This document shows, piece after piece, positions 1 through 64,000 of a stretch of 64,000 bases of DNA (position 1 is the first letter of the stretch; every line of letters begins with the position of its first letter). The stretch covers positions 2,547,501 to 2,611,500 of the forward strand of contig NZ_CP077095.1 of assembly GCF_014268885.2 (NCBI RefSeq), read 5' to 3'. The notes under the pieces are model-generated. The model ran no database searches, was not told the DNA's origin, and was given only the letters and a program-made list of their open reading frames with translations. Source of the stretch: Pseudomonas xantholysinigenes. GTDB taxonomy: Bacteria > Pseudomonadota > Gammaproteobacteria > Pseudomonadales > Pseudomonadaceae. A program made the position numbers and the translations under genes.

Positions 1-214
1 GATGTGGGCCGAGCTGTACAACAAACACAAGGATGATGCGCAGTGGCGCGAATACAGCAAAAATGGCGGCTCGATGCGCCGGCAAATGGTCTGTCACCTG
101 ACCTTGGTGGACGATGGCCGGCAGGTACGCGATAAACCTGTCTGGAATTTGGAGCCTGCCCGTCCTTATGTCGATCATGAAACGGCCTTGAAGATGCAGT
201 GCAATCCCTATTGA
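1..214 (+). CDS. DUF2599-domain protein, C-terminal fragment
   Basis: This is the 3' end of a gene that enters from the left edge; the frame is open from base 2 to the TGA at 212-214. The residues fit a DUF2599 module: a Trp-rich start, a short motif WNLEPARP, then a terminal Cys-Asn-Pro (CNPY). The same WNLEP...CNP signature occurs twice in the convergent gene at 303-1979, so the two are paralogues lying tail to tail. The function of DUF2599 is not known to me. The real N-terminus lies outside the window. Confidence 0.75.
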   Translation, partial: MWAELYNKHKDDAQWREYSKNGGSMRRQMVCHLTLVDDGRQVRDKPVWNLEPARPYVDHETALKMQCNPY

Positions 215-239
215 GGGGCATGTAACGGTGTAAGTTGCG

Positions 240-276
240 CCATGAAACCGGCCCGCGGATATCGGCGGGCCAGTTT
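240..276. terminator. Bidirectional hairpin between convergent DUF2599 genes
   Basis: GGCCCGC and GCGGGCC form a perfect 7-bp stem around an 8-nt loop, with A-rich and T-rich flanks (GAAACC / GGTTTC-like). It sits exactly between two convergent genes, as expected for a shared intrinsic terminator. Confidence 0.6.
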
Positions 277-302
277 CGTTGCTGTTGGGTTATGGGCGTT
301 GG

Positions 303-1979
303 TCAGGGATTGCACAGGGCTGCTTCTGTCTGAGCCGGCGAAGTGGCCTTGCGGAAGGGCTCGAGGTTCCAGTCCTTTTTCTGGCTGTAGTTTTTCCGCA
401 GGCAGGCCAACTGCAATTTCACGCTGCCGGCGACGCCTTCCTGCCACTGCTCGTCGCGTCCGCGTTGGCGGAACAGTTCGGCATACAGGTCATCGCTCGA
501 AGCCTGCCGGCCAATCTGGGTCGGCACTACTTGCAGCCCGAAGAATGTCGTCCCGCTTTTGCTATCGGTCTGTTCGGACCAGAGCGCCGCCTCGATCAGC
601 TTGCGCACCGGGTTGCAGCCGCTCCTCTTCATTTCGTCTGGGTTGACGGTCGGACGGAAGGGCTCGAGGTTCCACTCGCTCTTGCCCGGATAGTTGCTGA
701 CCAGGCATTCGACCTGAGCGCGCATGCTGCCTGGGTAGATCTCGTTTTCGCGCCAGTGCTGGCCGTCTCCATAGCGACTCTCCAGGGCTTCATACGCCGC
801 CTGGACATTGCTCGCATCAATCTTGACGCCCGGCTTGAGCACGACATTGAGAGTCCACTCCTCGCGGCCCATACCTGGATCGTGTCGCCGTATCCACGTG
901 GCGGAGTCGATATAGTCGCGGTTTTCCTGGCCGTCGTTGCCCGCTTGAGGTCGACCGCCCAGTGGTACTACCTGATCGTCGGCCACATAGCTGAAGCGCT
1001 CGCTGGGCGGCCTGGTGAAGTCCATGCGCAGCACCGGTACCGCATAGCCTTGCGCGTAGAGCTTGCGCTGGAAGGCCTGGGCCGGTTTGAGGCCCACGGT
1101 GGCCTTGGCCTTGCTGGTATCGCCGCGGGTGTTGGCGACATAGGTGCTGTTCGGATCCCAGACAAAAGCATCGATGTAGGGCAGGCGAGCGCTGCCGTCG
1201 GATTTCGGCGTTCCAGTCTGGTCATTGCGCAGGAGAAACTCGTTGATCAGCTCTTTGCGGGCGAAGGTATCGGTGAAACGCGTGCCCGGTGCCTGATGGA
1301 CCTTGATCATCGCGTCCCAGTCACTGGGTTGTTCGGCGTTCCATGAGCATTGCTGGACCTGGATGCGGTTCATCGGGTTGAGCAGCGTCGGGCGGGTGCC
1401 TGACCAGCGCCTGCGCCATTGCTCGGCGTCGTTCACCTCCAGGCTGTCACACGACCCCCAGGCCAGCGCCGCATTGAGGTTGGCAGGTGTTGTTGCGGAG
1501 CGGGCCTGATGGTTGGCCGGCAACGCCGCATTGAAGGGCCCGCAGCCATGCCATTGGCGTTCCGGCCCGGTGAAACCGTCAAAGCTGTAGATACACATGA
1601 AGCCGGTTTCCATGACCGGTGCCTTGAGTCGCCTGGCATCTTCAGGCGTGCGCAGGATGAAGCCCGCGGGGCGGATCAGGCGGTTGGTGCTCAGGTCCGC
1701 GCGAATCCAGCTGAAGGAAGAGGCCCCCGTCTTGAGCGCATAGGGGCTGTAGTCCCATGGGTTGAAGGGGCCGTCGTCGACCATCCGCACGGTAACCCCG
1801 CTGCAGTAGTAGTAACCGCGTGGCGCGCCAGTGGGATCCTTGCAGTCGCCGCGGATGGCGTTGTAGTTCGCGTTGATGCGCTTGACGGTATTCTCCGGGG
1901 TATCGACGGCCACTACCGTGACGGCATGCGTGGCCGGCGCCCCGAGCAGCAGCGCAATTGCCAATGTCAGCTTGTTCAT
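303..1979 (-). CDS. Secreted halovibrin-like protein with two C-terminal DUF2599 modules
   Basis: 558 aa. The start is the ATG at 1979, preceded by AGGAGGT (reverse complement of 1981-1990); an upstream in-frame Met at 2027 would put 16 non-signal residues before the obvious signal peptide (MNKLTLAIALLLGAPATHA). The N-terminal ~400 residues resemble what is annotated in pseudomonads as halovibrin HvnA/HvnC-type protein (named for a Vibrio NAD-active secreted enzyme). That name is from memory, and no catalytic motif was verified. Two DUF2599 copies follow, each with WNLEPFR and a closing CNP; the first ends near residue 450 and the second is the extreme C-terminus. Export to periplasm or medium is expected. 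Confidence 0.7.
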   Translation of the reverse strand: MNKLTLAIALLLGAPATHAVTVVAVDTPENTVKRINANYNAIRGDCKDPTGAPRGYYYCSGVTVRMVDDGPFNPWDYSPYALKTGASSFSWIRADLSTNRLIRPAGFILRTPEDARRLKAPVMETGFMCIYSFDGFTGPERQWHGCGPFNAALPANHQARSATTPANLNAALAWGSCDSLEVNDAEQWRRRWSGTRPTLLNPMNRIQVQQCSWNAEQPSDWDAMIKVHQAPGTRFTDTFARKELINEFLLRNDQTGTPKSDGSARLPYIDAFVWDPNSTYVANTRGDTSKAKATVGLKPAQAFQRKLYAQGYAVPVLRMDFTRPPSERFSYVADDQVVPLGGRPQAGNDGQENRDYIDSATWIRRHDPGMGREEWTLNVVLKPGVKIDASNVQAAYEALESRYGDGQHWRENEIYPGSMRAQVECLVSNYPGKSEWNLEPFRPTVNPDEMKRSGCNPVRKLIEAALWSEQTDSKSGTTFFGLQVVPTQIGRQASSDDLYAELFRQRGRDEQWQEGVAGSVKLQLACLRKNYSQKKDWNLEPFRKATSPAQTEAALCNP

Positions 1980-2074
1980 GGGACCTCCTGTCTTGGCTGG
2001 GAGGTCCACGTTCTGCCAGGCACGCAAAGGTGTCTACTGGGAGAAATGCCAGGTGGTCGAGGGCCGGTTCGCCT

Positions 2075-3709
2075 TCAGACCTTGAACTGGCGTAGCAGCT
2101 GCTCCAGCTCCTCGCTCAACTGTGCCAAGGCACTGCCGGCATCGCTGGACTGGCGCGCCGCTTCGGCGGTTTGTTGCGACAGGTCGGCGGTTTCGGTGAC
2201 GTTGCGGTTGATCTCTTCGACCACATGGGATTGCTGCAAGGTGGCGCTGGCGATCGAGGCATTGAGTGCGCCGAGGTTGCCCAGGGCCTGGCTGATGGCG
2301 TCCAGGCTGCTGCCGGCCTCGCGGGCCTGCGCGACGGTCTGGCGCGAGGCCTCGCTGCTGGTGTCGATGGCCCTCACCGCCGCCTCCGATTGCCCTTGCA
2401 GATGCTCGATCATGGTCTGGATCTCGGCGGTCGACTGGGCGGTACGTTGGGCCAGCAGGCGCACTTCGTCGGCGACCACGGCGAAACCTCGGCCTTGTTC
2501 GCCCGCGCGGGCCGCCTCGATGGCGGCGTTGAGGGCGAGCAGGTTGGTCTGCTCGGCGATCGAGCGGATCACTTCGAGCACCCCGCCAATCTTGGTGCTG
2601 TGGCTGGCCAGTTCGCGGATCACCTGCACCGCCTGGTCGATGGTCGCCGAGAGCTGGTCGATCTGTTGCAGGCTGCCGTGAATCGCCTGCTGGCCATGGC
2701 CGACCTGGGTCTGGGCGTTGCGCATTTCGCTGGCGGCCTGTTCGGCGTGCTTGGCCACGTCCTGCACGGCATAGGTGACTTCGTTGACCGCCGTGGCCAC
2801 CTGGTCCATCTGCAGCGACTGCTGGGCGCTGCGGGTCTGGGCTGCGCCGGCGTTGTCGCCGACATGCCCGGCGGACTCGGCCAAGGCATGGGCGGCGCCC
2901 TGCAACTGGCCGATAACGCCCTGCAACTTGCCGTTGAAGCGGTTGAAGTGCTCGCCCAGGTGGGTGATCTCGTCGCGGCCATGGGTGTCCAGGCGACGGG
3001 TCAGGTCGCTTTCGCCGCTGGCGATGTTGCCCATGGCCTGCACCGCCTCCTGCAGTGGGCGGGCAATGCTGCGGGCGATCAACAGCACCAGCAGGCCCAT
3101 CACCAAGGCGATGGCCAGGCCCACCAGCGAGGCCTCGCGCAACTGGCGGGTAAACTCGGCCTGCACGTCGTCGACGTACACCCCCGAACCGATGATCCAG
3201 CCCCAGGGTTTGAACAACTGGATGTAGGAGGTCTTGGCCACCGGCTCGCTGGCGCCGGGCTTGGGCCAGCGGTAGTCGACAGGGCCGGCGCCCTGGCTGC
3301 GGGCCAGGGCGACCATTTCGTTGAACACGGCAAAGCCGTCGGGGTCGCGGATCGCCGAGAGGTCCTGGCCGTCGAGCTTGGGGTTGGCCGGGTGCATGAT
3401 CATTTTCGGCTGCAGGTCATTGATCCAGAAGTAGTCGTTCTGGTCGTAGCGCAGCCCGCGCACTACCTGCAGGGCCTGTTGCTGCGCGGCTTCGCGGGTC
3501 AGGCTGCCGGCTGCCTCCAACCCCTGGTAGTAGGCCAGCACGCCGGCGGCGGTCTGTACCACGTGGCGGGTCTTCTCGGCCTTGGCCTGGTACAGGTCGC
3601 CATGCAACTGGCGCAACAGCAACAGCCCCAACACTACCAGCATAGCCACGGCCACCAGCAGGATCAGCCACAGGCGGCGGCTGATCGACATCGACCTCAG
3701 GGTCTTCAT
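2075..3709 (-). CDS. Methyl-accepting chemotaxis protein, single-Cache type
   Basis: 544 aa chemoreceptor. Transmembrane helix 1 spans about residues 10-30. The periplasmic single-Cache domain follows (about 40-185) with the family pattern YFWINDL...MIMHP...LDGQDL...GWIIGSG. Transmembrane helix 2 is at about 190-212, then HAMP (about 212-265) and a full MCP signalling coiled coil. The signalling tip reads [19 protein letters not shown], with Gln/Glu-rich flanks suitable for methylation. Single-Cache receptors commonly sense small organic acids; the ligand here is unknown. The ATG start has GGAGT about 8 nt upstream. It stands alone, pointing away from uppP. Confidence 0.93.
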
Positions 3710-4009
3710 GATGCGCTACTCCAGTCTTGTTCTTTTTTTCGTCTGCATCCAAGCATGCTTTGCCGTCGGTCCCCACACGACCAACGGCTAATTGGGGAAA
3801 ATCAGACATGCCATGTTGCAGGTAATACAGGAGCTGCAACACTTGCTCTGATAGGATTTCGGCCGCGCCAGATGAAACCTTTAGGCCACTGAACTTTTCA
3901 GCTGGCTTCGGGACCAACTGTCGCTGTAAAACAGCGTCGCCGCGTGCGGTACCTGTAGATAAATCAAAATAAGCGGCCTGCCACGCGCAGCGTCGCACTT
4001 GGGGGATTG

Positions 4010-4840
4010 ATGGATTTTTGGAGTGCCTTGCAGGCAATCATCTTGGGCGTGGTCGAGGGCCTGACGGAGTTTTTGCCGATTTCCAGTACTGGGCACCAGA
4101 TCATCGTTGCCGACCTGATCGGCTTTGGCGGTGAGCGCGCCATGGCGTTCAACATCATCATCCAGCTGGGCGCCATCCTCGCGGTGGTGTGGGAGTTTCG
4201 GCGCAAGATCCTCGATATCGTCGTCGGCTTGCCAACCCAGGCGCCGGCACGGCGCTTCACCGCCAACCTGTTGATCGCGTTCTTGCCGGCGGTGGTGCTG
4301 GGCGTGCTGTTTGCCGACCTGATTCATGAATACCTGTTCAACCCGGTTACTGTCGCCGCAGCGCTGGTGGTGGGCGGGGTGATCATGCTGTGGGCCGAGC
4401 GGCGCCAGCATCGGGTGGAAGTCGACCATGTCGACGAGATGCGCTGGACCCATGCCTTGAAGATCGGATTCATCCAGTGCCTGGCGATGATCCCCGGGAC
4501 CTCGCGCTCCGGCTCGACCATCATTGGTGGGCTGCTGTTCGGCCTGTCGCGCAAGGCCGCGACCGAGTTCTCGTTCTTCCTGGCCATGCCGACCATGGTC
4601 GGCGCCGCCGTGTACTCGGGCTACAAGTACCGTGAGCTGTTCCAGCCCGGCGACCTGCCGGTGTTCGCCTTGGGCTTCGTGGTGTCGTTCATCTTCGCCA
4701 TGATCGCCGTGCGTGGCCTGCTGAAGTTCATCGCCAACCACAGCTATGCGGTGTTTGCTTGGTACCGCATCGCCTTCGGCCTGTTGATCCTGGCTACCTG
4801 GGAATTCGGCTGGGTCGACTGGGCGACGGCGCACGGCTGA
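4010..4840 (+). CDS. uppP: Undecaprenyl-diphosphatase UppP (BacA)
   Basis: 276 aa integral membrane enzyme that dephosphorylates undecaprenyl pyrophosphate to recycle the lipid carrier for peptidoglycan; overexpression is known to raise bacitracin resistance. Both family motifs are present: [15 protein letters not shown] near the N-terminus and PGTSRSGST near residue 170. Several hydrophobic helices follow. The ATG at 4010 is preferred over an in-frame TTG one codon earlier; GGGGG lies just upstream. The stop codon overlaps the start of the next gene (TGATG), so the two are translationally coupled. Confidence 0.96.
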
Positions 4841-5262
4841 TGGCACGGGAACAGACGGTGGGCCGGGCAGAGGCCCAAGGGGTGCGTAACCCGCGCCTGA
4901 AGTTGCTGGTGCTTGCGGGTTTGTGCCTGTTGCCACTGTTGGGGAGCTTGCAGATGGGGCTCAGTGGGCAGTCCTGGTTGCCGTTGGCGCTGTATCCGGC
5001 GGTGAGCCTGATCAGCCTGCTGCTGTATTGGCAGGACAAGCAGCAGGCACGCAGCCAAGCCTGGCGCACGCCGGAGAAGGTGCTGCATGCCAGCGAACTG
5101 CTGGGAGGCTGGCCCGGGGCATTGCTGGCCCAGCAACTGTTCCGCCACAAGACCCGCAAGCTGTCCTATCAGCTGGTGTTCTGGGCCATCGTTGCCGTGC
5201 ACCAACTGTTCTGGATCGATCACCTGGTGCTGGGGGGCCGTTGGCTGGGCCAATTGTTCTGA
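4840..5262 (+). CDS. DUF1294 small membrane protein
   Basis: 140 aa. It begins inside the uppP stop codon (TGATG), so it is very likely co-translated with uppP. Three or four hydrophobic segments are visible, with the DUF1294 pattern (YWQDKQQAR ... LHASELLGGWPGALLAQQLFRHKTRK). The family has no established function. It often occurs alone or fused to a cold-shock domain, which is absent here. Confidence 0.85.
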   Translation: MAREQTVGRAEAQGVRNPRLKLLVLAGLCLLPLLGSLQMGLSGQSWLPLALYPAVSLISLLLYWQDKQQARSQAWRTPEKVLHASELLGGWPGALLAQQLFRHKTRKLSYQLVFWAIVAVHQLFWIDHLVLGGRWLGQLF

Positions 5263-5271
5263 TCCATTCAC

Positions 5272-5360
5272 CTGTAGGAGCCAGCCTGGCTGGCGAAACC
5301 GGCGACGCGGTGGCTGGCACCGGCTTTGCCGGTGTTCGCGGGTAAACCCGCTCCCACAGA
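5272..5360. repeat. REP/BIME-type element
   Basis: An imperfect inverted pair of pseudomonad REP sequences, CTGTAGGAGCC at the left and GCGGGTAAACCCGCTCCCACAG at the right, with internal GGCACCGGCTTTGCCGGTG stem. It lies between the ends of two convergent genes. Confidence 0.75.
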
Positions 5361-5417
5361 CCTCAAACCATGCGCGTCACCTGTATGAGCCAGGCGACGC
5401 GCTGCATGCACATTACA

Positions 5418-5780
5418 TCAGTCCAGCAGCAAGCCCACCTGTAGCCGCTTGGGCAAGCGCCGTACCACCAACTGGTGCGAGCGGCGCAGCAAGTCGCTGA
5501 TTTCCTCCCGGCCCATGGGGTAGGGATATTCCAGGCTGACCCACTTGGCCCTTGCCAGGTAGGGGGCCGGGCGTATCCCCGGGCGGTCGCAATAGCCCAG
5601 GAACAGTTCATCAGCCAGCTTGAACGCCAGCCCGTCGCCGCTCAGCCCTTGTATTGCGAACATCTTGTTGCCGGCCACCGAGAACACCCGTATGCCGCCC
5701 CACTTGTAGTCCTCCTGGGCCCCGGGCAGGGCCAGGCAGAAGGTCGCGACCTGTTCCGCTGTCATTCTTTGCTCAGACAT
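5418..5780 (-). CDS. MmcQ/YjbR family protein
   Basis: 120 aa, starting at ATG 5780 (MSEQRMTAEQ) with GGAGAG upstream; a Met four codons earlier lacks a better site. The pattern matches the MmcQ/YjbR fold: ALPGAQEDYKWGGIRVFSVAGNKMFAI ... RAKWVSLEYPYPMGREEISDLLRRSHQLVVRRLPK. This double-wing family has been linked to DNA binding by structure, but its role is unclear. The start overlaps the end of the upstream LysR gene by 8 nt, indicating one transcript. Confidence 0.85.
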   Translation of the reverse strand: MSEQRMTAEQVATFCLALPGAQEDYKWGGIRVFSVAGNKMFAIQGLSGDGLAFKLADELFLGYCDRPGIRPAPYLARAKWVSLEYPYPMGREEISDLLRRSHQLVVRRLPKRLQVGLLLD

Positions 5781-6657
5781 AGCGCTCTCCACACGCCTCG
5801 AACGAAGCCGCCAGGTGGTCGATCCAGACCCTTACCGCCGGCAGCAATCCGCGCCGATGCGGATATACCGCCTGCAGGTAGCCGCCCGGCAGCGACCAGT
5901 CTGGCAGTAGCCGCACCAGTTCGCCACGGGCCAGTTCCTCTTCGCAGAACATGCTGGGCAGGGCAGTGAAACCCAGGCCCGCGCGTACCGCGGCGTTACG
6001 CACGACGAAGTCGTCGATGGCCAGGCGTGGCTCCAGCGCCACATCTTCCTGGCGGCCATTGGGGCCGAACAGGCGAAAATGCACCAGGCGGTCAGCCTCG
6101 GTCGCCCCCAGCACCGGCAGTGTCGCCAGTTGCGCTGGCTCGCGGACATGATCGGCAAAGCCCGGTGCCGCCACCAGTTGCATCTGCGCCTGGCGCAGGC
6201 GACGGGTCACCAGGGCCGGGTCCTCGTCGCCCAGGTCACGTACCCGCAAGGCCACGTCGATGCCCTCGGAAATCAGGTCGACGCGCCTGTTAAGCAGCAC
6301 CATGTCCAGTTGCACCAGGGGATACTGCGCCAGGAAGCGGCTGATGACATCCGGCAGGAAGGCATGGGCCAGCGCCACCGGGCAGGACACCCGCAGGCGA
6401 CCACGGGGTTCGCTGGACATGCTCGCCACCACTTCGTCGGCCATTTCCGCCTCCAGCAGCATGGCCTGGCAGTGGCTCAGGTAGCGCTCGCCCACGGCGG
6501 TGAGCTTGAGCTGGCGGGTCGTGCGTTGCAGCAGGCGGGTGCCCAGGCGCTCCTCGAGCTCGGCGATGCGCCGTGACAGCCGCGACTTGGGGATGCCCAG
6601 CAGTCGCCCGGCGGCGGCGAAACCACCGGCTTCGACCACCCGGGCGAAGTAGAACAG
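5773..6657 (-). pseudogene. LysR-family regulator lacking its start (azoR-divergent type)
   Basis: The frame encodes a full LysR regulator from 'LFYFARVVEAGGFAAAGRLLG' (helix-turn-helix) through the substrate-binding domain to a TGA at 5773. Upstream of residue Leu at 6657 there is no ATG, GTG or TTG in frame before a stop near 6728; the first possible initiator is an internal GTG (6639), which would delete part of helix 1. GC content drops sharply at about 6660. In pseudomonads this LysR type is normally divergent from azoR, which here lies 8 kb away. The simplest reading is that an island inserted at the LysR start codon and decapitated it. Rescue from a non-canonical start is possible. Confidence 0.65.
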
Positions 6658-6734
6658 ATGGCCTGTTTTCCTAGCCGCACCACTAATTAAAACTAGATTT
6701 ATTGAAGAAAACCAATGTGTTAAGGCCTAAAAGG

Positions 6735-6753
6735 TTTTGACGATTCGTCAAAA
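6735..6753. promoter_or_regulatory. 19-bp palindrome TTTTGACGA-T-TCGTCAAAA
   Basis: A perfect inverted repeat with a single central base lies in the AT-rich gap between the LysR fragment and the LysR paralogue. It could be an operator or a weak hairpin; no T-run follows, so a terminator is less likely. It lies at the left border of the island. Confidence 0.4.
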
Positions 6754-6843
6754 ACAACGCTCGAAACGTCACTGATGCTCTCCCTGAGCCTAGCGCTCAA
6801 ACCAACCGAATCAACCCCTCCGGTTCATCAATTATTGAGATAC

Positions 6844-7827
6844 TTAAAGAGGACGGTCGCCGCACTGATCGAATGCATGCGCCAGACATTCGAGCCAGGC
6901 CCTTACGGCTGGCAAGACTCCTCTCCGGTGTGGGTACACCGCCTGCAACCATGCAGGAGGGCAGTGCCACTCTGGCAGTAGTCGCACGAGCTTCCCCTCG
7001 GCGAGTTCCGATTCGCAATACATCATCGGAAGCACCGTAAAGCCCAGTCCGGCCAGCGCCATTTCTTTACGCATCGAAAAATCTTCGACCCCTAACCTTG
7101 CGGGCATGGTCAGCTCAAACCGTTCACCTGTCTCGTTGAAAAGCCGCGTTCGCGCTAAGCGATCCGGATCCAGCGCTCCGAGGAACGGTAGAGCAGCCAG
7201 TTCTCGCGGATGTCCGAACTTTCGACCGTCCGCGAAATCAGGCGAAGCTACCACTTCGGTATGGGCTTCACGTAGCCTCCTTGTGATCAGGTTAAGTTCC
7301 TCATCGTCTGCCTCGCGAACCCTGAGGGCGACATCAATCCCCTCATTGATCAGGTCAACACGACGATTGACCAGCAGCAGATCGAGCTCCACCTGCGGGT
7401 ACTTCTCTAAAAATTCCCGCACAATCGGCGTCAGAAATTGACTCGCCAAACCCACTGGGCTGCTCACTCGTAGCGGCCCTCGTGGCACGCTAGCAGCGCT
7501 AGCCACCATCTCATCAGCCAGATCGGCTTCAATCAGCATCGCTTGGCAATGTCGCAAGTACCGCTCGCCTAGAGCGGTCAACTGCAGCTTGCGGGTGGTG
7601 CGCTGGATCAGCCGAGCATTCAAGCGCTCCTCAAGCTCAGCGATTCGACGGGAGAGTCGTGATTTGGGTACTCCCAAGATACGGCCTGCTGCTGAGAAGC
7701 CGCCTGATTCGACAACCTTGGCGAAGTAATACAAATCGTTCAGGTTTCTAGGATCGCCGGTAGGCACGTAATTTAAATCCAGTGAAGAGCGGTGAGTAGG
7801 CATCCGGCCTGAAGTGGTTGAACTCAT
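6844..7827 (-). CDS. LysR-family transcriptional regulator (paralogue on island)
   Basis: 327 aa. It has the same architecture and close similarity to the decapitated LysR next to it (NDLYYFAKVVESGGFSAAGRILGVPKSRLSRRIAELEERL), so HTH at about residues 30-90 and a LysR substrate domain after. Codon use and GC are lower than in the 5773-6657 copy. The N-terminus carries about 25 residues more than usual before the HTH; the annotated ATG (7827) lacks a strong ribosome site and a Met at 7803 is an alternative. Target genes are unknown; no divergent partner is intact. Confidence 0.82.
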   Translation of the reverse strand: MSSTTSGRMPTHRSSLDLNYVPTGDPRNLNDLYYFAKVVESGGFSAAGRILGVPKSRLSRRIAELEERLNARLIQRTTRKLQLTALGERYLRHCQAMLIEADLADEMVASAASVPRGPLRVSSPVGLASQFLTPIVREFLEKYPQVELDLLLVNRRVDLINEGIDVALRVREADDEELNLITRRLREAHTEVVASPDFADGRKFGHPRELAALPFLGALDPDRLARTRLFNETGERFELTMPARLGVEDFSMRKEMALAGLGFTVLPMMYCESELAEGKLVRLLPEWHCPPAWLQAVYPHRRGVLPAVRAWLECLAHAFDQCGDRPL

Positions 7828-8227
7828 AGATGGCTTAGGGCCTCGCCATTAAAAGGGCTCGACGTACTATGGAACTGCTCTCGTCCAGATCGTCTTCACA
7901 GCCAGTGCCACAGCCAGCGTCGCAACCCCAGAATGAGTACGGTGGGACGGCTTAAAACAGCTTAGGTACGTTATCACAGCGTGGCGTTTAAGGGTCACGA
8001 AAGCGTTGAGTCCATGGATTTGATGAGGACTTGAACACGCTGAAAGCAGCGCCATCCCCGCAGGTCGGACGGGAGCTGAACTTCTATATTCATGGCCCGT
8101 GATCCGAGACGAGCGCTTCAGAAGCGTCGATTTGGATCTTACCGTCAATGATCCCCCTATGCCCCAATGCCTGCCCGTTCTTACTCACCGTCGAGAAAAC
8201 AAGGCCAATTGAATCCGGAGCTATCCC
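7828..8227. other. Gene-free stretch on island
   Basis: About 400 nt with no convincing gene. A 93-codon minus-strand frame (7867-8148) has low-complexity, Arg/Ser-rich composition and no recognisable domain. The segment may be decayed DNA or carry the LysR promoter. Confidence 0.4.
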
Positions 8228-9206
8228 TCAAAAATCATAGATTCTTGGAGTGTGCATAAAGCGGACACAGCGTCCCTGCGTATCTTGGACGGAGCACTTC
8301 AAGATCGCTCCCGCTTCGGTAGGTTCGATCTTCTGTGTTTCGTTCAGGCGATTTTCTGTGAGCCGGTTCAAGAGCTTCGGCCCCAACCCCAGCACGAGAT
8401 CGATCTCATCCTGGCCGTGGACGGTCATGAGATCTTTCTGGATAGCGAATGAATCGAACTGGTAATTTTTTGGGTCGGGAATGTCCAAAAAAGCTAGTGC
8501 TTACACTGACCACGCGATGCAGCATCAGGACACAGGTCATTCCAGGGCCATTGCTGCTGTACTTGCCACGCGAAGTTCCCGCAGCTGGTTCGCCGCTTGG
8601 CCATTGTTCTGACTCCACGTAAGCAGAAAGATAGATATTGGAATCCTGGAATGAGAGCGCCAGGGGCTTCAGCAGATAGGTGCATTCCGCGTCCTCGGCA
8701 TCCCGCGGCTTGTACACCATGGTGAGGCTATGGTCAGCCAATAAAGCGGCTTGAATGATATCCAGGTGGGCCGGGTCGTAGATGCCAGGGAGGAGGGTCA
8801 TGAATCGCGTGCCGGACGTGATGCGGCCTTGCGCAATCAGGTCTTGCTTCGAGTTTCGAGTGATCACGCCCAACGCATAGTCACGCAGCGTGACCAGTTG
8901 CTTGGTCACAAGCTTGAAGCCGAAGCGCTCAGAATGCTGCAGCATCGCGAGGAGGGTCATCGACTCGGTCGGCGTCAGTACCAAGTCAAGGCTCACATTC
9001 CTGTGCAGCCTCCATTGAAATGACTTTTTACCTTTGGGTTTCTCACCGACGACCTGCTCTTCTTTGGCCAAGGCTCGCAGATCACGCAAGGTGGTTTTGA
9101 TGTGGGGGATTTGCTCGGCCCATTCAGTTTGCAAGGCATGCAGTTCCTCGGTCGTAAGCGGAGTTCTCGCACGGTGCAAAATCTTCGTCAGCGTTCTGCG
9201 GCGCAA
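8228..9206 (-). pseudogene. WYL-domain regulator, frameshifted in a T6 tract
   Basis: The N-terminal helix-turn-helix (RRRTLTKILHRARTPLTTEELHALQ) and most of the WYL domain (ADHSLTMVYKPRD ... LKPLALSFQDSNIYLSAYV ... MLHRVVSVS) run in one frame from 9206. The expected C-terminal part (DIPDPKNYQFDSF ... GQDEIDLVLGLGP ... RFMHT) is in the next frame, ending at 8228. The shift falls on a run of six A/T at 8487-8492: five would restore VSVSTSFLDIPDPKNY. Either the gene is a recent pseudogene or this is a homopolymer sequencing error. WYL regulators commonly control phage-defence loci and bind ligands such as nucleic acids or nucleotides. Confidence 0.75.
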
Positions 9207-9241
9207 ATCTTTCGGCTTAATTTCGCTCTCGGTAGGTACTC

Positions 9242-9260
9242 AGGGACAAAAAGTGTCCTT
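9242..9260. promoter_or_regulatory. GGACA-N5-TGTCC inverted repeat
   Basis: A short palindrome (GGACAAAAAGTGTCC) lies between the WYL regulator start (9206, leftward) and the gene starting at 9318 (rightward). Its position fits an operator for the WYL protein, but the arms are only 5 bp. Confidence 0.35.
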
Positions 9261-9317
9261 ATGGTGCTGCAGTATCGCTTTGCCAGCAACGAATTCTGGA
9301 CATTACCTGGAGTGGTT

Positions 9318-9899
9318 ATGAAAACCAAAGTGACCCGTCGCATCTATCCCCCATACAAACAACGCGCAGAAGTTAAAGCCTTCATCGAGTGGCTCGCCCT
9401 GCACCTTGGTTCCAATCAGCAGCTCAAGCATGAGTACGTCAACCGGAAAACAGGTAAGCGCTGGAAGTTCACTGATCTGTACGATGCTTACCAACAGTAC
9501 GAATGGCAGCACCCCGGGGTACCGCATTTGAAGGTGAGCGCTGGCAGTTGCGCCACGAGCAATGCGAATGCCTTGGATGCGCTGAGCGCCGATCTCAGTG
9601 TGGCGAACTGCGATGCCACCATGCTGCGAGGAACGAAAGCTACGATGTCCTGGGGTGGTGTGTCGGCGCACAACAATCAGTGGCTTGAGGCCAATCAGAA
9701 AGGCTTGGCCAATACGGTTGCACAGGTGTTGCGTATTGGGGATCTCGACAGCCCTCAATTCCAGAATGATCTTCGCTTCAACGCAGGCATGACCAAGGTG
9801 TATTCGCTGGTTTGCCCGGGCTTCATCATCTACGACAGCTTGGGCCTATGGCGAATTAAAATCGGCATGCGTGAAGCATGTGGACGGATATTCCTCTGA
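9318..9899 (+). CDS. Uncharacterised island protein, probably C-terminally truncated
   Basis: 193 aa, ATG at 9318 with GGAGTG 6 nt upstream. The N-terminus is basic (MKTKVTRRIYPPYKQRAEVK). I do not recognise a named domain. The globular part seems to end at 'NDLRFNAGMTKVYSLVCPGFIIYDS'; the last ~20 residues (LGLWRIKIGMREACGRIFL) look like read-through into unrelated sequence next to the end of the HEPN-like gene (9856). It overlaps that convergent gene by 44 nt. I infer a deletion or recombination junction near 9840. Confidence 0.6.
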   Translation: MKTKVTRRIYPPYKQRAEVKAFIEWLALHLGSNQQLKHEYVNRKTGKRWKFTDLYDAYQQYEWQHPGVPHLKVSAGSCATSNANALDALSADLSVANCDATMLRGTKATMSWGGVSAHNNQWLEANQKGLANTVAQVLRIGDLDSPQFQNDLRFNAGMTKVYSLVCPGFIIYDSLGLWRIKIGMREACGRIFL

Positions 9900-10665
9900 G
9901 CTCTCCAAATTTCAAGTACTGGTTTCGAATCTCTTCAACGAAGTCGATGCATTTTTTGTTGAGTTGCGCAATCCCCCCTAAATCGCTTTTTAAGCTGCAG
10001 AACCATTTGGATGTTGGTTCATACGAAGGGTGGGGACGGCTCGGATAAAGACTTTTGGTGTGAGGGCACTCATTTTTTTCTGAAGATAGATGGATAAGAT
10101 CTATTTGCTTGTTAAATTTTGTCGCCCTTCTGTAGCTGATTACGAAAAGCGGATCTCCATGTGCGATCGTGTTTCTTATCGTCTTCAATGTTTCGAAGAT
10201 GTCCCAAAACTTTAAGGATTTTGGTTTTACGTTATTGTTCGTGAGTTCTTGTATTTTGCTAGCTGCTTCAAAGCCATCTGAAAAATTTGTCTGATCTAAG
10301 AAATATTGTTTTTTATATTCTTGGTGAGATAGTACATGGGTCAGGCACCAGAATGTTTTGACGATCATGCTCTCAATTAATGCCACGTGTTTGACGAGAA
10401 TGAGCTCATTCTGAAGCTTTGCAAGCGACTCGATAGTTTTCAGGGGTTGAGTGCTATTGAGTCTTTCTATATTTATTTCATGCAGGGCATCCCAGTCTTG
10501 CTGACTGTGCGCCATGCTTTCTCTTTCAGCGAAATTGCTTTCGCTCTCGCTAGCTTGAGTGTTGTACTCTGCGAGGTCTCGTTCATGGTTTTTTATTAAT
10601 GAGGCTATCACGTCGCTCAAGCGTTTTAGTTCGATTCTCACATGATTCATGCGCATGAGTGACAT
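9856..10665 (-). CDS. HEPN-like protein, possible toxin/Abi component
   Basis: 269 aa, unusually AT-rich for the window. The ATG at 10665 has a strong AAGGAG 5-6 nt upstream. The protein is mostly helical, with a Ser/Glu-rich segment at 30-60. The only clear motif is R164-N-T-I-A-H169 (R-x4-H) in 'ETLKTIRNTIAHGDPLF', the catalytic pattern of HEPN RNases. Many HEPN or HEPN-like proteins sit in defence islands. It lies just downstream of the ABC-3C operon, 103 nt after the ATPase stop, on the same strand. Function is inferred from the motif and context only. Confidence 0.6.
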   Translation of the reverse strand: MSLMRMNHVRIELKRLSDVIASLIKNHERDLAEYNTQASESESNFAERESMAHSQQDWDALHEINIERLNSTQPLKTIESLAKLQNELILVKHVALIESMIVKTFWCLTHVLSHQEYKKQYFLDQTNFSDGFEAASKIQELTNNNVKPKSLKFWDIFETLKTIRNTIAHGDPLFVISYRRATKFNKQIDLIHLSSEKNECPHTKSLYPSRPHPSYEPTSKWFCSLKSDLGGIAQLNKKCIDFVEEIRNQYLKFGELRGISVHMLHACRF

Positions 10666-10768
10666 ACAGGCTCCTTTGCCAAGATATTCTTTGTTTCACG
10701 CTAAAGGCTATTGGTTCGATCAACATCTAAGCCAGTTGTGCCCGAGGAACACAACTGGCCACGTGTAC

Positions 10769-12766
10769 TTACGCTAAGTCATTGTGACGGTGGATCCAGT
10801 GGGCAGGGATGAGCCCGTCGTCTTTGCTCTGCCATGCCGCTACGGGCACGGTGTCAGCGACTTGGCCCCAGATGTCCGGGCCCGCATGCTCAAGGACGAT
10901 GATCTGGATGAAATGGCCTGCACGCTTGAGACCTTCAGCCAAGACTTCGAAGATTCGGCGTGTGGCAACGACATCCGCTGGCCGGGCTTGATTCACCGCT
11001 TCGAATCCCGCATCCAGTGCGTTTAGGCCACCGGTATTGCTTGGGAAGTAGACCTGGCTCGGCTGGTCGATCACGATGAAGCTGAAAGGTGGGAGCTTGC
11101 GATTCTCGTCTTTCGACAGGTATTCATGAATGCCTAGGAACGTCGCGATGTGATAGCCCATCCAGTTCGCACCACTGCCGATTTCCCAGAGAAAATCCCG
11201 CTGGCCGTGGGCGTCGAAGCGAAGCGTGAGCTCTTTCCGATCGAGATAAATCTGAGCGCCAGGCGTTCCGTTCAAGCCGAACTGATCCGCATAGTCCTCG
11301 AACATCGGGGCCAATTGGGCATCCACTTTGCGCTCTTGCTCAGCCATATCGGTCAGAGACATCTGGAAGTTGTAGTGCCGAATCAGGCTTTCCAGCTCGA
11401 TCATGCGCTTGCTCAGACCCTCGTCTGCTTCAGAGCCGTCCAGTTGTTTGATCAGCCGGCTGATCTCACCCGCCACATAGTAGATCTGGCCAATGGCATT
11501 ACGTGTGCGCTCATCCTCTTGGATCAAGCGAGCCTGCTCTCGCATCAAACGAGAGAGCTCACGCTCTTCCTTGGCACGCTGCCGTTTCAGCGTAGCCAGT
11601 TGCTTGTCGACGACAGGATTATCCTTGAGCGCGTCCGAAATCCGGGTGACCTTGTTGACCTTTTCTTCCAGGTTCTCGATCACCATTGGCAGAGCGTTTG
11701 TGTACGAGCCGCAGGCCACGCAGTGCCCACCGTCAGAGACGCTCTGCTTGAGCCAGTCGAGCCCAATGACATGGGACTTCTCAGTATCAATCGCCGCGAC
11801 GAATCGCTTGCTGTTACGCGCCAGGTGGTCGAACCCATCGATCTGGGCATCAAATTCGTCAACGATACGTTGCTGCTTCCCAACTTCCTCGATTACTACC
11901 TTCAGCTTTTCTGAGATATGCAGTCGTTGAGGTTCCAGAAGTGTCTGCTCAAGCCGTCCTTCATGGGTCGCGATGACGACCTTCTTGAGCAGTTCGACTT
12001 TCTGAGCGCCCTGGGTGCTGGTGCGCTCAAGCAAGCCAAGCTGAATGCAGCGATCAAACAGTTGGTCGACGTCAGCGTAATGGCTCGCCTTGGCCGCATC
12101 GTGGATTGCTAACTGCTTACGTAGCCGATCCTGCTCGCGCTGCGCCTCATCCCGCCGCCGCTCATTCATGATGTAGTTTGCATCCACCATACCGAGCGCG
12201 TAGGGCATGGCTCGCGTCAGGCGCTCCTTGTGAGCAAACGAGTCGGTTTTGAAGAATAGGGTGTTGGGGTTTGCCACGATGTGCTGAGGCAGGAAGTTGA
12301 ACGCCGCCATGTCGCGGTAGGAGCTGCGGCGATCAAAGCTGGAAGGCTCCTCCTCATCGGAGTGGGGGAGATCACTGACCCGAACCATGCCATCAAAGGC
12401 GGCTTTGTACTGCCCCAAGGAATGGGTACGGTAAACGGAGTCCGGGATCTGTTCATCGTCGAACTCCAGCATGCAAAGATCGTTGGAGCCTTGGGAGTTT
12501 CCTGGAGTGCGTCGCGCTACGATGTAGGTCGTATCGAGAAGGCGGATTTTCATCCCGAACCACTCGACGGTGTCGCGGATGATGCCGATTGGAATCTGGC
12601 ATTTGGTTGCGCCCAGCACATAGTCAATGATGTGAACAATTGACGACTTGCCGGTGCCGCTCAGCCCGTAAATGATGTTGATCTTCCCGTCTTGAAAGGG
12701 AATGACTCGTGGCTCCAAGCCAGGGCAGCGAGGCCAGAGAATGACAGCGTCAATCGTGAATTTCAT
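10769..12766 (-). CDS. DUF3732 ABC/SMC-type ATPase of an ABC-3C system
   Basis: 665 aa. Start chosen at ATG 12766 (MKFTIDAVILWP); the 85 codons upstream in frame overlap the preceding gene and are not protein-like. Walker A is G34-L-S-G-T-G-K40-S-S. A long coiled coil is interrupted by a CxxC pair, C349-V-A-C352, resembling a Rad50 zinc hook. A C-terminal Walker B-like segment reads FIVIDQPSQVYFPS with D567 followed by Gln rather than Glu, which I recall as typical of DUF3732. In ABC-3C defence systems this ATPase is the likely sensor or switch for the effector encoded first in the operon. It overlaps the middle-component gene by 17 nt. Confidence 0.88.
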   Translation of the reverse strand: MKFTIDAVILWPRCPGLEPRVIPFQDGKINIIYGLSGTGKSSIVHIIDYVLGATKCQIPIGIIRDTVEWFGMKIRLLDTTYIVARRTPGNSQGSNDLCMLEFDDEQIPDSVYRTHSLGQYKAAFDGMVRVSDLPHSDEEEPSSFDRRSSYRDMAAFNFLPQHIVANPNTLFFKTDSFAHKERLTRAMPYALGMVDANYIMNERRRDEAQREQDRLRKQLAIHDAAKASHYADVDQLFDRCIQLGLLERTSTQGAQKVELLKKVVIATHEGRLEQTLLEPQRLHISEKLKVVIEEVGKQQRIVDEFDAQIDGFDHLARNSKRFVAAIDTEKSHVIGLDWLKQSVSDGGHCVACGSYTNALPMVIENLEEKVNKVTRISDALKDNPVVDKQLATLKRQRAKEERELSRLMREQARLIQEDERTRNAIGQIYYVAGEISRLIKQLDGSEADEGLSKRMIELESLIRHYNFQMSLTDMAEQERKVDAQLAPMFEDYADQFGLNGTPGAQIYLDRKELTLRFDAHGQRDFLWEIGSGANWMGYHIATFLGIHEYLSKDENRKLPPFSFIVIDQPSQVYFPSNTGGLNALDAGFEAVNQARPADVVATRRIFEVLAEGLKRAGHFIQIIVLEHAGPDIWGQVADTVPVAAWQSKDDGLIPAHWIHRHNDLA

Positions 12767-13256
12767 TGGGAATCCCAAACAAGAGCTTGTACAGGTTTTC
12801 TGTCGTGTCGGTGGCAAACCACTTCGCCAGTTTCTCAGTGGCCTGCAGCATGGCCGCGGGGATGGTGTTCTTGATGCCTCGTGGCCAACGATCGACCAGG
12901 ACTTGGAAGCTGGTCTCACTTCCATTGGAGCCGATCTTTCCAACCAAACGCGAAGAGATGGCGAGATTGAGCCCTTGTAGGGTGGTAGCCGCATGGGCGG
13001 ACACCCTTCGCTGCAGATCAATTTTCAATACCGGGGTTTCCCTGAGCACTGCACCCAGGGTGGAGCGGCTGGTGCGGTTGCTCAACGCGTCGCGTGAGCG
13101 CTGATTCCACACCAGCGGCAGCACCAACATCAGTTTCGGTAGATCCGGGGTTTGCCCAAGCCCTGTTTCTTGGTATTCGCCTATGAAGTGCGTCAGAAGA
13201 AAGCAGGCCAATGACGAGTTGTGGATCAATTGATGATCCAGATACGCCTCACTCAT
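12750..13256 (-). CDS. ABC-3C system middle component
   Basis: 168 aa. Begins inside the stop of the upstream effector gene (ATGA overlap) and overlaps the ATPase start by 17 nt. The pattern fits the three-component ABC middle-component family: an N-terminal helical part (HNSSLACFLLTHFIGEY), then LPKLMLVLPLVWNQRSRDALSNRTSRSTLGAVLRE, then a C-terminal helix. These are thought to be winged-helix adaptors joining effector and ATPase. The position between the other two genes is the family's standard order. Confidence 0.82.
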   Translation of the reverse strand: MSEAYLDHQLIHNSSLACFLLTHFIGEYQETGLGQTPDLPKLMLVLPLVWNQRSRDALSNRTSRSTLGAVLRETPVLKIDLQRRVSAHAATTLQGLNLAISSRLVGKIGSNGSETSFQVLVDRWPRGIKNTIPAAMLQATEKLAKWFATDTTENLYKLLFGIPNEIHD

Positions 13257-14458
13257 GACTCATCCTCCGAGGTCGGTGCGTCACGGTGCCAATGGATGGG
13301 GGAATGTGTTCCATCGGCGTTGGCCATCCTGTGATAGGTGCCGCTGAACAGGTACTGAGCCGTGGAGTTCACCCGTCCAACCTTCATGGGAAAGGTTTCT
13401 GGAAATAAGGTTTTGGTCATCACAGATTTGTAATCAGCCGTGCCGTAGTCATCCAGCGACGTCATGTTGTCCAATTGGTGGCGGTCGTGGATCGCCTCCC
13501 AACGGTCACTGAGCACACGCTCAGCCAGATCAAAGTCCTTGGACAGAACTCCACCTGACTCCAGAAGGCGGATGCGCTCAGAGTAGGCGGCACAGTAGAA
13601 GCCGAATTGCTTCATCAGCAGGTTTTTCGGCATGTTGATTTTGGTGAGTTGCTCCACGAACAGCATGTCCGCGGGGTCGATCTTCTCGGCCCATTCTGCG
13701 AACTCGGTTTTCTCGAAGGGCAGAGGTTCCCATGGGCCATTCATGAACGCTTCAACGAGCGCTTGACGCTTGTTGTAGTAAGGCTGAGCGGTCGTCCAGA
13801 AAGACTTTCGGGCTACCCAGGTCTCTTGGCAATGGTCGAACAGGAAACCGACCAGACCATGGTAGATGTCCTCAGCATTCGCTACTGCATCCTCGGGGAG
13901 GTGGAGGGACGCGATCACCCGCTGCTTCATCTGGGCATTGAGCTGGCCGTCCTCAATGGACATGTGCTCGATCAGAAATGCCAAGTCGGCGTCCGAGTAC
14001 GCGATGACATCCCGAGCGATCTCCCCAGGCTTGCCTGTCATTCCGGCGGCATGCGTTCGAAGCGCAACGACCGCGTCTGCCACATCTTGCTTTGAAAGGG
14101 CATCAGAAAGCCGCATGGCCAGCGTGCCTTTCTTAAGCACGCGGTTCGTGACGAGGAGGAATTGCAACTCCTCATGCTCCTTCCGGGCAGCCGCTAACCC
14201 GTTCAACCAGATGCGGAGTGTCTTCCACAGGTTTTTACTGCTGTCTTGCAGTGGGTTTTTGCGAGGCTGAACAGAGAGCTTCGCTTGTTCTGACACACGC
14301 CGAGAACCTGTCGCTGTCTGGCTGATCTCTTCAACATCATCAGCCGTTTCAATGCCAAACCTAGTCTGCGCATTGGGTGCCGTGAAGATACGGTACAGGG
14401 CGCGTTCATACTGGTAGCCATACCCCGCTGCGCTGGGGCTAGCATCTGGATCTTTCAT
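13253..14458 (-). CDS. ABC-3C effector with REase-like (Cap4/DUF4297-type) N-terminus
   Basis: 401 aa, ATG 14458 with GAGAG 8 nt upstream; earlier in-frame codons are not protein-like. The N-terminus has the hallmark of DUF4297/Cap4-type nucleases: SAAGYGYQYERALYRIF, then E37, D40/D41 and Q58-A-K60 (E...DD...QxK of the restriction-endonuclease fold). The remaining ~300 residues are helical and probably form the C-terminal domain that docks on the middle component. First gene of a coupled operon effector-MC-ATPase. Expected outcome on activation is dsDNA cleavage and abortive protection; this is inference from the family. Confidence 0.78.
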   Translation of the reverse strand: MKDPDASPSAAGYGYQYERALYRIFTAPNAQTRFGIETADDVEEISQTATGSRRVSEQAKLSVQPRKNPLQDSSKNLWKTLRIWLNGLAAARKEHEELQFLLVTNRVLKKGTLAMRLSDALSKQDVADAVVALRTHAAGMTGKPGEIARDVIAYSDADLAFLIEHMSIEDGQLNAQMKQRVIASLHLPEDAVANAEDIYHGLVGFLFDHCQETWVARKSFWTTAQPYYNKRQALVEAFMNGPWEPLPFEKTEFAEWAEKIDPADMLFVEQLTKINMPKNLLMKQFGFYCAAYSERIRLLESGGVLSKDFDLAERVLSDRWEAIHDRHQLDNMTSLDDYGTADYKSVMTKTLFPETFPMKVGRVNSTAQYLFSGTYHRMANADGTHSPIHWHRDAPTSEDES

Positions 14459-14843
14459 CCTTCTATCTCTCAGTCCATACCCATGTAACGGCGGGGCCGT
14501 GCCCCCATTCCTTTTTTCATGGCGCAACGGGTAAAGGAATGTACCGGCGAAGATGTCATTTGGCCATAACTTTGAGGATTCTCGATGGGCGGATGTGACA
14601 CGGAATGAGCCCATCGGCAACGGAATTCCGTTTAGCCAGACCTACCAGCATTCCGTCTCGGATGTGACCGGTGTGGTGTTGTTTCTGGTGGTTATGTAGA
14701 CCGCTACAATTTGACTGTCTCATTGTTCCATCAGTGGGACAAACTAACGCATTTTTACTGGCTTATCAGCTATTCGTCATGTCGATAGGATTCTCCCCAT
14801 CGTGATCGCCCACCGCCGCGGTCTTCATTCACAGGAGAGTCCC
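14459..14843. promoter_or_regulatory. Divergent control region between ABC-3C operon and azoR; island right border
   Basis: About 385 nt without a gene. It must contain the leftward ABC-3C promoter and the rightward azoR promoter. An imperfect inverted repeat TTGTTCC (14723-14729) / GGGACAA (14736-14742) is a candidate operator for azoR. The switch from island to host composition falls in about 14650-14780. I could not assign -35/-10 boxes with confidence. Confidence 0.45.
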
Positions 14844-15455
14844 ATGAAACTGTTGCATATCGATTCGAGCATCCTGGGCGACAATTCCGCCTCCCGTCAG
14901 CTGAGCCGCGAAGTGGTCGAGGCCTGGAAGGCCGCTGACCCTAGCATCGAAGTGGTCTATCGTGACCTGGCCAGCGATGCCATCAGCCACTTCTCCGCCG
15001 CCACCCTGGTCGCAGCCGGTACCCCCGAGGAAATGCGCGACGCCGCCCAGGCCCATGAAGCCAAGCTCAGCGCCGAAACCCTGGAAGAATTCCTGGCCGC
15101 CGACGCGGTGGTGATCGGCGCGCCGATGTACAACTTCACCGTGCCTACCCAGCTCAAGGCCTGGATCGACCGCGTGGCGGTCGCCGGCAAGACCTTCCGC
15201 TACACCGAGGCCGGCCCTGAAGGCCTGTGCGGCGACAAGAAGGTGATCCTGGTGTCCACCGCAGGCGGCTTGCACCAAGGCCAGCCGACCGGTGTCGGTC
15301 ATGAAGACTTCCTCAAGGTGTTCCTGGGCTTCATTGGCATCAGTGACCTGGAAATCGTTCGCGCCCATGGCCTGGCCTATGGCCCCGAGCACCGCGCCAA
15401 GGCCATCGACGCCGCCCAGGCGCACATCGCCGGCGAGTTGTTCGCCGCGGCCTGA
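14844..15455 (+). CDS. azoR: FMN-dependent NADH-azoreductase AzoR
   Basis: 203 aa flavodoxin-fold quinone/azo reductase. Visible signatures are [20 protein letters not shown] (phosphate loop for FMN), [26 protein letters not shown] and [12 protein letters not shown] 14844 follows AGGAGAG. These enzymes perform two-electron reduction of quinones and azo compounds in the cytosol, protecting against electrophile stress. The usual LysR partner appears to be the truncated gene now located 8 kb to the left of the island. Confidence 0.96.
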
Positions 15456-15470
15456 TCCCGCACTGCGGTC

Positions 15471-15512
15471 AAAAATGCCGACTGTCGCCTCGCGCGCCAG
15501 TCGGCATTTTTT
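15471..15512 (+). terminator. Intrinsic terminator after azoR
   Basis: AATGCCGACTG and CAGTCGGCATT form a perfect 11-bp stem (extended by A/T pairs) followed by TTTTTT, 16 nt after the azoR stop. Confidence 0.92.
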
Positions 15513-15587
15513 CATCCAGTTTTCATGGGGCAGCGGTGCGGCGGGTTCTATGCTGGAAGCTACCTGTGGTCCGCCTAGTGCCTCGCG

Positions 15588-16637
15588 ATGAACCGAACCC
15601 GTATCCTGATAGCCCTGCTGTTGCTCGGCGGCCTGTTGGCCCGTGCCGATGCGGCACCCTGGGTTGCGGGCTTGCACCGCCTGAGCCTGACCGATCCGGT
15701 GGACGCCCGGCCAATGCAGGCGCTGGTGTTCTACCCGTCCAGTGGCCAGGCCCATCCGGTGCGGATCGAGGGTTACCAGACGCGGGTCGCTGAAGAGGCG
15801 CCGGTGGCCATGGGGCAGTTCCCGTTGCTGGTGATTTCCCATGGCAACACCGGTAGCCCGATGGCCCTGCATGACCTCGCCAACGGCCTGGCGCGCCAGG
15901 GTTTCGTGGTGGTGGCGGTGGTCCACCCAGGCGATAACAACCGCGACCACAGCCGCCTGGGCACCCTCAGCAACCTGTATGGGCGGCCGCTGCAAATCAG
16001 CGCCGCGATCACCGCGGCGCGTGCCGACGCCTTGCTTGCGCCCTACCTGAACGATGGCAAGGTCGGCGTGATCGGTTATTCCGCCGGCGGCGAAACCGCG
16101 TTGATTCTTTCTGGCGCCCGGCCCGATCTTGAGCGCCTGCGCCGCTACTGCGAAGAGCGCCCAAGCGATGCCGACGCCTGCAAGACCCACGGCGTGTTGA
16201 TCGCTGATCACAGCGAACTGGCACCCAAGGCCGACCCGCGGATCGGCGCAGTCATGCTGATGGCGCCCCTGAGCCTGATGTTCGGGCGCCATGCCTTGGC
16301 CGGCGTGCAGGTGCCCGCGTTGATCTACAGCGGTGACCGCGACCAACTGCTGGCCCTGGAGCACAACGCCGACGCCCTGGCGCGCAAATTGCCGGTCACT
16401 CCCGATTACCGGCTGCTTGCGGGCGCCGGCCATTTCGTGTTCATGGCGCCCTGCGATGCCGAGCAACATCAGCGCATGCCTGCGCTGTGCAAGGACGCCG
16501 ACGGCGTCGATCGGCGGCATATCCATCGCTCGCTGCGCAGTGAGACCACGGCGTTCTTCAGTCAGGCCCTGGGCGTGCCGGAACCCGCCGAGCGTTCAGC
16601 CGCGCTGGGCCAGCCAGAGGGTCAGCGCAACCCCTGA
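15588..16637 (+). CDS. Secreted alpha/beta hydrolase (dienelactone hydrolase-like)
   Basis: 349 aa with an N-terminal signal peptide (LLLLGGLLARADA). The alpha/beta-hydrolase core shows an oxyanion segment LLVISHGNTGS, nucleophile elbow GYSAGGE (Ser of G-x-S-x-G), a likely acid in YSGDRDQ and a His in AGHFVFMAPC. Substrate is unknown; related proteins are called dienelactone hydrolases or platelet-activating-factor acetylhydrolase-like esterases. The 3' end overlaps the convergent MFS gene by 42 nt. Confidence 0.85.
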   Translation: MNRTRILIALLLLGGLLARADAAPWVAGLHRLSLTDPVDARPMQALVFYPSSGQAHPVRIEGYQTRVAEEAPVAMGQFPLLVISHGNTGSPMALHDLANGLARQGFVVVAVVHPGDNNRDHSRLGTLSNLYGRPLQISAAITAARADALLAPYLNDGKVGVIGYSAGGETALILSGARPDLERLRRYCEERPSDADACKTHGVLIADHSELAPKADPRIGAVMLMAPLSLMFGRHALAGVQVPALIYSGDRDQLLALEHNADALARKLPVTPDYRLLAGAGHFVFMAPCDAEQHQRMPALCKDADGVDRRHIHRSLRSETTAFFSQALGVPEPAERSAALGQPEGQRNP

Positions 16638-17765
16638 CAGGGCGAGCAGGGCGGCACCGCAGAAAATCGAGGCATACCCCCAGTGTACGGCTACCGCGCC
16701 CATCACTGGACCGGCAATGGCCAGCGCCAGGTCGAAGAACACCGCGTAGGCACCCAGGCCAGCACCACGGCTGCTGCTTGGTACCTGGCGGATCGCTTCG
16801 ACGCCCAGTGCCGGGTACACCAGCGACAAGCCGAACCCGGCCAGTCCGGCGCCAATCATTGCCCACAACGGCGTTGGCGCCAGCCATAGCAACGTCAGGC
16901 CCAGCACTTCGGTGGCCATGCAGGCGATGGCGACGTTGTAGCCGCCAAAACGATTGACCGCGTTGACGAACAGCAGGCGCGAGAGGATGAAGCACAGGCC
17001 GAAGGCGCTTAGGCACCAGGCCGCCCCCATCCAGCCGCGTTCCAGGTAATAAAGGGTAATGAAAGTGGTCAAGGTACCGTAGCCGATGGACGCCAGGGTC
17101 AAGCCCAGGCCACAGGGCGCCACACGACCGAAGGCTGACCAGAATGGCAAGCGTTCGCCTTTTACGATCACAACATCTGGCCGGGTACGCAGCGCCGCCA
17201 GGGCCAGTAGCGCCAACACCAGCAGGGCAGGGCCCAACACCACGAAGTGCAGCGCCTCCACCAGCAAAACCCCTGCTGGCGCGCCGATTGCGATGGCGCC
17301 GTAAGAGGCGATGCCGTTCCACGAGATAACCCGCGCCGTATGCTCGGTGCCAACCTGGCCAATGCCCCAACTTAGCGTCGCCACCCCGATCAACCCCTGG
17401 GCGACGCCCAACAGCAGACGCCCACCCAACAGCAGTGCCAGGCTCAGCCAAGGCAAGGCCAGGAACCAGGCCGACAACAGAGTGAGTAGGCCGCAGCCGG
17501 CTATACCATACAGGCCGTAGCGGATGGCGCGCTTGCCGCCCAGGGTGTCGGCCACGCGCCCGGCGAAGGGGCGGCTGAGCAGGGTGGCCAGGTACTGCAG
17601 GCCGATGGTGATGCCGGCGATCACCGCGCCGAAACCCAGCTGGTCGTGCACGTGGCCGGGCAGCACGGCGATCGGCAGGCCGATGCAGAGGAAGGCGATG
17701 AAGGTATAGAAGACGATCGAGAGGATCTGCCGGGTGATGCCGGGGGAGGGGTGGGGCGCGGTCAT
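16596..17765 (-). CDS. MFS transporter, YhhS family
   Basis: 389 aa, 12 predicted membrane helices. The N-terminus (RQILSIVFYTFIAFLCIGLPIAVLPGHVHDQLGFGAVIAGITIGLQYLATLLSRPFAGRVADTLGGKRA) matches the YhhS/UPF0226 group, with the MFS motif between helices 2 and 3. Start at ATG 17765 (MTAPHPSPG) is chosen by family length; an in-frame Met at 17807 is possible and neither has a strong ribosome site. Probably an exporter; substrate unknown. Confidence 0.88.
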   Translation of the reverse strand: MTAPHPSPGITRQILSIVFYTFIAFLCIGLPIAVLPGHVHDQLGFGAVIAGITIGLQYLATLLSRPFAGRVADTLGGKRAIRYGLYGIAGCGLLTLLSAWFLALPWLSLALLLGGRLLLGVAQGLIGVATLSWGIGQVGTEHTARVISWNGIASYGAIAIGAPAGVLLVEALHFVVLGPALLVLALLALAALRTRPDVVIVKGERLPFWSAFGRVAPCGLGLTLASIGYGTLTTFITLYYLERGWMGAAWCLSAFGLCFILSRLLFVNAVNRFGGYNVAIACMATEVLGLTLLWLAPTPLWAMIGAGLAGFGLSLVYPALGVEAIRQVPSSSRGAGLGAYAVFFDLALAIAGPVMGAVAVHWGYASIFCGAALLALSGVALTLWLAQRG

Positions 17766-17879
17766 GGGCTCGTTCGCGGGCGGGCGGTGGGCGATGCCCA
17801 TCATGGCCGCTGCGCGACGGAAAAGAAAGCAGGCTAACGGTTTGCTCAGTGACCCCATGAATTCGGTGAGGTCATGCAG

Positions 17880-17970
17880 AAGCCGGCTTTGCCGGCGAAT
17901 GCCCATGGCTGCGCGAACATTACTGTCGCTTGTCCTGGGCTGTTCGTCGGCAAGGCCGGCACCTACAGGG
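17880..17970. repeat. REP-like inverted repeat
   Basis: GCCGGCTTTGCCGGCGAATG at the left and TTCGTCGGCAAGGCCGGC plus CCTACAGG at the right form a degenerate REP pair between ybiT and the MFS gene. Confidence 0.55.
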
Positions 17971-17991
17971 GGGTAGGCCGCCTCGGGGGAA

Positions 17992-19578
<1,587 letters not shown>

Positions 19579-19610
19579 GTGCTTGTCCTGCGGGGGTTCC
19601 AGAGGTGTAT

Positions 19611-19962
19611 TTAGGCCCTCTCGTCAGCTTTGGGCCAATCTTGGGCCAATTCGACGCGGGGCGGCAGCTTCTCCAGCTCCCTCCAGTCCGAGGAGGAGCT
19701 GATCCATTTCGCGTAGGTAGAGAGCAACATCTCGACGCTATGGCCGCGCTGGTTCGCGATGAACGCGTCGGTTCATCCCAGCCATCAGGCATAGGGGTGC
19801 GTAGGTGTGGCGGGTGTCGTACTGCCGGCGTTCACGGATGTCCAGCGCCTTGAGCGCTGATTTGAAGGGGCGGATTGTAACACTTGGTTCGTTGATCCAC
19901 AGCCCACCTTTGCTCGGTTGGAACACAAATGGGCTTGCAGGGTAGGCCGACTTTGAAGCCAT
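19611..19962 (-). pseudogene. Remnant of a tyrosine recombinase (phage integrase)
   Basis: The minus strand encodes an integrase C-terminus split by a frameshift near 19775. Upstream frame: PFKSALKALDIRERRQYDTRHTYA (Arg-x-x-His box) LCLMAGMN; downstream frame: FIANQRGHSVEMLLSTYAKW (His and the nucleophilic Tyr) down to a stop at 19611. Loss of one base after GMN explains the break. The N-terminal two thirds are missing. It marks a decayed prophage or island edge beside the low-GC patch up to 21.8 kb. I did not find att repeats. Confidence 0.75.
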
Positions 19963-19967
19963 CCACT

Positions 19968-20294
19968 TCAGATCGACGTGGCGATCGCCAGAGCCAGCTG
20001 CTCATCGGACATATACGGCTGGCCATAGGCATCGTGGTAGTAGCGGACGGCTTGCTCGAACCGGGCTCCGCGTATCTCGCCGCCTGAACCGATGAATGCG
20101 AGGGCGTCGGCCTTCGCCGCCTTCATGCTGGAAGGGCCATAGACCGTCAGCGCGGTGGTACCACCGACGATGATGAAGGGGAGGATGGTCGTGCCGAAGG
20201 TTGCGCTTTCGAACGGGTCATTGGTTTCGTGTGCCATGGCTGGCATGCAGGCCAACGCCAGCAAAAGCGCGCCCAGCGTTCTCAAGGATTCCAT
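19968..20294 (-). CDS. DUF2388 small periplasmic protein
   Basis: 108 aa with a signal peptide (LRTLGALLLALACMPAMA). The C-terminal half matches DUF2388: ADALAFIGSGGEIRGARFEQAVRYYHDAYGQPYMSDEQLALAIA. The family is largely confined to Pseudomonas and uncharacterised. The Ser/Thr-rich middle segment usual in relatives is short here. It lies 102 nt downstream of the fimbrial gene on the same strand. Confidence 0.8.
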   Translation of the reverse strand: MESLRTLGALLLALACMPAMAHETNDPFESATFGTTILPFIIVGGTTALTVYGPSSMKAAKADALAFIGSGGEIRGARFEQAVRYYHDAYGQPYMSDEQLALAIATSI

Positions 20295-20396
20295 TCCTGC
20301 CTGCTTCCTTATGTTTGATGGCGAGCCTTATCGTACGAGTGATGGCGCGTGGATTCCATATGCAGATAGCGTGCTGTGCGCGCCATCCCAGGGCCA

Positions 20397-21380
20397 TCAC
20401 AGATAGCTCATGACAAAGGCGACCTCGGAGTTCGCCGTGCCTGCTGTCACTGGGCTTGAGCCTCCGTTAGGCAGTGTGCGTATGTAGCGGGCATTCATGG
20501 GGATGGAGAAGCTGCCACCGGTATTTGTCGGGGGCGTGAATGTATATTCCTTGTTGAGTTGGATGGGCTGTAGATTGTTGTCTAGAACTTGCAGTGAAAT
20601 ACCTTGTGCCGTTGAGTTTTTATTCAGGCTGACGATGCCCTGTGTGGCGTTCACGGCGGGGGCTGTCGGGTTGGCAGACAAAGAGTATTTAACCGTTGAT
20701 AGGCCGTTGGAGCACTTGTTCATCTTGATGCTGAATGCTTTGGGGAGGGAAGTGTCACCGTAGTTGGCAAAGTCCCGGGTAAAATGCTCTCCCATTTCGA
20801 CCTGCACATCCGGCGTTTCGCATGATAGTTCTGGAAGCTGCAGGGATGCCAGGCGTAAGCATGGAGGGTTGGGGTAGGGGAACGGTTGAACGACACCGCC
20901 TGAACTTGGCCCGATAGTGTAATAGGCAAGCCCGGCACAGGCTTGGCTGACATCGACAGAGGCAGGAATGAGTATAGAAGTCCTGTAGGGCACGTAGAAA
21001 CCGGCTCTCTGAAGATCTTCCAGCATGTTTCCGTACGTCGGGTTGTCTCGGGTTCGTATTTTCCATTCGATCGTGCCTGAACTGGGATAGGCGCCGGTGC
21101 CACCAAACGGATACTTCCAGGTGGCCGTTTGTATGCCACAAATTGTTTTTCTTCCTGATTCGCTGCTACACGGGCCCACGGTCCCGTCAGTGGTCGACCA
21201 ATTGCTGATGATGAAGCTGTACCTGATCATATTCCCTTCTCGAGTGGCGCCTGCTCCGAGCACTGTAAATGCCAGTGCAGGCGTTGTCAGGCTGACGAGA
21301 AGGGCGAGTACAATAGCGGTCAAATTGATTGAAGTTTTCGCATATTGCAATTGGCTAGGAAATGACGCAAAAGTAATCAT
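20397..21380 (-). CDS. Fimbrial protein / adhesin with C-terminal pilin domain
   Basis: 327 aa. Long polar n-region, then a signal sequence (TAIVLALLVSLTTPALA). Residues ~25-190 form a Cys-containing N-terminal domain without a recognised match; residues ~195-327 are a type-1 pilin-like domain (VEMGEHFTRDFANYGDTSLPKAFSIKMNKC ... GISLQVLDNNLQPIQLN ... ARYIRT ... AGTANSEVAFVMSYL). This two-domain form is typical of tip adhesins of chaperone-usher pili. No chaperone or usher gene is in the window. The ATG overlaps the stop of the upstream lipoprotein frame (ATGA), so translation is probably coupled to that repeat-controlled gene. Confidence 0.82.
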   Translation of the reverse strand: MITFASFPSQLQYAKTSINLTAIVLALLVSLTTPALAFTVLGAGATREGNMIRYSFIISNWSTTDGTVGPCSSESGRKTICGIQTATWKYPFGGTGAYPSSGTIEWKIRTRDNPTYGNMLEDLQRAGFYVPYRTSILIPASVDVSQACAGLAYYTIGPSSGGVVQPFPYPNPPCLRLASLQLPELSCETPDVQVEMGEHFTRDFANYGDTSLPKAFSIKMNKCSNGLSTVKYSLSANPTAPAVNATQGIVSLNKNSTAQGISLQVLDNNLQPIQLNKEYTFTPPTNTGGSFSIPMNARYIRTLPNGGSSPVTAGTANSEVAFVMSYL

Positions 21381-21687
21381 GGTTTGGTTGCACCCTCGAC
21401 AAATGACCAGTCAAACTCAGGGTGCTCTGGTTTTAGTGTGTTGTAGGCTTTGTTTAAGTTGTCGGATTCCAAATCAAGAATGGACGGTTGATGTACGTCT
21501 GAAGAAAAACTCTTACATGCAGAAATGAAGATAAATATACTTGCTAATAATGCTGCAAGGATTATAATGATTGCCTGATTGCCTGATTGCCTGATTGCCT
21601 GATTGCCTGATTGCCTGATTGCCTGATTGCCTGATTGCCTGATTGCCTGATTGCCTGATTGCCTGATTGCCTGATTGCCTGTCGCAT
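21377..21687 (-). CDS. Repeat-controlled small lipoprotein (out of frame in this sequence)
   Basis: Reading leftward, ATG 21687 opens M-R then the octamer repeat (24-nt cycle encoding QAIRQSGN). Beyond the repeat, a clean frame of 64 codons encodes a hydrophobic stretch and lipobox (IIIILAALLASIFIFISAC) and a 46-residue mature part ending SFVEGATKP at TGA 21377-21379. With 14 repeat units the two parts are not in phase: translation from the ATG stops at TAA (21562-21564) just after the repeat. Units numbering 1 mod 3 (1, 13, 16) restore the frame; with one unit the product starts MRQAIIIILAALL, a perfect lipoprotein signal. So this is an OFF state of a slipped-strand switch. A CTG start in the alternate frame exists but is weak. 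Confidence 0.7.
21569..21680. repeat. Perfect tandem octanucleotide repeat, (GATTGCCT)x14
   Basis: 112 bp made of 14 exact copies of GATTGCCT. A unit length not divisible by three, perfect conservation and position inside the 5' end of a surface-protein reading frame are typical of phase-variation repeats. Confidence 0.98.
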
Positions 21688-21782
21688 GTTCAATGTCCAG
21701 TGAGTGAATATTAGAAATTACATTGACACTGACGGCATGATCAATAAGACGATTCTTAAACTCGCTAATTATCTATGATTCA

Positions 21783-22448
21783 TCACTGCTCCGGTGCGAT
21801 CAGCATCGGTCCTTGATGACGCACGTTGCCTACGGCAGTCCCTACCCGGTACCACTCGAAAGCCTCGGCAGGTTCGCCCAGGTTCAGCAGCATTTGTTCG
21901 GCGTGCTCGCTGGGCATCTGCGCAGTGATCCATTCGATTGCCAGCGCTGCGGGCAGCACGACGGGGCGGCGGTCATGCACGTCGATCAGGCCGCCCTGGG
22001 CATCGGCGGTGATGATCACGAACCCATCGTGTTCGTTGCCGGCGAGCTGGCCGATACTGGCGCAAAACGCAGGGCATCCATCCTTGCGTCGAATGTAGTA
22101 GGGCTGCTTTTTCGGCCGGCCTTCGTCCACCCATTCATACCAGCCATCCACTGGCGTGATTGCACGGTGCGGCCAGATCGCGCGGAAAAATGCGCCATGG
22201 GCGACCTGCTCCAGGCGAGCGTTGATCGGCGTCGCACCGGCTTTTGCCCAGTGCGGTTTCCACCCCCACTTCACCCAGTCTGCGCGCGGCCCTGCGTCAT
22301 CTGCCCAAAGCACCGCCACAGGCGTCGTTGGCGCAACGTTGTAGTGATCGAGTGGCTGATCACCGACATTGTTCCGCCAGGCCTCGGGCATGCTCAGGGT
22401 GGCCACGAAATCGTGGATGCCGCGGTACTGGCTCAATCGCCCGCACAT
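21783..22448 (-). CDS. yedK: SOS response-associated peptidase (SRAP), YedK/HMCES family
   Basis: 221 aa. Begins MCGRLSQY; after Met removal Cys2 becomes the N-terminal residue that crosslinks to abasic sites in single-stranded DNA. Other active-site elements are INARLE (Asn), DGWYEW (Glu) and DVHDRRPVVL (His). Start 22448 is fixed by MCGR; 95 upstream codons in frame are spurious. It protects abasic sites during replication. Divergent from a small membrane protein gene. Confidence 0.95.
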   Translation of the reverse strand: MCGRLSQYRGIHDFVATLSMPEAWRNNVGDQPLDHYNVAPTTPVAVLWADDAGPRADWVKWGWKPHWAKAGATPINARLEQVAHGAFFRAIWPHRAITPVDGWYEWVDEGRPKKQPYYIRRKDGCPAFCASIGQLAGNEHDGFVIITADAQGGLIDVHDRRPVVLPAALAIEWITAQMPSEHAEQMLLNLGEPAEAFEWYRVGTAVGNVRHQGPMLIAPEQ

Positions 22449-22541
22449 ACGCTGCCCTCCGCCAAACCACGCTGTAAGGATAGGCCAGGCCTGCCGGGCA
22501 GGTGCTATGCTGCGCCGCCGACCAAACAAGGAGCGTGCGTG

Positions 22542-22736
22542 GTGATGGGTCAAAAATTGGAAAAGATTCGTGCGTGGTGCACACCGCGCAGGTGTTTCTG
22601 GACAGGCATAGGCCTGTTCGCGGTAACCATTTTGGTCCCGGCTGTCAGCCCGGGCACGACTGTCAGTTGGCTGATAGGGCCAGCAGGCGTGCTTTTCGCT
22701 ACTGGCTTCATGCCCGCATCGAGCAGAAAGCAATAA
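22542..22736 (+). CDS. Small membrane protein, hypothetical
   Basis: 64 aa from GTG 22542, with AAGGAG 8 nt upstream. Basic N-terminus (KLEKIRAWCTPRR) followed by two hydrophobic segments (GIGLFAVTILVPAV and VSWLIGPAGVLFATGFM). No domain recognised. Divergent from yedK; its size and layout resemble the 60-aa protein at 23407. Confidence 0.6.
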   Translation: MMGQKLEKIRAWCTPRRCFWTGIGLFAVTILVPAVSPGTTVSWLIGPAGVLFATGFMPASSRKQ

Positions 22737-22782
22737 GGTAGCGGCCCTGGATATGAGCGTGTCGCTTCAATATCCGGCGCAG

Positions 22783-23331
22783 TCAGTTGCAGGGCGGCAA
22801 TGGCCCTGCTTCAGTCAGATTCTTTCCGAATAGTTGGTTGGCGTGCGTTTCCTGTTGGAATGTATACGTCTGTGCCCCCAGTGCCTCGTAGCCTTGGCTC
22901 AAGTAAAAGTCCAGCGCCCGTTGGTTCTCGGCCCAGACTGTGGCCCACAGTCGAGTGGCGCCATTTCGGGCTGCGTGTTGTTCGGCTGCTTCGAGTAAGC
23001 GCTTGCCGATGCCCAGCCCCGTGAATCGAGCTTGCAGGTAAAGGCGCTGAAGTTCGGCCGCATGCGCCTGAGGCACTCGCTCATGGGGGCGATTCATGGC
23101 GACTTGGGCAAAGCCGACCAAGTGGTGGTCAATCTGCGCGACGATAATGAAGGTGCCAGGCTTTTCGATAAGCTTCGACAGGCTAGCCACTGAGAATACG
23201 TCCAGCGCTTGCTGGGCGATCGCGTCGCGCATGCCTTGCGTGGCATAGGTCTCGAGAAATACTTGCAGGCCAAGTGCTGCAAGGCAGAGGGCATCTTGGG
23301 GCAAGGCTTTGCGCAGCGTAAGAGGTTGCAT
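22783..23331 (-). CDS. GNAT family N-acetyltransferase
   Basis: 182 aa; ATG 23331 with AGGAAG 7 nt upstream. The acetyl-CoA loop reads LQARFTGLGIGKRLLEAAEQHA (Q/R-x-x-G-x-G/A type), followed by RLWATVWAENQRALDFYLSQGYEALG. N-terminal TLRKALPQDA is typical of GNATs. Substrate unknown. Confidence 0.88.
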   Translation of the reverse strand: MQPLTLRKALPQDALCLAALGLQVFLETYATQGMRDAIAQQALDVFSVASLSKLIEKPGTFIIVAQIDHHLVGFAQVAMNRPHERVPQAHAAELQRLYLQARFTGLGIGKRLLEAAEQHAARNGATRLWATVWAENQRALDFYLSQGYEALGAQTYTFQQETHANQLFGKNLTEAGPLPPCN

Positions 23332-23406
23332 CAATGGCTTCCTGGCCAGCGCCGGGGGACAGTTGCACGTGGTTAAATCGGAGTTTGGCAAAGGAGGATA
23401 GATAAG

Positions 23407-23589
23407 GTGAAGGATACTCGTAAACCGTTTGGATATGCCGCAGTGGCGCTGATCCCCACCGGCATCGGGTTCATCGCCAGTGGTGTGCTGACCGACCAGC
23501 CTGCGTTCATTTACAGTGGTTTGGGCCTGGCAGTACCCGGGGCGGTATTGGCAGCGGCGCACTTCTGGACGGTACGTCGACGCACTTGA
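23407..23589 (+). CDS. Small membrane protein, hypothetical
   Basis: 60 aa from GTG 23407, preceded by AAGGAGG about 9 nt upstream. Two hydrophobic helices (YAAVALIPTGIGFIASGVL and FIYSGLGLAVPGAVLAAAHF) with a basic C-terminus. No known domain; divergent from the GNAT gene. Confidence 0.6.
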   Translation: MKDTRKPFGYAAVALIPTGIGFIASGVLTDQPAFIYSGLGLAVPGAVLAAAHFWTVRRRT

Positions 23590-23631
23590 GTGCGGGGGAA
23601 AGGAGCGTTTCCAGTCTTATCGCCGAAAAAA

Positions 23632-23672
23632 AGCAGCCGCCTTGCGAAGGGGGGGGGCGTAAGGCGGCCGTA
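23632..23672 (-). terminator. Hairpin with leftward T-run
   Basis: GCCGCCTTGCG (left) and CGTAAGGCGGC (right) form a near-perfect stem around a G9-rich loop. On the minus strand it is followed by T7. It resembles an intrinsic terminator for leftward transcription although no leftward gene lies immediately to its right. Confidence 0.5.
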
Positions 23673-23923
23673 AGCGCGTTTTGCAGTTGGGCACATCATC
23701 ATGTGCGGGATTGAAGATAGTGAATATTTAGATAGTTGGCTAGCTATCCTTTGGTCTAACCTTCAGCTCGCTGATGGACTGTGCGTGTTCGCCGCAGTTG
23801 TTCGGGGGCAATCGCGTCCATTTCGAGCACCGCGCACGCGTCAGATTACTGCTCTACTTTCGTTGATTAGTCCGTCGCTACGGCAGTTGGTAGAATCAAT
23901 CAGCTTAAGTGGATCAATTGCAA
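23673..23923. other. Gene-free stretch
   Basis: About 250 nt with no supported gene; a plus-strand frame through it has no start site or domain. It probably holds the promoter of the lipoprotein at 23924. Confidence 0.4.
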
Positions 23924-24253
23924 ATGACTATTATTCGTACGCTTTCTTGCTTGCTGGTGCTGGCCGCGCTGGCGGGCTGCGCAACGCCCGGCGAACCTAC
24001 CGGTAGCAAGCTCATCAGCAAGACACCCGAGGACTACGCGGCCTGCGTGCTACCGAAATGGCAGGCGCTGGCACCGCTGACGACGCAAAAATCGATTTCC
24101 AATGGCTATCGGATCACCGCGCCCAGCGCTGTGGCCTCGGATGAGGTGCTGGAGGTCGTCAAATACCGCGACGGCAGTCGCGCGACGTTCTACAAGGGCA
24201 GCTTCCTGTCATCCGACAACCTGCGGCAGGCCGCCAGGGCGTGCCTGGATTGA
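23924..24253 (+). CDS. Small lipoprotein, hypothetical
   Basis: 109 aa. Lipoprotein signal with lipobox LAALAGC (Cys21 approx.). The mature part (TPEDYAACVLPKWQALAPLTTQKSISNGYRITAPS ... EVVKYRDGSRATFYKGS) has two further Cys, one near each end, that could form a disulfide. Similar small lipoproteins are common in Pseudomonas; role unknown. Confidence 0.75.
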   Translation: MTIIRTLSCLLVLAALAGCATPGEPTGSKLISKTPEDYAACVLPKWQALAPLTTQKSISNGYRITAPSAVASDEVLEVVKYRDGSRATFYKGSFLSSDNLRQAARACLD

Positions 24254-24316
24254 TGCGAAGTACATTGTGAGCATCGCCGGGAGGGCAGGCCACACAAGGT
24301 GGCCTACCTGGGGGCA

Positions 24317-25129
24317 TCAGTGCTTGGCCGAGGTGTCCTGCTCGACCACCATGTCCAGCACATAGACCTGCGACGGGGCGTCAGCCGGCGGGTTCTTCCA
24401 GGCGTACTGCTTCACCCGCAGCACGGTGCGCACACCTTCACGGTGCTCGAAGCCCTCGATGGACTGGTACAGCGGGTGCCAGGCATCCTGGGTCGGCAGT
24501 TGCAGGCCGGCGTCGTCATAACGGCGCTCGCGCACTTGCAGGCACTGGTAGTTGGGGATCAGCGGGTGGCTGCACTTGACGGTCTTGGCCGCGACTTCCA
24601 GGAACTTGGTCTCGCCCTTGCTGCCATAGCGGGTCTCGGGGGTCGCTTCGCCCTGGAACTTGAGCACCGCGCCATTCTGGGTGGTCAGTTGCAGCATCGG
24701 TTCATGGGTTTCGCCGCTGATAACGGTACGCAGCTCGCCTTTGAGCAGTTGGCCGACCTGGGCGTCCAGGTCCATCAGGCTTTTGTCGCAGGCCATCAGG
24801 GTCGAGGCCAGCGACTGCACTTGCAGCACGCCATCTTTATAGCTGTAGCCGCCGAACTGGCCGTTGCAGCCGCCGCTGATATTCAGCTGGCGCTCGCCAA
24901 AGGTCAGGCGCAGCTTGCCGTCGAGCCCTTTGGCCATGGCCGCGATCGGTTTACCCGCGGCATCGGTGGCCGACACCAGGTTCCAGTAGTACGCCGGGAG
25001 AGCTGGCTGGGTGGCGGCAGTCGAGGTGACGGCAGGCATGGAAGGCGCTCCTTCGTGGGAGGTGGAAGCCGGGGTGCAGGCCTGGAGGAGGGCGGCGCCG
25101 ATGGCAACGAGGAGGAGATTCTGTTTCAT
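24317..25129 (-). CDS. META (HslJ-like) plus DUF4377 lipoprotein
   Basis: 270 aa, ATG 25129. Lipobox LLQAC near residue 18. A META domain (YYWNLVSATDAAGKPI ... LTFGERQLNISGGCNGQFGGYSYKDGVLQV) is followed by DUF4377 (FLEVAAKTVKCSHPLIPNYQCLQVRERRYD ... IEGFEHREGVRTVLRVKQY). HslJ-type META proteins are outer-membrane or periplasmic and linked to heat or antibiotic stress in E. coli; the DUF4377 role is unknown. Confidence 0.88.
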   Translation of the reverse strand: MKQNLLLVAIGAALLQACTPASTSHEGAPSMPAVTSTAATQPALPAYYWNLVSATDAAGKPIAAMAKGLDGKLRLTFGERQLNISGGCNGQFGGYSYKDGVLQVQSLASTLMACDKSLMDLDAQVGQLLKGELRTVISGETHEPMLQLTTQNGAVLKFQGEATPETRYGSKGETKFLEVAAKTVKCSHPLIPNYQCLQVRERRYDDAGLQLPTQDAWHPLYQSIEGFEHREGVRTVLRVKQYAWKNPPADAPSQVYVLDMVVEQDTSAKH

Positions 25130-25419
25130 GATTCGCTCTTTCAGCCTTGAAAAATTGAGGGCGGCTTGCGTTGCAGGCTGCAAGCACGCGCCGGTACGCC
25201 AGGTATCGAGGTCGTGACCGATGGCAATGGGACAGTATTCACTTCATTCGGTTTCCTGATCCTGTCGCTGGGGGTGTTGCCAAATGTTGCGTAATGGCGC
25301 TGATGGAGACTGGACTATAGCCCCATGCATGACCGAAGCTTGCGCCGCGGTTCAAGCGCCGGGGCCAAAATAGCCATCTCATCCGGCGCGGCCTGACGGC
25401 AGAAGGTTCACATCGACTC
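25130..25419. other. Divergent intergenic region
   Basis: About 290 nt between the META lipoprotein and a GNAT gene; promoters for both are expected. No element could be assigned. Confidence 0.35.
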
Positions 25420-25962
25420 ATGCATATCGACACCCCGCGTCTTCGACTTCGCCCCTGGACCGACCAGGATATTGCGGCCTTCGCCGCGATCAATGCCGAT
25501 GCTGAAGTGCGCCGCTATTACTACCCGGCCATCCTGACGCCGGCGCAGACCAAGGCAATAATCGAAGATTGCCAACGCCACCTGCGGACCCATGGCTTCG
25601 GTTTCGTCGCTGTCGAGCGCCAGGCAGATGGCGCGTTGGTGGGCGGGCTGGGGCTGTCGCGCACGGAGGATGAAATCCCCGGTGGGCCGCATGTCGAGAT
25701 CGGCTGGATCTTTGGGCGCCCGTACTGGCGCCAGGGCTATGCGTTCGAGGCGGCGAGCGCCTGCTTGGCGCATGCCTGGCAGCATCTTGGACTGGAGCAG
25801 GTCATTGGCTACACCTCCTCCATCAATACGCCTTCGCGGGCGTTGATGGCCAAGTTGGGCATGCGCTCGGACCCGACGGAAGACTTCCCTGACATGAGCG
25901 TGCCTGAAGGCAACCCACTGCGGCCGCACACGCTTTATCGTATCGACAGGCCGACGCGCTGA
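25420..25962 (+). CDS. GNAT acetyltransferase, RimJ/RimL type
   Basis: 180 aa. N-terminal TPRLRLRPWTDQDIAAFAAINAD, middle EIGWIFGRPYWRQGYAFEAASACLAHAW (acetyl-CoA loop) and YTSSINTPSRALMAKLGM are classic for the RimJ/RimL-like group. Substrate unknown. Ends 1 nt before the convergent thioesterase gene. Confidence 0.9.
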   Translation: MHIDTPRLRLRPWTDQDIAAFAAINADAEVRRYYYPAILTPAQTKAIIEDCQRHLRTHGFGFVAVERQADGALVGGLGLSRTEDEIPGGPHVEIGWIFGRPYWRQGYAFEAASACLAHAWQHLGLEQVIGYTSSINTPSRALMAKLGMRSDPTEDFPDMSVPEGNPLRPHTLYRIDRPTR

Positions 25963-25963
25963 T

Positions 25964-26371
25964 TCAGCTCGCAAGCACGGCCCGTAATGGCGCGGGTATC
26001 GCGACCACGGTTTTGGTCCGTGGGCAGACGCACACCTGGGTGAGACGCGCGGTGAATGCCAGCACGTCGGTTGGCAGGCGGCCCTCGACCGCGAAGGTGA
26101 AGGCGTGCTCGCCAACCTCCGCAACGCTGACTTTCAGCCTGAGGACGTCGTCCCAACTGACTGGGTGCAGGAACTCCAGGACCAGCGCCCTGGCCGGAGG
26201 CAGGATGTCGTGCGCCATCAGCGCGCGCAGGCCCGGGCCCTCAAGCCAGACACCCAACGCCTCGTGCACGGCCTCCAGGGCGAAATAGGAAAACCTGGGC
26301 GTATACACGATCCCCGCGGGGTCGCAATCACCGAACAGGATGGTCCTGTCGATGAACACTGGTTTGGGCAT
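25964..26371 (-). CDS. Acyl-CoA thioesterase, 4HBT hotdog fold
   Basis: 135 aa. The 4-hydroxybenzoyl-CoA thioesterase signature FGDCDPAGIVYTPRFSYF contains the catalytic Asp. ATG 26371 follows AAGGGA. The acyl substrate is unknown; the nearest group includes YbgC-like thioesterases. Confidence 0.9.
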   Translation of the reverse strand: MPKPVFIDRTILFGDCDPAGIVYTPRFSYFALEAVHEALGVWLEGPGLRALMAHDILPPARALVLEFLHPVSWDDVLRLKVSVAEVGEHAFTFAVEGRLPTDVLAFTARLTQVCVCPRTKTVVAIPAPLRAVLAS

Positions 26372-26544
26372 CGTTCATTCCCTTGCTGTTCAGGTCAAAG
26401 CCGCCGACTTTAGAAAAGTCGGTGGCAAAGTGTAAAGCGCGTTGGCGCAGGACAGGGTTGTCCGCTGGCGGGCGTTGTCGGTAAAGTCGCTGCGCCGCGC
26501 CAGCAGCGTTGTTGGCCGCCGCCAATCACCCAGGGATATCGTTG

Positions 26545-26877
26545 ATGGCTCATTCGGATCACCTCGCCGCCTATGTCGGCGCCATTCTCGGCGCCGCCTC
26601 CACGCCTAGCGCGCATGTCCTGCGTTCGACTCGGGAGTCCTGGCAGGAACAGGATTTCACCGTGACCGCCGAAGAAACCACCTACAGCTTCGACGACGGT
26701 ACGATCATCAAGTGCCTGGCGGAGCAGGACAGCGCCCCCAGCGATGCGCTCTGCGCGGAGTGCTGGATCAGCTATGAAGTGCTGGCCCAGCCTCGCGACA
26801 GGACGATCAGCCCAGGCCGTATCAGTTTCACCAATGCCTGCCGGCAAGCCCACTGGCTGCGCTACTTCAGCGCCTGA
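26545..26877 (+). CDS. Hypothetical protein
   Basis: 110 aa, ATG 26545 with AGGGAT upstream. Soluble and acidic, with three Cys, no signal peptide and no domain that I recognise. It is an isolated transcription unit ahead of the sigma-factor operon. Confidence 0.55.
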   Translation: MAHSDHLAAYVGAILGAASTPSAHVLRSTRESWQEQDFTVTAEETTYSFDDGTIIKCLAEQDSAPSDALCAECWISYEVLAQPRDRTISPGRISFTNACRQAHWLRYFSA

Positions 26878-26924
26878 GCGAGCAGCCACGAGTCGCCACG
26901 TCGCGCATTGCGGAACCGTTCGCA

Positions 26925-26950
26925 CAGTCGATAAGATGCGATAGGTTCTC
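26925..26950 (+). promoter_or_regulatory. Possible Fur box before the sigma-factor gene
   Basis: GATAAGATGCGATAGGTTCTCATC lies ~25 nt before the sigma-factor start and partly matches the Fur consensus (GATAATGATAATCATTATC). Only a moderate match. Confidence 0.35.
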
Positions 26951-26972
26951 ATCTTTCACCCAGGTCCCTGCC

Positions 26973-27479
26973 GTGCCCGCATCCGACACCCAGCCACTGG
27001 CCTTCTTCTTCAGCGACCATCACCGCTGGCTGTTGCAGCACGTTCAGCGACAATTGCGTAACCGCTCGGATGCCGAGGACACGGCCGCCGAGACGTTTTG
27101 CCAGGTGCTTGCCGCCCAGGTCGATGTGGCGACGATCGAGCAGCCGCGGGCCTACCTCTCGACCATCGCCAAACGCCTGATTTTCGATCGTCATCGCCGG
27201 CGTCGGCTGGAGCAGGCTTACCTGGAGCGCCTGATGCTGCTGCCCGAGGCGCTGGCCCCGTCGCCGGAGCAAACCCATCTGCTGCTCGAAGCCCTGCATG
27301 CCATCGACCAGAGCCTGTCCGGTTTACCCGTGGTGGTGAAGAAGGCCTTCCTGATGAGCCAGCTCGATGGCCTGACCTATGCGGACATTGGCCGTCGCCT
27401 GGCGGTGTCCGAGCGTACCGTGGCCCGTTACATGACCCAGGCGTTGCGCCAGTGCTACCTGAGCATGGCGCCAACATGA
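26973..27479 (+). CDS. ECF sigma factor, FecI/iron-starvation family
   Basis: 168 aa from GTG 26973. Sigma-70 region 2 (LLQHVQRQLRNRSDAEDTAAETFCQVLAA) and region 4 (GLPVVVKKAFLMSQLDGLTYADIGRRLAVSERTVARYMTQAL) are both complete. It should direct transcription of the TonB receptor two genes downstream when the receptor binds its siderophore. Overlaps the FecR gene start by 4 nt (ATGA). Confidence 0.93.
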   Translation: MPASDTQPLAFFFSDHHRWLLQHVQRQLRNRSDAEDTAAETFCQVLAAQVDVATIEQPRAYLSTIAKRLIFDRHRRRRLEQAYLERLMLLPEALAPSPEQTHLLLEALHAIDQSLSGLPVVVKKAFLMSQLDGLTYADIGRRLAVSERTVARYMTQALRQCYLSMAPT

Positions 27480-28423
27480 GTGGGCGATCGCTGACGCCAG
27501 CCGCCGAGCAGGCGATCGCCTGGATGGTGCGCCTGCGTTCCGGACGCGACGATGCTCGCCAGCAGGTGCTGTTTCAACAGTGGCTGGCGCAGGACCCCGC
27601 CAATGCCCAAGCCTGGGAGCAACTGCAGCAGGGCCTCGGTGGGCATTACGAGGTGTTGCGCCGCGCGCCGGCCACGTTGCGTGATGCGCTGTTGCAACCT
27701 GAGCTCGGCCGTCGCGAGCTGTTGCGCGGGCTGGTCGGGGTCGGCGTATTTGGCGGCGGGTTGTGGTTGGCCGGGCGCAGTGAGGGCGGGCGGGCGATGC
27801 TGGCCGATATGCGTACCGGCACGGCCGAGCGGCGGCGCTTGCAGCTCGGCGATGGCAGCGAGCTGATCCTCAATGCCGGCAGTGCGGCTGACTTTGCCAT
27901 GGGCGACGGTCGCCGCCTGCTGCGCCTGTATAGCGGCGCCGTGGTGGTCCAGGTGGCGGCCGATCGGGCGCGGCCCTTCATCGTGCGCAGCGCGCAGGGC
28001 GAAGTCCAGGCCTTGGGCACGCGGTTTCTGGTCGAGCAACTGGCGCACAGTACCCGGGTGGTGGTGCTGGAGCATGCGGTGCGGGCCTCGTTGCCCGATG
28101 GCGCGTCGCTGGATGTCCAGCAGGGCCAGGCCGTGTGCATGCACGAGACGCGCATCGAACCGCTGGGCGCGGGCCAGACCTACCGCAGCGACTGGATCGA
28201 TGGGCGCCTCAGTGTGCTGGACGAGCCCCTGGATGCGGTAATCCAAGCCTTGCGCCCTTACCGCAGCGGCTTTATTCGGGTCAGCCCGGACGTACGCCAG
28301 CTGCGGGTCCAGGGGGTCTTCCCATTGGATGACAGCGAACGCACGCTCATGGCACTGGCGCAAACGCTGCCTATTCGTGTCGAGCACTACGGCCCCTGGC
28401 TGACCTTGATCGAAGCCCGCTGA
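27476..28423 (+). CDS. FecR-family anti-sigma factor / sensor
   Basis: 315 aa. N-terminal cytoplasmic DUF4880 part (EQAIAWMVRLRSGRDDARQQVLFQQWLAQDPANAQAW), one membrane helix near residues 82-98 (GLVGVGVFGGGLWLAG), and a periplasmic FecR domain (ADMRTGTAERRRLQLGDGSELILNAGS ... FIVRSAQGEVQALGTRFLVEQL). It transmits the signal from the receptor's STN domain to the sigma factor. Confidence 0.93.
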   Translation: MSGRSLTPAAEQAIAWMVRLRSGRDDARQQVLFQQWLAQDPANAQAWEQLQQGLGGHYEVLRRAPATLRDALLQPELGRRELLRGLVGVGVFGGGLWLAGRSEGGRAMLADMRTGTAERRRLQLGDGSELILNAGSAADFAMGDGRRLLRLYSGAVVVQVAADRARPFIVRSAQGEVQALGTRFLVEQLAHSTRVVVLEHAVRASLPDGASLDVQQGQAVCMHETRIEPLGAGQTYRSDWIDGRLSVLDEPLDAVIQALRPYRSGFIRVSPDVRQLRVQGVFPLDDSERTLMALAQTLPIRVEHYGPWLTLIEAR

Positions 28424-28444
28424 CATACGCACGATGCCATCCTT

Positions 28445-28467
28445 GCGAAAAAGAATTTTTCTCATTC
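28445..28467 (+). promoter_or_regulatory. Possible Fur box / operator before the TonB receptor
   Basis: GAAAAAGAATTTTTC is a palindrome continuing into TCATTCG; the minus strand reads AATGAGAAAAATTCTTTTTC, similar to pseudomonad Fur boxes. It sits ~70 nt before the receptor start. Confidence 0.45.
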
Positions 28468-28534
28468 GTGTCTGGTTTTTCGTGTTCGTTGCACCTCTCT
28501 CCTGACACCGCCCAACACACTCAGGAGATTCCAC

Positions 28535-30937
28535 GTGCTAAAACCCTGGCCACTTGCCGTTGCCATCACCCTGGCCATCGCGCCCACGGCCTGCATCCGG
28601 GCAGAAGACGCCACCCAGCAGCAACAGCAATACTTTGACCTGCCGCCCGCCAGCCTTGCGCTCACCCTCAATGCCATCGCCCGGCAGAGCGGCCTGGTGA
28701 TGTCCCTTGATCCGGCGTTGGCCGCCGGCAAGCAGGCACCGGCGATCCGCGGGCAGATGAGCGGCATGCAGGCGCTGCAACAGGCCGTGGTGGGCAGTGG
28801 CCTGCAAGTGATCGTCACCGGCAACCAGACCTTCAGCGTGGCGCCAGCGGTCGATGCCCAGGGCGCGCTCGAGCTGGGCGCCACCAGCGTCAACAGCACC
28901 GGCCTGGGCGAGACCACCGAGGGCAGCGGTTCCTACACCACCGGCACCGTGACCATCGGCAAGACCCCGCAATCGCTGCGCCGTACGCCGCAGTCGGTGA
29001 CCGTGGTCACGCGCAAGCTGATGGACGACAAGAACCTGGTGTCCCTGGACCAGGTGATGGCCCAGACCCCCGGCATCACCCGCGCCAACCGTGGCTATGG
29101 CAATAACCACTTCAGCTCCCGTGGTTTCGATATCACCGATGACAGCTACATGGTCGATGGCGTTGCCGGGCAGGCCTATGCCTATACCGGCTGGATGATC
29201 CCGGACATGGCGGTGTTCGACCGGGTCGAAGTGCTGCGAGGTGCTTCGGGGCTGCTGGTGGGGGCGGGTAACCCAGGCGGCGCGGTCAACCTGGTACGCA
29301 AGCGACCGACCGCCGAGCCGCGGTTGTCGATCACCACCCGGGCCGGTTCCTGGGACAACTATCGCCTCGAGCTGGATGCCAGCGGCAAGCTCAACCCTGA
29401 AGGCACCTTGCGCGGACGCGTGGTCACCGCCTACGAGGACCGGGGCTACTTCATCGACGCCACTAGCTCCAAGCGACCCTTGCTGTATGGGATCGTCGAG
29501 GCGGACCTGGGCAGCGCCACCACTGTTGCCCTGGGCGTGCGCCGCCAGACTTCGCGGGTCGATGGCTACAGCATCCTGGGCCTGCCTCTGAACCCCGATG
29601 GCAGCAACCCGCACCTCAAGCGCTCGACCTTCCTCGGCCAGGATTGGGGGCGCCTGCAGACCCGCACCGACGAAGTGTTCGCCGACCTCAGCCAGCAGTT
29701 CAACGACAACTGGCGTGGCAAGCTGGCGATATCCCATTCCGAAAGCCGCTACAACCGCACCGCCATCGAATGGGACGCCGATGACTCCCTTGACTACGCA
29801 AGTCCCGGTGGCCCGGTGATCAAGGGCACCAGTTTCCACAAGTTCGATGTCACCGCCAACGCGGTGGATGGTCACCTGGACGGCGACTTCGAGGCCTTCG
29901 GCCTGAGCCACCAGGTGTCACTGGGGGCCAACTGGTCGCGGCGCAAGATGAACGACAAGGACTTCTCCGTCGGGCTGGACCCGCGCATCCCGCTGAATGT
30001 GTTCGACCCCGACCGGCATGTATTGCCACGCCCCGAGCGCACCGGCTGGGACTACCGCGACGACACCCTGGACACCCGCTACGGCACTTATCTCAACGCC
30101 CGCCTGCACATGACCGAGGACCTGAGCCTGGTCCTCGGTGGGCGCCTGAGCTGGTACAAGACCGAGGCCTGGGATGCGGGCCGGGTCGCCACCAACGAGC
30201 AGAAGCACGAGTTCACTCCCTTCGTCGGCGCGCTCTATGACCTCGATGAACAATGGACGCTGTATGCCAGCTACGCCGACATCTTCATGCCCCAGGCCAA
30301 CCTGCGCAATGCCGGTGGCGGCATGCTCGACCCCGCGGTCGGCTCGAACTACGAGACCGGGATCAAGGGCGAGCTGCTGGACAAGCGCCTGAACGTGTCG
30401 CTTGCGCTGTTCTACATCGAGCAGGAGGACGTCGCGGTGCGTGACACCGCCAATGACGGGGAATGCAGCCAGGACCTCAACGGCCGGTGCTATGTCAATG
30501 GCGACGGTATCAGCCGCAGCAAAGGCTTCGAGGCCGAAGCCAGCGGCGAGCTGTTCCCGGGCATGCAGGTGGCGGCCGGCTACACCTACAACACCACCCA
30601 TTCGGCGGCCGGTGGACCGATTTCGGCGCAGACGCCCAAGCACTTGCTACGGGTCAACACGCTGTACACCTTGCCGGGCGAGTGGAGCCGCGTCAGCCTT
30701 GGCGGCGGCGTGTCGGCGCAGACGGCCTACGATGATCCCGAGAATGGCGTGAGCAACAGCGGGCGAGCGATCTTCGACGCGCGCGCCGCCTACAAGCTCG
30801 ACTCGCACTGGACCGTGGCCGTGGACGTGGAAAACCTGCTGGATCGCAAGTACTTCGACACCATGGGCTACTGGACGCGGGGCACGACCTACGGCATGCC
30901 GCGTAGCTACATGTTTACACTGCGCGGCGATTTCTGA
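28535..30937 (+). CDS. TonB-dependent siderophore receptor with STN signalling domain
   Basis: 800 aa from GTG 28535 (AGGAG 7 nt upstream). After a signal peptide comes an STN domain ([23 protein letters not shown] ... [12 protein letters not shown]), a TonB box/plug region ([24 protein letters not shown] ... [28 protein letters not shown]) and a 22-strand barrel ending in the outer-membrane terminal Phe (YMFTLRGDF). It is the receptor of the trio with FecI/FecR-type genes and probably imports a ferric hydroxamate or pyoverdine-type xenosiderophore; the exact ligand cannot be read. Confidence 0.94.
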
Positions 30938-31008
30938 GGCCGTCGGCCCTGGGGGCAAGGTTTGCTAGCATGGGCCGGCGCCGCCCATCAGCCCCCAGGA
31001 GCAATGCC

Positions 31009-31419
31009 ATGTTGACAGGATTCAACCACCTCACCCTCGCGGTCAGCCAGTTGCCGCGCAGCGTCGAGTTCTATCACCAAGTGCTGGGCTTCAAGCGCGA
31101 GGCCCGTTGGGCCCGTGGCGCCTACCTGAGCCTGGGGGAGCTGTGGTTGTGCCTGTCCGTCGACCAGGTCCGGCCCGAGGACCTGCGGCGCAACTACACC
31201 CACTATGCGTTTTCCATCGGGCAGGCGGATTTTGCCGCGTTCGCCAGGCGCTTGCGCGAACGCCAGGTTCCCCTGTGGAAGCAGGACAAGAGCGAAGGCC
31301 AGTCGCTGTATTTCCTCGACCCCGACGGCCACCCGCTCGAAGCGCATGTCGGCGACCTGCGCTCGCGGCTGGCGGCCTGCCGGGCCAGCCCCTACGAGGG
31401 GATGGAGTTTTTCGACTGA
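31009..31419 (+). CDS. fosA: Fosfomycin glutathione transferase FosA
   Basis: 136 aa. Very close to pseudomonad Fos[13 protein letters not shown] (metal ligand His7), NYTHYAF (His64-equivalent), [32 protein letters not shown] (K+ loop and Glu ligand). It adds glutathione to fosfomycin using Mn2+ and K+. The ATG at 31009 is chosen over one 5 nt earlier that is out of frame; CCAGGAG lies upstream. Intrinsic chromosomal resistance is expected. Ends overlapping the convergent GNAT gene by 28 nt. Confidence 0.95.
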
Positions 31420-31943
31420 GGTACCGCCGAGCGGCGCAAGCGCGCCATGTACAGGGTATCGACCAGCGTGCCGTCGCGCACCGCGTAGTCACGCAGGCGG
31501 CCTTCGATTTCGAAGCCGAACTTGCGGTACAGCGCCTGGGCCGCTTCGTTGTCGGCGTAGACGGTCAACTCGACACGGCCCAGGTTCATCCAGTTGTCAG
31601 CGATGTCCAGCGCGGCAGCCATCAAGCGTGAGCCGATGCCCTGGTTCTGCCAGGCCGAGGCGACCCCCATGCCCAGCACTCCGGCGTGCGCTCGCCGGAC
31701 CCGGGTCAACTGCTCGAGGCCGATATTGCCGATGACCTGGCCCTGGTGCAGCGCCACCAGTTGCAGATGGCGCTCACTGTCCGTGGTCAGGCGCTTGCGC
31801 CAGGCATCGGCCGACTGATACGGCATCTGCAGCACCTGGCGGCACACCGCCGGGTCGTTGTACAGCGCGGTGACACCGGGCACATGGTTTTCGGCGAAGC
31901 GTTCGAGGGTGATCTCGTGGCTGGGCGTGGGCACTGTATTCAT
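31392..31943 (-). CDS. GNAT family N-acetyltransferase (YhhY-like)
   Basis: 183 aa, ATG 31943. [66 protein letters not shown] is the standard acetyl-CoA binding and C-terminal GNAT signature and resembles E. coli YhhY, which acetylates amino acids. Substrate not established. Confidence 0.87.
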
Positions 31944-32071
31944 CCTTGCAAAGACAAGTGGCAGGCCAGTGTAAGGCGTGGCATCAGCGTGGCACCAGCG
32001 CAAGAAACCGAGTGCACAGCCGCGCCGGCCTGGGTACAGTGCGCCGATCGTCCTCTCGCCTGGAGCCTGTC

Positions 32072-32572
32072 ATGTCCTGTGCCTTCACTCTGATGCAATC
32101 GCCGGTCGGCACCCTTACCCTGGTCGCGCGCGGCGACTGCCTGGCGGCCGTGCTGTGGGAGCAGGAGCGGGAGAACCGGGTACGCCTGGGCGATTTGCAT
32201 CGCGATGACCAGCATCCGACGTTGCGGGAAACGGCGCGGCAATTGGGCGAGTATTTTGCCGGGCAACGTCGAGGCTTTGACCTGGCGCTGGATTTTGCCG
32301 GCACCGAGTTCCAGCGCCAGGTGTGGGCGGCGCTGCTGAGCATTCCTTTTGGCGAGACCCGCAGCTACCGCGATATCGCTCGGCAGATCGGCAACCCCGA
32401 CGCGGTGCGGGCGGTGGGCGCGGCCAATGGGCGCAATCCGATTTCGATCATCGCCCCGTGCCATCGGGTGATCGGTAGCTCCGGCAGCCTTACCGGATTT
32501 GCCGGCGGCCTGCCGGCCAAGCAATACCTGCTGGCGCTCGAAGGGCGGCAAAGCCTGGCATTGGCGTTTTGA
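32072..32572 (+). CDS. ogt: Methylated-DNA-[protein]-cysteine S-methyltransferase
   Basis: 166 aa suicide DNA-repair protein. Active-site PCHRVIG and the helix-turn-helix (RSYRDIARQIGNPDAVRAVGAANGRNPISIIAP) are intact. There is no Ada-type N-terminal metal-binding domain, so this is the Ogt form that removes O6-alkylguanine. ATG 32072. Confidence 0.95.
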   Translation: MSCAFTLMQSPVGTLTLVARGDCLAAVLWEQERENRVRLGDLHRDDQHPTLRETARQLGEYFAGQRRGFDLALDFAGTEFQRQVWAALLSIPFGETRSYRDIARQIGNPDAVRAVGAANGRNPISIIAPCHRVIGSSGSLTGFAGGLPAKQYLLALEGRQSLALAF

Positions 32573-32581
32573 GACGCAGGG

Positions 32582-32824
32582 TCAGCCGAGCCAGGCCGCC
32601 AACGCGACCAGCAACAGGGTCAGCAGGGTGCCAATGAACAGGCTGTAATGGCGATGAGCTCGTCGGGCATGGGCCTCGACCTCGCGCAGGTACTGCCCGG
32701 GCGGTGGCGCATCGGGGCGGTGGCGCAGGCCTTCGGCCATGTCGGCCAGGCGACCGCGGATCAGCAGGCCCACCAGGTAATAGCTGCTGGCGTAGCTGGC
32801 CAGGGTCAACAACAGGTATTTCAT
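32582..32824 (-). CDS. Small membrane protein, hypothetical
   Basis: 80 aa from ATG 32824 with AAGGA upstream. Two hydrophobic helices flank a charged, His/Arg-rich segment (YLREVEAHARRAHRHY). No domain recognised. Confidence 0.65.
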   Translation of the reverse strand: MKYLLLTLASYASSYYLVGLLIRGRLADMAEGLRHRPDAPPPGQYLREVEAHARRAHRHYSLFIGTLLTLLLVALAAWLG

Positions 32825-32920
32825 GCCGCCGGTTCCTTGGCATGGAGACAAGTGCCGAGGATACTATCGGGCCCGTCGCCTTCACCAGCCGCAAGGCGCC
32901 GATTTCATGGAAGAACGCCG

Positions 32921-33430
32921 ATGACCCACGCCGCCACGATTCCCCTTGACTCACTGATCGCGCCGCACGCGGCCCGGGCCGGGTTTCGCCATTGCCGCGC
33001 GATCACCCTGAGCGATGCCAGGCAGCCGGCCATGGCGTTGTTCCTGCGCCTGATGGCCGGGATGCCGGGCTGGATCGATGACATGATGGTGCTGCGCAAC
33101 CGCCTGGTCGGGCTGTTGGGCCTCAAGGATCTTGGGCGCCTGACCGCCATCGACCCCGCCCGGGCGCCGGCCAGCTACCAGCCTGGCGAGCGGGTCGGGA
33201 TCTTCACCTTGCTGGCCAATCACCCGGACGAGGTACTGCTGGCTGACTGCGACCGCCATCTGGACGTGCATATCGCCCTGTTGCGCCGCTCGCTCGCCGA
33301 TGGCCGCTGCGAAGTGCTGGTCAGTACCGTGGTGCATACCCACAACGCGCTGGGGCGGCTGTACATGCTGCCGGTGGCGCCGTTCCATCGCTTGATCGCG
33401 CCGCTCGCCCTGCGCCGCTTGCGCGACTGA
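32921..33430 (+). CDS. DUF2867 protein
   Basis: 169 aa, ATG 32921 with GGAAGA upstream. Core reads LFLRLMAGMPGWIDDMMVLRNRLVGLLGLKDLG ... GIFTLLANHPDEVLLADCDRHLDVHIALLRR ... VHTHNALGRLYMLPVAPFHRLIAPLAL, matching DUF2867 (SRPBCC-like, unknown function). Confidence 0.85.
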   Translation: MTHAATIPLDSLIAPHAARAGFRHCRAITLSDARQPAMALFLRLMAGMPGWIDDMMVLRNRLVGLLGLKDLGRLTAIDPARAPASYQPGERVGIFTLLANHPDEVLLADCDRHLDVHIALLRRSLADGRCEVLVSTVVHTHNALGRLYMLPVAPFHRLIAPLALRRLRD

Positions 33431-33433
33431 CCG

Positions 33434-33943
33434 TCACGACGCAGGCGGGGCGAAGCGCTGGCGAAACCAGTCGCCGAGCATGGCTTTCTCGGCGTACAGC
33501 CGGTCGCTGCTGCCCAGGCGCCCCGGGCGGCTGAGGTACATCTTGTCGCTCAGATGTTCTTCGGCCTTGACGGGGGGCTGGCCGGGTTGCTCGAGGGTGT
33601 AGCTCAACTCGATACTTGGCCAGGTGATGTCGCGCATGAAGCGCACATCGTAGGCCTGGCTGTGCCAGGGCTCGAAACGCCCGGCCAGGTCGATGTCGCG
33701 GATGTCGATGAGCAGATGCTGGCCGGGTCGCAGGTAGCGCTGGCCAAGGGTGTGCAGGTGCTCGGTTAGGCTCTTCATGACTTGCGGGTCGGCGCCGTGC
33801 GCATAGCCGCGGTTATCCAGGCTGGCATCACGAAAGGTTTCCGGGTGGTCGAAACGCACCTCGACCTGCGCGGTCGGGGTGCCCTGTGCCATGCTGTCGA
33901 ATGCCAGTACCATCAGCAGGCTACAGGTCAGGGCGGTTCGCAT
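33434..33943 (-). CDS. DUF3016 periplasmic protein
   Basis: 169 aa with a signal peptide (RTALTCSLLMVLAFDSMA). The pattern VEVRFDHPETFRDA ... LRPGQHLLIDIRDIDLAGRFEPW ... DVRFMRDITWPSIELSYTL fits DUF3016. Function unknown. Confidence 0.85.
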   Translation of the reverse strand: MRTALTCSLLMVLAFDSMAQGTPTAQVEVRFDHPETFRDASLDNRGYAHGADPQVMKSLTEHLHTLGQRYLRPGQHLLIDIRDIDLAGRFEPWHSQAYDVRFMRDITWPSIELSYTLEQPGQPPVKAEEHLSDKMYLSRPGRLGSSDRLYAEKAMLGDWFRQRFAPPAS

Positions 33944-34018
33944 GATGCACCTCCGGGCGCGGACGGTTTGCCCGCCTATTTTACGCCTGTGCCGCGGTTG
34001 TCGCAGAGGAAGGATGCA

Positions 34019-34705
34019 ATGGACGCTTTTCGGCGGCTAGCCGCCAATACCCGTGGGCGTGACCTGGCCGTGGGGGATATCCACGGGCATTTTGCGCGTT
34101 TGCAGGCTTGCCTGGACGCGGTGGGGTTCGATCCTGCGGTCGATCGCCTGTTCAGCGTGGGCGACCTGGTCGACCGTGGGCCGCAGAGCCCGCAGGTACT
34201 GCAATGGCTAGCCAAGCCCTGGTTCCATGCGGTGCAGGGCAACCATGAAACGCTGGCGATCAATCACCTGCACGGTGGTCGCGTTGACCTGGACACGTAC
34301 CGTGCCGCCGGTGGTGGCTGGTTTCTCGACCTGCCTGCCGAGGCGCAGGCACCCTTTGTCGAGGCCTTCGTGAAGCTGCCTGTCGCGCTGCAGGTCGAGA
34401 CCGCTGAAGGGCCGATCGGCCTGCTGCATGCCGACAGCCCGTTCAGTGACTGGGCGCGTATCACAAAGGCGCTGGACGATCCGGCAGTGCGTGAAGTGTG
34501 CCAGTGGTCGCGACGGCGCTTGAAGGAGGGCGACACGACCGCCGTGCGTGGCCTGCGCGCCTTGCTGGTTGGCCATACGCCGGTGCTGGCGGTCAAGGTG
34601 CTGGGCAATGTCTGGCACCTGGACACGGGAGGCTGGAGCAATGGCTGTTTCAGTTTGCTGGACCTCGCCAGCTTGACGGTGATCAGCCCCAGGCCAGGTG
34701 CATGA
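34019..34705 (+). CDS. Metallophosphoesterase, PrpA/PrpB-like Ser/Thr phosphatase
   Basis: 228 aa. PPP-family motifs: VGDIHGHFARL, VGDLVDRGPQS, VQGNHETLA and two metal His in LLHADSP and LLVGHTP. Resembles bacterial PrpA/PrpB and phage lambda phosphatase. Convergent overlap of 23 nt with the LysE gene. Confidence 0.92.
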   Translation: MDAFRRLAANTRGRDLAVGDIHGHFARLQACLDAVGFDPAVDRLFSVGDLVDRGPQSPQVLQWLAKPWFHAVQGNHETLAINHLHGGRVDLDTYRAAGGGWFLDLPAEAQAPFVEAFVKLPVALQVETAEGPIGLLHADSPFSDWARITKALDDPAVREVCQWSRRRLKEGDTTAVRGLRALLVGHTPVLAVKVLGNVWHLDTGGWSNGCFSLLDLASLTVISPRPGA

Positions 34706-35303
34706 GCACGCCAATGGCCAGCAGGATCAACGTCGCCCCCGATGCCCGCTCCAGCCAGGGCAGGGCCAGGCCGAAGCGGCGCAGCACCCGGCGGTTGCCG
34801 ATGGCCAGCGCCACCAGCAGGTCCCACAGCAGCACGACAGCGAACATCCAGCTGCCGTAGGCCAGCTTCGCCAGCGCGGTGCTGCCGGTGACCATGCTGG
34901 CCAGGCTGGCATAGAACAGGGCGTTCTTGGGGTTGAGGATGCCTGAAGCGAGGCCCATGCCCAGGCTGCCCAACCACCCTTTGGCAGATGTTCGCCCGAC
35001 GGCATCGTCAGGCGCCAGCTGACTGCGCCCAGCCTGGCGCAGGAACACCTGCCCGATGTACAGCAGGTAGGCGCAGCCGGCCAATTGCAGGGTGATGAAC
35101 AGGGCGCTGCCGTTGCGCAGCAGCGACACCCCGGCAAAGGCCACGACGATGAACACGCCATTGGCCAGGGCCACGCCCAGGCAGGCTCCACTGGCCGTGC
35201 GCCAACCGGCGCTGGCCGAGGTCCGGGCGATCAGGAAGAAGTCCGGGCCGGGGGAGAGCAGGGCGAGGAAATGGGCGGCGGCGATGATCAGGAAGGTTTG
35301 CAT
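34683..35303 (-). CDS. LysE-family amino-acid exporter
   Basis: 206 aa, six helices, N-terminal AAAHFLALLSPGPDFFLIARTSASAGWRTASGACLGVALAN, typical of RhtB/LysE exporters, with LNPKNALFY in the middle. Substrate unknown. Confidence 0.92.
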   Translation of the reverse strand: MQTFLIIAAAHFLALLSPGPDFFLIARTSASAGWRTASGACLGVALANGVFIVVAFAGVSLLRNGSALFITLQLAGCAYLLYIGQVFLRQAGRSQLAPDDAVGRTSAKGWLGSLGMGLASGILNPKNALFYASLASMVTGSTALAKLAYGSWMFAVVLLWDLLVALAIGNRRVLRRFGLALPWLERASGATLILLAIGVLMHLAWG

Positions 35304-35429
35304 CAGGCGGTTTTCCTCGCAGGTAAAACCGCAGTCTGGGGGCGGCCGCGGGCGAGGTATTGAAGATTATTGCAGGCGGGCTAAACCCCAGCCCTTTCAA
35401 GGTGTTGAGAATTTGCGTCCGACTTAGAC

Positions 35430-35558
35430 TTGCCGGGGTCGCTTTGCGACCCTTTCCGACCGGTCCGACGCCTCGGCAAGGCCGCTCCTACAGGTGACCG
35501 TGCCGTCCTGTAGGAGCGGCCTTGTGTCGCGAAAGGGCTGCAACGCAGCCCCGGCAAT
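35430..35558. repeat. BIME: inverted REP pair
   Basis: TGCCGGGGTCGC...AAGGCCGCTCCTACAGG and its inverse CCTGTAGGAGCGGCCTTG...GCCCCGGCA bracket a short spacer. Intergenic, upstream of the RDD gene. Confidence 0.85.
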
Positions 35559-35672
35559 CTTGAATTGAAGCGGCCACATCCGAAAAAACGCAAAGACCTT
35601 GAAAGGGCTGGGGCTAAACCCAGGTCATCGCTGGCCGATACAGGAGCTCACCTCTATGCATGGAATGGATTC

Positions 35673-36092
35673 ATGAGTACTTCCGATACCCCGTCCACTT
35701 ACCAGAAACCCAAGAACCTCGCCGGCCTGGGCCGTCGCTGGGGCGGGCAGATGATCGATGTGCTGGTGACCTATGCGATCTTCTTCGTGAGCTTCAGGGT
35801 CGTCGAGTTCCTGCAGCTTTCCGAACAGGTGGCCGCTGTGATCTCGCTGGGCGCGCCATTGGCCTACTACCTGTTCTCCGATGCCATGCCCAATGGCCAG
35901 AGCGTGGGCAAGAAGCTGCTGGGCATCTGCGTGGTGGACGAGCGCAGCTACCTGAACTGCAGCCTCGGCCAGTCGTTCGTGCGCAACATCACCACGCCGT
36001 TCCTGAGCATCCTCGACTGGATCTTCATCTTCTTCGGTTCGCGCAAGCGCCTGGGCGACATGCTGGCCAACACCATCGTCATCAAGGCCTGA
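35673..36092 (+). CDS. RDD-family membrane protein
   Basis: 139 aa, ATG 35673. The RDD pattern GLGRRWGGQMIDVLVTYAIFF (Arg ... Asp), then PNGQSVGKKLLGICVVD and RKRLGDMLANTIVI. Three hydrophobic segments. RDD proteins have been linked to ion or antiport function in some bacteria; unknown here. Confidence 0.85.
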   Translation: MSTSDTPSTYQKPKNLAGLGRRWGGQMIDVLVTYAIFFVSFRVVEFLQLSEQVAAVISLGAPLAYYLFSDAMPNGQSVGKKLLGICVVDERSYLNCSLGQSFVRNITTPFLSILDWIFIFFGSRKRLGDMLANTIVIKA

Positions 36093-36119
36093 GGCGGCCG
36101 CTACGGTGTCGCCTTGTGC

Positions 36120-36950
36120 CTACAGCGCATGCGCAGTGGTTGCGCGGGCGCGATACAGCCCAGGCGTCACCCCGGCATGGGCCTTGAACACCCGCTGGAA
36201 ATGCGCCTGGTCGGCAAACCCCAACCGATAGGCGACCTGCGCCAGGGCTTGCCCTTGGCGCAACAGCTGGCGCGCCTGGTTCACCCGGGCATTGAGCAGA
36301 TAGGCATGGGGCGTCAGCCCGGTGGCGGCGCTGAACGCGCGAATCAGCTGGTAGCGGCCCATGCCGGCCTGGCAAGCCAGTTGCGCCAGGTTCAGTTCGG
36401 CCAGGTCCTGAGCCTCGATCCGCGACAACAGTTCTGTGAGCAGCGAAGGACGCAAGGCGGGTGCCGGCGGCAAGGCCGGGTGTGCGGCGAAATCCTGTTC
36501 AGCGATAAAGGCCACCAGCGCGGCCTCTTTCTCAATGATCGGCGCCGCCGAAAACAGCAGAGTGTTGAGCGCACAGAACTGCCGGTAGATGGCTGGCGAA
36601 CGTATGATCCGCGCGGCGGCCCCGGGTTCACTGGCAGCCGTGCCCGACTCCAGGCGCAACATGCGCAGCCACTCGGCATCCAGGTGCAGCATCTGGTAGC
36701 TCCAGGCTTGCCCCGGCTCGGGGTTGCAGGCGTGCACCCGCTCGGCAGGGACCAGCACCAGGGTGCCAGGTGTCAGGCGTACTGCGCCGTCGCCCGCTCC
36801 CGTGAACTGGCTGGTGCCGGCGTCCACCGCGCCGATGGAAAAGCTCGGGTGGCTGTGGGCCCGGTAACAGGCGCGGCTATGGCAGGCGCGGCGGCTTTCG
36901 ACGTAGGGCAATGCCGGGTCATGCCAGATTTCACTACAGGGGCGGGACAT
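36120..36950 (-). CDS. AraC-family regulator, divergent from a LysE exporter
   Basis: 276 aa. N-terminal cupin sensor (HSHPSFSIGAVDAG ... GTLVLVPAERVHACNPEPGQAWSYQMLHLDAEWL) and a C-terminal two-helix-turn-helix domain (NLAQLACQAGMGRYQLIRAFSAATGLTPHAYLLNARVNQARQLL ... VAYRLGFADQAHFQRVFKAHAGVTPGLYR). It probably controls the divergent exporter at 37085 in response to an amino acid. Confidence 0.9.
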   Translation of the reverse strand: MSRPCSEIWHDPALPYVESRRACHSRACYRAHSHPSFSIGAVDAGTSQFTGAGDGAVRLTPGTLVLVPAERVHACNPEPGQAWSYQMLHLDAEWLRMLRLESGTAASEPGAAARIIRSPAIYRQFCALNTLLFSAAPIIEKEAALVAFIAEQDFAAHPALPPAPALRPSLLTELLSRIEAQDLAELNLAQLACQAGMGRYQLIRAFSAATGLTPHAYLLNARVNQARQLLRQGQALAQVAYRLGFADQAHFQRVFKAHAGVTPGLYRARATTAHAL

Positions 36951-37084
36951 GGCAGGCAGCCTGGACGCGGACGAAGTGGGCAGTCTACCCGCTGGTCACT
37001 GTGCCGGTCATTCACGCGGTCGCTGTGCTTGACGCGAACACCCAGCGGGCGCGACGCTGCCGGGGTCCTTGAAGGAGAAAAATA

Positions 37085-37708
37085 ATGGACCTGTCGAGCC
37101 TGCTGCTGTTCATCCCTGCCTGCTTTGCCCTGAACATGGCGCCGGGGCCGAACAACCTGTTATCGCTGCACAATGCCAGCCGCTATGGCCTGCGGATCGC
37201 CTGCCTGGCCGGTGCCGGGCGCTTGCTGGCGTTCAGCGGCATGATCGCCCTGGCGGCCATGGGCCTGGCGGTGGTGTTGCACACCAGCGAATACCTGTTC
37301 CTGGCAATCAAGGTGCTGGGGGCGGGCTACCTGTTCTACATCGCCTGGCAGTTGTGGCGAGCGCCGGTGGCTGAAGCGGCGGTGGCCGGTGAGCAGCCGC
37401 GCGGCACCTGGAAACTGGCGCGCCAGGAATTCTGGGTGGCGGCGGGCAACCCGAAGGCCATTCTCATATTCACCGCGTTCCTGCCGCAGTTTGTCTCGGT
37501 CGGCAGCGCCACTTCGGTTGGCGAGCAGTTCCTGCAACTGGGCGTGCTGTTCCTGTTGCTGGAGTGGGCGGCCATCGCCATCTATGCCGGGCTCGGCGCC
37601 TACCTGCAGCGCTGGTTCGAACGGCCTGGGCCACGCCGCGTGTTCAACCGGGTCAGCGCCTCGTTGCTGGGCTGCGCCGGGCTCGGCTTGCTGGCGGCGC
37701 GCCGCTGA
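37085..37708 (+). CDS. LysE-family amino-acid exporter
   Basis: 207 aa. Starts MDLSSLLLFIPACFALNMAPGPNNLLSLHNASRYG with GGAG 8 nt upstream. Six helices, LysE/RhtB pattern. The pairing with an AraC regulator is a common arrangement for these exporters in Pseudomonas. Distinct from the paralogue at 34683. Confidence 0.92.
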   Translation: MDLSSLLLFIPACFALNMAPGPNNLLSLHNASRYGLRIACLAGAGRLLAFSGMIALAAMGLAVVLHTSEYLFLAIKVLGAGYLFYIAWQLWRAPVAEAAVAGEQPRGTWKLARQEFWVAAGNPKAILIFTAFLPQFVSVGSATSVGEQFLQLGVLFLLLEWAAIAIYAGLGAYLQRWFERPGPRRVFNRVSASLLGCAGLGLLAARR

Positions 37709-37728
37709 GGGATCGCACGGCGACGGGC

Positions 37729-38004
37729 TCAGTCGCGGTAGAACGTCTGCACCAGGTGATAACCGAACTTGCTCTTGATCGGCCCGTGCACCACGCGCAG
37801 GGGCTTCTTGAAGATCACCTGGTCGATGGCGCCGACCATCTGCCCCGGTCGCACTTCACCCAGGTCTCCACCACGCTTGCCCGACGGGCAGGTGGAGAAC
37901 TTCTTCGCCAGCACGTCGAAGGCCTCGCCGTTGGCGATGCGCTGCTTGAGCTTCTCGGCCTCTTCGGCAGTCTTGACCAGGATGTGGCGGGCTTGGGCTT
38001 TCAT
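37729..38004 (-). CDS. Parvulin-type peptidylprolyl isomerase
   Basis: 91 aa single-domain parvulin: ARHILVKTAEEAEKLKQRI ... STCPSGKRGGDLGEVRPGQMV ... GPIKSKFGYHLVQ. No signal peptide, so cytosolic. A second parvulin of the PpiC type lies at 48161; the two differ at many residues. Confidence 0.92.
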   Translation of the reverse strand: MKAQARHILVKTAEEAEKLKQRIANGEAFDVLAKKFSTCPSGKRGGDLGEVRPGQMVGAIDQVIFKKPLRVVHGPIKSKFGYHLVQTFYRD

Positions 38005-38099
38005 GGTGGGTACCTGTGTTTCAGGGCAAAAAGGGCGCCATTATGCCGCGTCGGGGGGCCAGCGCAAGCGCTGCGCGCCGGCAAGGCCGGCGCTTGCGA

Positions 38100-40049
<1,950 letters not shown>

Positions 40050-40075
40050 GTCGGAACCCTCAGGCGTGTGGTGGC

Positions 40076-40112
40076 CTTGCCGGCAGACACCGGCAAGACC
40101 GGTGTCTTTTTC
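40076..40112. terminator. Hairpin between bdhA and the CoA ligase
   Basis: GACACCGG-CAAGA-CCGGTGTC with TTTTT on the plus side. In the leftward direction of the operon there is no T-run, so it may act as an mRNA-stabilising or partial-termination hairpin rather than a full terminator. Confidence 0.4.
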
Positions 40113-40128
40113 CTTCACTCTAGCTGTT

Positions 40129-40899
40129 TCATTGCGCCAGCCAACCGCCATCGACGTTCCAGGCGGCGCCGCGCACCTGGCTGCCGGCCTCGCTGCACAG
40201 GAACAACGCCAGCTCGCCAAGGTGGCCAGGGGTGACGAAGGCCAGCGACGGTTGCTTCTCGGCCAGCAGGTCGTGTTGCGCTTGCAACGGATCGCCACCG
40301 TTGGCCGCGCGGTCATCGATCTGCTTCTGCACCAAGGGGGTCAGCACCCAGCCGGGGCAGATGGCATTGCAGGTGACGTTGCTGGTGGCGGTCTCCAGGC
40401 CAATCACCTTGGTCAGGCCGACCACACCGTGCTTGGCCGCGACATAGGCGGCCTTGCCGGTGGAGCCGACCAAACCGTGCACCGAGGCGATGTTGATGAT
40501 GCGCCCCCAGCCACGCGCCCGCATGCCCGGCAGGGCCAGGCGGCTGCCATGGAACACCGCCGACAGGTTCAACGCGATGATCTTGTCCCAGGCCTCGACC
40601 GGGAACTGTTCGACTGGCGCCACATGCTGGATGCCGGCGTTGTTGACCAGGATGTCCACCGCGCCGAATTCACGCTCGGCCATGGCGAACATCTGCTCGA
40701 TCTGCGCGACATCGGACAGGTCGGCGGGGTGATGGGCGACTCTCACCCCATGGCGAGCGATTTCGGCGATGGCCGGTGCCGGGTCGCCGAAGCCGTTGAG
40801 CAGGATATTCGCGCCAGCCTCGGCGAGCACCTGGGCTACTCCTAAGCCGATGCCGCTGGTGGAACCGGTGACCAGTGCGGTCTTGCCTTTGAGCGTCAT
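40129..40899 (-). CDS. bdhA: 3-hydroxybutyrate dehydrogenase (SDR)
   Basis: 256 aa short-chain dehydrogenase: cofactor loop TGSTSGIGLGVA, NNAGIQHVAPVEQF, catalytic Ser/Tyr/Lys in INIASVHGLVGSTGKAAYVAAKHG and a C-terminus VRGAAWNVDGGWLAQ. Length and sequence match bacterial D-3-hydroxybutyrate dehydrogenases. ATG 40899 with AAGGAG upstream. Oxidises 3-hydroxybutyrate to acetoacetate with NAD+, feeding the next gene's enzyme. Confidence 0.95.
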   Translation of the reverse strand: MTLKGKTALVTGSTSGIGLGVAQVLAEAGANILLNGFGDPAPAIAEIARHGVRVAHHPADLSDVAQIEQMFAMAEREFGAVDILVNNAGIQHVAPVEQFPVEAWDKIIALNLSAVFHGSRLALPGMRARGWGRIINIASVHGLVGSTGKAAYVAAKHGVVGLTKVIGLETATSNVTCNAICPGWVLTPLVQKQIDDRAANGGDPLQAQHDLLAEKQPSLAFVTPGHLGELALFLCSEAGSQVRGAAWNVDGGWLAQ

Positions 40900-40910
40900 G
40901 CCGTTCTCCT

Positions 40911-42302
40911 TCATACGATGCCGGTGGCGTAGAACGTGGCGATGACCACGAACACCGCCAGGGTCTTGATCAGGGTAATACCGAAAATGTCCTTGTAGGC
41001 CTCGCGGTGGGTCAGCCCGGTCACCGCCAGCAGGGTGATCACCGCGCCGTTGTGCGGCAGGGTGTCCATGCCGCCGCTGGCCATGGCCGCGACCCGATGC
41101 AGCACCTCCAGCGGGATGTTCGCCGCGTTGGCGGCGGCGATGAAGCTGTCGCTCATGGCCGCCAGGGCGATGCTCATGCCACCGGAGGCAGAGCCGGTAA
41201 TGCCGGCCAGCAAGGTGACGGTGATAGCCTCGTTGACCAGCGGGTTGGGAATGCCGCGCAAGGCGTCGGCCAGGACCAGGAAGCCCGGTAGCGAGGCGAT
41301 GACCGCGCCAAAACCATATTCCGAGGCGGTGTTCATCGCCGCCAGCAGGGCGCCGCTCACGGCGCTCTTGGTACCTTCGGCCAGGCGCTGGCGAAGGGTG
41401 CCGAAGGCGCATGCCAGGACCATCAGGATGCCCACCAGCAAGGCCGCCTGCACCGCCCAGATCGCCGTGAGCTTGGCCACGTCGCTCTGCACTGGCGCGG
41501 CCATGCCCGGCAGTTGCAGGGTGTGACTGGCGCCGTACCAGTGCGGGATCCAGTGGGTGAACAGCAGGTTCATCACCCCCACCAGGATCAGCGGCGCCAG
41601 GGCCAGCCAAGGGTTGGGCAGGGCGATGTCGTCAGCGGTTTCCGGTTCGTTGCGCAGGTTGCTGCCGTAGCCTTCGCCGGCGCGCTGGGCCTTGTTGCGC
41701 TGGCGTTGCAGGTAAAGCATGCCGGCGCAGAACACGAACAATGTGCCGATCAGCCCCAGCCACGGCGCGGCCCAGGCGGTGGTGTTGAAGAAGGTGCTGG
41801 GGATGATGTTCTGGATCTGCGGGGTGCCGGGCAGGGCGTCCATGGTGAAGGAAAACGCGCCCAGGGCGATGGTCGCCGGGATCAGCCGCTTGGGGATGTC
41901 GCTCTGGCGGAACATCTCGGCGGCGAACGGGTACACCGCGAACACCACCACGAACAGCGACACGCCACCGTAGGTGAGCAGGGCGCAGACCAACACGATC
42001 ACCAGCATCGCCTGGCGGGTGCCGAGCAGGCGGATGGCGGCGGCGACGATCGAGCGCGAAAAGCCCGACAGCTCGATCAGCTTGCCGAACACCGCGCCCA
42101 GCAGGAACACCGGGAAGTACAGCTTGATGAAGCCGACCATCTTTTCCATGAATACGCCGGTGAAGGCCGGGGCCACGGCGGCGGGGTCGGTGAGTAGCAC
42201 GGCGCCGAGGGCGGCGATGGGGGCGAAGAGGATGACGCTGTAGCCGCGGTAGGCGGCGAGCATCAGTAGCGCGAGGGCAGCGAGGGCGATGAACACGGTC
42301 AT
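40911..42302 (-). CDS. GntP-family permease, probable 3-hydroxybutyrate/organic-acid importer
   Basis: 463 aa, 12-14 helices. GntP-type features: FMEKMVGFIKLYFPVFLLGAVFGKLIELSGFSRSI and MDTLPHNGAVITLLAVTGLTHREAYKD near the C-terminus. ATG 42302 with GGAGA upstream. First gene of the ketone-body unit, behind a -24/-12 promoter. Substrate is inferred from its neighbours. Confidence 0.88.
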   Translation of the reverse strand: MTVFIALAALALLMLAAYRGYSVILFAPIAALGAVLLTDPAAVAPAFTGVFMEKMVGFIKLYFPVFLLGAVFGKLIELSGFSRSIVAAAIRLLGTRQAMLVIVLVCALLTYGGVSLFVVVFAVYPFAAEMFRQSDIPKRLIPATIALGAFSFTMDALPGTPQIQNIIPSTFFNTTAWAAPWLGLIGTLFVFCAGMLYLQRQRNKAQRAGEGYGSNLRNEPETADDIALPNPWLALAPLILVGVMNLLFTHWIPHWYGASHTLQLPGMAAPVQSDVAKLTAIWAVQAALLVGILMVLACAFGTLRQRLAEGTKSAVSGALLAAMNTASEYGFGAVIASLPGFLVLADALRGIPNPLVNEAITVTLLAGITGSASGGMSIALAAMSDSFIAAANAANIPLEVLHRVAAMASGGMDTLPHNGAVITLLAVTGLTHREAYKDIFGITLIKTLAVFVVIATFYATGIV

Positions 42303-42346
42303 CGAGTGGGTCTCCAACTGTTGTTTTTATGGTTGGAAATGCAGAT

Positions 42347-42363
42347 AGCGGGAATCGTGCCAA
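42347..42363 (-). promoter_or_regulatory. Sigma-54 (-24/-12) promoter of the ketone-body operon
   Basis: Minus strand reads TTGGCACGATTCCCGCT: a perfect -24 TGGCACG and a -12 with GC at the correct 10-nt spacing. It lies ~45 nt before the permease start. Confidence 0.7.
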
Positions 42364-42414
42364 ATTATTAAGTCATTGAAATATAAATAGAAAACTAAAA
42401 TAGAACACTTGACA

Positions 42415-42430
42415 GTCTCTATCTTGAGAC
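42415..42430. promoter_or_regulatory. Enhancer-like inverted repeat 1 (GTCTC-N6-GAGAC)
   Basis: GTCTCTATCTTGAGAC, a 16-bp dyad ~55 nt upstream of the -24 element. Same architecture as the repeat at 42579; candidate binding site for the adjacent sigma-54 activator. Confidence 0.65.
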
Positions 42431-42461
42431 GTAACTACGTGGGGGCGGGCTTGCACGTCTC

Positions 42462-42553
42462 CTGTAGGAGCGGCCTTGTGCCGCGAAGGGTCGCAACATA
42501 GATTGCCGGGGCCGCTGCGCAGCCCTTTCGCGGCACAAGGCCGCTCCTACAAA
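42462..42553. repeat. BIME: inverted REP pair inside an operon control region
   Basis: CCTGTAGGAGCGGCCTTG at one end and CAAGGCCGCTCCTAC at the other. It separates the two enhancer-like repeats. Confidence 0.9.
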
Positions 42554-42584
42554 GGCAGATCCCTTTTTTGAGACGATGGTCTCT

Positions 42585-43970
<1,386 letters not shown>

Positions 43971-44005
43971 CGAAGCTGTCCGTTGATTCATGATTGTCAC
44001 GGAGA

Positions 44006-44123
44006 CTGTAGGAGCGGCCTTGTGCCGCGAAAGGGCTGCGCAGCAGCCCCAGTTATTTTTGCCCTGCTTGCAGATCGCTGGGGCCGCTGCGCGGCCCTTT
44101 CGCGGCACAAGGCCGCTCCTACA
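44006..44123. repeat. BIME: inverted REP pair
   Basis: CTGTAGGAGCGGCCTTGTGCC and its reverse complement bracket an internal palindrome GGGGCCGCTGCGCGGCCC. Lies between yejE and the activator gene. Confidence 0.9.
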
Positions 44124-44138
44124 GTGACCACAGCAAGG

Positions 44139-45155
44139 CTACGTGCGGGGATCGAACGCCTCGCGCAGCCCATCGCCGATGAATACCAGCAACGACAGGA
44201 TCAATGCCAGGGCAAAGAACGCGGTGAAGCCCAGCCAAGGCGCTTCCAGGTGTTGCTTGCCCTGGGTCACCAGCTCGCCCAGCGAGGCACTGCCCGCGGG
44301 CATGCCGAAGCCGAGAAAGTCCAGGGCGGTGAGGGTGGTGATCGCCCCGGTGAGCATGAACGGCACATAGGTCAGGGTGGCGTTCATGGCGTTGGGCAGG
44401 ATATGCCGCAGCATCACCTGGCTGTCCGCCAGCCCCAGGGCACGGGCGGCCTTCACGTACTCCAGGTTGCGCCCGCGGAGGAACTCGGCGCGTACCACAT
44501 CGACCAGCGTCAGCCAGGAAAACAACGCCATGATCCCCAGCAACCACCAGAAGTCCGGCTCGACGAAGCCCGACAGGATGATCAGCAGGTACAGCACCGG
44601 AAGCCCGGACCACACCTCCAGTAGGCGCTGGCCGAGCAGGTCGATCCAGCCGCCGTGGTAACCCTGCAAGGCCCCGGCGGCGAGGCCGACCAGCACGCTG
44701 ACCAGGGTCAGGGCGAAGGCGAACAACAGCGACACCCGGGTGCCGTACAGCACCCGGGCCAGTACATCGCGGCCTTGGTCGTCGGTGCCGAGCCAATTGA
44801 CCGTGCTCGGCGGGCTGGGGGTGGGCACCTGCAAGTCGTAGTTGGGCGTGTCGGCGCTGAACGGGATCGGCGCGAACAGCATCCAGCCGCCCTGGTCTTC
44901 GATCAGTTGGCGCACGTACTGGCTGCGGTAGTCGGGCTGGAAAGGCAATTGGCCGCCGAATTGCTGTTCGGTATAGCGCTTGAGTGCCGGGACATACAGT
45001 TCGCCCTTGTAGCCGAGCAGCAGCGGCTTGTCATTGGCCACCAGCTCCGCGCCCAGGCTCAGCAGCAACAACCCAGCGAACAGCCACAGCGAAACCCAGC
45101 CACGGCGGTTGTCGCGAAAGCGTTGCAGACGGCGCCGGGCGATGGGCGACAGCAT
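44139..45155 (-). CDS. yejE: Yej-type ABC transporter permease
   Basis: 338 aa. One N-terminal helix, a periplasmic loop, then the ABC permease core with EYVKAARALGLADSQVMLRHILPNAM (EAA loop). This N-extended form is typical of YejE (microcin C/oligopeptide importer). Overlaps yejB by one base (TGATG). Confidence 0.93.
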   Translation of the reverse strand: MLSPIARRRLQRFRDNRRGWVSLWLFAGLLLLSLGAELVANDKPLLLGYKGELYVPALKRYTEQQFGGQLPFQPDYRSQYVRQLIEDQGGWMLFAPIPFSADTPNYDLQVPTPSPPSTVNWLGTDDQGRDVLARVLYGTRVSLLFAFALTLVSVLVGLAAGALQGYHGGWIDLLGQRLLEVWSGLPVLYLLIILSGFVEPDFWWLLGIMALFSWLTLVDVVRAEFLRGRNLEYVKAARALGLADSQVMLRHILPNAMNATLTYVPFMLTGAITTLTALDFLGFGMPAGSASLGELVTQGKQHLEAPWLGFTAFFALALILSLLVFIGDGLREAFDPRT

Positions 45156-46213
45156 CAGCGGCCCCTCGCGTCGAAGTCGATGCGTGGGTCGAGCAGTGTG
45201 TAGCAGAGGTCACCGATCAGACGGATCAGCAAGCCGGCCAGGGTGAAGATGAACAGCGTGCCGAACACCACCGGATAGTCCCGCGACACCGCCGCCTCGT
45301 AGCTCAGGCGCCCCAGGCCGTCGAGGGAGAAGATCACCTCGATCAGCAAGGACCCGGCGAAGAATACCGTGATCAGCGCCTGCGGCACCCCGGCCACCAC
45401 CAGTAGCATGGCGTTGCGCAGCACGTGCCCGTACAGCACCCGGCGCTCGCTCAGGCCCTTGGCCCGGGCGGTGACCACGTACTGGCGCGAGATTTCCTCG
45501 AGAAAGGCGTTTTTGGTCAGCAGGGTCAGGGTGGCGAAGCCGCCGATCACCAGCGCGCCTACCGGCAGCACCAGGTGCCAGAAGTAGTCGGCGACCTTGC
45601 CCAGCAGGCTGAGTTGGTCGAAGTCGTCCGATACCAGGCCGCGCACCGGGAACCAGTTGAGCGAGGTGCCGCCGGCGAACAGCACGATCAGCAGCAGGGC
45701 GAACAGGAACGAGGGCAGGGCGTAACCGATGACGATCAGCGCGCTGCTCCAGGCATCGAAGCGGCTGCCGTGGCGCACGGCCTTGCGAATGCCCAGCGGG
45801 ATCGACACCAGGTAGGTGATCAGCGTCGCCCAGAACCCCAGTGACAGGGTCACCGGCAGCTTGTCGAGGATCAGTTCGGTGACCTTGGCGCCGCGAAAGA
45901 AACTCTGGCCGAAGTCCAGCCGGGCGTATTGGCCAAGCATCAGCCACAGGCGTTGCGGGGCGGATTTGTCGAAGCCGTACTGGCGCTTGATCTCCTCGAT
46001 CAGTTTCGGGTCCAGGCCCCGGGTGGCGCGGGATTCGCCTTGTATCGCCTCGACCCGCGCGCCCGGCGCGCCACCGCCGATGCCCTGCAGGCGGGCCACG
46101 GCCTGCTCCACCGGCCCGCCGGGGGCGGCCTGGACGATGGCGAAATTGACCAGCAGGATCGCCAGCAAGGTCGGGATGATCAGCAGCAGGCGGCGCAGGA
46201 TATAGGCGCTCAT
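45155..46213 (-). CDS. yejB: Yej-type ABC transporter permease
   Basis: 352 aa. [37 protein letters not shown] is the usual YejB start; the EAA loop reads [26 protein letters not shown]. Overlaps the binding-protein gene by 4 nt. Confidence 0.94.
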
Positions 46214-48036
46214 GGCGCGCTCCCCAGTCGTTCGGCCATCTGTTCACGGGTCAACGGTGTCGGGCTGATTTCCCACCAGGTATCCAGGCCTTCGTCATAG
46301 GCGGCCTGGACCTTGGGCAGGCCGAAGCGGTTCCACCACACCGTCGAGCTGCCAGGCGGGTAATAGTTGGGAATCCAGTAGTAGTTCCATTGCAGCACCC
46401 GGTCCAGGGCATGGGCATGGTGCAGCATGTCGGCTTGCGTGCTGGCCCGTACCAGGCCATCGAGCAGGTGGTCCACGGCCGGGTCCTTGAGCACCATCAG
46501 GTTGTTCGAGCCGGGGTCGTTGGCCGCGGCAGAGCCAAAATAGGTGTATAGCTCGCTGCCTGGCGACAGGGTGACCGGGTAGCCGGTCACCACCATGTCG
46601 TAGTCGCGGGCCATCACCCGGTTGACGTACTGGGCGGCGTCGATGTTGCGGATGTTCAGTTCGACACCGATCTGCGCCAGGTTGCGCTTCCACGGCAGCA
46701 GCAGGCGCTCCATGCCCGACTGGCCATTGAGGAACGTGAAGCTCAGCGGCTCGCCTGCCGCATTCACCAGGCGGTCGCCCTGGGGCTGCCAGCCTGCCGC
46801 CTCGAGCAGGGCAAGGGCCTGCAGTTGTTGCTTGCGGATGATGCCTGAGCCGTCGCTGACCGGGGCGTTGAACACCTGGCTGAACACTTGTTCCGGCACC
46901 TGCCCGCGCAGTGGCTCGAGCACCTTGAGCTCACCTGGGTCGGGCAGCGCGCGGGCGGCCAGCGGGGTGTTGGAGAACAGGCTCTGCTGACGGATGTACA
47001 GATTGCGCATCATCTGCCGGTTGCTCCACTCGAAGTCCCAGAGCAGGGCCAGGGCCTGGCGCACGCGGCGGTCCTTGAACTGTGGCTTGTTCAGGTTGAA
47101 CACGAAGCCTTGGGCTATCTGCGGCTTGGCTGGGCCCAGGTGGGCACGGCTCAGGCGTCCGTCGTCCAGCGCCGCACCGTTGTAGCCGAGGGTGTAGGCG
47201 GTGGCGGAATACTCGCGGTTGTAGTCGTAGCCGCCGCCCTTGAGCACCTGGCGGGCGACCTCGGTGTCGCCGAAGTACTCGATGCGAAGCCGCGCGAAGT
47301 TGTACAGGCCACGGGCTACCGGCAGGTCGCGGGCCCACCAGCTCGGGTCACGCTCGAAGGTGATGCTGCGGCCGTTGTCGATCCGGCCGATACGGTAGGG
47401 ACCGCTGCCCAGCGGTTTATCGAAGCCGGCGCCGCTGGCGAAATCGCGCTGTTGCCAATCGTGCTCAGGCAGCACCGGCAGGCTGGCCAGCTCCAGCGCC
47501 AAGGTGCGGCCATGGCCTGGCTTGAAGTCGAAACGCAACTGGCGTGGTGCTTCGATGGTCACCCCGGCGACGTCGGCGAACTGGGTGCGGAATTTCAGGC
47601 TGCCTTTGCTCATCAGCAAATCGTAGGTGAAGCGCACGTCCTCGGCGCGCACCGGTTTGCCGTCGGCGAAGGTGGCACGTGGGTCGAGGTAGAACCGCAG
47701 CCAGGCGTCATCGGGGCCGCGCTCCATGCGCTGGGCAATCAGGCCATAGACCGTGTAGGGCTCGTCGAGCGAGCGCAGCGCCAGCGGCGCGTACAGCCAG
47801 CCATCGACCTGGCTGACGCCGGTGCCCTTGTCGATGTACGGCAACACATGGTCGAACTGACCGATCTCCATGGCTGAGCGGCGCAGTGTGCCGCCTTTGG
47901 GGGCATCGGGGTTGACGTAGTCGAAGTGGCGAAAGTTCGCCGGGTAGCGGGGGGCTTCGGAATAGACGGTGAGGGCGTGGGTGGGGGCGGCGTGGGCAAG
48001 GCAGGCCATGCACAACAGTAAAACCGCACACACCAC
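46210..48036 (-). CDS. yejA: Extracellular solute-binding protein of Yej type
   Basis: About 608 aa. SBP family 5 with the Yej pattern: [47 protein letters not shown]. Signal peptide [16 protein letters not shown]. The start is uncertain: a GTG at 48036 is used, but there is no Shine-Dalgarno because a REP pair begins at 48037; the open frame continues through the REP to a TTG at 48153. The expected partner ATPase (YejF) is not adjacent: downstream of yejE come a BIME and an unrelated gene. Confidence 0.85.
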
Positions 48037-48124
48037 CTGTGGGAGCGGGCTTGCCCGCGAATGCGTCCGCTCAGGCAAGGCGGTTGCCTGGTCAGGCCTC
48101 TTCGCGGGTAAACCCGCTCCCACA
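48037..48124. repeat. REP pair touching the yejA start
   Basis: CTGTGGGAGCGGGCTTGCCC and GCGGGTAAACCCGCTCCCACA in inverted orientation. It occupies the position where the ribosome binding site of yejA should be. Confidence 0.88.
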
Positions 48125-48160
48125 ACAATGGCGGTGTTGTTCAGGGTGAACAACCGCGGA

Positions 48161-48442
48161 TCAGTCCTGGCGGCTGGTCACTTCCAGCAGGTGGTAGCCG
48201 AACTGGGTCTTCACCGGCCCCTGCACCACGTTCAGCGGTGCGCTGAACACCACGGTGTCGAATTCACGGACCATCTGGCCCGGGCCGAAAGAGCCCAGGT
48301 CGCCGCCCTGACGGCTGGACGGGCAGGTGGAGTTGGCTTTGGCGACTTCGGCGAAGTCGGCACCGGCTTCAATTTGAGCCTTGAGTTCGTTGCACTTGTC
48401 TTCGCTGCTGACCAGGATGTGACGGGCGGTGGCACGGGCCAT
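48161..48442 (-). CDS. ppiC: Parvulin-type peptidylprolyl isomerase PpiC
   Basis: 93 aa, ATG 48442 with GGAG upstream. ARHILVSSEDKCNELKAQIEAGADFAEVAKANSTCPSSRQGGDLGSFGPGQMVREFDTVVFS ... GPVKTQFGYHLLEV closely follows E. coli PpiC. Cytosolic. Confidence 0.94.
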   Translation of the reverse strand: MARATARHILVSSEDKCNELKAQIEAGADFAEVAKANSTCPSSRQGGDLGSFGPGQMVREFDTVVFSAPLNVVQGPVKTQFGYHLLEVTSRQD

Positions 48443-48568
48443 GGGTAATGCTCCTTGAAAGTGAAGCCGCAAGCCTAGCGCAAAGCCACTCGCCCGTCAT
48501 GCCCGGTAAGCGCGCGCCGGGTCGTGGCGACCCAGGCAGCAGCGCTCCAACGTCAACCGACCGTGCGT

Positions 48569-49633
48569 TCAGCGCAGGGCCTCGACAGCCTGGCGCAGCA
48601 TCTGCGCGGTGGCGTCCCAACCCAGGCAGCCATCGGTAATCGACACGCCGTACTGCAGCGCGCCCTTGCCCAGCGCCTGGCACCCCTCGAACAGGTGGCC
48701 CTCGATCATCATGCCGACGATCGAGCGGTCACCGGCCAGGCGTTGGCGCAGCACGTCCTCGAACACCGCCGGCTGGCGCGCCGGGTCCTTGCCGCTGTTG
48801 GCATGACTGCAATCGACCATGATTCGCGCCTCCAACCCAGCCTTGGCCAGCCCCTGGCGTGCCTGGGCGATGCTCTGGGCATCGTAGTTCGGGCCCTGGT
48901 GCCCGCCGCGCAGCACCAGGTGGGTGTCCGGGTTGCCCAGGGTTTCGACGATCGCCGGGTAGCCCTGCGCGTCCATGCCGAAGTGGCGGTGCGGATGCGC
49001 GGCGCTGCGCATGGCGTCGCAGGCGATGCCGACGCCGCCGTCGGTGCCGTTCTTGAAGCCCACGGGCAGCTCCAGGCCGCTGACCATCTCGCGGTGGATC
49101 TGCGACTCGGTGGTGCGCGCGCCGATGGCGGCCCAACCGAGCAGGTCGTCGAAGTAGCCGGCGGCCATTGGTTGCAGCAATTCGGTGGCGACCGGCAGGC
49201 CGCGTTCGAGCATGCCCAGCATCAGGCCACGGGACAGGGCAATGCCGGCGTGCATGTCGTCGCTGCCGTCCAGGTGCGGATCGTAGGCCAGGCCTTTCCA
49301 GCCCACGGTGGTACGCGGTTTTTCCACGTAGGCGCGCATCACCAGCAGCAGCCGGTCGCTGACTTCGTGGCTCAGGGCGGCCAGGCGGTCGGCGTATTCC
49401 AGGGCCGAGCGTGGGTCGTGCAGCGAGCAGGGGCCGACCACCACCAGCAGGCGTTCGTCGCGGCCTTCGAGAATGGCGCGGATTGCCTGGCGCTGGGCGT
49501 GGACTTGCTGGGTGAGTTCCGTGGACAGCGGCATCTGCTGCTTGAGCAGGTGCGGGCTGGGCAGGCGCTGGCTGACAGTGGTGTTGGCCGCTTGCGGCTG
49601 GGTCAGGGGCAGGGCGAGGTTGGAGGCTTGCAT
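48569..49633 (-). CDS. aroF: DAHP synthase, type I (3-deoxy-7-phosphoheptulonate synthase)
   Basis: 354 aa, ATG 49633 with AAGGAAG upstream. Catalyses the first step of aromatic amino-acid synthesis from PEP and erythrose-4-phosphate. Motifs: LLVVVGPCSLHDPRSALEYADRL, MRAYVEKPRTTVGWKGL, IGARTTESQIHREM, GFKNGTDG, VLRGG, MVDCSHANSGKD. Preceded by a readable attenuator with aromatic-rich leader peptides (49684-50081). Which amino acid inhibits this isozyme is not determined; the gene name follows the AroF/G/H family. Confidence 0.95.
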   Translation of the reverse strand: MQASNLALPLTQPQAANTTVSQRLPSPHLLKQQMPLSTELTQQVHAQRQAIRAILEGRDERLLVVVGPCSLHDPRSALEYADRLAALSHEVSDRLLLVMRAYVEKPRTTVGWKGLAYDPHLDGSDDMHAGIALSRGLMLGMLERGLPVATELLQPMAAGYFDDLLGWAAIGARTTESQIHREMVSGLELPVGFKNGTDGGVGIACDAMRSAAHPHRHFGMDAQGYPAIVETLGNPDTHLVLRGGHQGPNYDAQSIAQARQGLAKAGLEARIMVDCSHANSGKDPARQPAVFEDVLRQRLAGDRSIVGMMIEGHLFEGCQALGKGALQYGVSITDGCLGWDATAQMLRQAVEALR

Positions 49634-49683
49634 GGCGTGTTCTTCCTTGGGCGGACAGCGGGTTCTGGCCCGCGCGGTCGGCC

Positions 49684-49827
49684 CTATCGAGGTGTTCGAC
49701 AAATCGTCAAAAGGGGTGTTTGTGCGGCAATGCCACCGGAAATCGACCGAACGGAGGCGGCAGGCTGGCCCGAACGGAACTGGCTAAATCGCCATGCAAA
49801 GGTGCGGTAATAAGTGGCGTAGTTCAT
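49684..49827 (-). CDS. Second aromatic-rich small ORF between attenuator and aroF
   Basis: 47 codons from ATG 49827, with GAGGAC 6 nt upstream. Its first 17 residues are MNYATYYRTFAWRFSQF: three Tyr, three Phe and one Trp. The remainder is ordinary. It lies after the terminator and 50 nt before aroF. It may be a second control peptide or a small protein. Confidence 0.55.
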   Translation of the reverse strand: MNYATYYRTFAWRFSQFRSGQPAASVRSISGGIAAQTPLLTICRTPR

Positions 49828-49866
49828 GAATCTGTCCTCAAGTTGAATCGGTGTGCAAAGGTCCGG

Positions 49867-49905
49867 AAAAACAAAACCCCCGGTCGGGGAGCCGACCGGG
49901 GGTTT
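49867..49905 (-). terminator. Attenuator terminator of the aroF leader
   Basis: On the minus strand CCCCCGGTCGG / CCGACCGGGGG form a perfect 11-bp stem with a 4-nt loop, followed by TTTTGTTTTT. It lies ~57 nt after the stop of the leader peptide and before aroF. Confidence 0.9.
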
Positions 49906-49961
49906 GAGTATTCTCATGTTCGGCGGCCCCTCGAAGGTGGGCGCCGGGTGGGGATCGGCGC

Positions 49962-50081
49962 CTAGTGGCTAAACCAATACCCAAAATAAAACGCGGCAAC
50001 GACGTTACGACCGGCAACGGCCAGCACAGGGCGCGCGGCGCGACCGGTGGTGTTGGCGTGGTTGCAGGAATGTTTCGACAT
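49962..50081 (-). CDS. aroF leader peptide (transcription attenuation)
   Basis: 39 codons, ATG 50081 with GGAGAG upstream, stop TAG at 49962. The peptide ends FYFGYWFSH: six aromatic residues in seven immediately before the stop. Such runs act as sensors of charged Phe/Tyr/Trp tRNA in attenuation. A strong terminator follows, then aroF. A competing fold could form between the CGGCGCC and GGGGCCGCCG segments (49925-49960). Confidence 0.82.
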   Translation of the reverse strand: MSKHSCNHANTTGRAARPVLAVAGRNVVAAFYFGYWFSH

Positions 50082-50272
50082 GTTGCTCTCCAGTGATTGA
50101 GGCCGAGCTTACTGCACCTGTGTGGGGGCGTTCAATCATTAAATGCTATCGAGGTGATTGAGCGTTGCAGGAGCCGGTGCCGTGCCCCCATTTCCGGTTG
50201 TTCAAGTGGGGCAAATTGCCCTGAGTCGTGGTTGATGAAAATCAACCTGTTGAAAAATATGAACAAATTTAC

Positions 50273-50288
50273 TGGCACGGGCCTTGCT
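50273..50288 (+). promoter_or_regulatory. Sigma-54 promoter of mnxG
   Basis: TGGCACGGGCCTTGCT is an exact match to the -24/-12 consensus TGGCACG-N4-TTGCW, 40 nt before the mnxG start. A TGCCCC/GGGGCA dyad at 50183-50213 is a possible activator site. Confidence 0.85.
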
Positions 50289-50327
50289 CGACCTCCCCGC
50301 AGAATCCCTGCGTCCCGGAGGTGCCCC

Positions 50328-53300
50328 ATGTCGACCCCCCGCAAAGGTCCGGCCTTGTCCTCATTGCTGTTGGCGCTGCTCGCCTGGCAGGCGAACAGCG
50401 AGGCGGCCGTGCAGTGCCAGCGCACGCTGGTGGCCAACGTGGTGGCCCTGGATCAGCCGCTGATGTTCAACCGCCTTGGCGCGCAGAACGCCAACGGCAT
50501 GCTGTTCGCCCTGCGCCAGGACGTGGTGGACGAACACCAGGTGCCGCTGAGCAGTGGTGGCGCCGCGGTGCCGGGCAAGGTCACCCTGCGTCCGGACAAA
50601 CGCCCACGGCCGATCGTGCTGCGGGTGGCCGCCGGCGATTGCCTGACGGTCAACCTGACCAACCTGCTGGCCTACCAGGCCAACCCCAACAAGCATGGCA
50701 TCGAGCCCGAGGAAGCAGAGGGCGAGGAAGGCGAGGAGGGCGAGTTGCCGGAGGTCGAGCACGGCGAGGACTTCATCGCCGATGAACAGGTCAGCGACCG
50801 CCATGTGGGCTTCCAGGTCAATGGCATGCAGGCGGTCAACAGCATCGCCGACATCGCGGCCAACACCGGGCGCAACGGCAACTTCCTGGTCGCCCCGGGC
50901 AGCACCCGCAGCTACACCTTGTACGCCGAGCGCGAAGGCGCCTTTGCCGCCTCCAGCCGTGGCGCGCCGTTCGGTGGCGAAGGCAATGCCGGCAACGTCG
51001 CCAACGGCCTGTTCGGCCAGGTGGTGGTGGTGCCCAAGGCCGGGCGCACCTACCGCAACACCCTGACCGAAGAGGAGATGCGCCTGGCCACCACCGGGCG
51101 CACCGCCACCGGCCAGCCGGTGATCGACTACGAGGCGCGCTACCCGCAACGCCAGCCGTGGATCGCCGAAGGCAAGGCCGGCAAGCCGATCATCGCCATG
51201 GTCGACGGCAACGAGATCGTCAACAGCGAGACCGATGCCATCGTCATGGGCCCCAACCCCGACGGCAGTTTCCCCAAGAGCACCTACCCCCTGGAAAGCG
51301 TCGGCAAGCGCAACCCGGCGTTGCCCAACCGGCTGGAGGCGTTCCGCGACTTCGCATCGCAGTTCGCCGACGAGGTGGCCGGCACCCAGGCATTCCCCGG
51401 CTACTGGGCGGACCCGGTGATGGGCCACGTGCTGGAGCCGACCCGCGACTCGTTCATGATCAACTACGGCTCCGGCGGCATGGGCGCCGAGGTGGTGGCC
51501 AACCGCCTGGGCGTGGGGCCGATGCATGACTGCCTGTCGTGCGCCTATGAGGAGTTCTTCCTCAGTGCCCACACCGTCGGCGACATCGGCACCCTGGTGG
51601 ATGTTCCGGCCAACGTCGGCCTCGAGCAGATTCGTCCGGGCGAAGTGCCGCCGGCCAGCGCCACCGGGGTCAAGGCGAGCATGGCCCTGTACCCGGCCGA
51701 GCCGGCCAACGTGCACCACAGCTACATTGGCGACTTCACCAAGTTCCGCAACACTCACAACGGCCACGAGCAGCACATCTTCCACCTGCACGGGCACCAG
51801 TGGCTGTTCAACCCCAACGACGACAACTCCGACTACATCGACGCCCAGGGCATCGGCCCGGGCGTGGGCTACACCTACGAAATCGCCAACGGCGGCTCGG
51901 GTAACCGCAACCGGGTGGCGGGCGACGCGATCTACCACTGCCATTTCTATCCGCACTTCGCCCAGGGCATGTGGGCCATGTGGCGGGTGCACGATGTGTT
52001 CGAGCCGGGCACCCGGCTGGCGGTCAGCGGCGAGGGCGAGAACGGTTTCCATGCCACGCCGTTCGCCCTGCGCAGTGGCAAGCCGGCGCCGGGCGCACGG
52101 GCCTTGCCCGATGGCGAGATCGTCGCCGGCACGCCGATCCCGGCCATCGTGCCACTGCCAGGCAAGGCCATGGCGCCGATGCCGGGCAAGGTCACGGTGG
52201 TACCTAAGCTCTCCGAGACCCTGGTCGCCGGGCATGACGATGATGACGAGGAGGAGGGTGATGATCATCCGGACGAACCCGCCGCGCCGCGCGCGGTCGG
52301 CTCCCTCGCGTTGGTCGATCGCAGCGAGAGCAACCGCAACGCCGACGGCAGCTTGAAGAACCCCGGCTATCCGTTCTGGATCGGCGGCATGGAAAGCAGT
52401 GTCGGCCAGCGTCCGCCGACTCCGCCGCTGGACATGCTCGACCCGGCCCTGGCCCGGCAACTCAAGGACAGTGGCAAGGCCCTGTGGGCCAACCTCGACC
52501 CCAACCAGGTCGATGGTTGGGACGGCGGCCTTGGTCGCCACGTGCTGGACGGCGTGTCCGCTGGCGGCGAGGCGGTGACCACCACCACCAAGCTGGATTT
52601 CTCCAAGGTGGTGCACAAGGCCAAACCGATCTACCTGCCCGAGGAAGGCACCGAGGTCGAGCAGGCGGCGATGCAGTTCCACGCCAAGGCCGAACACCCA
52701 AGCTTTGCCCTGATCCCCGGCAGCCAGCCGGTGGCCAAGGCCTTCCGCACCAACGGCGCCTTGCCCACCGCCGGCGCGCCTTACTACGAACCGTGCATGG
52801 ATGACCGCGGCAAACGTCTGACCCAAGGCTCGGGCCAGGGTGAGTTCTTCAGCGGCGAAAGCCTCAGCGGCATGAGCTTCCGTGGCGCGTCCACCTTCAC
52901 CGCCGACCGGCCACGCATCTACAAGGCGGCCAACATCCAGTTCGATGCGGTATACAACAAGGTCGGCTACCACTTCCCGCAGGCGCGCATCCTTGCCCTG
53001 TGGGAGGACGCCTGGCCGGTGATCACCAAGCAGCGCCCACCGGAGCCGCTGGTGATGCGCATGAACACCTTCGACTGCACCCAGTACGTGCACACCAACC
53101 TGATCCCGTCGTTCTACGAAATGGACGACTACCAGGTGCGCACCCCGACCGATGTGATCGGCCAGCATATCCACCTGCCCAAATGGGACCTGACCGCCGC
53201 CGACGGCTCGGCCAACGGTTGGAACTACGAAGACGGCATCCTCTCGCCGGGCAGCGTGGTCGAACGCGTGCACGCCATTCGCAGCTTCAACAACTGCAGC

Positions 53301-56174
53301 GAAGGTGATGCCCGCGATGGCACCGCGGCCTGCCCGAAAGCCAAGCAGCACCCATACTTCGGACGCTTCGGCCGGGCCGACTGGCTGGGCGCGCGCAGCG
53401 CCATGCAACGCTGGTTCGCCGACCCGCTGGTGAACGTGCACAACGTCGACCGTGGCCTGGGCACCATCTTCACCCATGACCACCTCGGCCCATCGACCCA
53501 CCAGCAGCTCGGGCTCTACGCCACCGTGCTGGCCGAGCCCGCTGGCTCCACCTGGTACCACGCCGAGACCGGCGAGCAGCTGTACAACCCGGCCACTCGC
53601 CAGGACGGCGGCCCGACTTCATGGCAGGCGGTGATCCAGACCGGCGACCACGACGGCGACGGCAAGAACGACAGCTACCGCGAGTTCTTCCTCGAGTACA
53701 GCGACTTCCAGCACGCCTATGAAGCCGGCGTGTACGTCGGCGCCGGCCCCAATGGCGTGCCGGACGGCCAGGCCTACCCGGCCACCGCCGACAGCTTCCG
53801 CTATGCCATCAACCCGCCGGTACGCGGCAAGGCCTCCAACCTGCTCGAAGCCATCGTCGAGGAGCGCGGCGGCATCAACCCCGGCTGCCCGACCCGACCC
53901 TGCCCGCAGGCAATCTCGGTGGATGACCCGGGCATGTTCGTCGTCAATTACCGCAACGAGCCCCTGGCCCTGCGGGTGTTCGACCCGAACAAGGTCGGCC
54001 CGGACGGCAAGCGCGGCATGCAGGCCGACGGCCTGGGCGGTGATCTGGGCTACGCCCTGCAGACCCGTACCGACCGCGCCATCCCGGCGATGAACCTGGC
54101 GCCGTCGGCGATCACCCAGGCGGTCGGCCCCACCGGCGGCACCACGTTGTTCCCGCCGCATATAAACAAGGCCGGCAGCGAGCCGGGCGACCCGTTCACG
54201 CCGATGCTACGCACCTATTCCGGCGACAACGTGCGCTTGCGCATGCACGCCGGCGGCCATGAAGAGGAGCACAACGTCACCTTGCATGGGGTGAAGTGGC
54301 TGCAGAACGGTTCGGGCTTCGGCAACAGCTCCAACTCGGGGTGGAAGTCGTCGCAGATGATCGGCATTTCCGAGCAACTGGGCTTCATGGCGCCGGTGTC
54401 GATGATCTCCAGCTCCGCTGCCACCAACGGTGACTACCTGTACTCGCTGGACGCGGCGCTCGAGGGATACTGGAATGGCATCTGGGGCATCATGCGCAAC
54501 TACACCGCGCAGCGTGCCGACCTGTTCCCGCTGCCCAACAACCCGCAGCCGGTGGCCATGCGCAACACCGTGAACTTCGACGGCATCTGCCCGAAAACCA
54601 CGGCCAACGCCAATGGCATCGGCACCCGGCCGACGGTCAAGCGCAGCTATGAAGTGGTCGCCGCGCTGGCCAACGACATCCTGGCCAACAGCAACAACGT
54701 GGCGATCAACGACCCCAACGGCGTTGGCCAGCATGTCGGCGGCCCGCTCAAGGCCAATGGCGGCACACTGGTGTTCAACAGCCGGCGTACCAGCATCCCG
54801 TTGGTCAGTGGGGTTGATCCCGAGGATGGCGAGACCTTCACCATCGGTGGCCACAGCGCGCCGCTGCACGACCCGACTGCGATCCTTTATGTGCGCAAGG
54901 CCGACCTCGACCCTGGCACCGGCAAGCTCAAGCCTGGCGTGCCGGTGGAGCCGCTGATCCTGCGCGCCAATGCCGGCGACTGCATCAGCGTGACCCTGGA
55001 GAACCGTCTGCCGCTGATGATGCCGGACCTGCCCAGCACCGCGGTGATGCACAACGTGGCCAAGCGCGACCGCTTCGACAGCGAGGGCGCCACGGCCTTC
55101 GCCAACAACCTGATGCGTCCGTCCAGCCATGTCGGCCTGCACGCGCAACTGCTGGCCTACGACATCACCAAGTCCGATGGCGTCAACGTTGGCCTCAACC
55201 CGGTGCAGACCGTGCCGCCACGTACCGGCAGCAGCGGCGCCTACCCGACCAAGGTGTACCAGTACTACGCCGGGCACCTGGAGCGCGAAGGCAAGCCGAC
55301 CCTGCAACTGGGCCGCACGGTGGACAACATCAACACCACCGCCATCGAGTTCGGCGGCCTCAACCTGACCCCGGCGGATGTGATCAAGCAACCGCAGAAA
55401 GGCCTGGTGGGCGCCATGAGCATCCTGCCGCAGAGCGCCACCTGGATCGAGGACAACGCCAGCCGCGCCCAGGCCACGGTGAAGATCAGCGGCCAGGCCG
55501 ACTACCGCGACTTCGTCACGGTATGGCAGCGAGCGCTGAACATGCGCTGGGCCGACGGCGCCCCGGTGGCGGGGATCAATACCGAAGGCAACGGCGCGGC
55601 GGGCGATCCACAGGACAATGGCAACATGGCCGTGAACTACAAGACCGAGCCGCTGTGGCTGCGCTTCGGCATGGCGCCTGACTCGCCGTTCGGCCACGCC
55701 GACGGGCTAGGCTTTGCCGACATCCCCAATGCGCACATGGCTTACAGCAACGCCCTGGTCGGTGGCGATCCGCAGACCCCGGTGCTGTACGCCAAGCCAG
55801 GGCAGCCGCTGCGCAACCACATCGTCATGCCCAGCGGCGGCAGTCGGGGGATGACCTATCAGCTGGATGGGCATGTGTGGCCGCTGCATAACTTCCAGGC
55901 CGAGAAGAGCGATGTGGAGGGTTACCCGATGAGCCTGCCAGGTATCGGCTCGGTGCGATACGGCTACAACCCGATGGCGATGTACGTGGGTGCCCAGGAG
56001 AGCGTGCTGCCGGCGGCGCATTTCAGCTTCATGCTGCCCAGCGCCGGTGGCGCCAACGCGGTGCCGGGGGATTACCTGTTCCGCGACTATGCGGCGTATG
56101 GCAACACCTCGGGGCTGTGGGGGCTGTTGCGGGTGACCAACGAGGCGCCACCGGCTACGGCGCCGGGGCAGTAG
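50328..56174 (+). CDS. mnxG: Giant multicopper oxidase, MnxG-type manganese oxidase
   Basis: 1948 aa; ATG 50328 with GGAGGTG 7 nt upstream, then a signal peptide (SSLLLALLAWQANSEAA). Repeated cupredoxin-type domains carry copper-ligand motifs: H480-E-Q-H-I-F-H-L-H-G-H490, H537-C538-H-F-Y-P-H543, Q-H947-I-H949, H1050-D-H1052, H1315-N-V-T-L-H1320, and a C-terminal HVWPLHNF. Size and motif order fit MnxG of P. putida, which oxidises Mn(II) to Mn oxides. Two acidic inserts stand out: EEAEGEEGEEGELPEVEHGE near residue 130 and DDDDEEEGDDHPDEP near residue 640. The gene is followed by copper chaperones and a cytochrome, supporting a secreted or periplasmic metal-oxidation role. Activity is inferred. 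Confidence 0.85.
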   Translation: MSTPRKGPALSSLLLALLAWQANSEAAVQCQRTLVANVVALDQPLMFNRLGAQNANGMLFALRQDVVDEHQVPLSSGGAAVPGKVTLRPDKRPRPIVLRVAAGDCLTVNLTNLLAYQANPNKHGIEPEEAEGEEGEEGELPEVEHGEDFIADEQVSDRHVGFQVNGMQAVNSIADIAANTGRNGNFLVAPGSTRSYTLYAEREGAFAASSRGAPFGGEGNAGNVANGLFGQVVVVPKAGRTYRNTLTEEEMRLATTGRTATGQPVIDYEARYPQRQPWIAEGKAGKPIIAMVDGNEIVNSETDAIVMGPNPDGSFPKSTYPLESVGKRNPALPNRLEAFRDFASQFADEVAGTQAFPGYWADPVMGHVLEPTRDSFMINYGSGGMGAEVVANRLGVGPMHDCLSCAYEEFFLSAHTVGDIGTLVDVPANVGLEQIRPGEVPPASATGVKASMALYPAEPANVHHSYIGDFTKFRNTHNGHEQHIFHLHGHQWLFNPNDDNSDYIDAQGIGPGVGYTYEIANGGSGNRNRVAGDAIYHCHFYPHFAQGMWAMWRVHDVFEPGTRLAVSGEGENGFHATPFALRSGKPAPGARALPDGEIVAGTPIPAIVPLPGKAMAPMPGKVTVVPKLSETLVAGHDDDDEEEGDDHPDEPAAPRAVGSLALVDRSESNRNADGSLKNPGYPFWIGGMESSVGQRPPTPPLDMLDPALARQLKDSGKALWANLDPNQVDGWDGGLGRHVLDGVSAGGEAVTTTTKLDFSKVVHKAKPIYLPEEGTEVEQAAMQFHAKAEHPSFALIPGSQPVAKAFRTNGALPTAGAPYYEPCMDDRGKRLTQGSGQGEFFSGESLSGMSFRGASTFTADRPRIYKAANIQFDAVYNKVGYHFPQARILALWEDAWPVITKQRPPEPLVMRMNTFDCTQYVHTNLIPSFYEMDDYQVRTPTDVIGQHIHLPKWDLTAADGSANGWNYEDGILSPGSVVERVHAIRSFNNCSEGDARDGTAACPKAKQHPYFGRFGRADWLGARSAMQRWFADPLVNVHNVDRGLGTIFTHDHLGPSTHQQLGLYATVLAEPAGSTWYHAETGEQLYNPATRQDGGPTSWQAVIQTGDHDGDGKNDSYREFFLEYSDFQHAYEAGVYVGAGPNGVPDGQAYPATADSFRYAINPPVRGKASNLLEAIVEERGGINPGCPTRPCPQAISVDDPGMFVVNYRNEPLALRVFDPNKVGPDGKRGMQADGLGGDLGYALQTRTDRAIPAMNLAPSAITQAVGPTGGTTLFPPHINKAGSEPGDPFTPMLRTYSGDNVRLRMHAGGHEEEHNVTLHGVKWLQNGSGFGNSSNSGWKSSQMIGISEQLGFMAPVSMISSSAATNGDYLYSLDAALEGYWNGIWGIMRNYTAQRADLFPLPNNPQPVAMRNTVNFDGICPKTTANANGIGTRPTVKRSYEVVAALANDILANSNNVAINDPNGVGQHVGGPLKANGGTLVFNSRRTSIPLVSGVDPEDGETFTIGGHSAPLHDPTAILYVRKADLDPGTGKLKPGVPVEPLILRANAGDCISVTLENRLPLMMPDLPSTAVMHNVAKRDRFDSEGATAFANNLMRPSSHVGLHAQLLAYDITKSDGVNVGLNPVQTVPPRTGSSGAYPTKVYQYYAGHLEREGKPTLQLGRTVDNINTTAIEFGGLNLTPADVIKQPQKGLVGAMSILPQSATWIEDNASRAQATVKISGQADYRDFVTVWQRALNMRWADGAPVAGINTEGNGAAGDPQDNGNMAVNYKTEPLWLRFGMAPDSPFGHADGLGFADIPNAHMAYSNALVGGDPQTPVLYAKPGQPLRNHIVMPSGGSRGMTYQLDGHVWPLHNFQAEKSDVEGYPMSLPGIGSVRYGYNPMAMYVGAQESVLPAAHFSFMLPSAGGANAVPGDYLFRDYAAYGNTSGLWGLLRVTNEAPPATAPGQ

Positions 56175-56426
56175 GGGGGCTTTGCTACCACCATCAGTAG
56201 CAGCACCTGCGCCACCAAAGAGCCGCAATACGGCCCCGGGATCTTCGCATTGGCGTTGAACTCCCAGGGCCGCTTTGCGGCTCTGCTGCGTTACAAGGCC
56301 GTTGCGCTGCCAACGCGACGGCGTGCACCGATGGGGCAGGTGCGAAAGCGCCCCCGGCTTTGGGGCTGCCTCCCCAACAGGCTTGAACTTTATTCTCAAG
56401 TTGTTGATTAAAAACAATTTTATTTA
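56175..56426. other. Intergenic region after mnxG
   Basis: About 250 nt. Contains CAGGGCCGCTTTGCGGCTCTG (hairpin, possible weak terminator) and the dyad TTGGGG-N6-CCCCAA (about 56363-56380) upstream of a sigma-54 promoter. No gene seen. Confidence 0.45.
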
Positions 56427-56442
56427 TGGCATAGCGCTTGCT
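56427..56442 (+). promoter_or_regulatory. Sigma-54 promoter of the beta-propeller/SCO operon
   Basis: TGGCATAGCGCTTGCT has the -24 GG and -12 GC at the required 10-nt gap (consensus TGGCAC/T-N5-TTGCW). It is 42 nt before the small ORF at 56484. Confidence 0.75.
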
Positions 56443-56483
56443 AGCTACCTCCACAGGACCCCTGAGCCCCGTGGAGGTGCAGC

Positions 56484-56528
56484 ATGCTCATCCCCCTCGA
56501 ACGCCCCACCTTGCGCGTGCCGGCATGA
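56484..56528 (+). CDS. 14-codon upstream ORF coupled to the beta-propeller gene
   Basis: ATG 56484 is preceded by GGAGGTG (strong), encodes MLIPLERPTLRVPA and stops with TGA overlapping the next ATG (GCATGA). The main gene itself has no ribosome site, so this mini-ORF probably delivers ribosomes to it. Confidence 0.55.
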   Translation: MLIPLERPTLRVPA

Positions 56529-58504
56529 ACCGCAAGCTGAGCCCGGTATACCTGGGCCTGTTGCTGGGCAGCGCGTTGATCGGCCTGGGCGTCGCCTACG
56601 AAAAACTCTGGTGCGACCCCCGCGAGCTGCTGCAGGAAAGCGCCGACCCACAGGCCCTGCACCGGCTCAGCCGCGATGGCGTGACCGTGGAGTTCGAGGC
56701 GCGCCCGCTGAGCGGCAGCGAACTGCGCGAAGGCGATTTCGCCAGCATCCGCTTCAAGGTCACTGACCAGTCCAGCGGCCAGCCACTGTCGGGCATGGCC
56801 CCAGGTGCCTGGCTGGACCCGGCGCAGGCGGCGCCGCTCGGCGACCGCGACAGCGGTTGCAAGGCGCGGGTGGCGCTGTTTCTCAAGAGCAGCATCGGCG
56901 CCCGGCCATTGCTCGACCTCAACAGCTACTTCCTGCTGGTACTGAACAAGGACGCCAGCCTCACGGTGATCGATCCGACCGTGTCGGTGGGCGGGATCAC
57001 CAGCACCTTGGCGCGCATCGACCTGCCGGGGCGGCCCATGGACTGGGTGGCCACCGGCGACGACAAGCAGGTGTTCGTGTCCATGCCCGAACGCAACCAG
57101 GTGGCGCTGATCGACACCGAGACCTTCACCCGCGTGGCCACCCTCGAGGCCGGCGAGCAACCGGTGCGCATGGCTCTGCAACCGGACCAGCGCCTGCTGT
57201 GGGTTGGCAACAACAGCAGCGACCCGGCCAAGGGCGGCGTGACGGTGATCGATGTGCCCAGTCGCACCATGCTCAAGTCGTTCAGCACCGGCTCCGGTCA
57301 CCACGAGATCGCTTTCAGCGGCGACTCGCGCCATGCCTTTGTCAGCAACCGGGACGCGGGCACCCTGAGCGTGATCGACATCGCCCAGATGCGCCTGGTC
57401 AAGACCCTCGAAGTCGGCCCGCACCCGTTGTCGGTGGCCTACTCGCCGTTGTCCCAGGCGGTGTATGTGGTCGACGGCGAGGAAGGCACGGTGCGAGTGA
57501 TCGATGCCCGCAGCCACCAGTTGCGCCACACGGTCAAGGCCGAACAGGGTCTGGGGCCGATGCGCTTCAGCCGCGACGGGCGCTTTGGCGTGGTGCTCAA
57601 CACCCAGGAGAACCAGGCGCTGGTGATCGACGCCAGCAACGACCAACTGATCCACCGCATCGATGTAGCCGCCGAGCCCTATCAACTGACCTTCACCAAG
57701 GGCTATGCCTATGTGCGCGGCCTGGCTTCGCCGAAGGTCAGCATGATCAACCTGGCCAGCCTCGGCCAGGGCCGCGAGCCGATCGTCCAGGGCTTCGAGG
57801 CCGGCCCCGCGGCGCCGCGCCAAGCCGGCGACCTGCCGTTGGCGCAGAGCGTGAGTGTGTCGCGCGATGACAACGCGGTGTTCGCGGTCAACCCGGTGGA
57901 CAACACCACCTACTTCTATGCCGAAGGCATGAACGCGCCGATGTCCGGCTACAACAATCGCGGCCACCAGGCCCGCGCGGCGATCGTCATCGACCGCAGC
58001 CTGCGCGAGGTGGCGCCGGGGGTGTATGGCTCGACGGTGAAACTGCCGGCCGCCGGCACCTTCGATGTGGCGTTCCTGCTCAACCAGCCGCAGATCATCC
58101 ATTGCTTCAGCACCGAAGTGGCGGCATTGCCGCAAGCGAGCCAGCACAAGCGCGCCCACGCCGAGTTCATCGGTGGCGGCCAGCCTTGGCCTGCGCATCG
58201 CCCATACCAGGCACGGGTGCGCATCCTCGGCGAGGACGGCCAGCCGCGCACCGGCCTGAGCGACCTGACCTTGCGCTATTTCCTCGCGCCTTCGTCGCTG
58301 CCGCGCAACGTGCAGCTGGTGGACATGGGCGAGGGGGTCTACCAGGCCACGCTGGAGCTGGCCGAGGCCGGCGCCTGGTACCTGCATGTGCAGTCGCCCA
58401 GCCTGGGTCGCACCTTTGCCGAGCAGAACTTCACCAGCCTGCGGGTGCTGCCCGCGACGACGTCGTCCACCGCTTCCCAAGGGGAACCCAGGAGCCTGCG
58501 ATGA
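56525..58504 (+). CDS. YVTN/cytochrome d1-like beta-propeller protein
   Basis: 659 aa. N-terminal membrane anchor or signal (YLGLLLGSALIGLGVAY), an Ig-like front part, then repeated propeller blades (VFVSMPERNQVALIDTETFTRVATLEAG; HAFVSNRDAGTLSVIDIAQMRLVKTLEVGPHPLSVAYSP; VYVVDGEEGTVRVIDARSHQL). The C-terminal ~150 residues form a beta-rich domain. Start at ATG 56525 relies on coupling with the upstream mini-ORF. Second gene of the mnx locus; perhaps an electron-transfer or assembly partner for the oxidase. It overlaps the SCO gene by 4 nt. Confidence 0.83.
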   Translation: MNRKLSPVYLGLLLGSALIGLGVAYEKLWCDPRELLQESADPQALHRLSRDGVTVEFEARPLSGSELREGDFASIRFKVTDQSSGQPLSGMAPGAWLDPAQAAPLGDRDSGCKARVALFLKSSIGARPLLDLNSYFLLVLNKDASLTVIDPTVSVGGITSTLARIDLPGRPMDWVATGDDKQVFVSMPERNQVALIDTETFTRVATLEAGEQPVRMALQPDQRLLWVGNNSSDPAKGGVTVIDVPSRTMLKSFSTGSGHHEIAFSGDSRHAFVSNRDAGTLSVIDIAQMRLVKTLEVGPHPLSVAYSPLSQAVYVVDGEEGTVRVIDARSHQLRHTVKAEQGLGPMRFSRDGRFGVVLNTQENQALVIDASNDQLIHRIDVAAEPYQLTFTKGYAYVRGLASPKVSMINLASLGQGREPIVQGFEAGPAAPRQAGDLPLAQSVSVSRDDNAVFAVNPVDNTTYFYAEGMNAPMSGYNNRGHQARAAIVIDRSLREVAPGVYGSTVKLPAAGTFDVAFLLNQPQIIHCFSTEVAALPQASQHKRAHAEFIGGGQPWPAHRPYQARVRILGEDGQPRTGLSDLTLRYFLAPSSLPRNVQLVDMGEGVYQATLELAEAGAWYLHVQSPSLGRTFAEQNFTSLRVLPATTSSTASQGEPRSLR

Positions 58505-59154
58505 ACCGATCTTCCCGCGTGACCCTGCTGGGCTTGAGCCTGCTGCTGGCCAGCCCGTTGGTCCTGGCCCATGCCGGACATGAGCATGGTGGCCAACCCA
58601 GCGAACCGCCCGCCGCGCGCCAGGAAAAGACCAGCGTGCGTTTCGCCGATGTGCCGCTGCTCGACCAGGACGGCATGCCGGTGCGCCTGGAACAGGACCT
58701 GGTGGGCGACCACCTGGTGGTCATGGGCTTCATCTACACCAGCTGCACCACGGTGTGCCCGGTGGTGTCGTCGATCATGAGCAAGGTCCAGCAGCAGCTC
58801 GGCGGCCGGGTGGGCGAGGAGATACGCCTGGTGTCGATCAGCGTCGACCCGCAGCGCGACGACGCGAAGCGCCTGGCCAGCTATGCCCGGGCATTCCAGC
58901 ATGGGCCAGGCTGGAGCTGGCTGACCGGTTCGCCCTACGCCATCAGCGAAACCCTCAAGGGCCTGGGCAGTTTCAGCGCCAACCTCAGCGAGCACCCACC
59001 GCTGATCCTGGTCGGTGACGGGCGCAGCGGCCACTGGACGCGCTACTACGGCTTCACCGACCCCAATGTGCTGATCAGCGAAATCAACCGCCTCGGCGCG
59101 CGCCGGGTGCATGCCAAGAGCACGGCCATCGCCGGCCAGGAGGCGCAACCATGA
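58501..59154 (+). CDS. SCO1/SenC-family copper chaperone (1)
   Basis: 217 aa, ATG overlaps the previous stop. Signal peptide, His-rich HAGHEHGG, then the thioredoxin-like SCO fold with C82-T-T-V-C86-P and a His in NLSEHPPLILVGD. SCO proteins deliver copper to oxidases or control thiols; here MnxG is the likely client. Confidence 0.92.
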   Translation: MNRSSRVTLLGLSLLLASPLVLAHAGHEHGGQPSEPPAARQEKTSVRFADVPLLDQDGMPVRLEQDLVGDHLVVMGFIYTSCTTVCPVVSSIMSKVQQQLGGRVGEEIRLVSISVDPQRDDAKRLASYARAFQHGPGWSWLTGSPYAISETLKGLGSFSANLSEHPPLILVGDGRSGHWTRYYGFTDPNVLISEINRLGARRVHAKSTAIAGQEAQP

Positions 59155-59807
59155 GTACCCAGACGTCGCGCCAGGCCGGCATGCGCGGCCTCGACTGGCT
59201 GGTGCTGGCCGCCTGCCTGTGGATCTTCGCCTCGGTGGCGCTGGCCCATGAGGGCCATGCCCCGGCCGCGCAACCGGCACCGCCGACCATGGTCAGCGGC
59301 GGCGGCACCCGTGATGCGCAGACCTGGTTCACCGATACCGTGCTCAAGGACCAGGATGGCCGTGAGCTGCGCTTCTACAGCGATGTGCTCAAGGACAAGG
59401 TGGTGATGCTCAATGTGATCTTCACTCACTGCAATGACGCCTGCCCGCTGATCACCCGCAAGCTGCGCGAAGTGCGCGAGGCCATGGGGCCGGCGCTGGC
59501 GGCGCAGGTGACTTTCGTCTCGGTCAGCAGTGACCCGCTCAACGACACGCCCGAAGTGCTCAAGGCCTTTGCCCGCAAGCAGGGAGTGGACGGGCCGAAC
59601 TGGCTGTTTCTCACTGGCGACAAGGCCAGCGTCGACCTGGTGCTGGGGCGCCTGGGGCAGTTCCTGCCCAGCCCCGAGCAGCATTCGACGCAGTTGATCG
59701 CCGGCGACGTGGGGGGCAAGCGCTGGAGCAAGATCCGCCCCGACGCCCCGCCTGCGGCCATCGCCCAGCGCATGCAGTTGCTGGCCCAACCGCTGGCTGG
59801 GCGGTGA
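59151..59807 (+). CDS. SCO1/SenC-family copper chaperone (2)
   Basis: 218 aa, ATGA overlap with the first SCO gene. N-terminal helix (LVLAACLWIFASVALA), HEGHAP, then C94-N-D-A-C98-P and the His of PSPEQHSTQLIAGD. The sequence differs from the first copy, suggesting different steps (for example two copper sites or a reductant role). Confidence 0.92.
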   Translation: MSTQTSRQAGMRGLDWLVLAACLWIFASVALAHEGHAPAAQPAPPTMVSGGGTRDAQTWFTDTVLKDQDGRELRFYSDVLKDKVVMLNVIFTHCNDACPLITRKLREVREAMGPALAAQVTFVSVSSDPLNDTPEVLKAFARKQGVDGPNWLFLTGDKASVDLVLGRLGQFLPSPEQHSTQLIAGDVGGKRWSKIRPDAPPAAIAQRMQLLAQPLAGR

Positions 59808-59814
59808 TATCGAG

Positions 59815-61437
59815 ATGGGCACTTACCCCCTTGTAGGAGCGGGCTTGTCCCGCGATCGGCCGCGCAGCGGCCGCACTCCATGCGACGGTAGTCCACCGGG
59901 TGGACCACGCAAGTCACCATCGCGGGACAAGCCCGTTGCTGCAAAGTGGTGGCTGCTGGTGTGGTGGTGTCTGTGCCAACCGGTGTTGGCACTGGAGCTG
60001 ACGCCCCATGAACAAGCCGGCAAGCGCCTGTACCGTGAAGGCGTCTCCAGCAGCGACGCGCAGTTGCTAGCCCGGGTCGGCGCCAGCGACATCAGCGTGC
60101 CGGCCAGCGTGCTGCCCTGCGCCAGTTGCCACGGCAACGACGGCCGTGGCCGCAGCGAGGGCGGCGTGCGCCCGCCGAGCCTGGACTGGCAACGGCTGGC
60201 GCTGGGGGCGGGCGAGCGCGAAAGCAATCGCCGGCGCTATCCGGCCTACAGCGATGCCAGCCTGGCCCGGGTCATCCGCACAGGCATCGACCCGGGCGGC
60301 AATCGCCTTGACCCTGCGATGCCACGCTTCGAGCTGAGCCTGGCCGACCAGCGCAACCTCACGGCGTACCTCAAGCGCCTGGACGAGGACCGCGATCCCG
60401 GGCTGGAGGAAGCGACCTTGCGCCTCGGCACCCTGCTGCCGCAGCAAGGCCCGCTGGCAGAGGCCGGGCGGGTGGTGCGCGCGGTGCTGGAGGACGCTGT
60501 CGAGCAGTTGAACCAGCAGGGTGGGGTGCATGGCCGACGCCTGCAATTGGTGGTGCAGGATCCGGGATACGATGTCGCTAGTACCGCCCAGGCATTTCAG
60601 ACGTTGCTGCAGGCGCAGGTGTTTGCCCTGGTGGCGCCCTTGGCGCCACTGCTCGAGGCCCAGGCCGTGGAAGCTGCCGGCGTGCCGTGGGTCGGCGCCA
60701 CGCCACGCGCGGGTGGCAACCGCCAGGTATTCGACCCCCTGCCAGGGTTGCCCGAGCAGCTGCTCAGCGTGGCCCTGCATGCCCGTGAAGCCTTGGGGCA
60801 GGAGCGATTGCAGATCGTCTATGCCGGTGCCGGCCAGGCCGCCGCCGCTGAAACCTTGCATCAACGCTTGCGACAAATGGGCTGGTCGCCGCCGCCGGTG
60901 CAGGTGTTCGACGGCACACCACCCGCGGGTGAGGGCATCGTTTACCTTGGTCACGCGCAAGCTTTCGCCGAGCTGGCCGCCAGCTTGCAGGCCGCCGGGC
61001 GAACGCCGTACCTGCTCGCGGCTTCGGGGCAGGTGGCCAGTGTTGTCGCGGAGTTGCCCGCGCAGTGGTCGCGGCGAGTGCTTCTGGCTTACCCCTTCGT
61101 CCCTGGGGATTGGACCATGCAGGGTAGGGCGGCCCTGGCCGGGATACAGCGCCGCCAGGGGCTGGATGCGCGACAGGCGTCGCTACAGGTGAGCACCTGG
61201 TGCGCCTGGCGCCTGCTGGCCGAGGCATTACGGCAGGTCGGGCGCGATGCCAGCCGCGAGCAGTTGCTGGATGCGCTCGAGCAATTGCATGACGTCGACA
61301 CCGGGCTGACCCCATTGCTCGGGTTTGGCCCGGGACGCCGGCAGGGCCTGGCAGGTGCCCATGTGGTCGCGGTGAGCTTGCCGGGGCCGGGTTTTATCGA
61401 GGTGGCGCCGTATCGCGCGGCGCCGGACAGTCCATAG
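59815..61437 (+). CDS. Cytochrome c fused to a periplasmic-binding-like domain; REP-encoded N-terminus
   Basis: Up to 540 aa. The signal sequence (WWLLVWWCLCQPVLALE) precedes a class I cytochrome domain with one CxxCH (PCASCHGNDGRG, haem ligand Met in AMPRFELS). After ~residue 200 comes a type I periplasmic-binding-like fold (LRLGTLLPQQGPLAEAGRVVRAVLEDAVEQLNQQGGVHGRRLQLVVQDPGYD). Upstream of the signal the only start in frame is ATG 59815, so the first ~43 residues are encoded by a REP pair (59831-59943). The original start seems to have been replaced. Likely electron acceptor in the mnx pathway. Confidence 0.75.
   Translation: MGTYPLVGAGLSRDRPRSGRTPCDGSPPGGPRKSPSRDKPVAAKWWLLVWWCLCQPVLALELTPHEQAGKRLYREGVSSSDAQLLARVGASDISVPASVLPCASCHGNDGRGRSEGGVRPPSLDWQRLALGAGERESNRRRYPAYSDASLARVIRTGIDPGGNRLDPAMPRFELSLADQRNLTAYLKRLDEDRDPGLEEATLRLGTLLPQQGPLAEAGRVVRAVLEDAVEQLNQQGGVHGRRLQLVVQDPGYDVASTAQAFQTLLQAQVFALVAPLAPLLEAQAVEAAGVPWVGATPRAGGNRQVFDPLPGLPEQLLSVALHAREALGQERLQIVYAGAGQAAAAETLHQRLRQMGWSPPPVQVFDGTPPAGEGIVYLGHAQAFAELAASLQAAGRTPYLLAASGQVASVVAELPAQWSRRVLLAYPFVPGDWTMQGRAALAGIQRRQGLDARQASLQVSTWCAWRLLAEALRQVGRDASREQLLDALEQLHDVDTGLTPLLGFGPGRRQGLAGAHVVAVSLPGPGFIEVAPYRAAPDSP
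59831..59943. repeat. REP pair inside the cytochrome gene 5' end
   Basis: TTGTAGGAGCGGGCTTGTCCCGCGAT and ATCGCGGGACAAGCCCGTTGCTGCAA are inverted copies. The element is read in frame with the downstream cytochrome. Confidence 0.9.
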
Positions 61438-61482
61438 GATCGCGGCCGCCCCTGGTGGGCGTGCTGATTGGAGAGCCTGATC

Positions 61483-62124
61483 ATGCGCATGCTGACGCTG
61501 TGCCTGTTGCTGCTGCTCACCCAGACGAGCCGTGCCGAGTTGCCCGCGGCGCGGGTCAATGGCGTGGAAATCGGCGTGTTGCGCCTGGAGCGCTACTTCA
61601 GCGAGTACCTCCAGGCCCAGGGCCGGGCACTGACCAGTATCCGCAACCCGACGCTGTACAAGCGCCTGCGCGACCAGGCCCTGGACGAGCTGATCGACAA
61701 AGAGTTGCTCTGGCAGGAGGCGCAGCGCCAGGGCATCGAGGTCAGCGATGCGCAGGTGCAGGCCCAGGTGGGCGAGCTGGAGGCGGCGTTCGGCAGCCCG
61801 GCAGTATTCGAGCGTCGGTTGCAGGAGGCCGGTTTCGATCGGTCGTCCTTCGCTGACTACACTCGACATGAACTGGCCGCCCAACAAGCCTATGCGCGGC
61901 TGAGCGCGATCGAGGAGCCCAGCAGCGCCGAGATCGCCGCCTTTCATCAGGCCAATAGGCAAGCACTGCAAGGACAGCAGAACCAAAGTGATAATCCTTC
62001 TGTCTCAACTGAACACGGCCTGCGCCTGGCCAGGGATGCGCTCGTCGCCCAATTGCAGGCCCAGGCGCGGCAAGTGGTGCGCCAACGTTTGCGTGATTCC
62101 GCTACAGTGGAACGCGTCGACTGA
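61483..62124 (+). CDS. SurA-like periplasmic chaperone
   Basis: 213 aa, ATG 61483 with GGAGAG upstream. Signal peptide (LCLLLLLTQTSRA), then a SurA/PpiC N-terminal-type helical chaperone domain (VNGVEIGVLRLERYFSEYLQAQGR ... LRDQALDELIDKELLWQEAQRQGIEVSDAQVQAQVGELE). The parvulin catalytic domain is absent, so it is probably a folding chaperone for exported mnx proteins. Confidence 0.8.
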   Translation: MRMLTLCLLLLLTQTSRAELPAARVNGVEIGVLRLERYFSEYLQAQGRALTSIRNPTLYKRLRDQALDELIDKELLWQEAQRQGIEVSDAQVQAQVGELEAAFGSPAVFERRLQEAGFDRSSFADYTRHELAAQQAYARLSAIEEPSSAEIAAFHQANRQALQGQQNQSDNPSVSTEHGLRLARDALVAQLQAQARQVVRQRLRDSATVERVD

Positions 62125-62140
62125 GGGGGTGCCAGGGCGT

Positions 62141-62203
62141 TTCCCCACTGTTGGGGAATCGTCGCAGGGCAATGTGCTATCAGCTTTCCCCGGTTGTGGG
62201 GAA
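62141..62203. promoter_or_regulatory. Two palindromes, TTCCCC-N6-GGGGAA
   Basis: TTCCCCACTGTTGGGGAA (62141-62158) and TTCCCCGGTTGTGGGGAA (62186-62203), 45 nt centre to centre (about four helix turns). They lie ~85-155 nt upstream of a -24/-12 promoter, the usual enhancer position. Confidence 0.6.
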
Positions 62204-62287
62204 CCGCGTGCCTGCGCGGGCCCAAGCACTAGGACAGATCCAGCAATATCAGTGACTTAACAGCGATGTGCGGTGACCTTTCATGCC

Positions 62288-62303
62288 TGGCACGAAGCCT
62301 GCT
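62288..62303 (+). promoter_or_regulatory. Sigma-54 promoter of the response-regulator gene
   Basis: TGGCACGAAGCCTGCT: perfect -24 and near-perfect -12 (CTGCT for TTGCT) at correct spacing, 65 nt before the gene. Confidence 0.65.
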
Positions 62304-62367
62304 CAAGCCTCTACAAGGCCGCACTTCGCAGACCGGGGAACCGGGCAGTTCAGGGGAGTGGACCTTG

Positions 62368-62898
62368 GTGAACAGAGTACTGGTAGTCGATGACGAACAG
62401 ACCCTTGCGCAGAACCTGCAGGCGTATCTGCAGGCGCAAGGCCTGGAGGCTCATCTCGCCCACGACGGTGCCTCGGGTATCGAACTGGCCGAGAACCTGG
62501 CGCCGGACGTGATCGTGCTGGATTACCGCTTGCCCGACATGGAGGGGTTTCAGGTCCTGGAGACCGTGCGCAGGAACAGGCAGTGCCATTTCGTGCTGAT
62601 CACCGCCCACCCGACCGCCGAGGTCCGTGAGCGGGCCGCCGAACTCGGTGTGAGTCATGTCCTGTTCAAGCCGTTCCCGCTGATGGAACTGGCCCGCGCC
62701 GTCTTCGACCTGATGGGCATCGAGCGCCAGCGCAGGGCCACGGACCAACCCGCCGAGGGTTTCGTCGAGCGACGCCAGACCAGGAACGAATCGTTCCCCT
62801 TGCAGTTGTACGATGGCAGCTGGGTCCTGGCCGACCGCCGACGCAATGGCGCCAAGCCCCCCGAACCTGACGACGAACAACTGCTCACCGGGGAATAG
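62368..62898 (+). CDS. Receiver-only response regulator
   Basis: 176 aa from GTG 62368 with GGGGAG upstream (TTG 62365 possible). The receiver domain is complete: acidic pair VVDDE, phospho-acceptor Asp in VIVLDYRLPD, Thr in LITAHP and Lys in LFKPFP. No DNA-binding or enzymatic output domain follows, only a ~50-residue basic/acidic tail. No kinase gene is adjacent. Lies between the mnx genes and a secretion ATPase. Confidence 0.88.
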   Translation: MNRVLVVDDEQTLAQNLQAYLQAQGLEAHLAHDGASGIELAENLAPDVIVLDYRLPDMEGFQVLETVRRNRQCHFVLITAHPTAEVRERAAELGVSHVLFKPFPLMELARAVFDLMGIERQRRATDQPAEGFVERRQTRNESFPLQLYDGSWVLADRRRNGAKPPEPDDEQLLTGE

Positions 62899-62951
62899 CG
62901 GCGCCCAAGGCATCGAGCCTGCGGCGCCGCCCCTGAGCGGAGTCGCAGGCC

Positions 62952-64000
62952 ATGGCCCAGGCAATCGATGCAACCTCGCAAGAACCGGTGTCGCTGCCGG
63001 CCTCTTCGCGGGTAAACCCGCTCCCACAGGGTCCCCAGGTTGCTCCGCAGGTGGAAGCGGGGTTACCCGCGAACGGCGCAGGCTACCCTCGCGATCTGCT
63101 GGCCCAGGCCCGCGCCCAGGCCGGCGAAGAACGCTTGCTGGCCTGCCTGGAGCGCCTTTCCGGCGACACCCCGATCACCTTCACCCAGCGCCTGGCCACC
63201 ACCCTGCATTACCCGGTGCTCGCCACTCAGGCCCTGTTCGCCTGCGTCCCGGCGTTCGAGCGGGTCAGCCTGGCGCAATGCCTGAAACGCGAATTCGCCC
63301 TGGTCGAATACGAAGGCCAGCAGGTCGGCGTGTTCGCCGACCCCTTCGACAGTGCTCGCCTGGCCTGGATCGACGACTGCCTGCAAGGCCTGCCGCTGTT
63401 CCTGGCCCACGCCGCCGACCTGGCCGCGTTTCTCGCCCGCCATGAAGAGAGCTTCCACGCTGTCGACTCGCTGGAGCACGAGGTCGAGACCGGCAGCGAG
63501 GGCGACACCCTGCAGAAGCTGTCGCTGACCAGCATCAGCGAAGACCAGAGCCGGGTGGTCAAGCTGGTCAACTCGACGCTCTACGACGCCCTCAAGCAAC
63601 ACGCCAGCGATATCCACCTGGGCATGACCGGCCAGGGCCTGGTGATCAAGTACCGCATCGACGGCGTGCTCAACGGCGCCGGCAAGGCCAGCGGCAGCGC
63701 GTTCGCCGAACAGGTGATCTCGCGGATCAAGGTCATGGCCGAGCTGGACATCGGCGAGAAACGCGTGCCCCAGGACGGCCGCTTCAAGGTGGCCATCGGT
63801 GAGCGCCAGATCGACTTTCGCGTGTCGATCATGCCCAGCATCTTCGGCGAGGACGCGGTGTTGCGGGTGCTCGACAAGCAGGAGCTGTCCAACCAGGTCA
63901 GTGGCGTGCAGCTGCAGGCCCTGGGCTTCGAGGCGCACACCCTGCGTGCCCTGCGCCGCCTGGCCGCCGAGCCCTACGGCATGATCCTGGTCACCGGCCC
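62952..64000 (+). CDS. gspE: GspE/PulE-type secretion ATPase, partial (runs off window)
   Basis: 349 codons visible, open at the right edge. N-terminal MshEN-like part (LLACLERLSGDTPITFTQRLATTLHYPVL), then the GspE core: LVNSTLYDALKQHASDIHLG, VIKYRIDGVLN, ISRIKVMAELDIGEKRVPQDGRF, MPSIFGEDAVLRVLD, ending at GMILVTGP just before Walker A. Residues 17-41 are encoded by a REP pair (63003-63074). Probably the ATPase of a type II secretion system; P. putida has such a system next to Mn-oxidation genes. Confidence 0.88.
   Translation, partial: MAQAIDATSQEPVSLPASSRVNPLPQGPQVAPQVEAGLPANGAGYPRDLLAQARAQAGEERLLACLERLSGDTPITFTQRLATTLHYPVLATQALFACVPAFERVSLAQCLKREFALVEYEGQQVGVFADPFDSARLAWIDDCLQGLPLFLAHAADLAAFLARHEESFHAVDSLEHEVETGSEGDTLQKLSLTSISEDQSRVVKLVNSTLYDALKQHASDIHLGMTGQGLVIKYRIDGVLNGAGKASGSAFAEQVISRIKVMAELDIGEKRVPQDGRFKVAIGERQIDFRVSIMPSIFGEDAVLRVLDKQELSNQVSGVQLQALGFEAHTLRALRRLAAEPYGMILVTG
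63003..63074. repeat. REP pair inside the gspE 5' coding region
   Basis: CTTCGCGGGTAAACCCGCTC and GAAGCGGGGTTACCCGCGAA are inverted copies, read in frame within the gene. Confidence 0.8.

Follow-up and report, generated by a model that had tools for sequence, protein, structure and literature searches.

A probable repeat-length switch in a Pseudomonas lipoprotein gene that overlaps the gene of an off-site fimbrial adhesin

Switches that work by repeat slippage have mostly been described in host-restricted pathogens. In the locus described here, as in the tetranucleotide phase-variable genes of Haemophilus influenzae (PMC11868660), a repeat whose unit is not a triplet lies close to the 5′ end of the gene. 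Like E. coli type 1 fimbriae, governed by inversion of fimS (PMC9096935), it would place a fimbrial function under stochastic control. As in the P. aeruginosa CupD system with RcsB/RcsC (PMC2696094), subunit, chaperone and usher genes of its genome have a sensor-like gene and an RcsB-like regulator as neighbours. The open-access literature searched yielded no description of a Pseudomonas fimbrial adhesin controlled by repeat length. We describe an octanucleotide array in Pseudomonas xantholysinigenes and its counterparts in other genomes of the genus, and propose a repeat-driven translational switch, recurrent in Pseudomonas, that acts on a lipoprotein leader probably coupled to an off-site fimbrial adhesin.

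The window (the whole stretch of 64,000 nucleotides of P. xantholysinigenes DNA that was analysed) was scanned for exact arrays with periods of 4–12. A single one exceeded 3.25 copies, consisting of 14.0 whole perfect units of AGGCAATC on the minus strand (GATTGCCT on the plus strand) from 21569 to 21680. The fourteen perfect octanucleotide units of the preliminary description were borne out by Tandem Repeats Finder (21568–21681, period 8, 14.2 copies, 100% matches), and no period-8 array of at least three copies appeared in 20 single-base shuffles of the window. The array falls within the 5′ coding region of a lipoprotein gene, and its unit length is not a multiple of three. All three frames of the array encode one and the same stop-free octapeptide cycle, RQSGNQAI, with one arginine per eight residues and zero acidic residues. 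The cassette (20397–21780) has a G+C content of 49%, against 63% for the window, and may have been acquired horizontally.

The candidate ATG start of the lipoprotein (21685–21687, minus strand, as are all window features below) is located 7 bases before the first whole AGGCAATC unit, and a TTG in the same frame as this ATG is found two codons earlier (21693). With 14 units the ATG frame ends at a TAA (21562–21564), the present OFF state, and all candidate starts (ATG 21687 and TTG 21693) read outside the lipoprotein frame. The core frame after the array (IIIILAALLASIFIFISAC..., 21380–21571, from sequence reading and alignment) contains a lipobox, ISAC (21515–21526, Cys codon 21515–21517), and this frame offers no ATG, GTG or TTG, either ahead of the array or in the stretch that separates it from the lipobox. 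The lipobox Cys, preceded by a hydrophobic segment, was invariant in all eight aligned lipoprotein rows; a Pfam search with the lipoprotein gave zero matches at E 1 or better. Sequence reading thus placed the start at 21687, the OFF stop at 21564–21562, the lipobox and the ATGA overlap with the adhesin gene just as had been claimed, and the earlier statement that 13 or 16 units restore the frame is correct arithmetic. At the level of sequence rather than of expression, the copy number of AGGCAATC sets whether the full lipoprotein is in frame.

Ten homologous lipoprotein–adhesin cassettes, the window included, were read as DNA from eight Pseudomonas genomes. Of 398 genus genomes searched with a lipoprotein profile, 8 gave matches at E 0.01, six of them real: the window's genome (G000), P. 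donghuensis HYS (G007), Pseudomonas sp. MN1F (G077), P. muyukensis (G104), G341 (identical in sequence to P. taiwanensis DSM 21245) and G389. The two weak matches, G001 and G316 (E about 0.007), showed neither adhesin nor array on reading and were dropped. A scan of named genomes for the lipoprotein gave 7 loci in 5 genomes, with RIT623 and P. vlassakiae as additional genomes. Searches for relatives covering 144 genomes each added zero further cassettes, and none of the 26 pattern matches from a first, adhesin-based genome scan was confirmed as a relative.

A tandem array was found at the same place in nine of the ten cassettes, with differing units and copy numbers. In addition to AGGCAATC ×14 in the window, there were CAAG arrays of 19 units in P. 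muyukensis, 16.5 in MN1F, 30.5 in G389, 26.5 in P. taiwanensis DSM 21245 cassette C17, 27.5 in RIT623 and 5 in P. vlassakiae, an interrupted CAAG array in P. donghuensis cassette C13 and AAGTAATT ×89 in P. donghuensis cassette C19; P. taiwanensis cassette C31 had no array. The upstream flanks of C13 and C19 were nearly identical and their arrays different. In C19, a short CAAG-type run precedes a perfect array, 713 bp long, with about 89 AAGTAATT units (L066, 793–1505). This array has stops in all frames and so is unable to work as a frame switch; it looks like a locked allele or one with a transcriptional role. An eight-residue period in a partial P. anuradhapurensis protein suggests that the lipoprotein gene of this species carries another octamer array. 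Exact arrays of at least three copies (period 5–20) were absent within 1.5 kb of the match at 26 adhesin loci (L006–L031) of genomes without a lipoprotein profile match, where tetramer arrays were detectable only from six units; one of these loci, L006, contained an apparent lipoprotein remnant with two CAAG units. Six consecutive CAAG units occurred in 7 of 398 genus genomes (one hit for the reversed control pattern), at the lipoprotein in five and elsewhere in two (G211 and G219, intergenic by reading).

In-frame and out-of-frame alleles were both present among the cassettes. No ATG, GTG or TTG reaching the lipoprotein end was found in four of them (the window, P. taiwanensis C17, with about 26 CAAG units, and P. 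donghuensis C13 and C19). In P. muyukensis, G389 and P. vlassakiae, one ATG was in frame with the lipoprotein and another was not, and the lipoprotein of MN1F was in frame from one GTG and one ATG and out of frame from other starts; with several candidate starts in different frames, the ON call for these four depends on the start used. In phase-variable genes of H. influenzae, too, alternative start codons lie in different frames, a parallel to several of these relatives. In RIT623 the sole start in the lipoprotein frame was a TTG behind the array, and such a TTG was also present, in frame, in P. muyukensis; initiation there could bypass the array. The lipoprotein of P. taiwanensis C31, the cassette without an array, was open from its own ATG. 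In-frame alleles encode plausible lipoprotein signal peptides. In G389, the lipoprotein is in frame from one ATG, but the adhesin frame is interrupted (L062).

A P. taiwanensis protein from a record without strain (P0029) has a 63-residue core identical to that of C17, preceded by MNKQASK. Reading copy number back from the protein, this N-terminus implies four CAAG units, in frame. The difference between 26.5 and the implied 4 units is the sole evidence for a change of length within a species, and it may instead reflect an assembly difference. The dN/dS of the lipoprotein core was 0.25–0.49 in seven of eight pairs, the eighth being saturated at synonymous sites; these are rough values, since some sequences enter more than one pair and dS exceeds 1 in three pairs. 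By this measure the lipoprotein is under purifying selection. The comparison (arrays in nine of ten cassettes, mixed frames, partly inferred P. taiwanensis lengths and purifying selection) strongly supported the earlier reading of the repeat as a lipoprotein switch.

The lipoprotein stop TGA overlaps the adhesin ATG in the sequence ATGA (21377–21380). The ten junctions comprised six ATGA overlaps, one TAATG, two chains of two ATGA overlaps and one 2-base gap, giving a stop/start overlap or an equivalent chain in nine. In the chains (P. muyukensis, L003, and RIT623, L068) a 20-aa frame, similar in both species, bridges the lipoprotein and adhesin genes; the 2-base gap takes the place of the overlap in P. 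taiwanensis C31. A Shine–Dalgarno-like site for the adhesin, GAGGG (21393–21397, duplex −6.4 kcal/mol, 12-base spacing), is situated inside the lipoprotein 3′ end. It is rather unlikely that the array switches the lipoprotein only, with an adhesin whose translation relies on a ribosome site of its own and an overlap that is no more than compact gene packing. This would fit the gap in C31 and the Shine–Dalgarno-like sites found inside the lipoprotein 3′ end at seven of nine junctions tested (−5.8 to −7.6 kcal/mol, 7–12 bases from the adhesin ATG), but it leaves aside the overlap in seven of ten cassettes and the two-ATGA chain through the 20-aa frame in two more. In several relatives, moreover, most of the Shine–Dalgarno-like site or of the adhesin ATG is paired, which also argues against independent translation. 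In the window the adhesin start region is only partly paired, and pairing varies among relatives (folded without a shuffle control). This partial pairing and the adhesin's own Shine–Dalgarno-like sites speak against strict coupling, and coupling is expected to be partial. It is plausible that array length affects the adhesin through the overlap, probably only in part. The switch proposed in the preliminary description was accordingly supported by comparison for the lipoprotein, and its extension to the adhesin is plausible only.

Simple repeats are not exceptional in the window's genome, since a 400-kb sample held 11 other arrays of at least four copies (6-, 7- and 11-base units). The samples of P. 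muyukensis and of G010, a Pseudomonas without the cassette, held 12 and one, respectively, the latter an octamer, GTTCAAAG ×8 (L138, 4325–4389). Hexanucleotide arrays were seen in the window's genome (L096, L098 and L100) and in P. muyukensis (L110, L111, L116 and L120), several of them within an apparent dispersed intergenic element, and none in the G010 sample; a CAAGCTA ×19.9 array lies between genes in the window's genome (L091, 19202–19340). Arrays of the window octamer GATTGCCT also turned up in proteins unrelated to the lipoprotein and in other species, among them Aeromonas, as well as in metagenome proteins. A triple GATTGCCT unit occurred in 2 of 298 genus genomes, the window's genome and G166, where the array is not a relative and is intergenic, by reading beside an EAL-domain-like gene. 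With the repeat-including frame as query 28 proteins were retrieved, and 0 of the 17 read had the lipoprotein core. Neutral microsatellite growth in repeat-prone genomes, with a decaying lipoprotein and an array without a selected role, would agree with these array numbers (11 and 12 against one), with the recurrence of the octamer in unrelated settings, with an allele that has stops in all frames (AAGTAATT ×89) and with the apparent remnant at L006. We consider it improbable, because arrays with different units occupy the same position in several species, dN/dS is below 0.5, and the other arrays of the window's genome sample include none of period 4 or 8 and, at the nine places read, lay between larger genes or in a dispersed element. 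An action of array length on transcription, promoter spacing or mRNA stability, instead of on the reading frame, would explain why AAGTAATT ×89 is kept although unreadable in any frame, and a rheostat-like repeat has been reported for a Helicobacter adhesin (PMC4081817). Such an action is very improbable. In the window the array follows both the 14-base motif described below and the candidate starts and lies inside the frame; the plausible signal peptides of the in-frame alleles likewise speak for a reading-frame effect.

The reading that we prefer, with a probability of about three in four, is that the locus is a translational contingency (phase-variation) switch of the lipoprotein and, probably in part, of the adhesin by overlap coupling. 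At some presumed switching rate, slipped-strand mispairing would add or remove octanucleotide units directly behind the lipoprotein start codon. Since the units encode the same stop-free octapeptide in every frame, only the exit phase would change with array length, and about one length in three would be in frame. In the in-frame state the lipoprotein would be made, and ribosomes at the ATGA stop could reinitiate on the adhesin. In the out-of-frame state, which is the one sequenced, ribosomes would stop about 180 bases before the adhesin, and there would be less adhesin translation, from its own Shine–Dalgarno-like site, perhaps with transcriptional polarity in addition. Given that related Pseudomonas species have different repeats in this position, the lipoprotein–adhesin pair very probably acts as a stochastic on/off switch of a surface adhesin.

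The adhesin (20397–21380) is a predicted protein of 327 aa with a C-terminal Fimbrial domain (PF00419, residues 187–326, E 2.3e-14, above the cut-off), and its N-terminal part matched MrpH_N at E 0.081, below the cut-off. At a threshold of E 0.001, 102 of 298 genus genomes contained matches to it, most among the matches listed being to the pilin domain only. A large protein search gave 30 proteins, including the window's own and four near full-length matches (P0038–P0041, 59–69% identity). A plasmid search gave 96 records, all below 60% identity and none covering 80% of the query; the best 20 of the 96 covered mainly the pilin domain.

A chaperone and an usher are encoded in the genome outside the operon of the window adhesin. 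Two usher matches were obtained, one strong and FimD-like and one weaker and of another kind (all usher NCBIfam scores were below equivalog cut-offs), together with three PF00419 proteins, namely the subunit of the FimD-type operon, a second adhesin and the window adhesin. The FimD-type subunit–chaperone–usher operon is located about 450 kb from the window adhesin, and no adhesin was recognised in the 12 kb read around it; the second adhesin follows a chaperone gene at a distance of about 1.6 Mb from the window. The operon adjoins, by reading, a kinase-like gene, and also a response regulator whose closest resemblance is to RcsB, although its score is below the NCBIfam RcsB cut-off. The FimD-type usher system could assemble both the window adhesin and the second adhesin. 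With the window adhesin as one of two off-site adhesins that this single system could assemble, the switch would decide stochastically whether it is available. P. muyukensis, with two ushers and three PF00419 proteins, resembles the window's genome. P. donghuensis HYS, MN1F, P. taiwanensis DSM 21245 and G389 had 4, 3, 3 and 4 usher matches and 7, 5, 7 and 5 PF00419 matches, respectively, so that a single usher is not general, the one-usher picture holding by count in two of six cassette genomes. One usher match of G389 is split over two frames (G389:C1:4003190-4004834).

A motif search showed a 14-base sequence, AGAATCGTCTTATT (21743–21756), one mismatch from AGAATCGTCTGATT. In the window's genome, AGAATCGTCTGATT stands before the window adhesin locus with 1 mismatch, before the other off-site adhesin locus with none and before the subunit gene with 2, the sites being that of the window, L051 1860 and L050 9432. 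Allowing up to three mismatches, it preceded 21 of 29 adhesin loci, several of which are close relatives, against 0 of 29 for a reversed control, and was absent at eight. The window's genome contained 12 sites at up to two mismatches, whereas the reversed control gave 3; the exact and 1-mismatch sites were those of the two off-site adhesin loci, and the subunit-gene site, one of ten 2-mismatch sites, is by itself weak evidence. TAAGAAT resembles an RcsB box, and the window site is a candidate operator of the RcsB-like regulator.

These features can be joined, tentatively and at well under even odds, into a tip-swapping fimbria. In such a system an adhesin-less FimD-type usher operon would serve off-site adhesins sharing an RcsB-type box, a repeat-switched lipoprotein leader would determine stochastically whether a particular adhesin is produced, and clonal cells would differ in fimbrial specificity, the repeat unit turning over between species with the position of the switch kept. 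If true, a random switch would be linked with adhesins that one usher may accept interchangeably. The kept position, with a unit that is a tetramer in some species and one or another octamer elsewhere, would also provide a natural series on the origin and replacement of contingency repeats.

The locus differs from the H. influenzae genes in its octanucleotide unit, in the Pseudomonas lipoprotein–adhesin pair that carries it, in the replacement of the unit between species and in the possible coupling to a downstream adhesin. In P. aeruginosa, cupD4 (adhesin) and cupD5 (second chaperone) lie within the cupD cluster (PMC2696094), whereas here the adhesins lie elsewhere, one of them with an array before it. 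E. coli fimS, which lies upstream of the gene for the major subunit, acts by site-specific inversion (PMC9096935), whereas the element here is the length of a repeat before an off-site adhesin.
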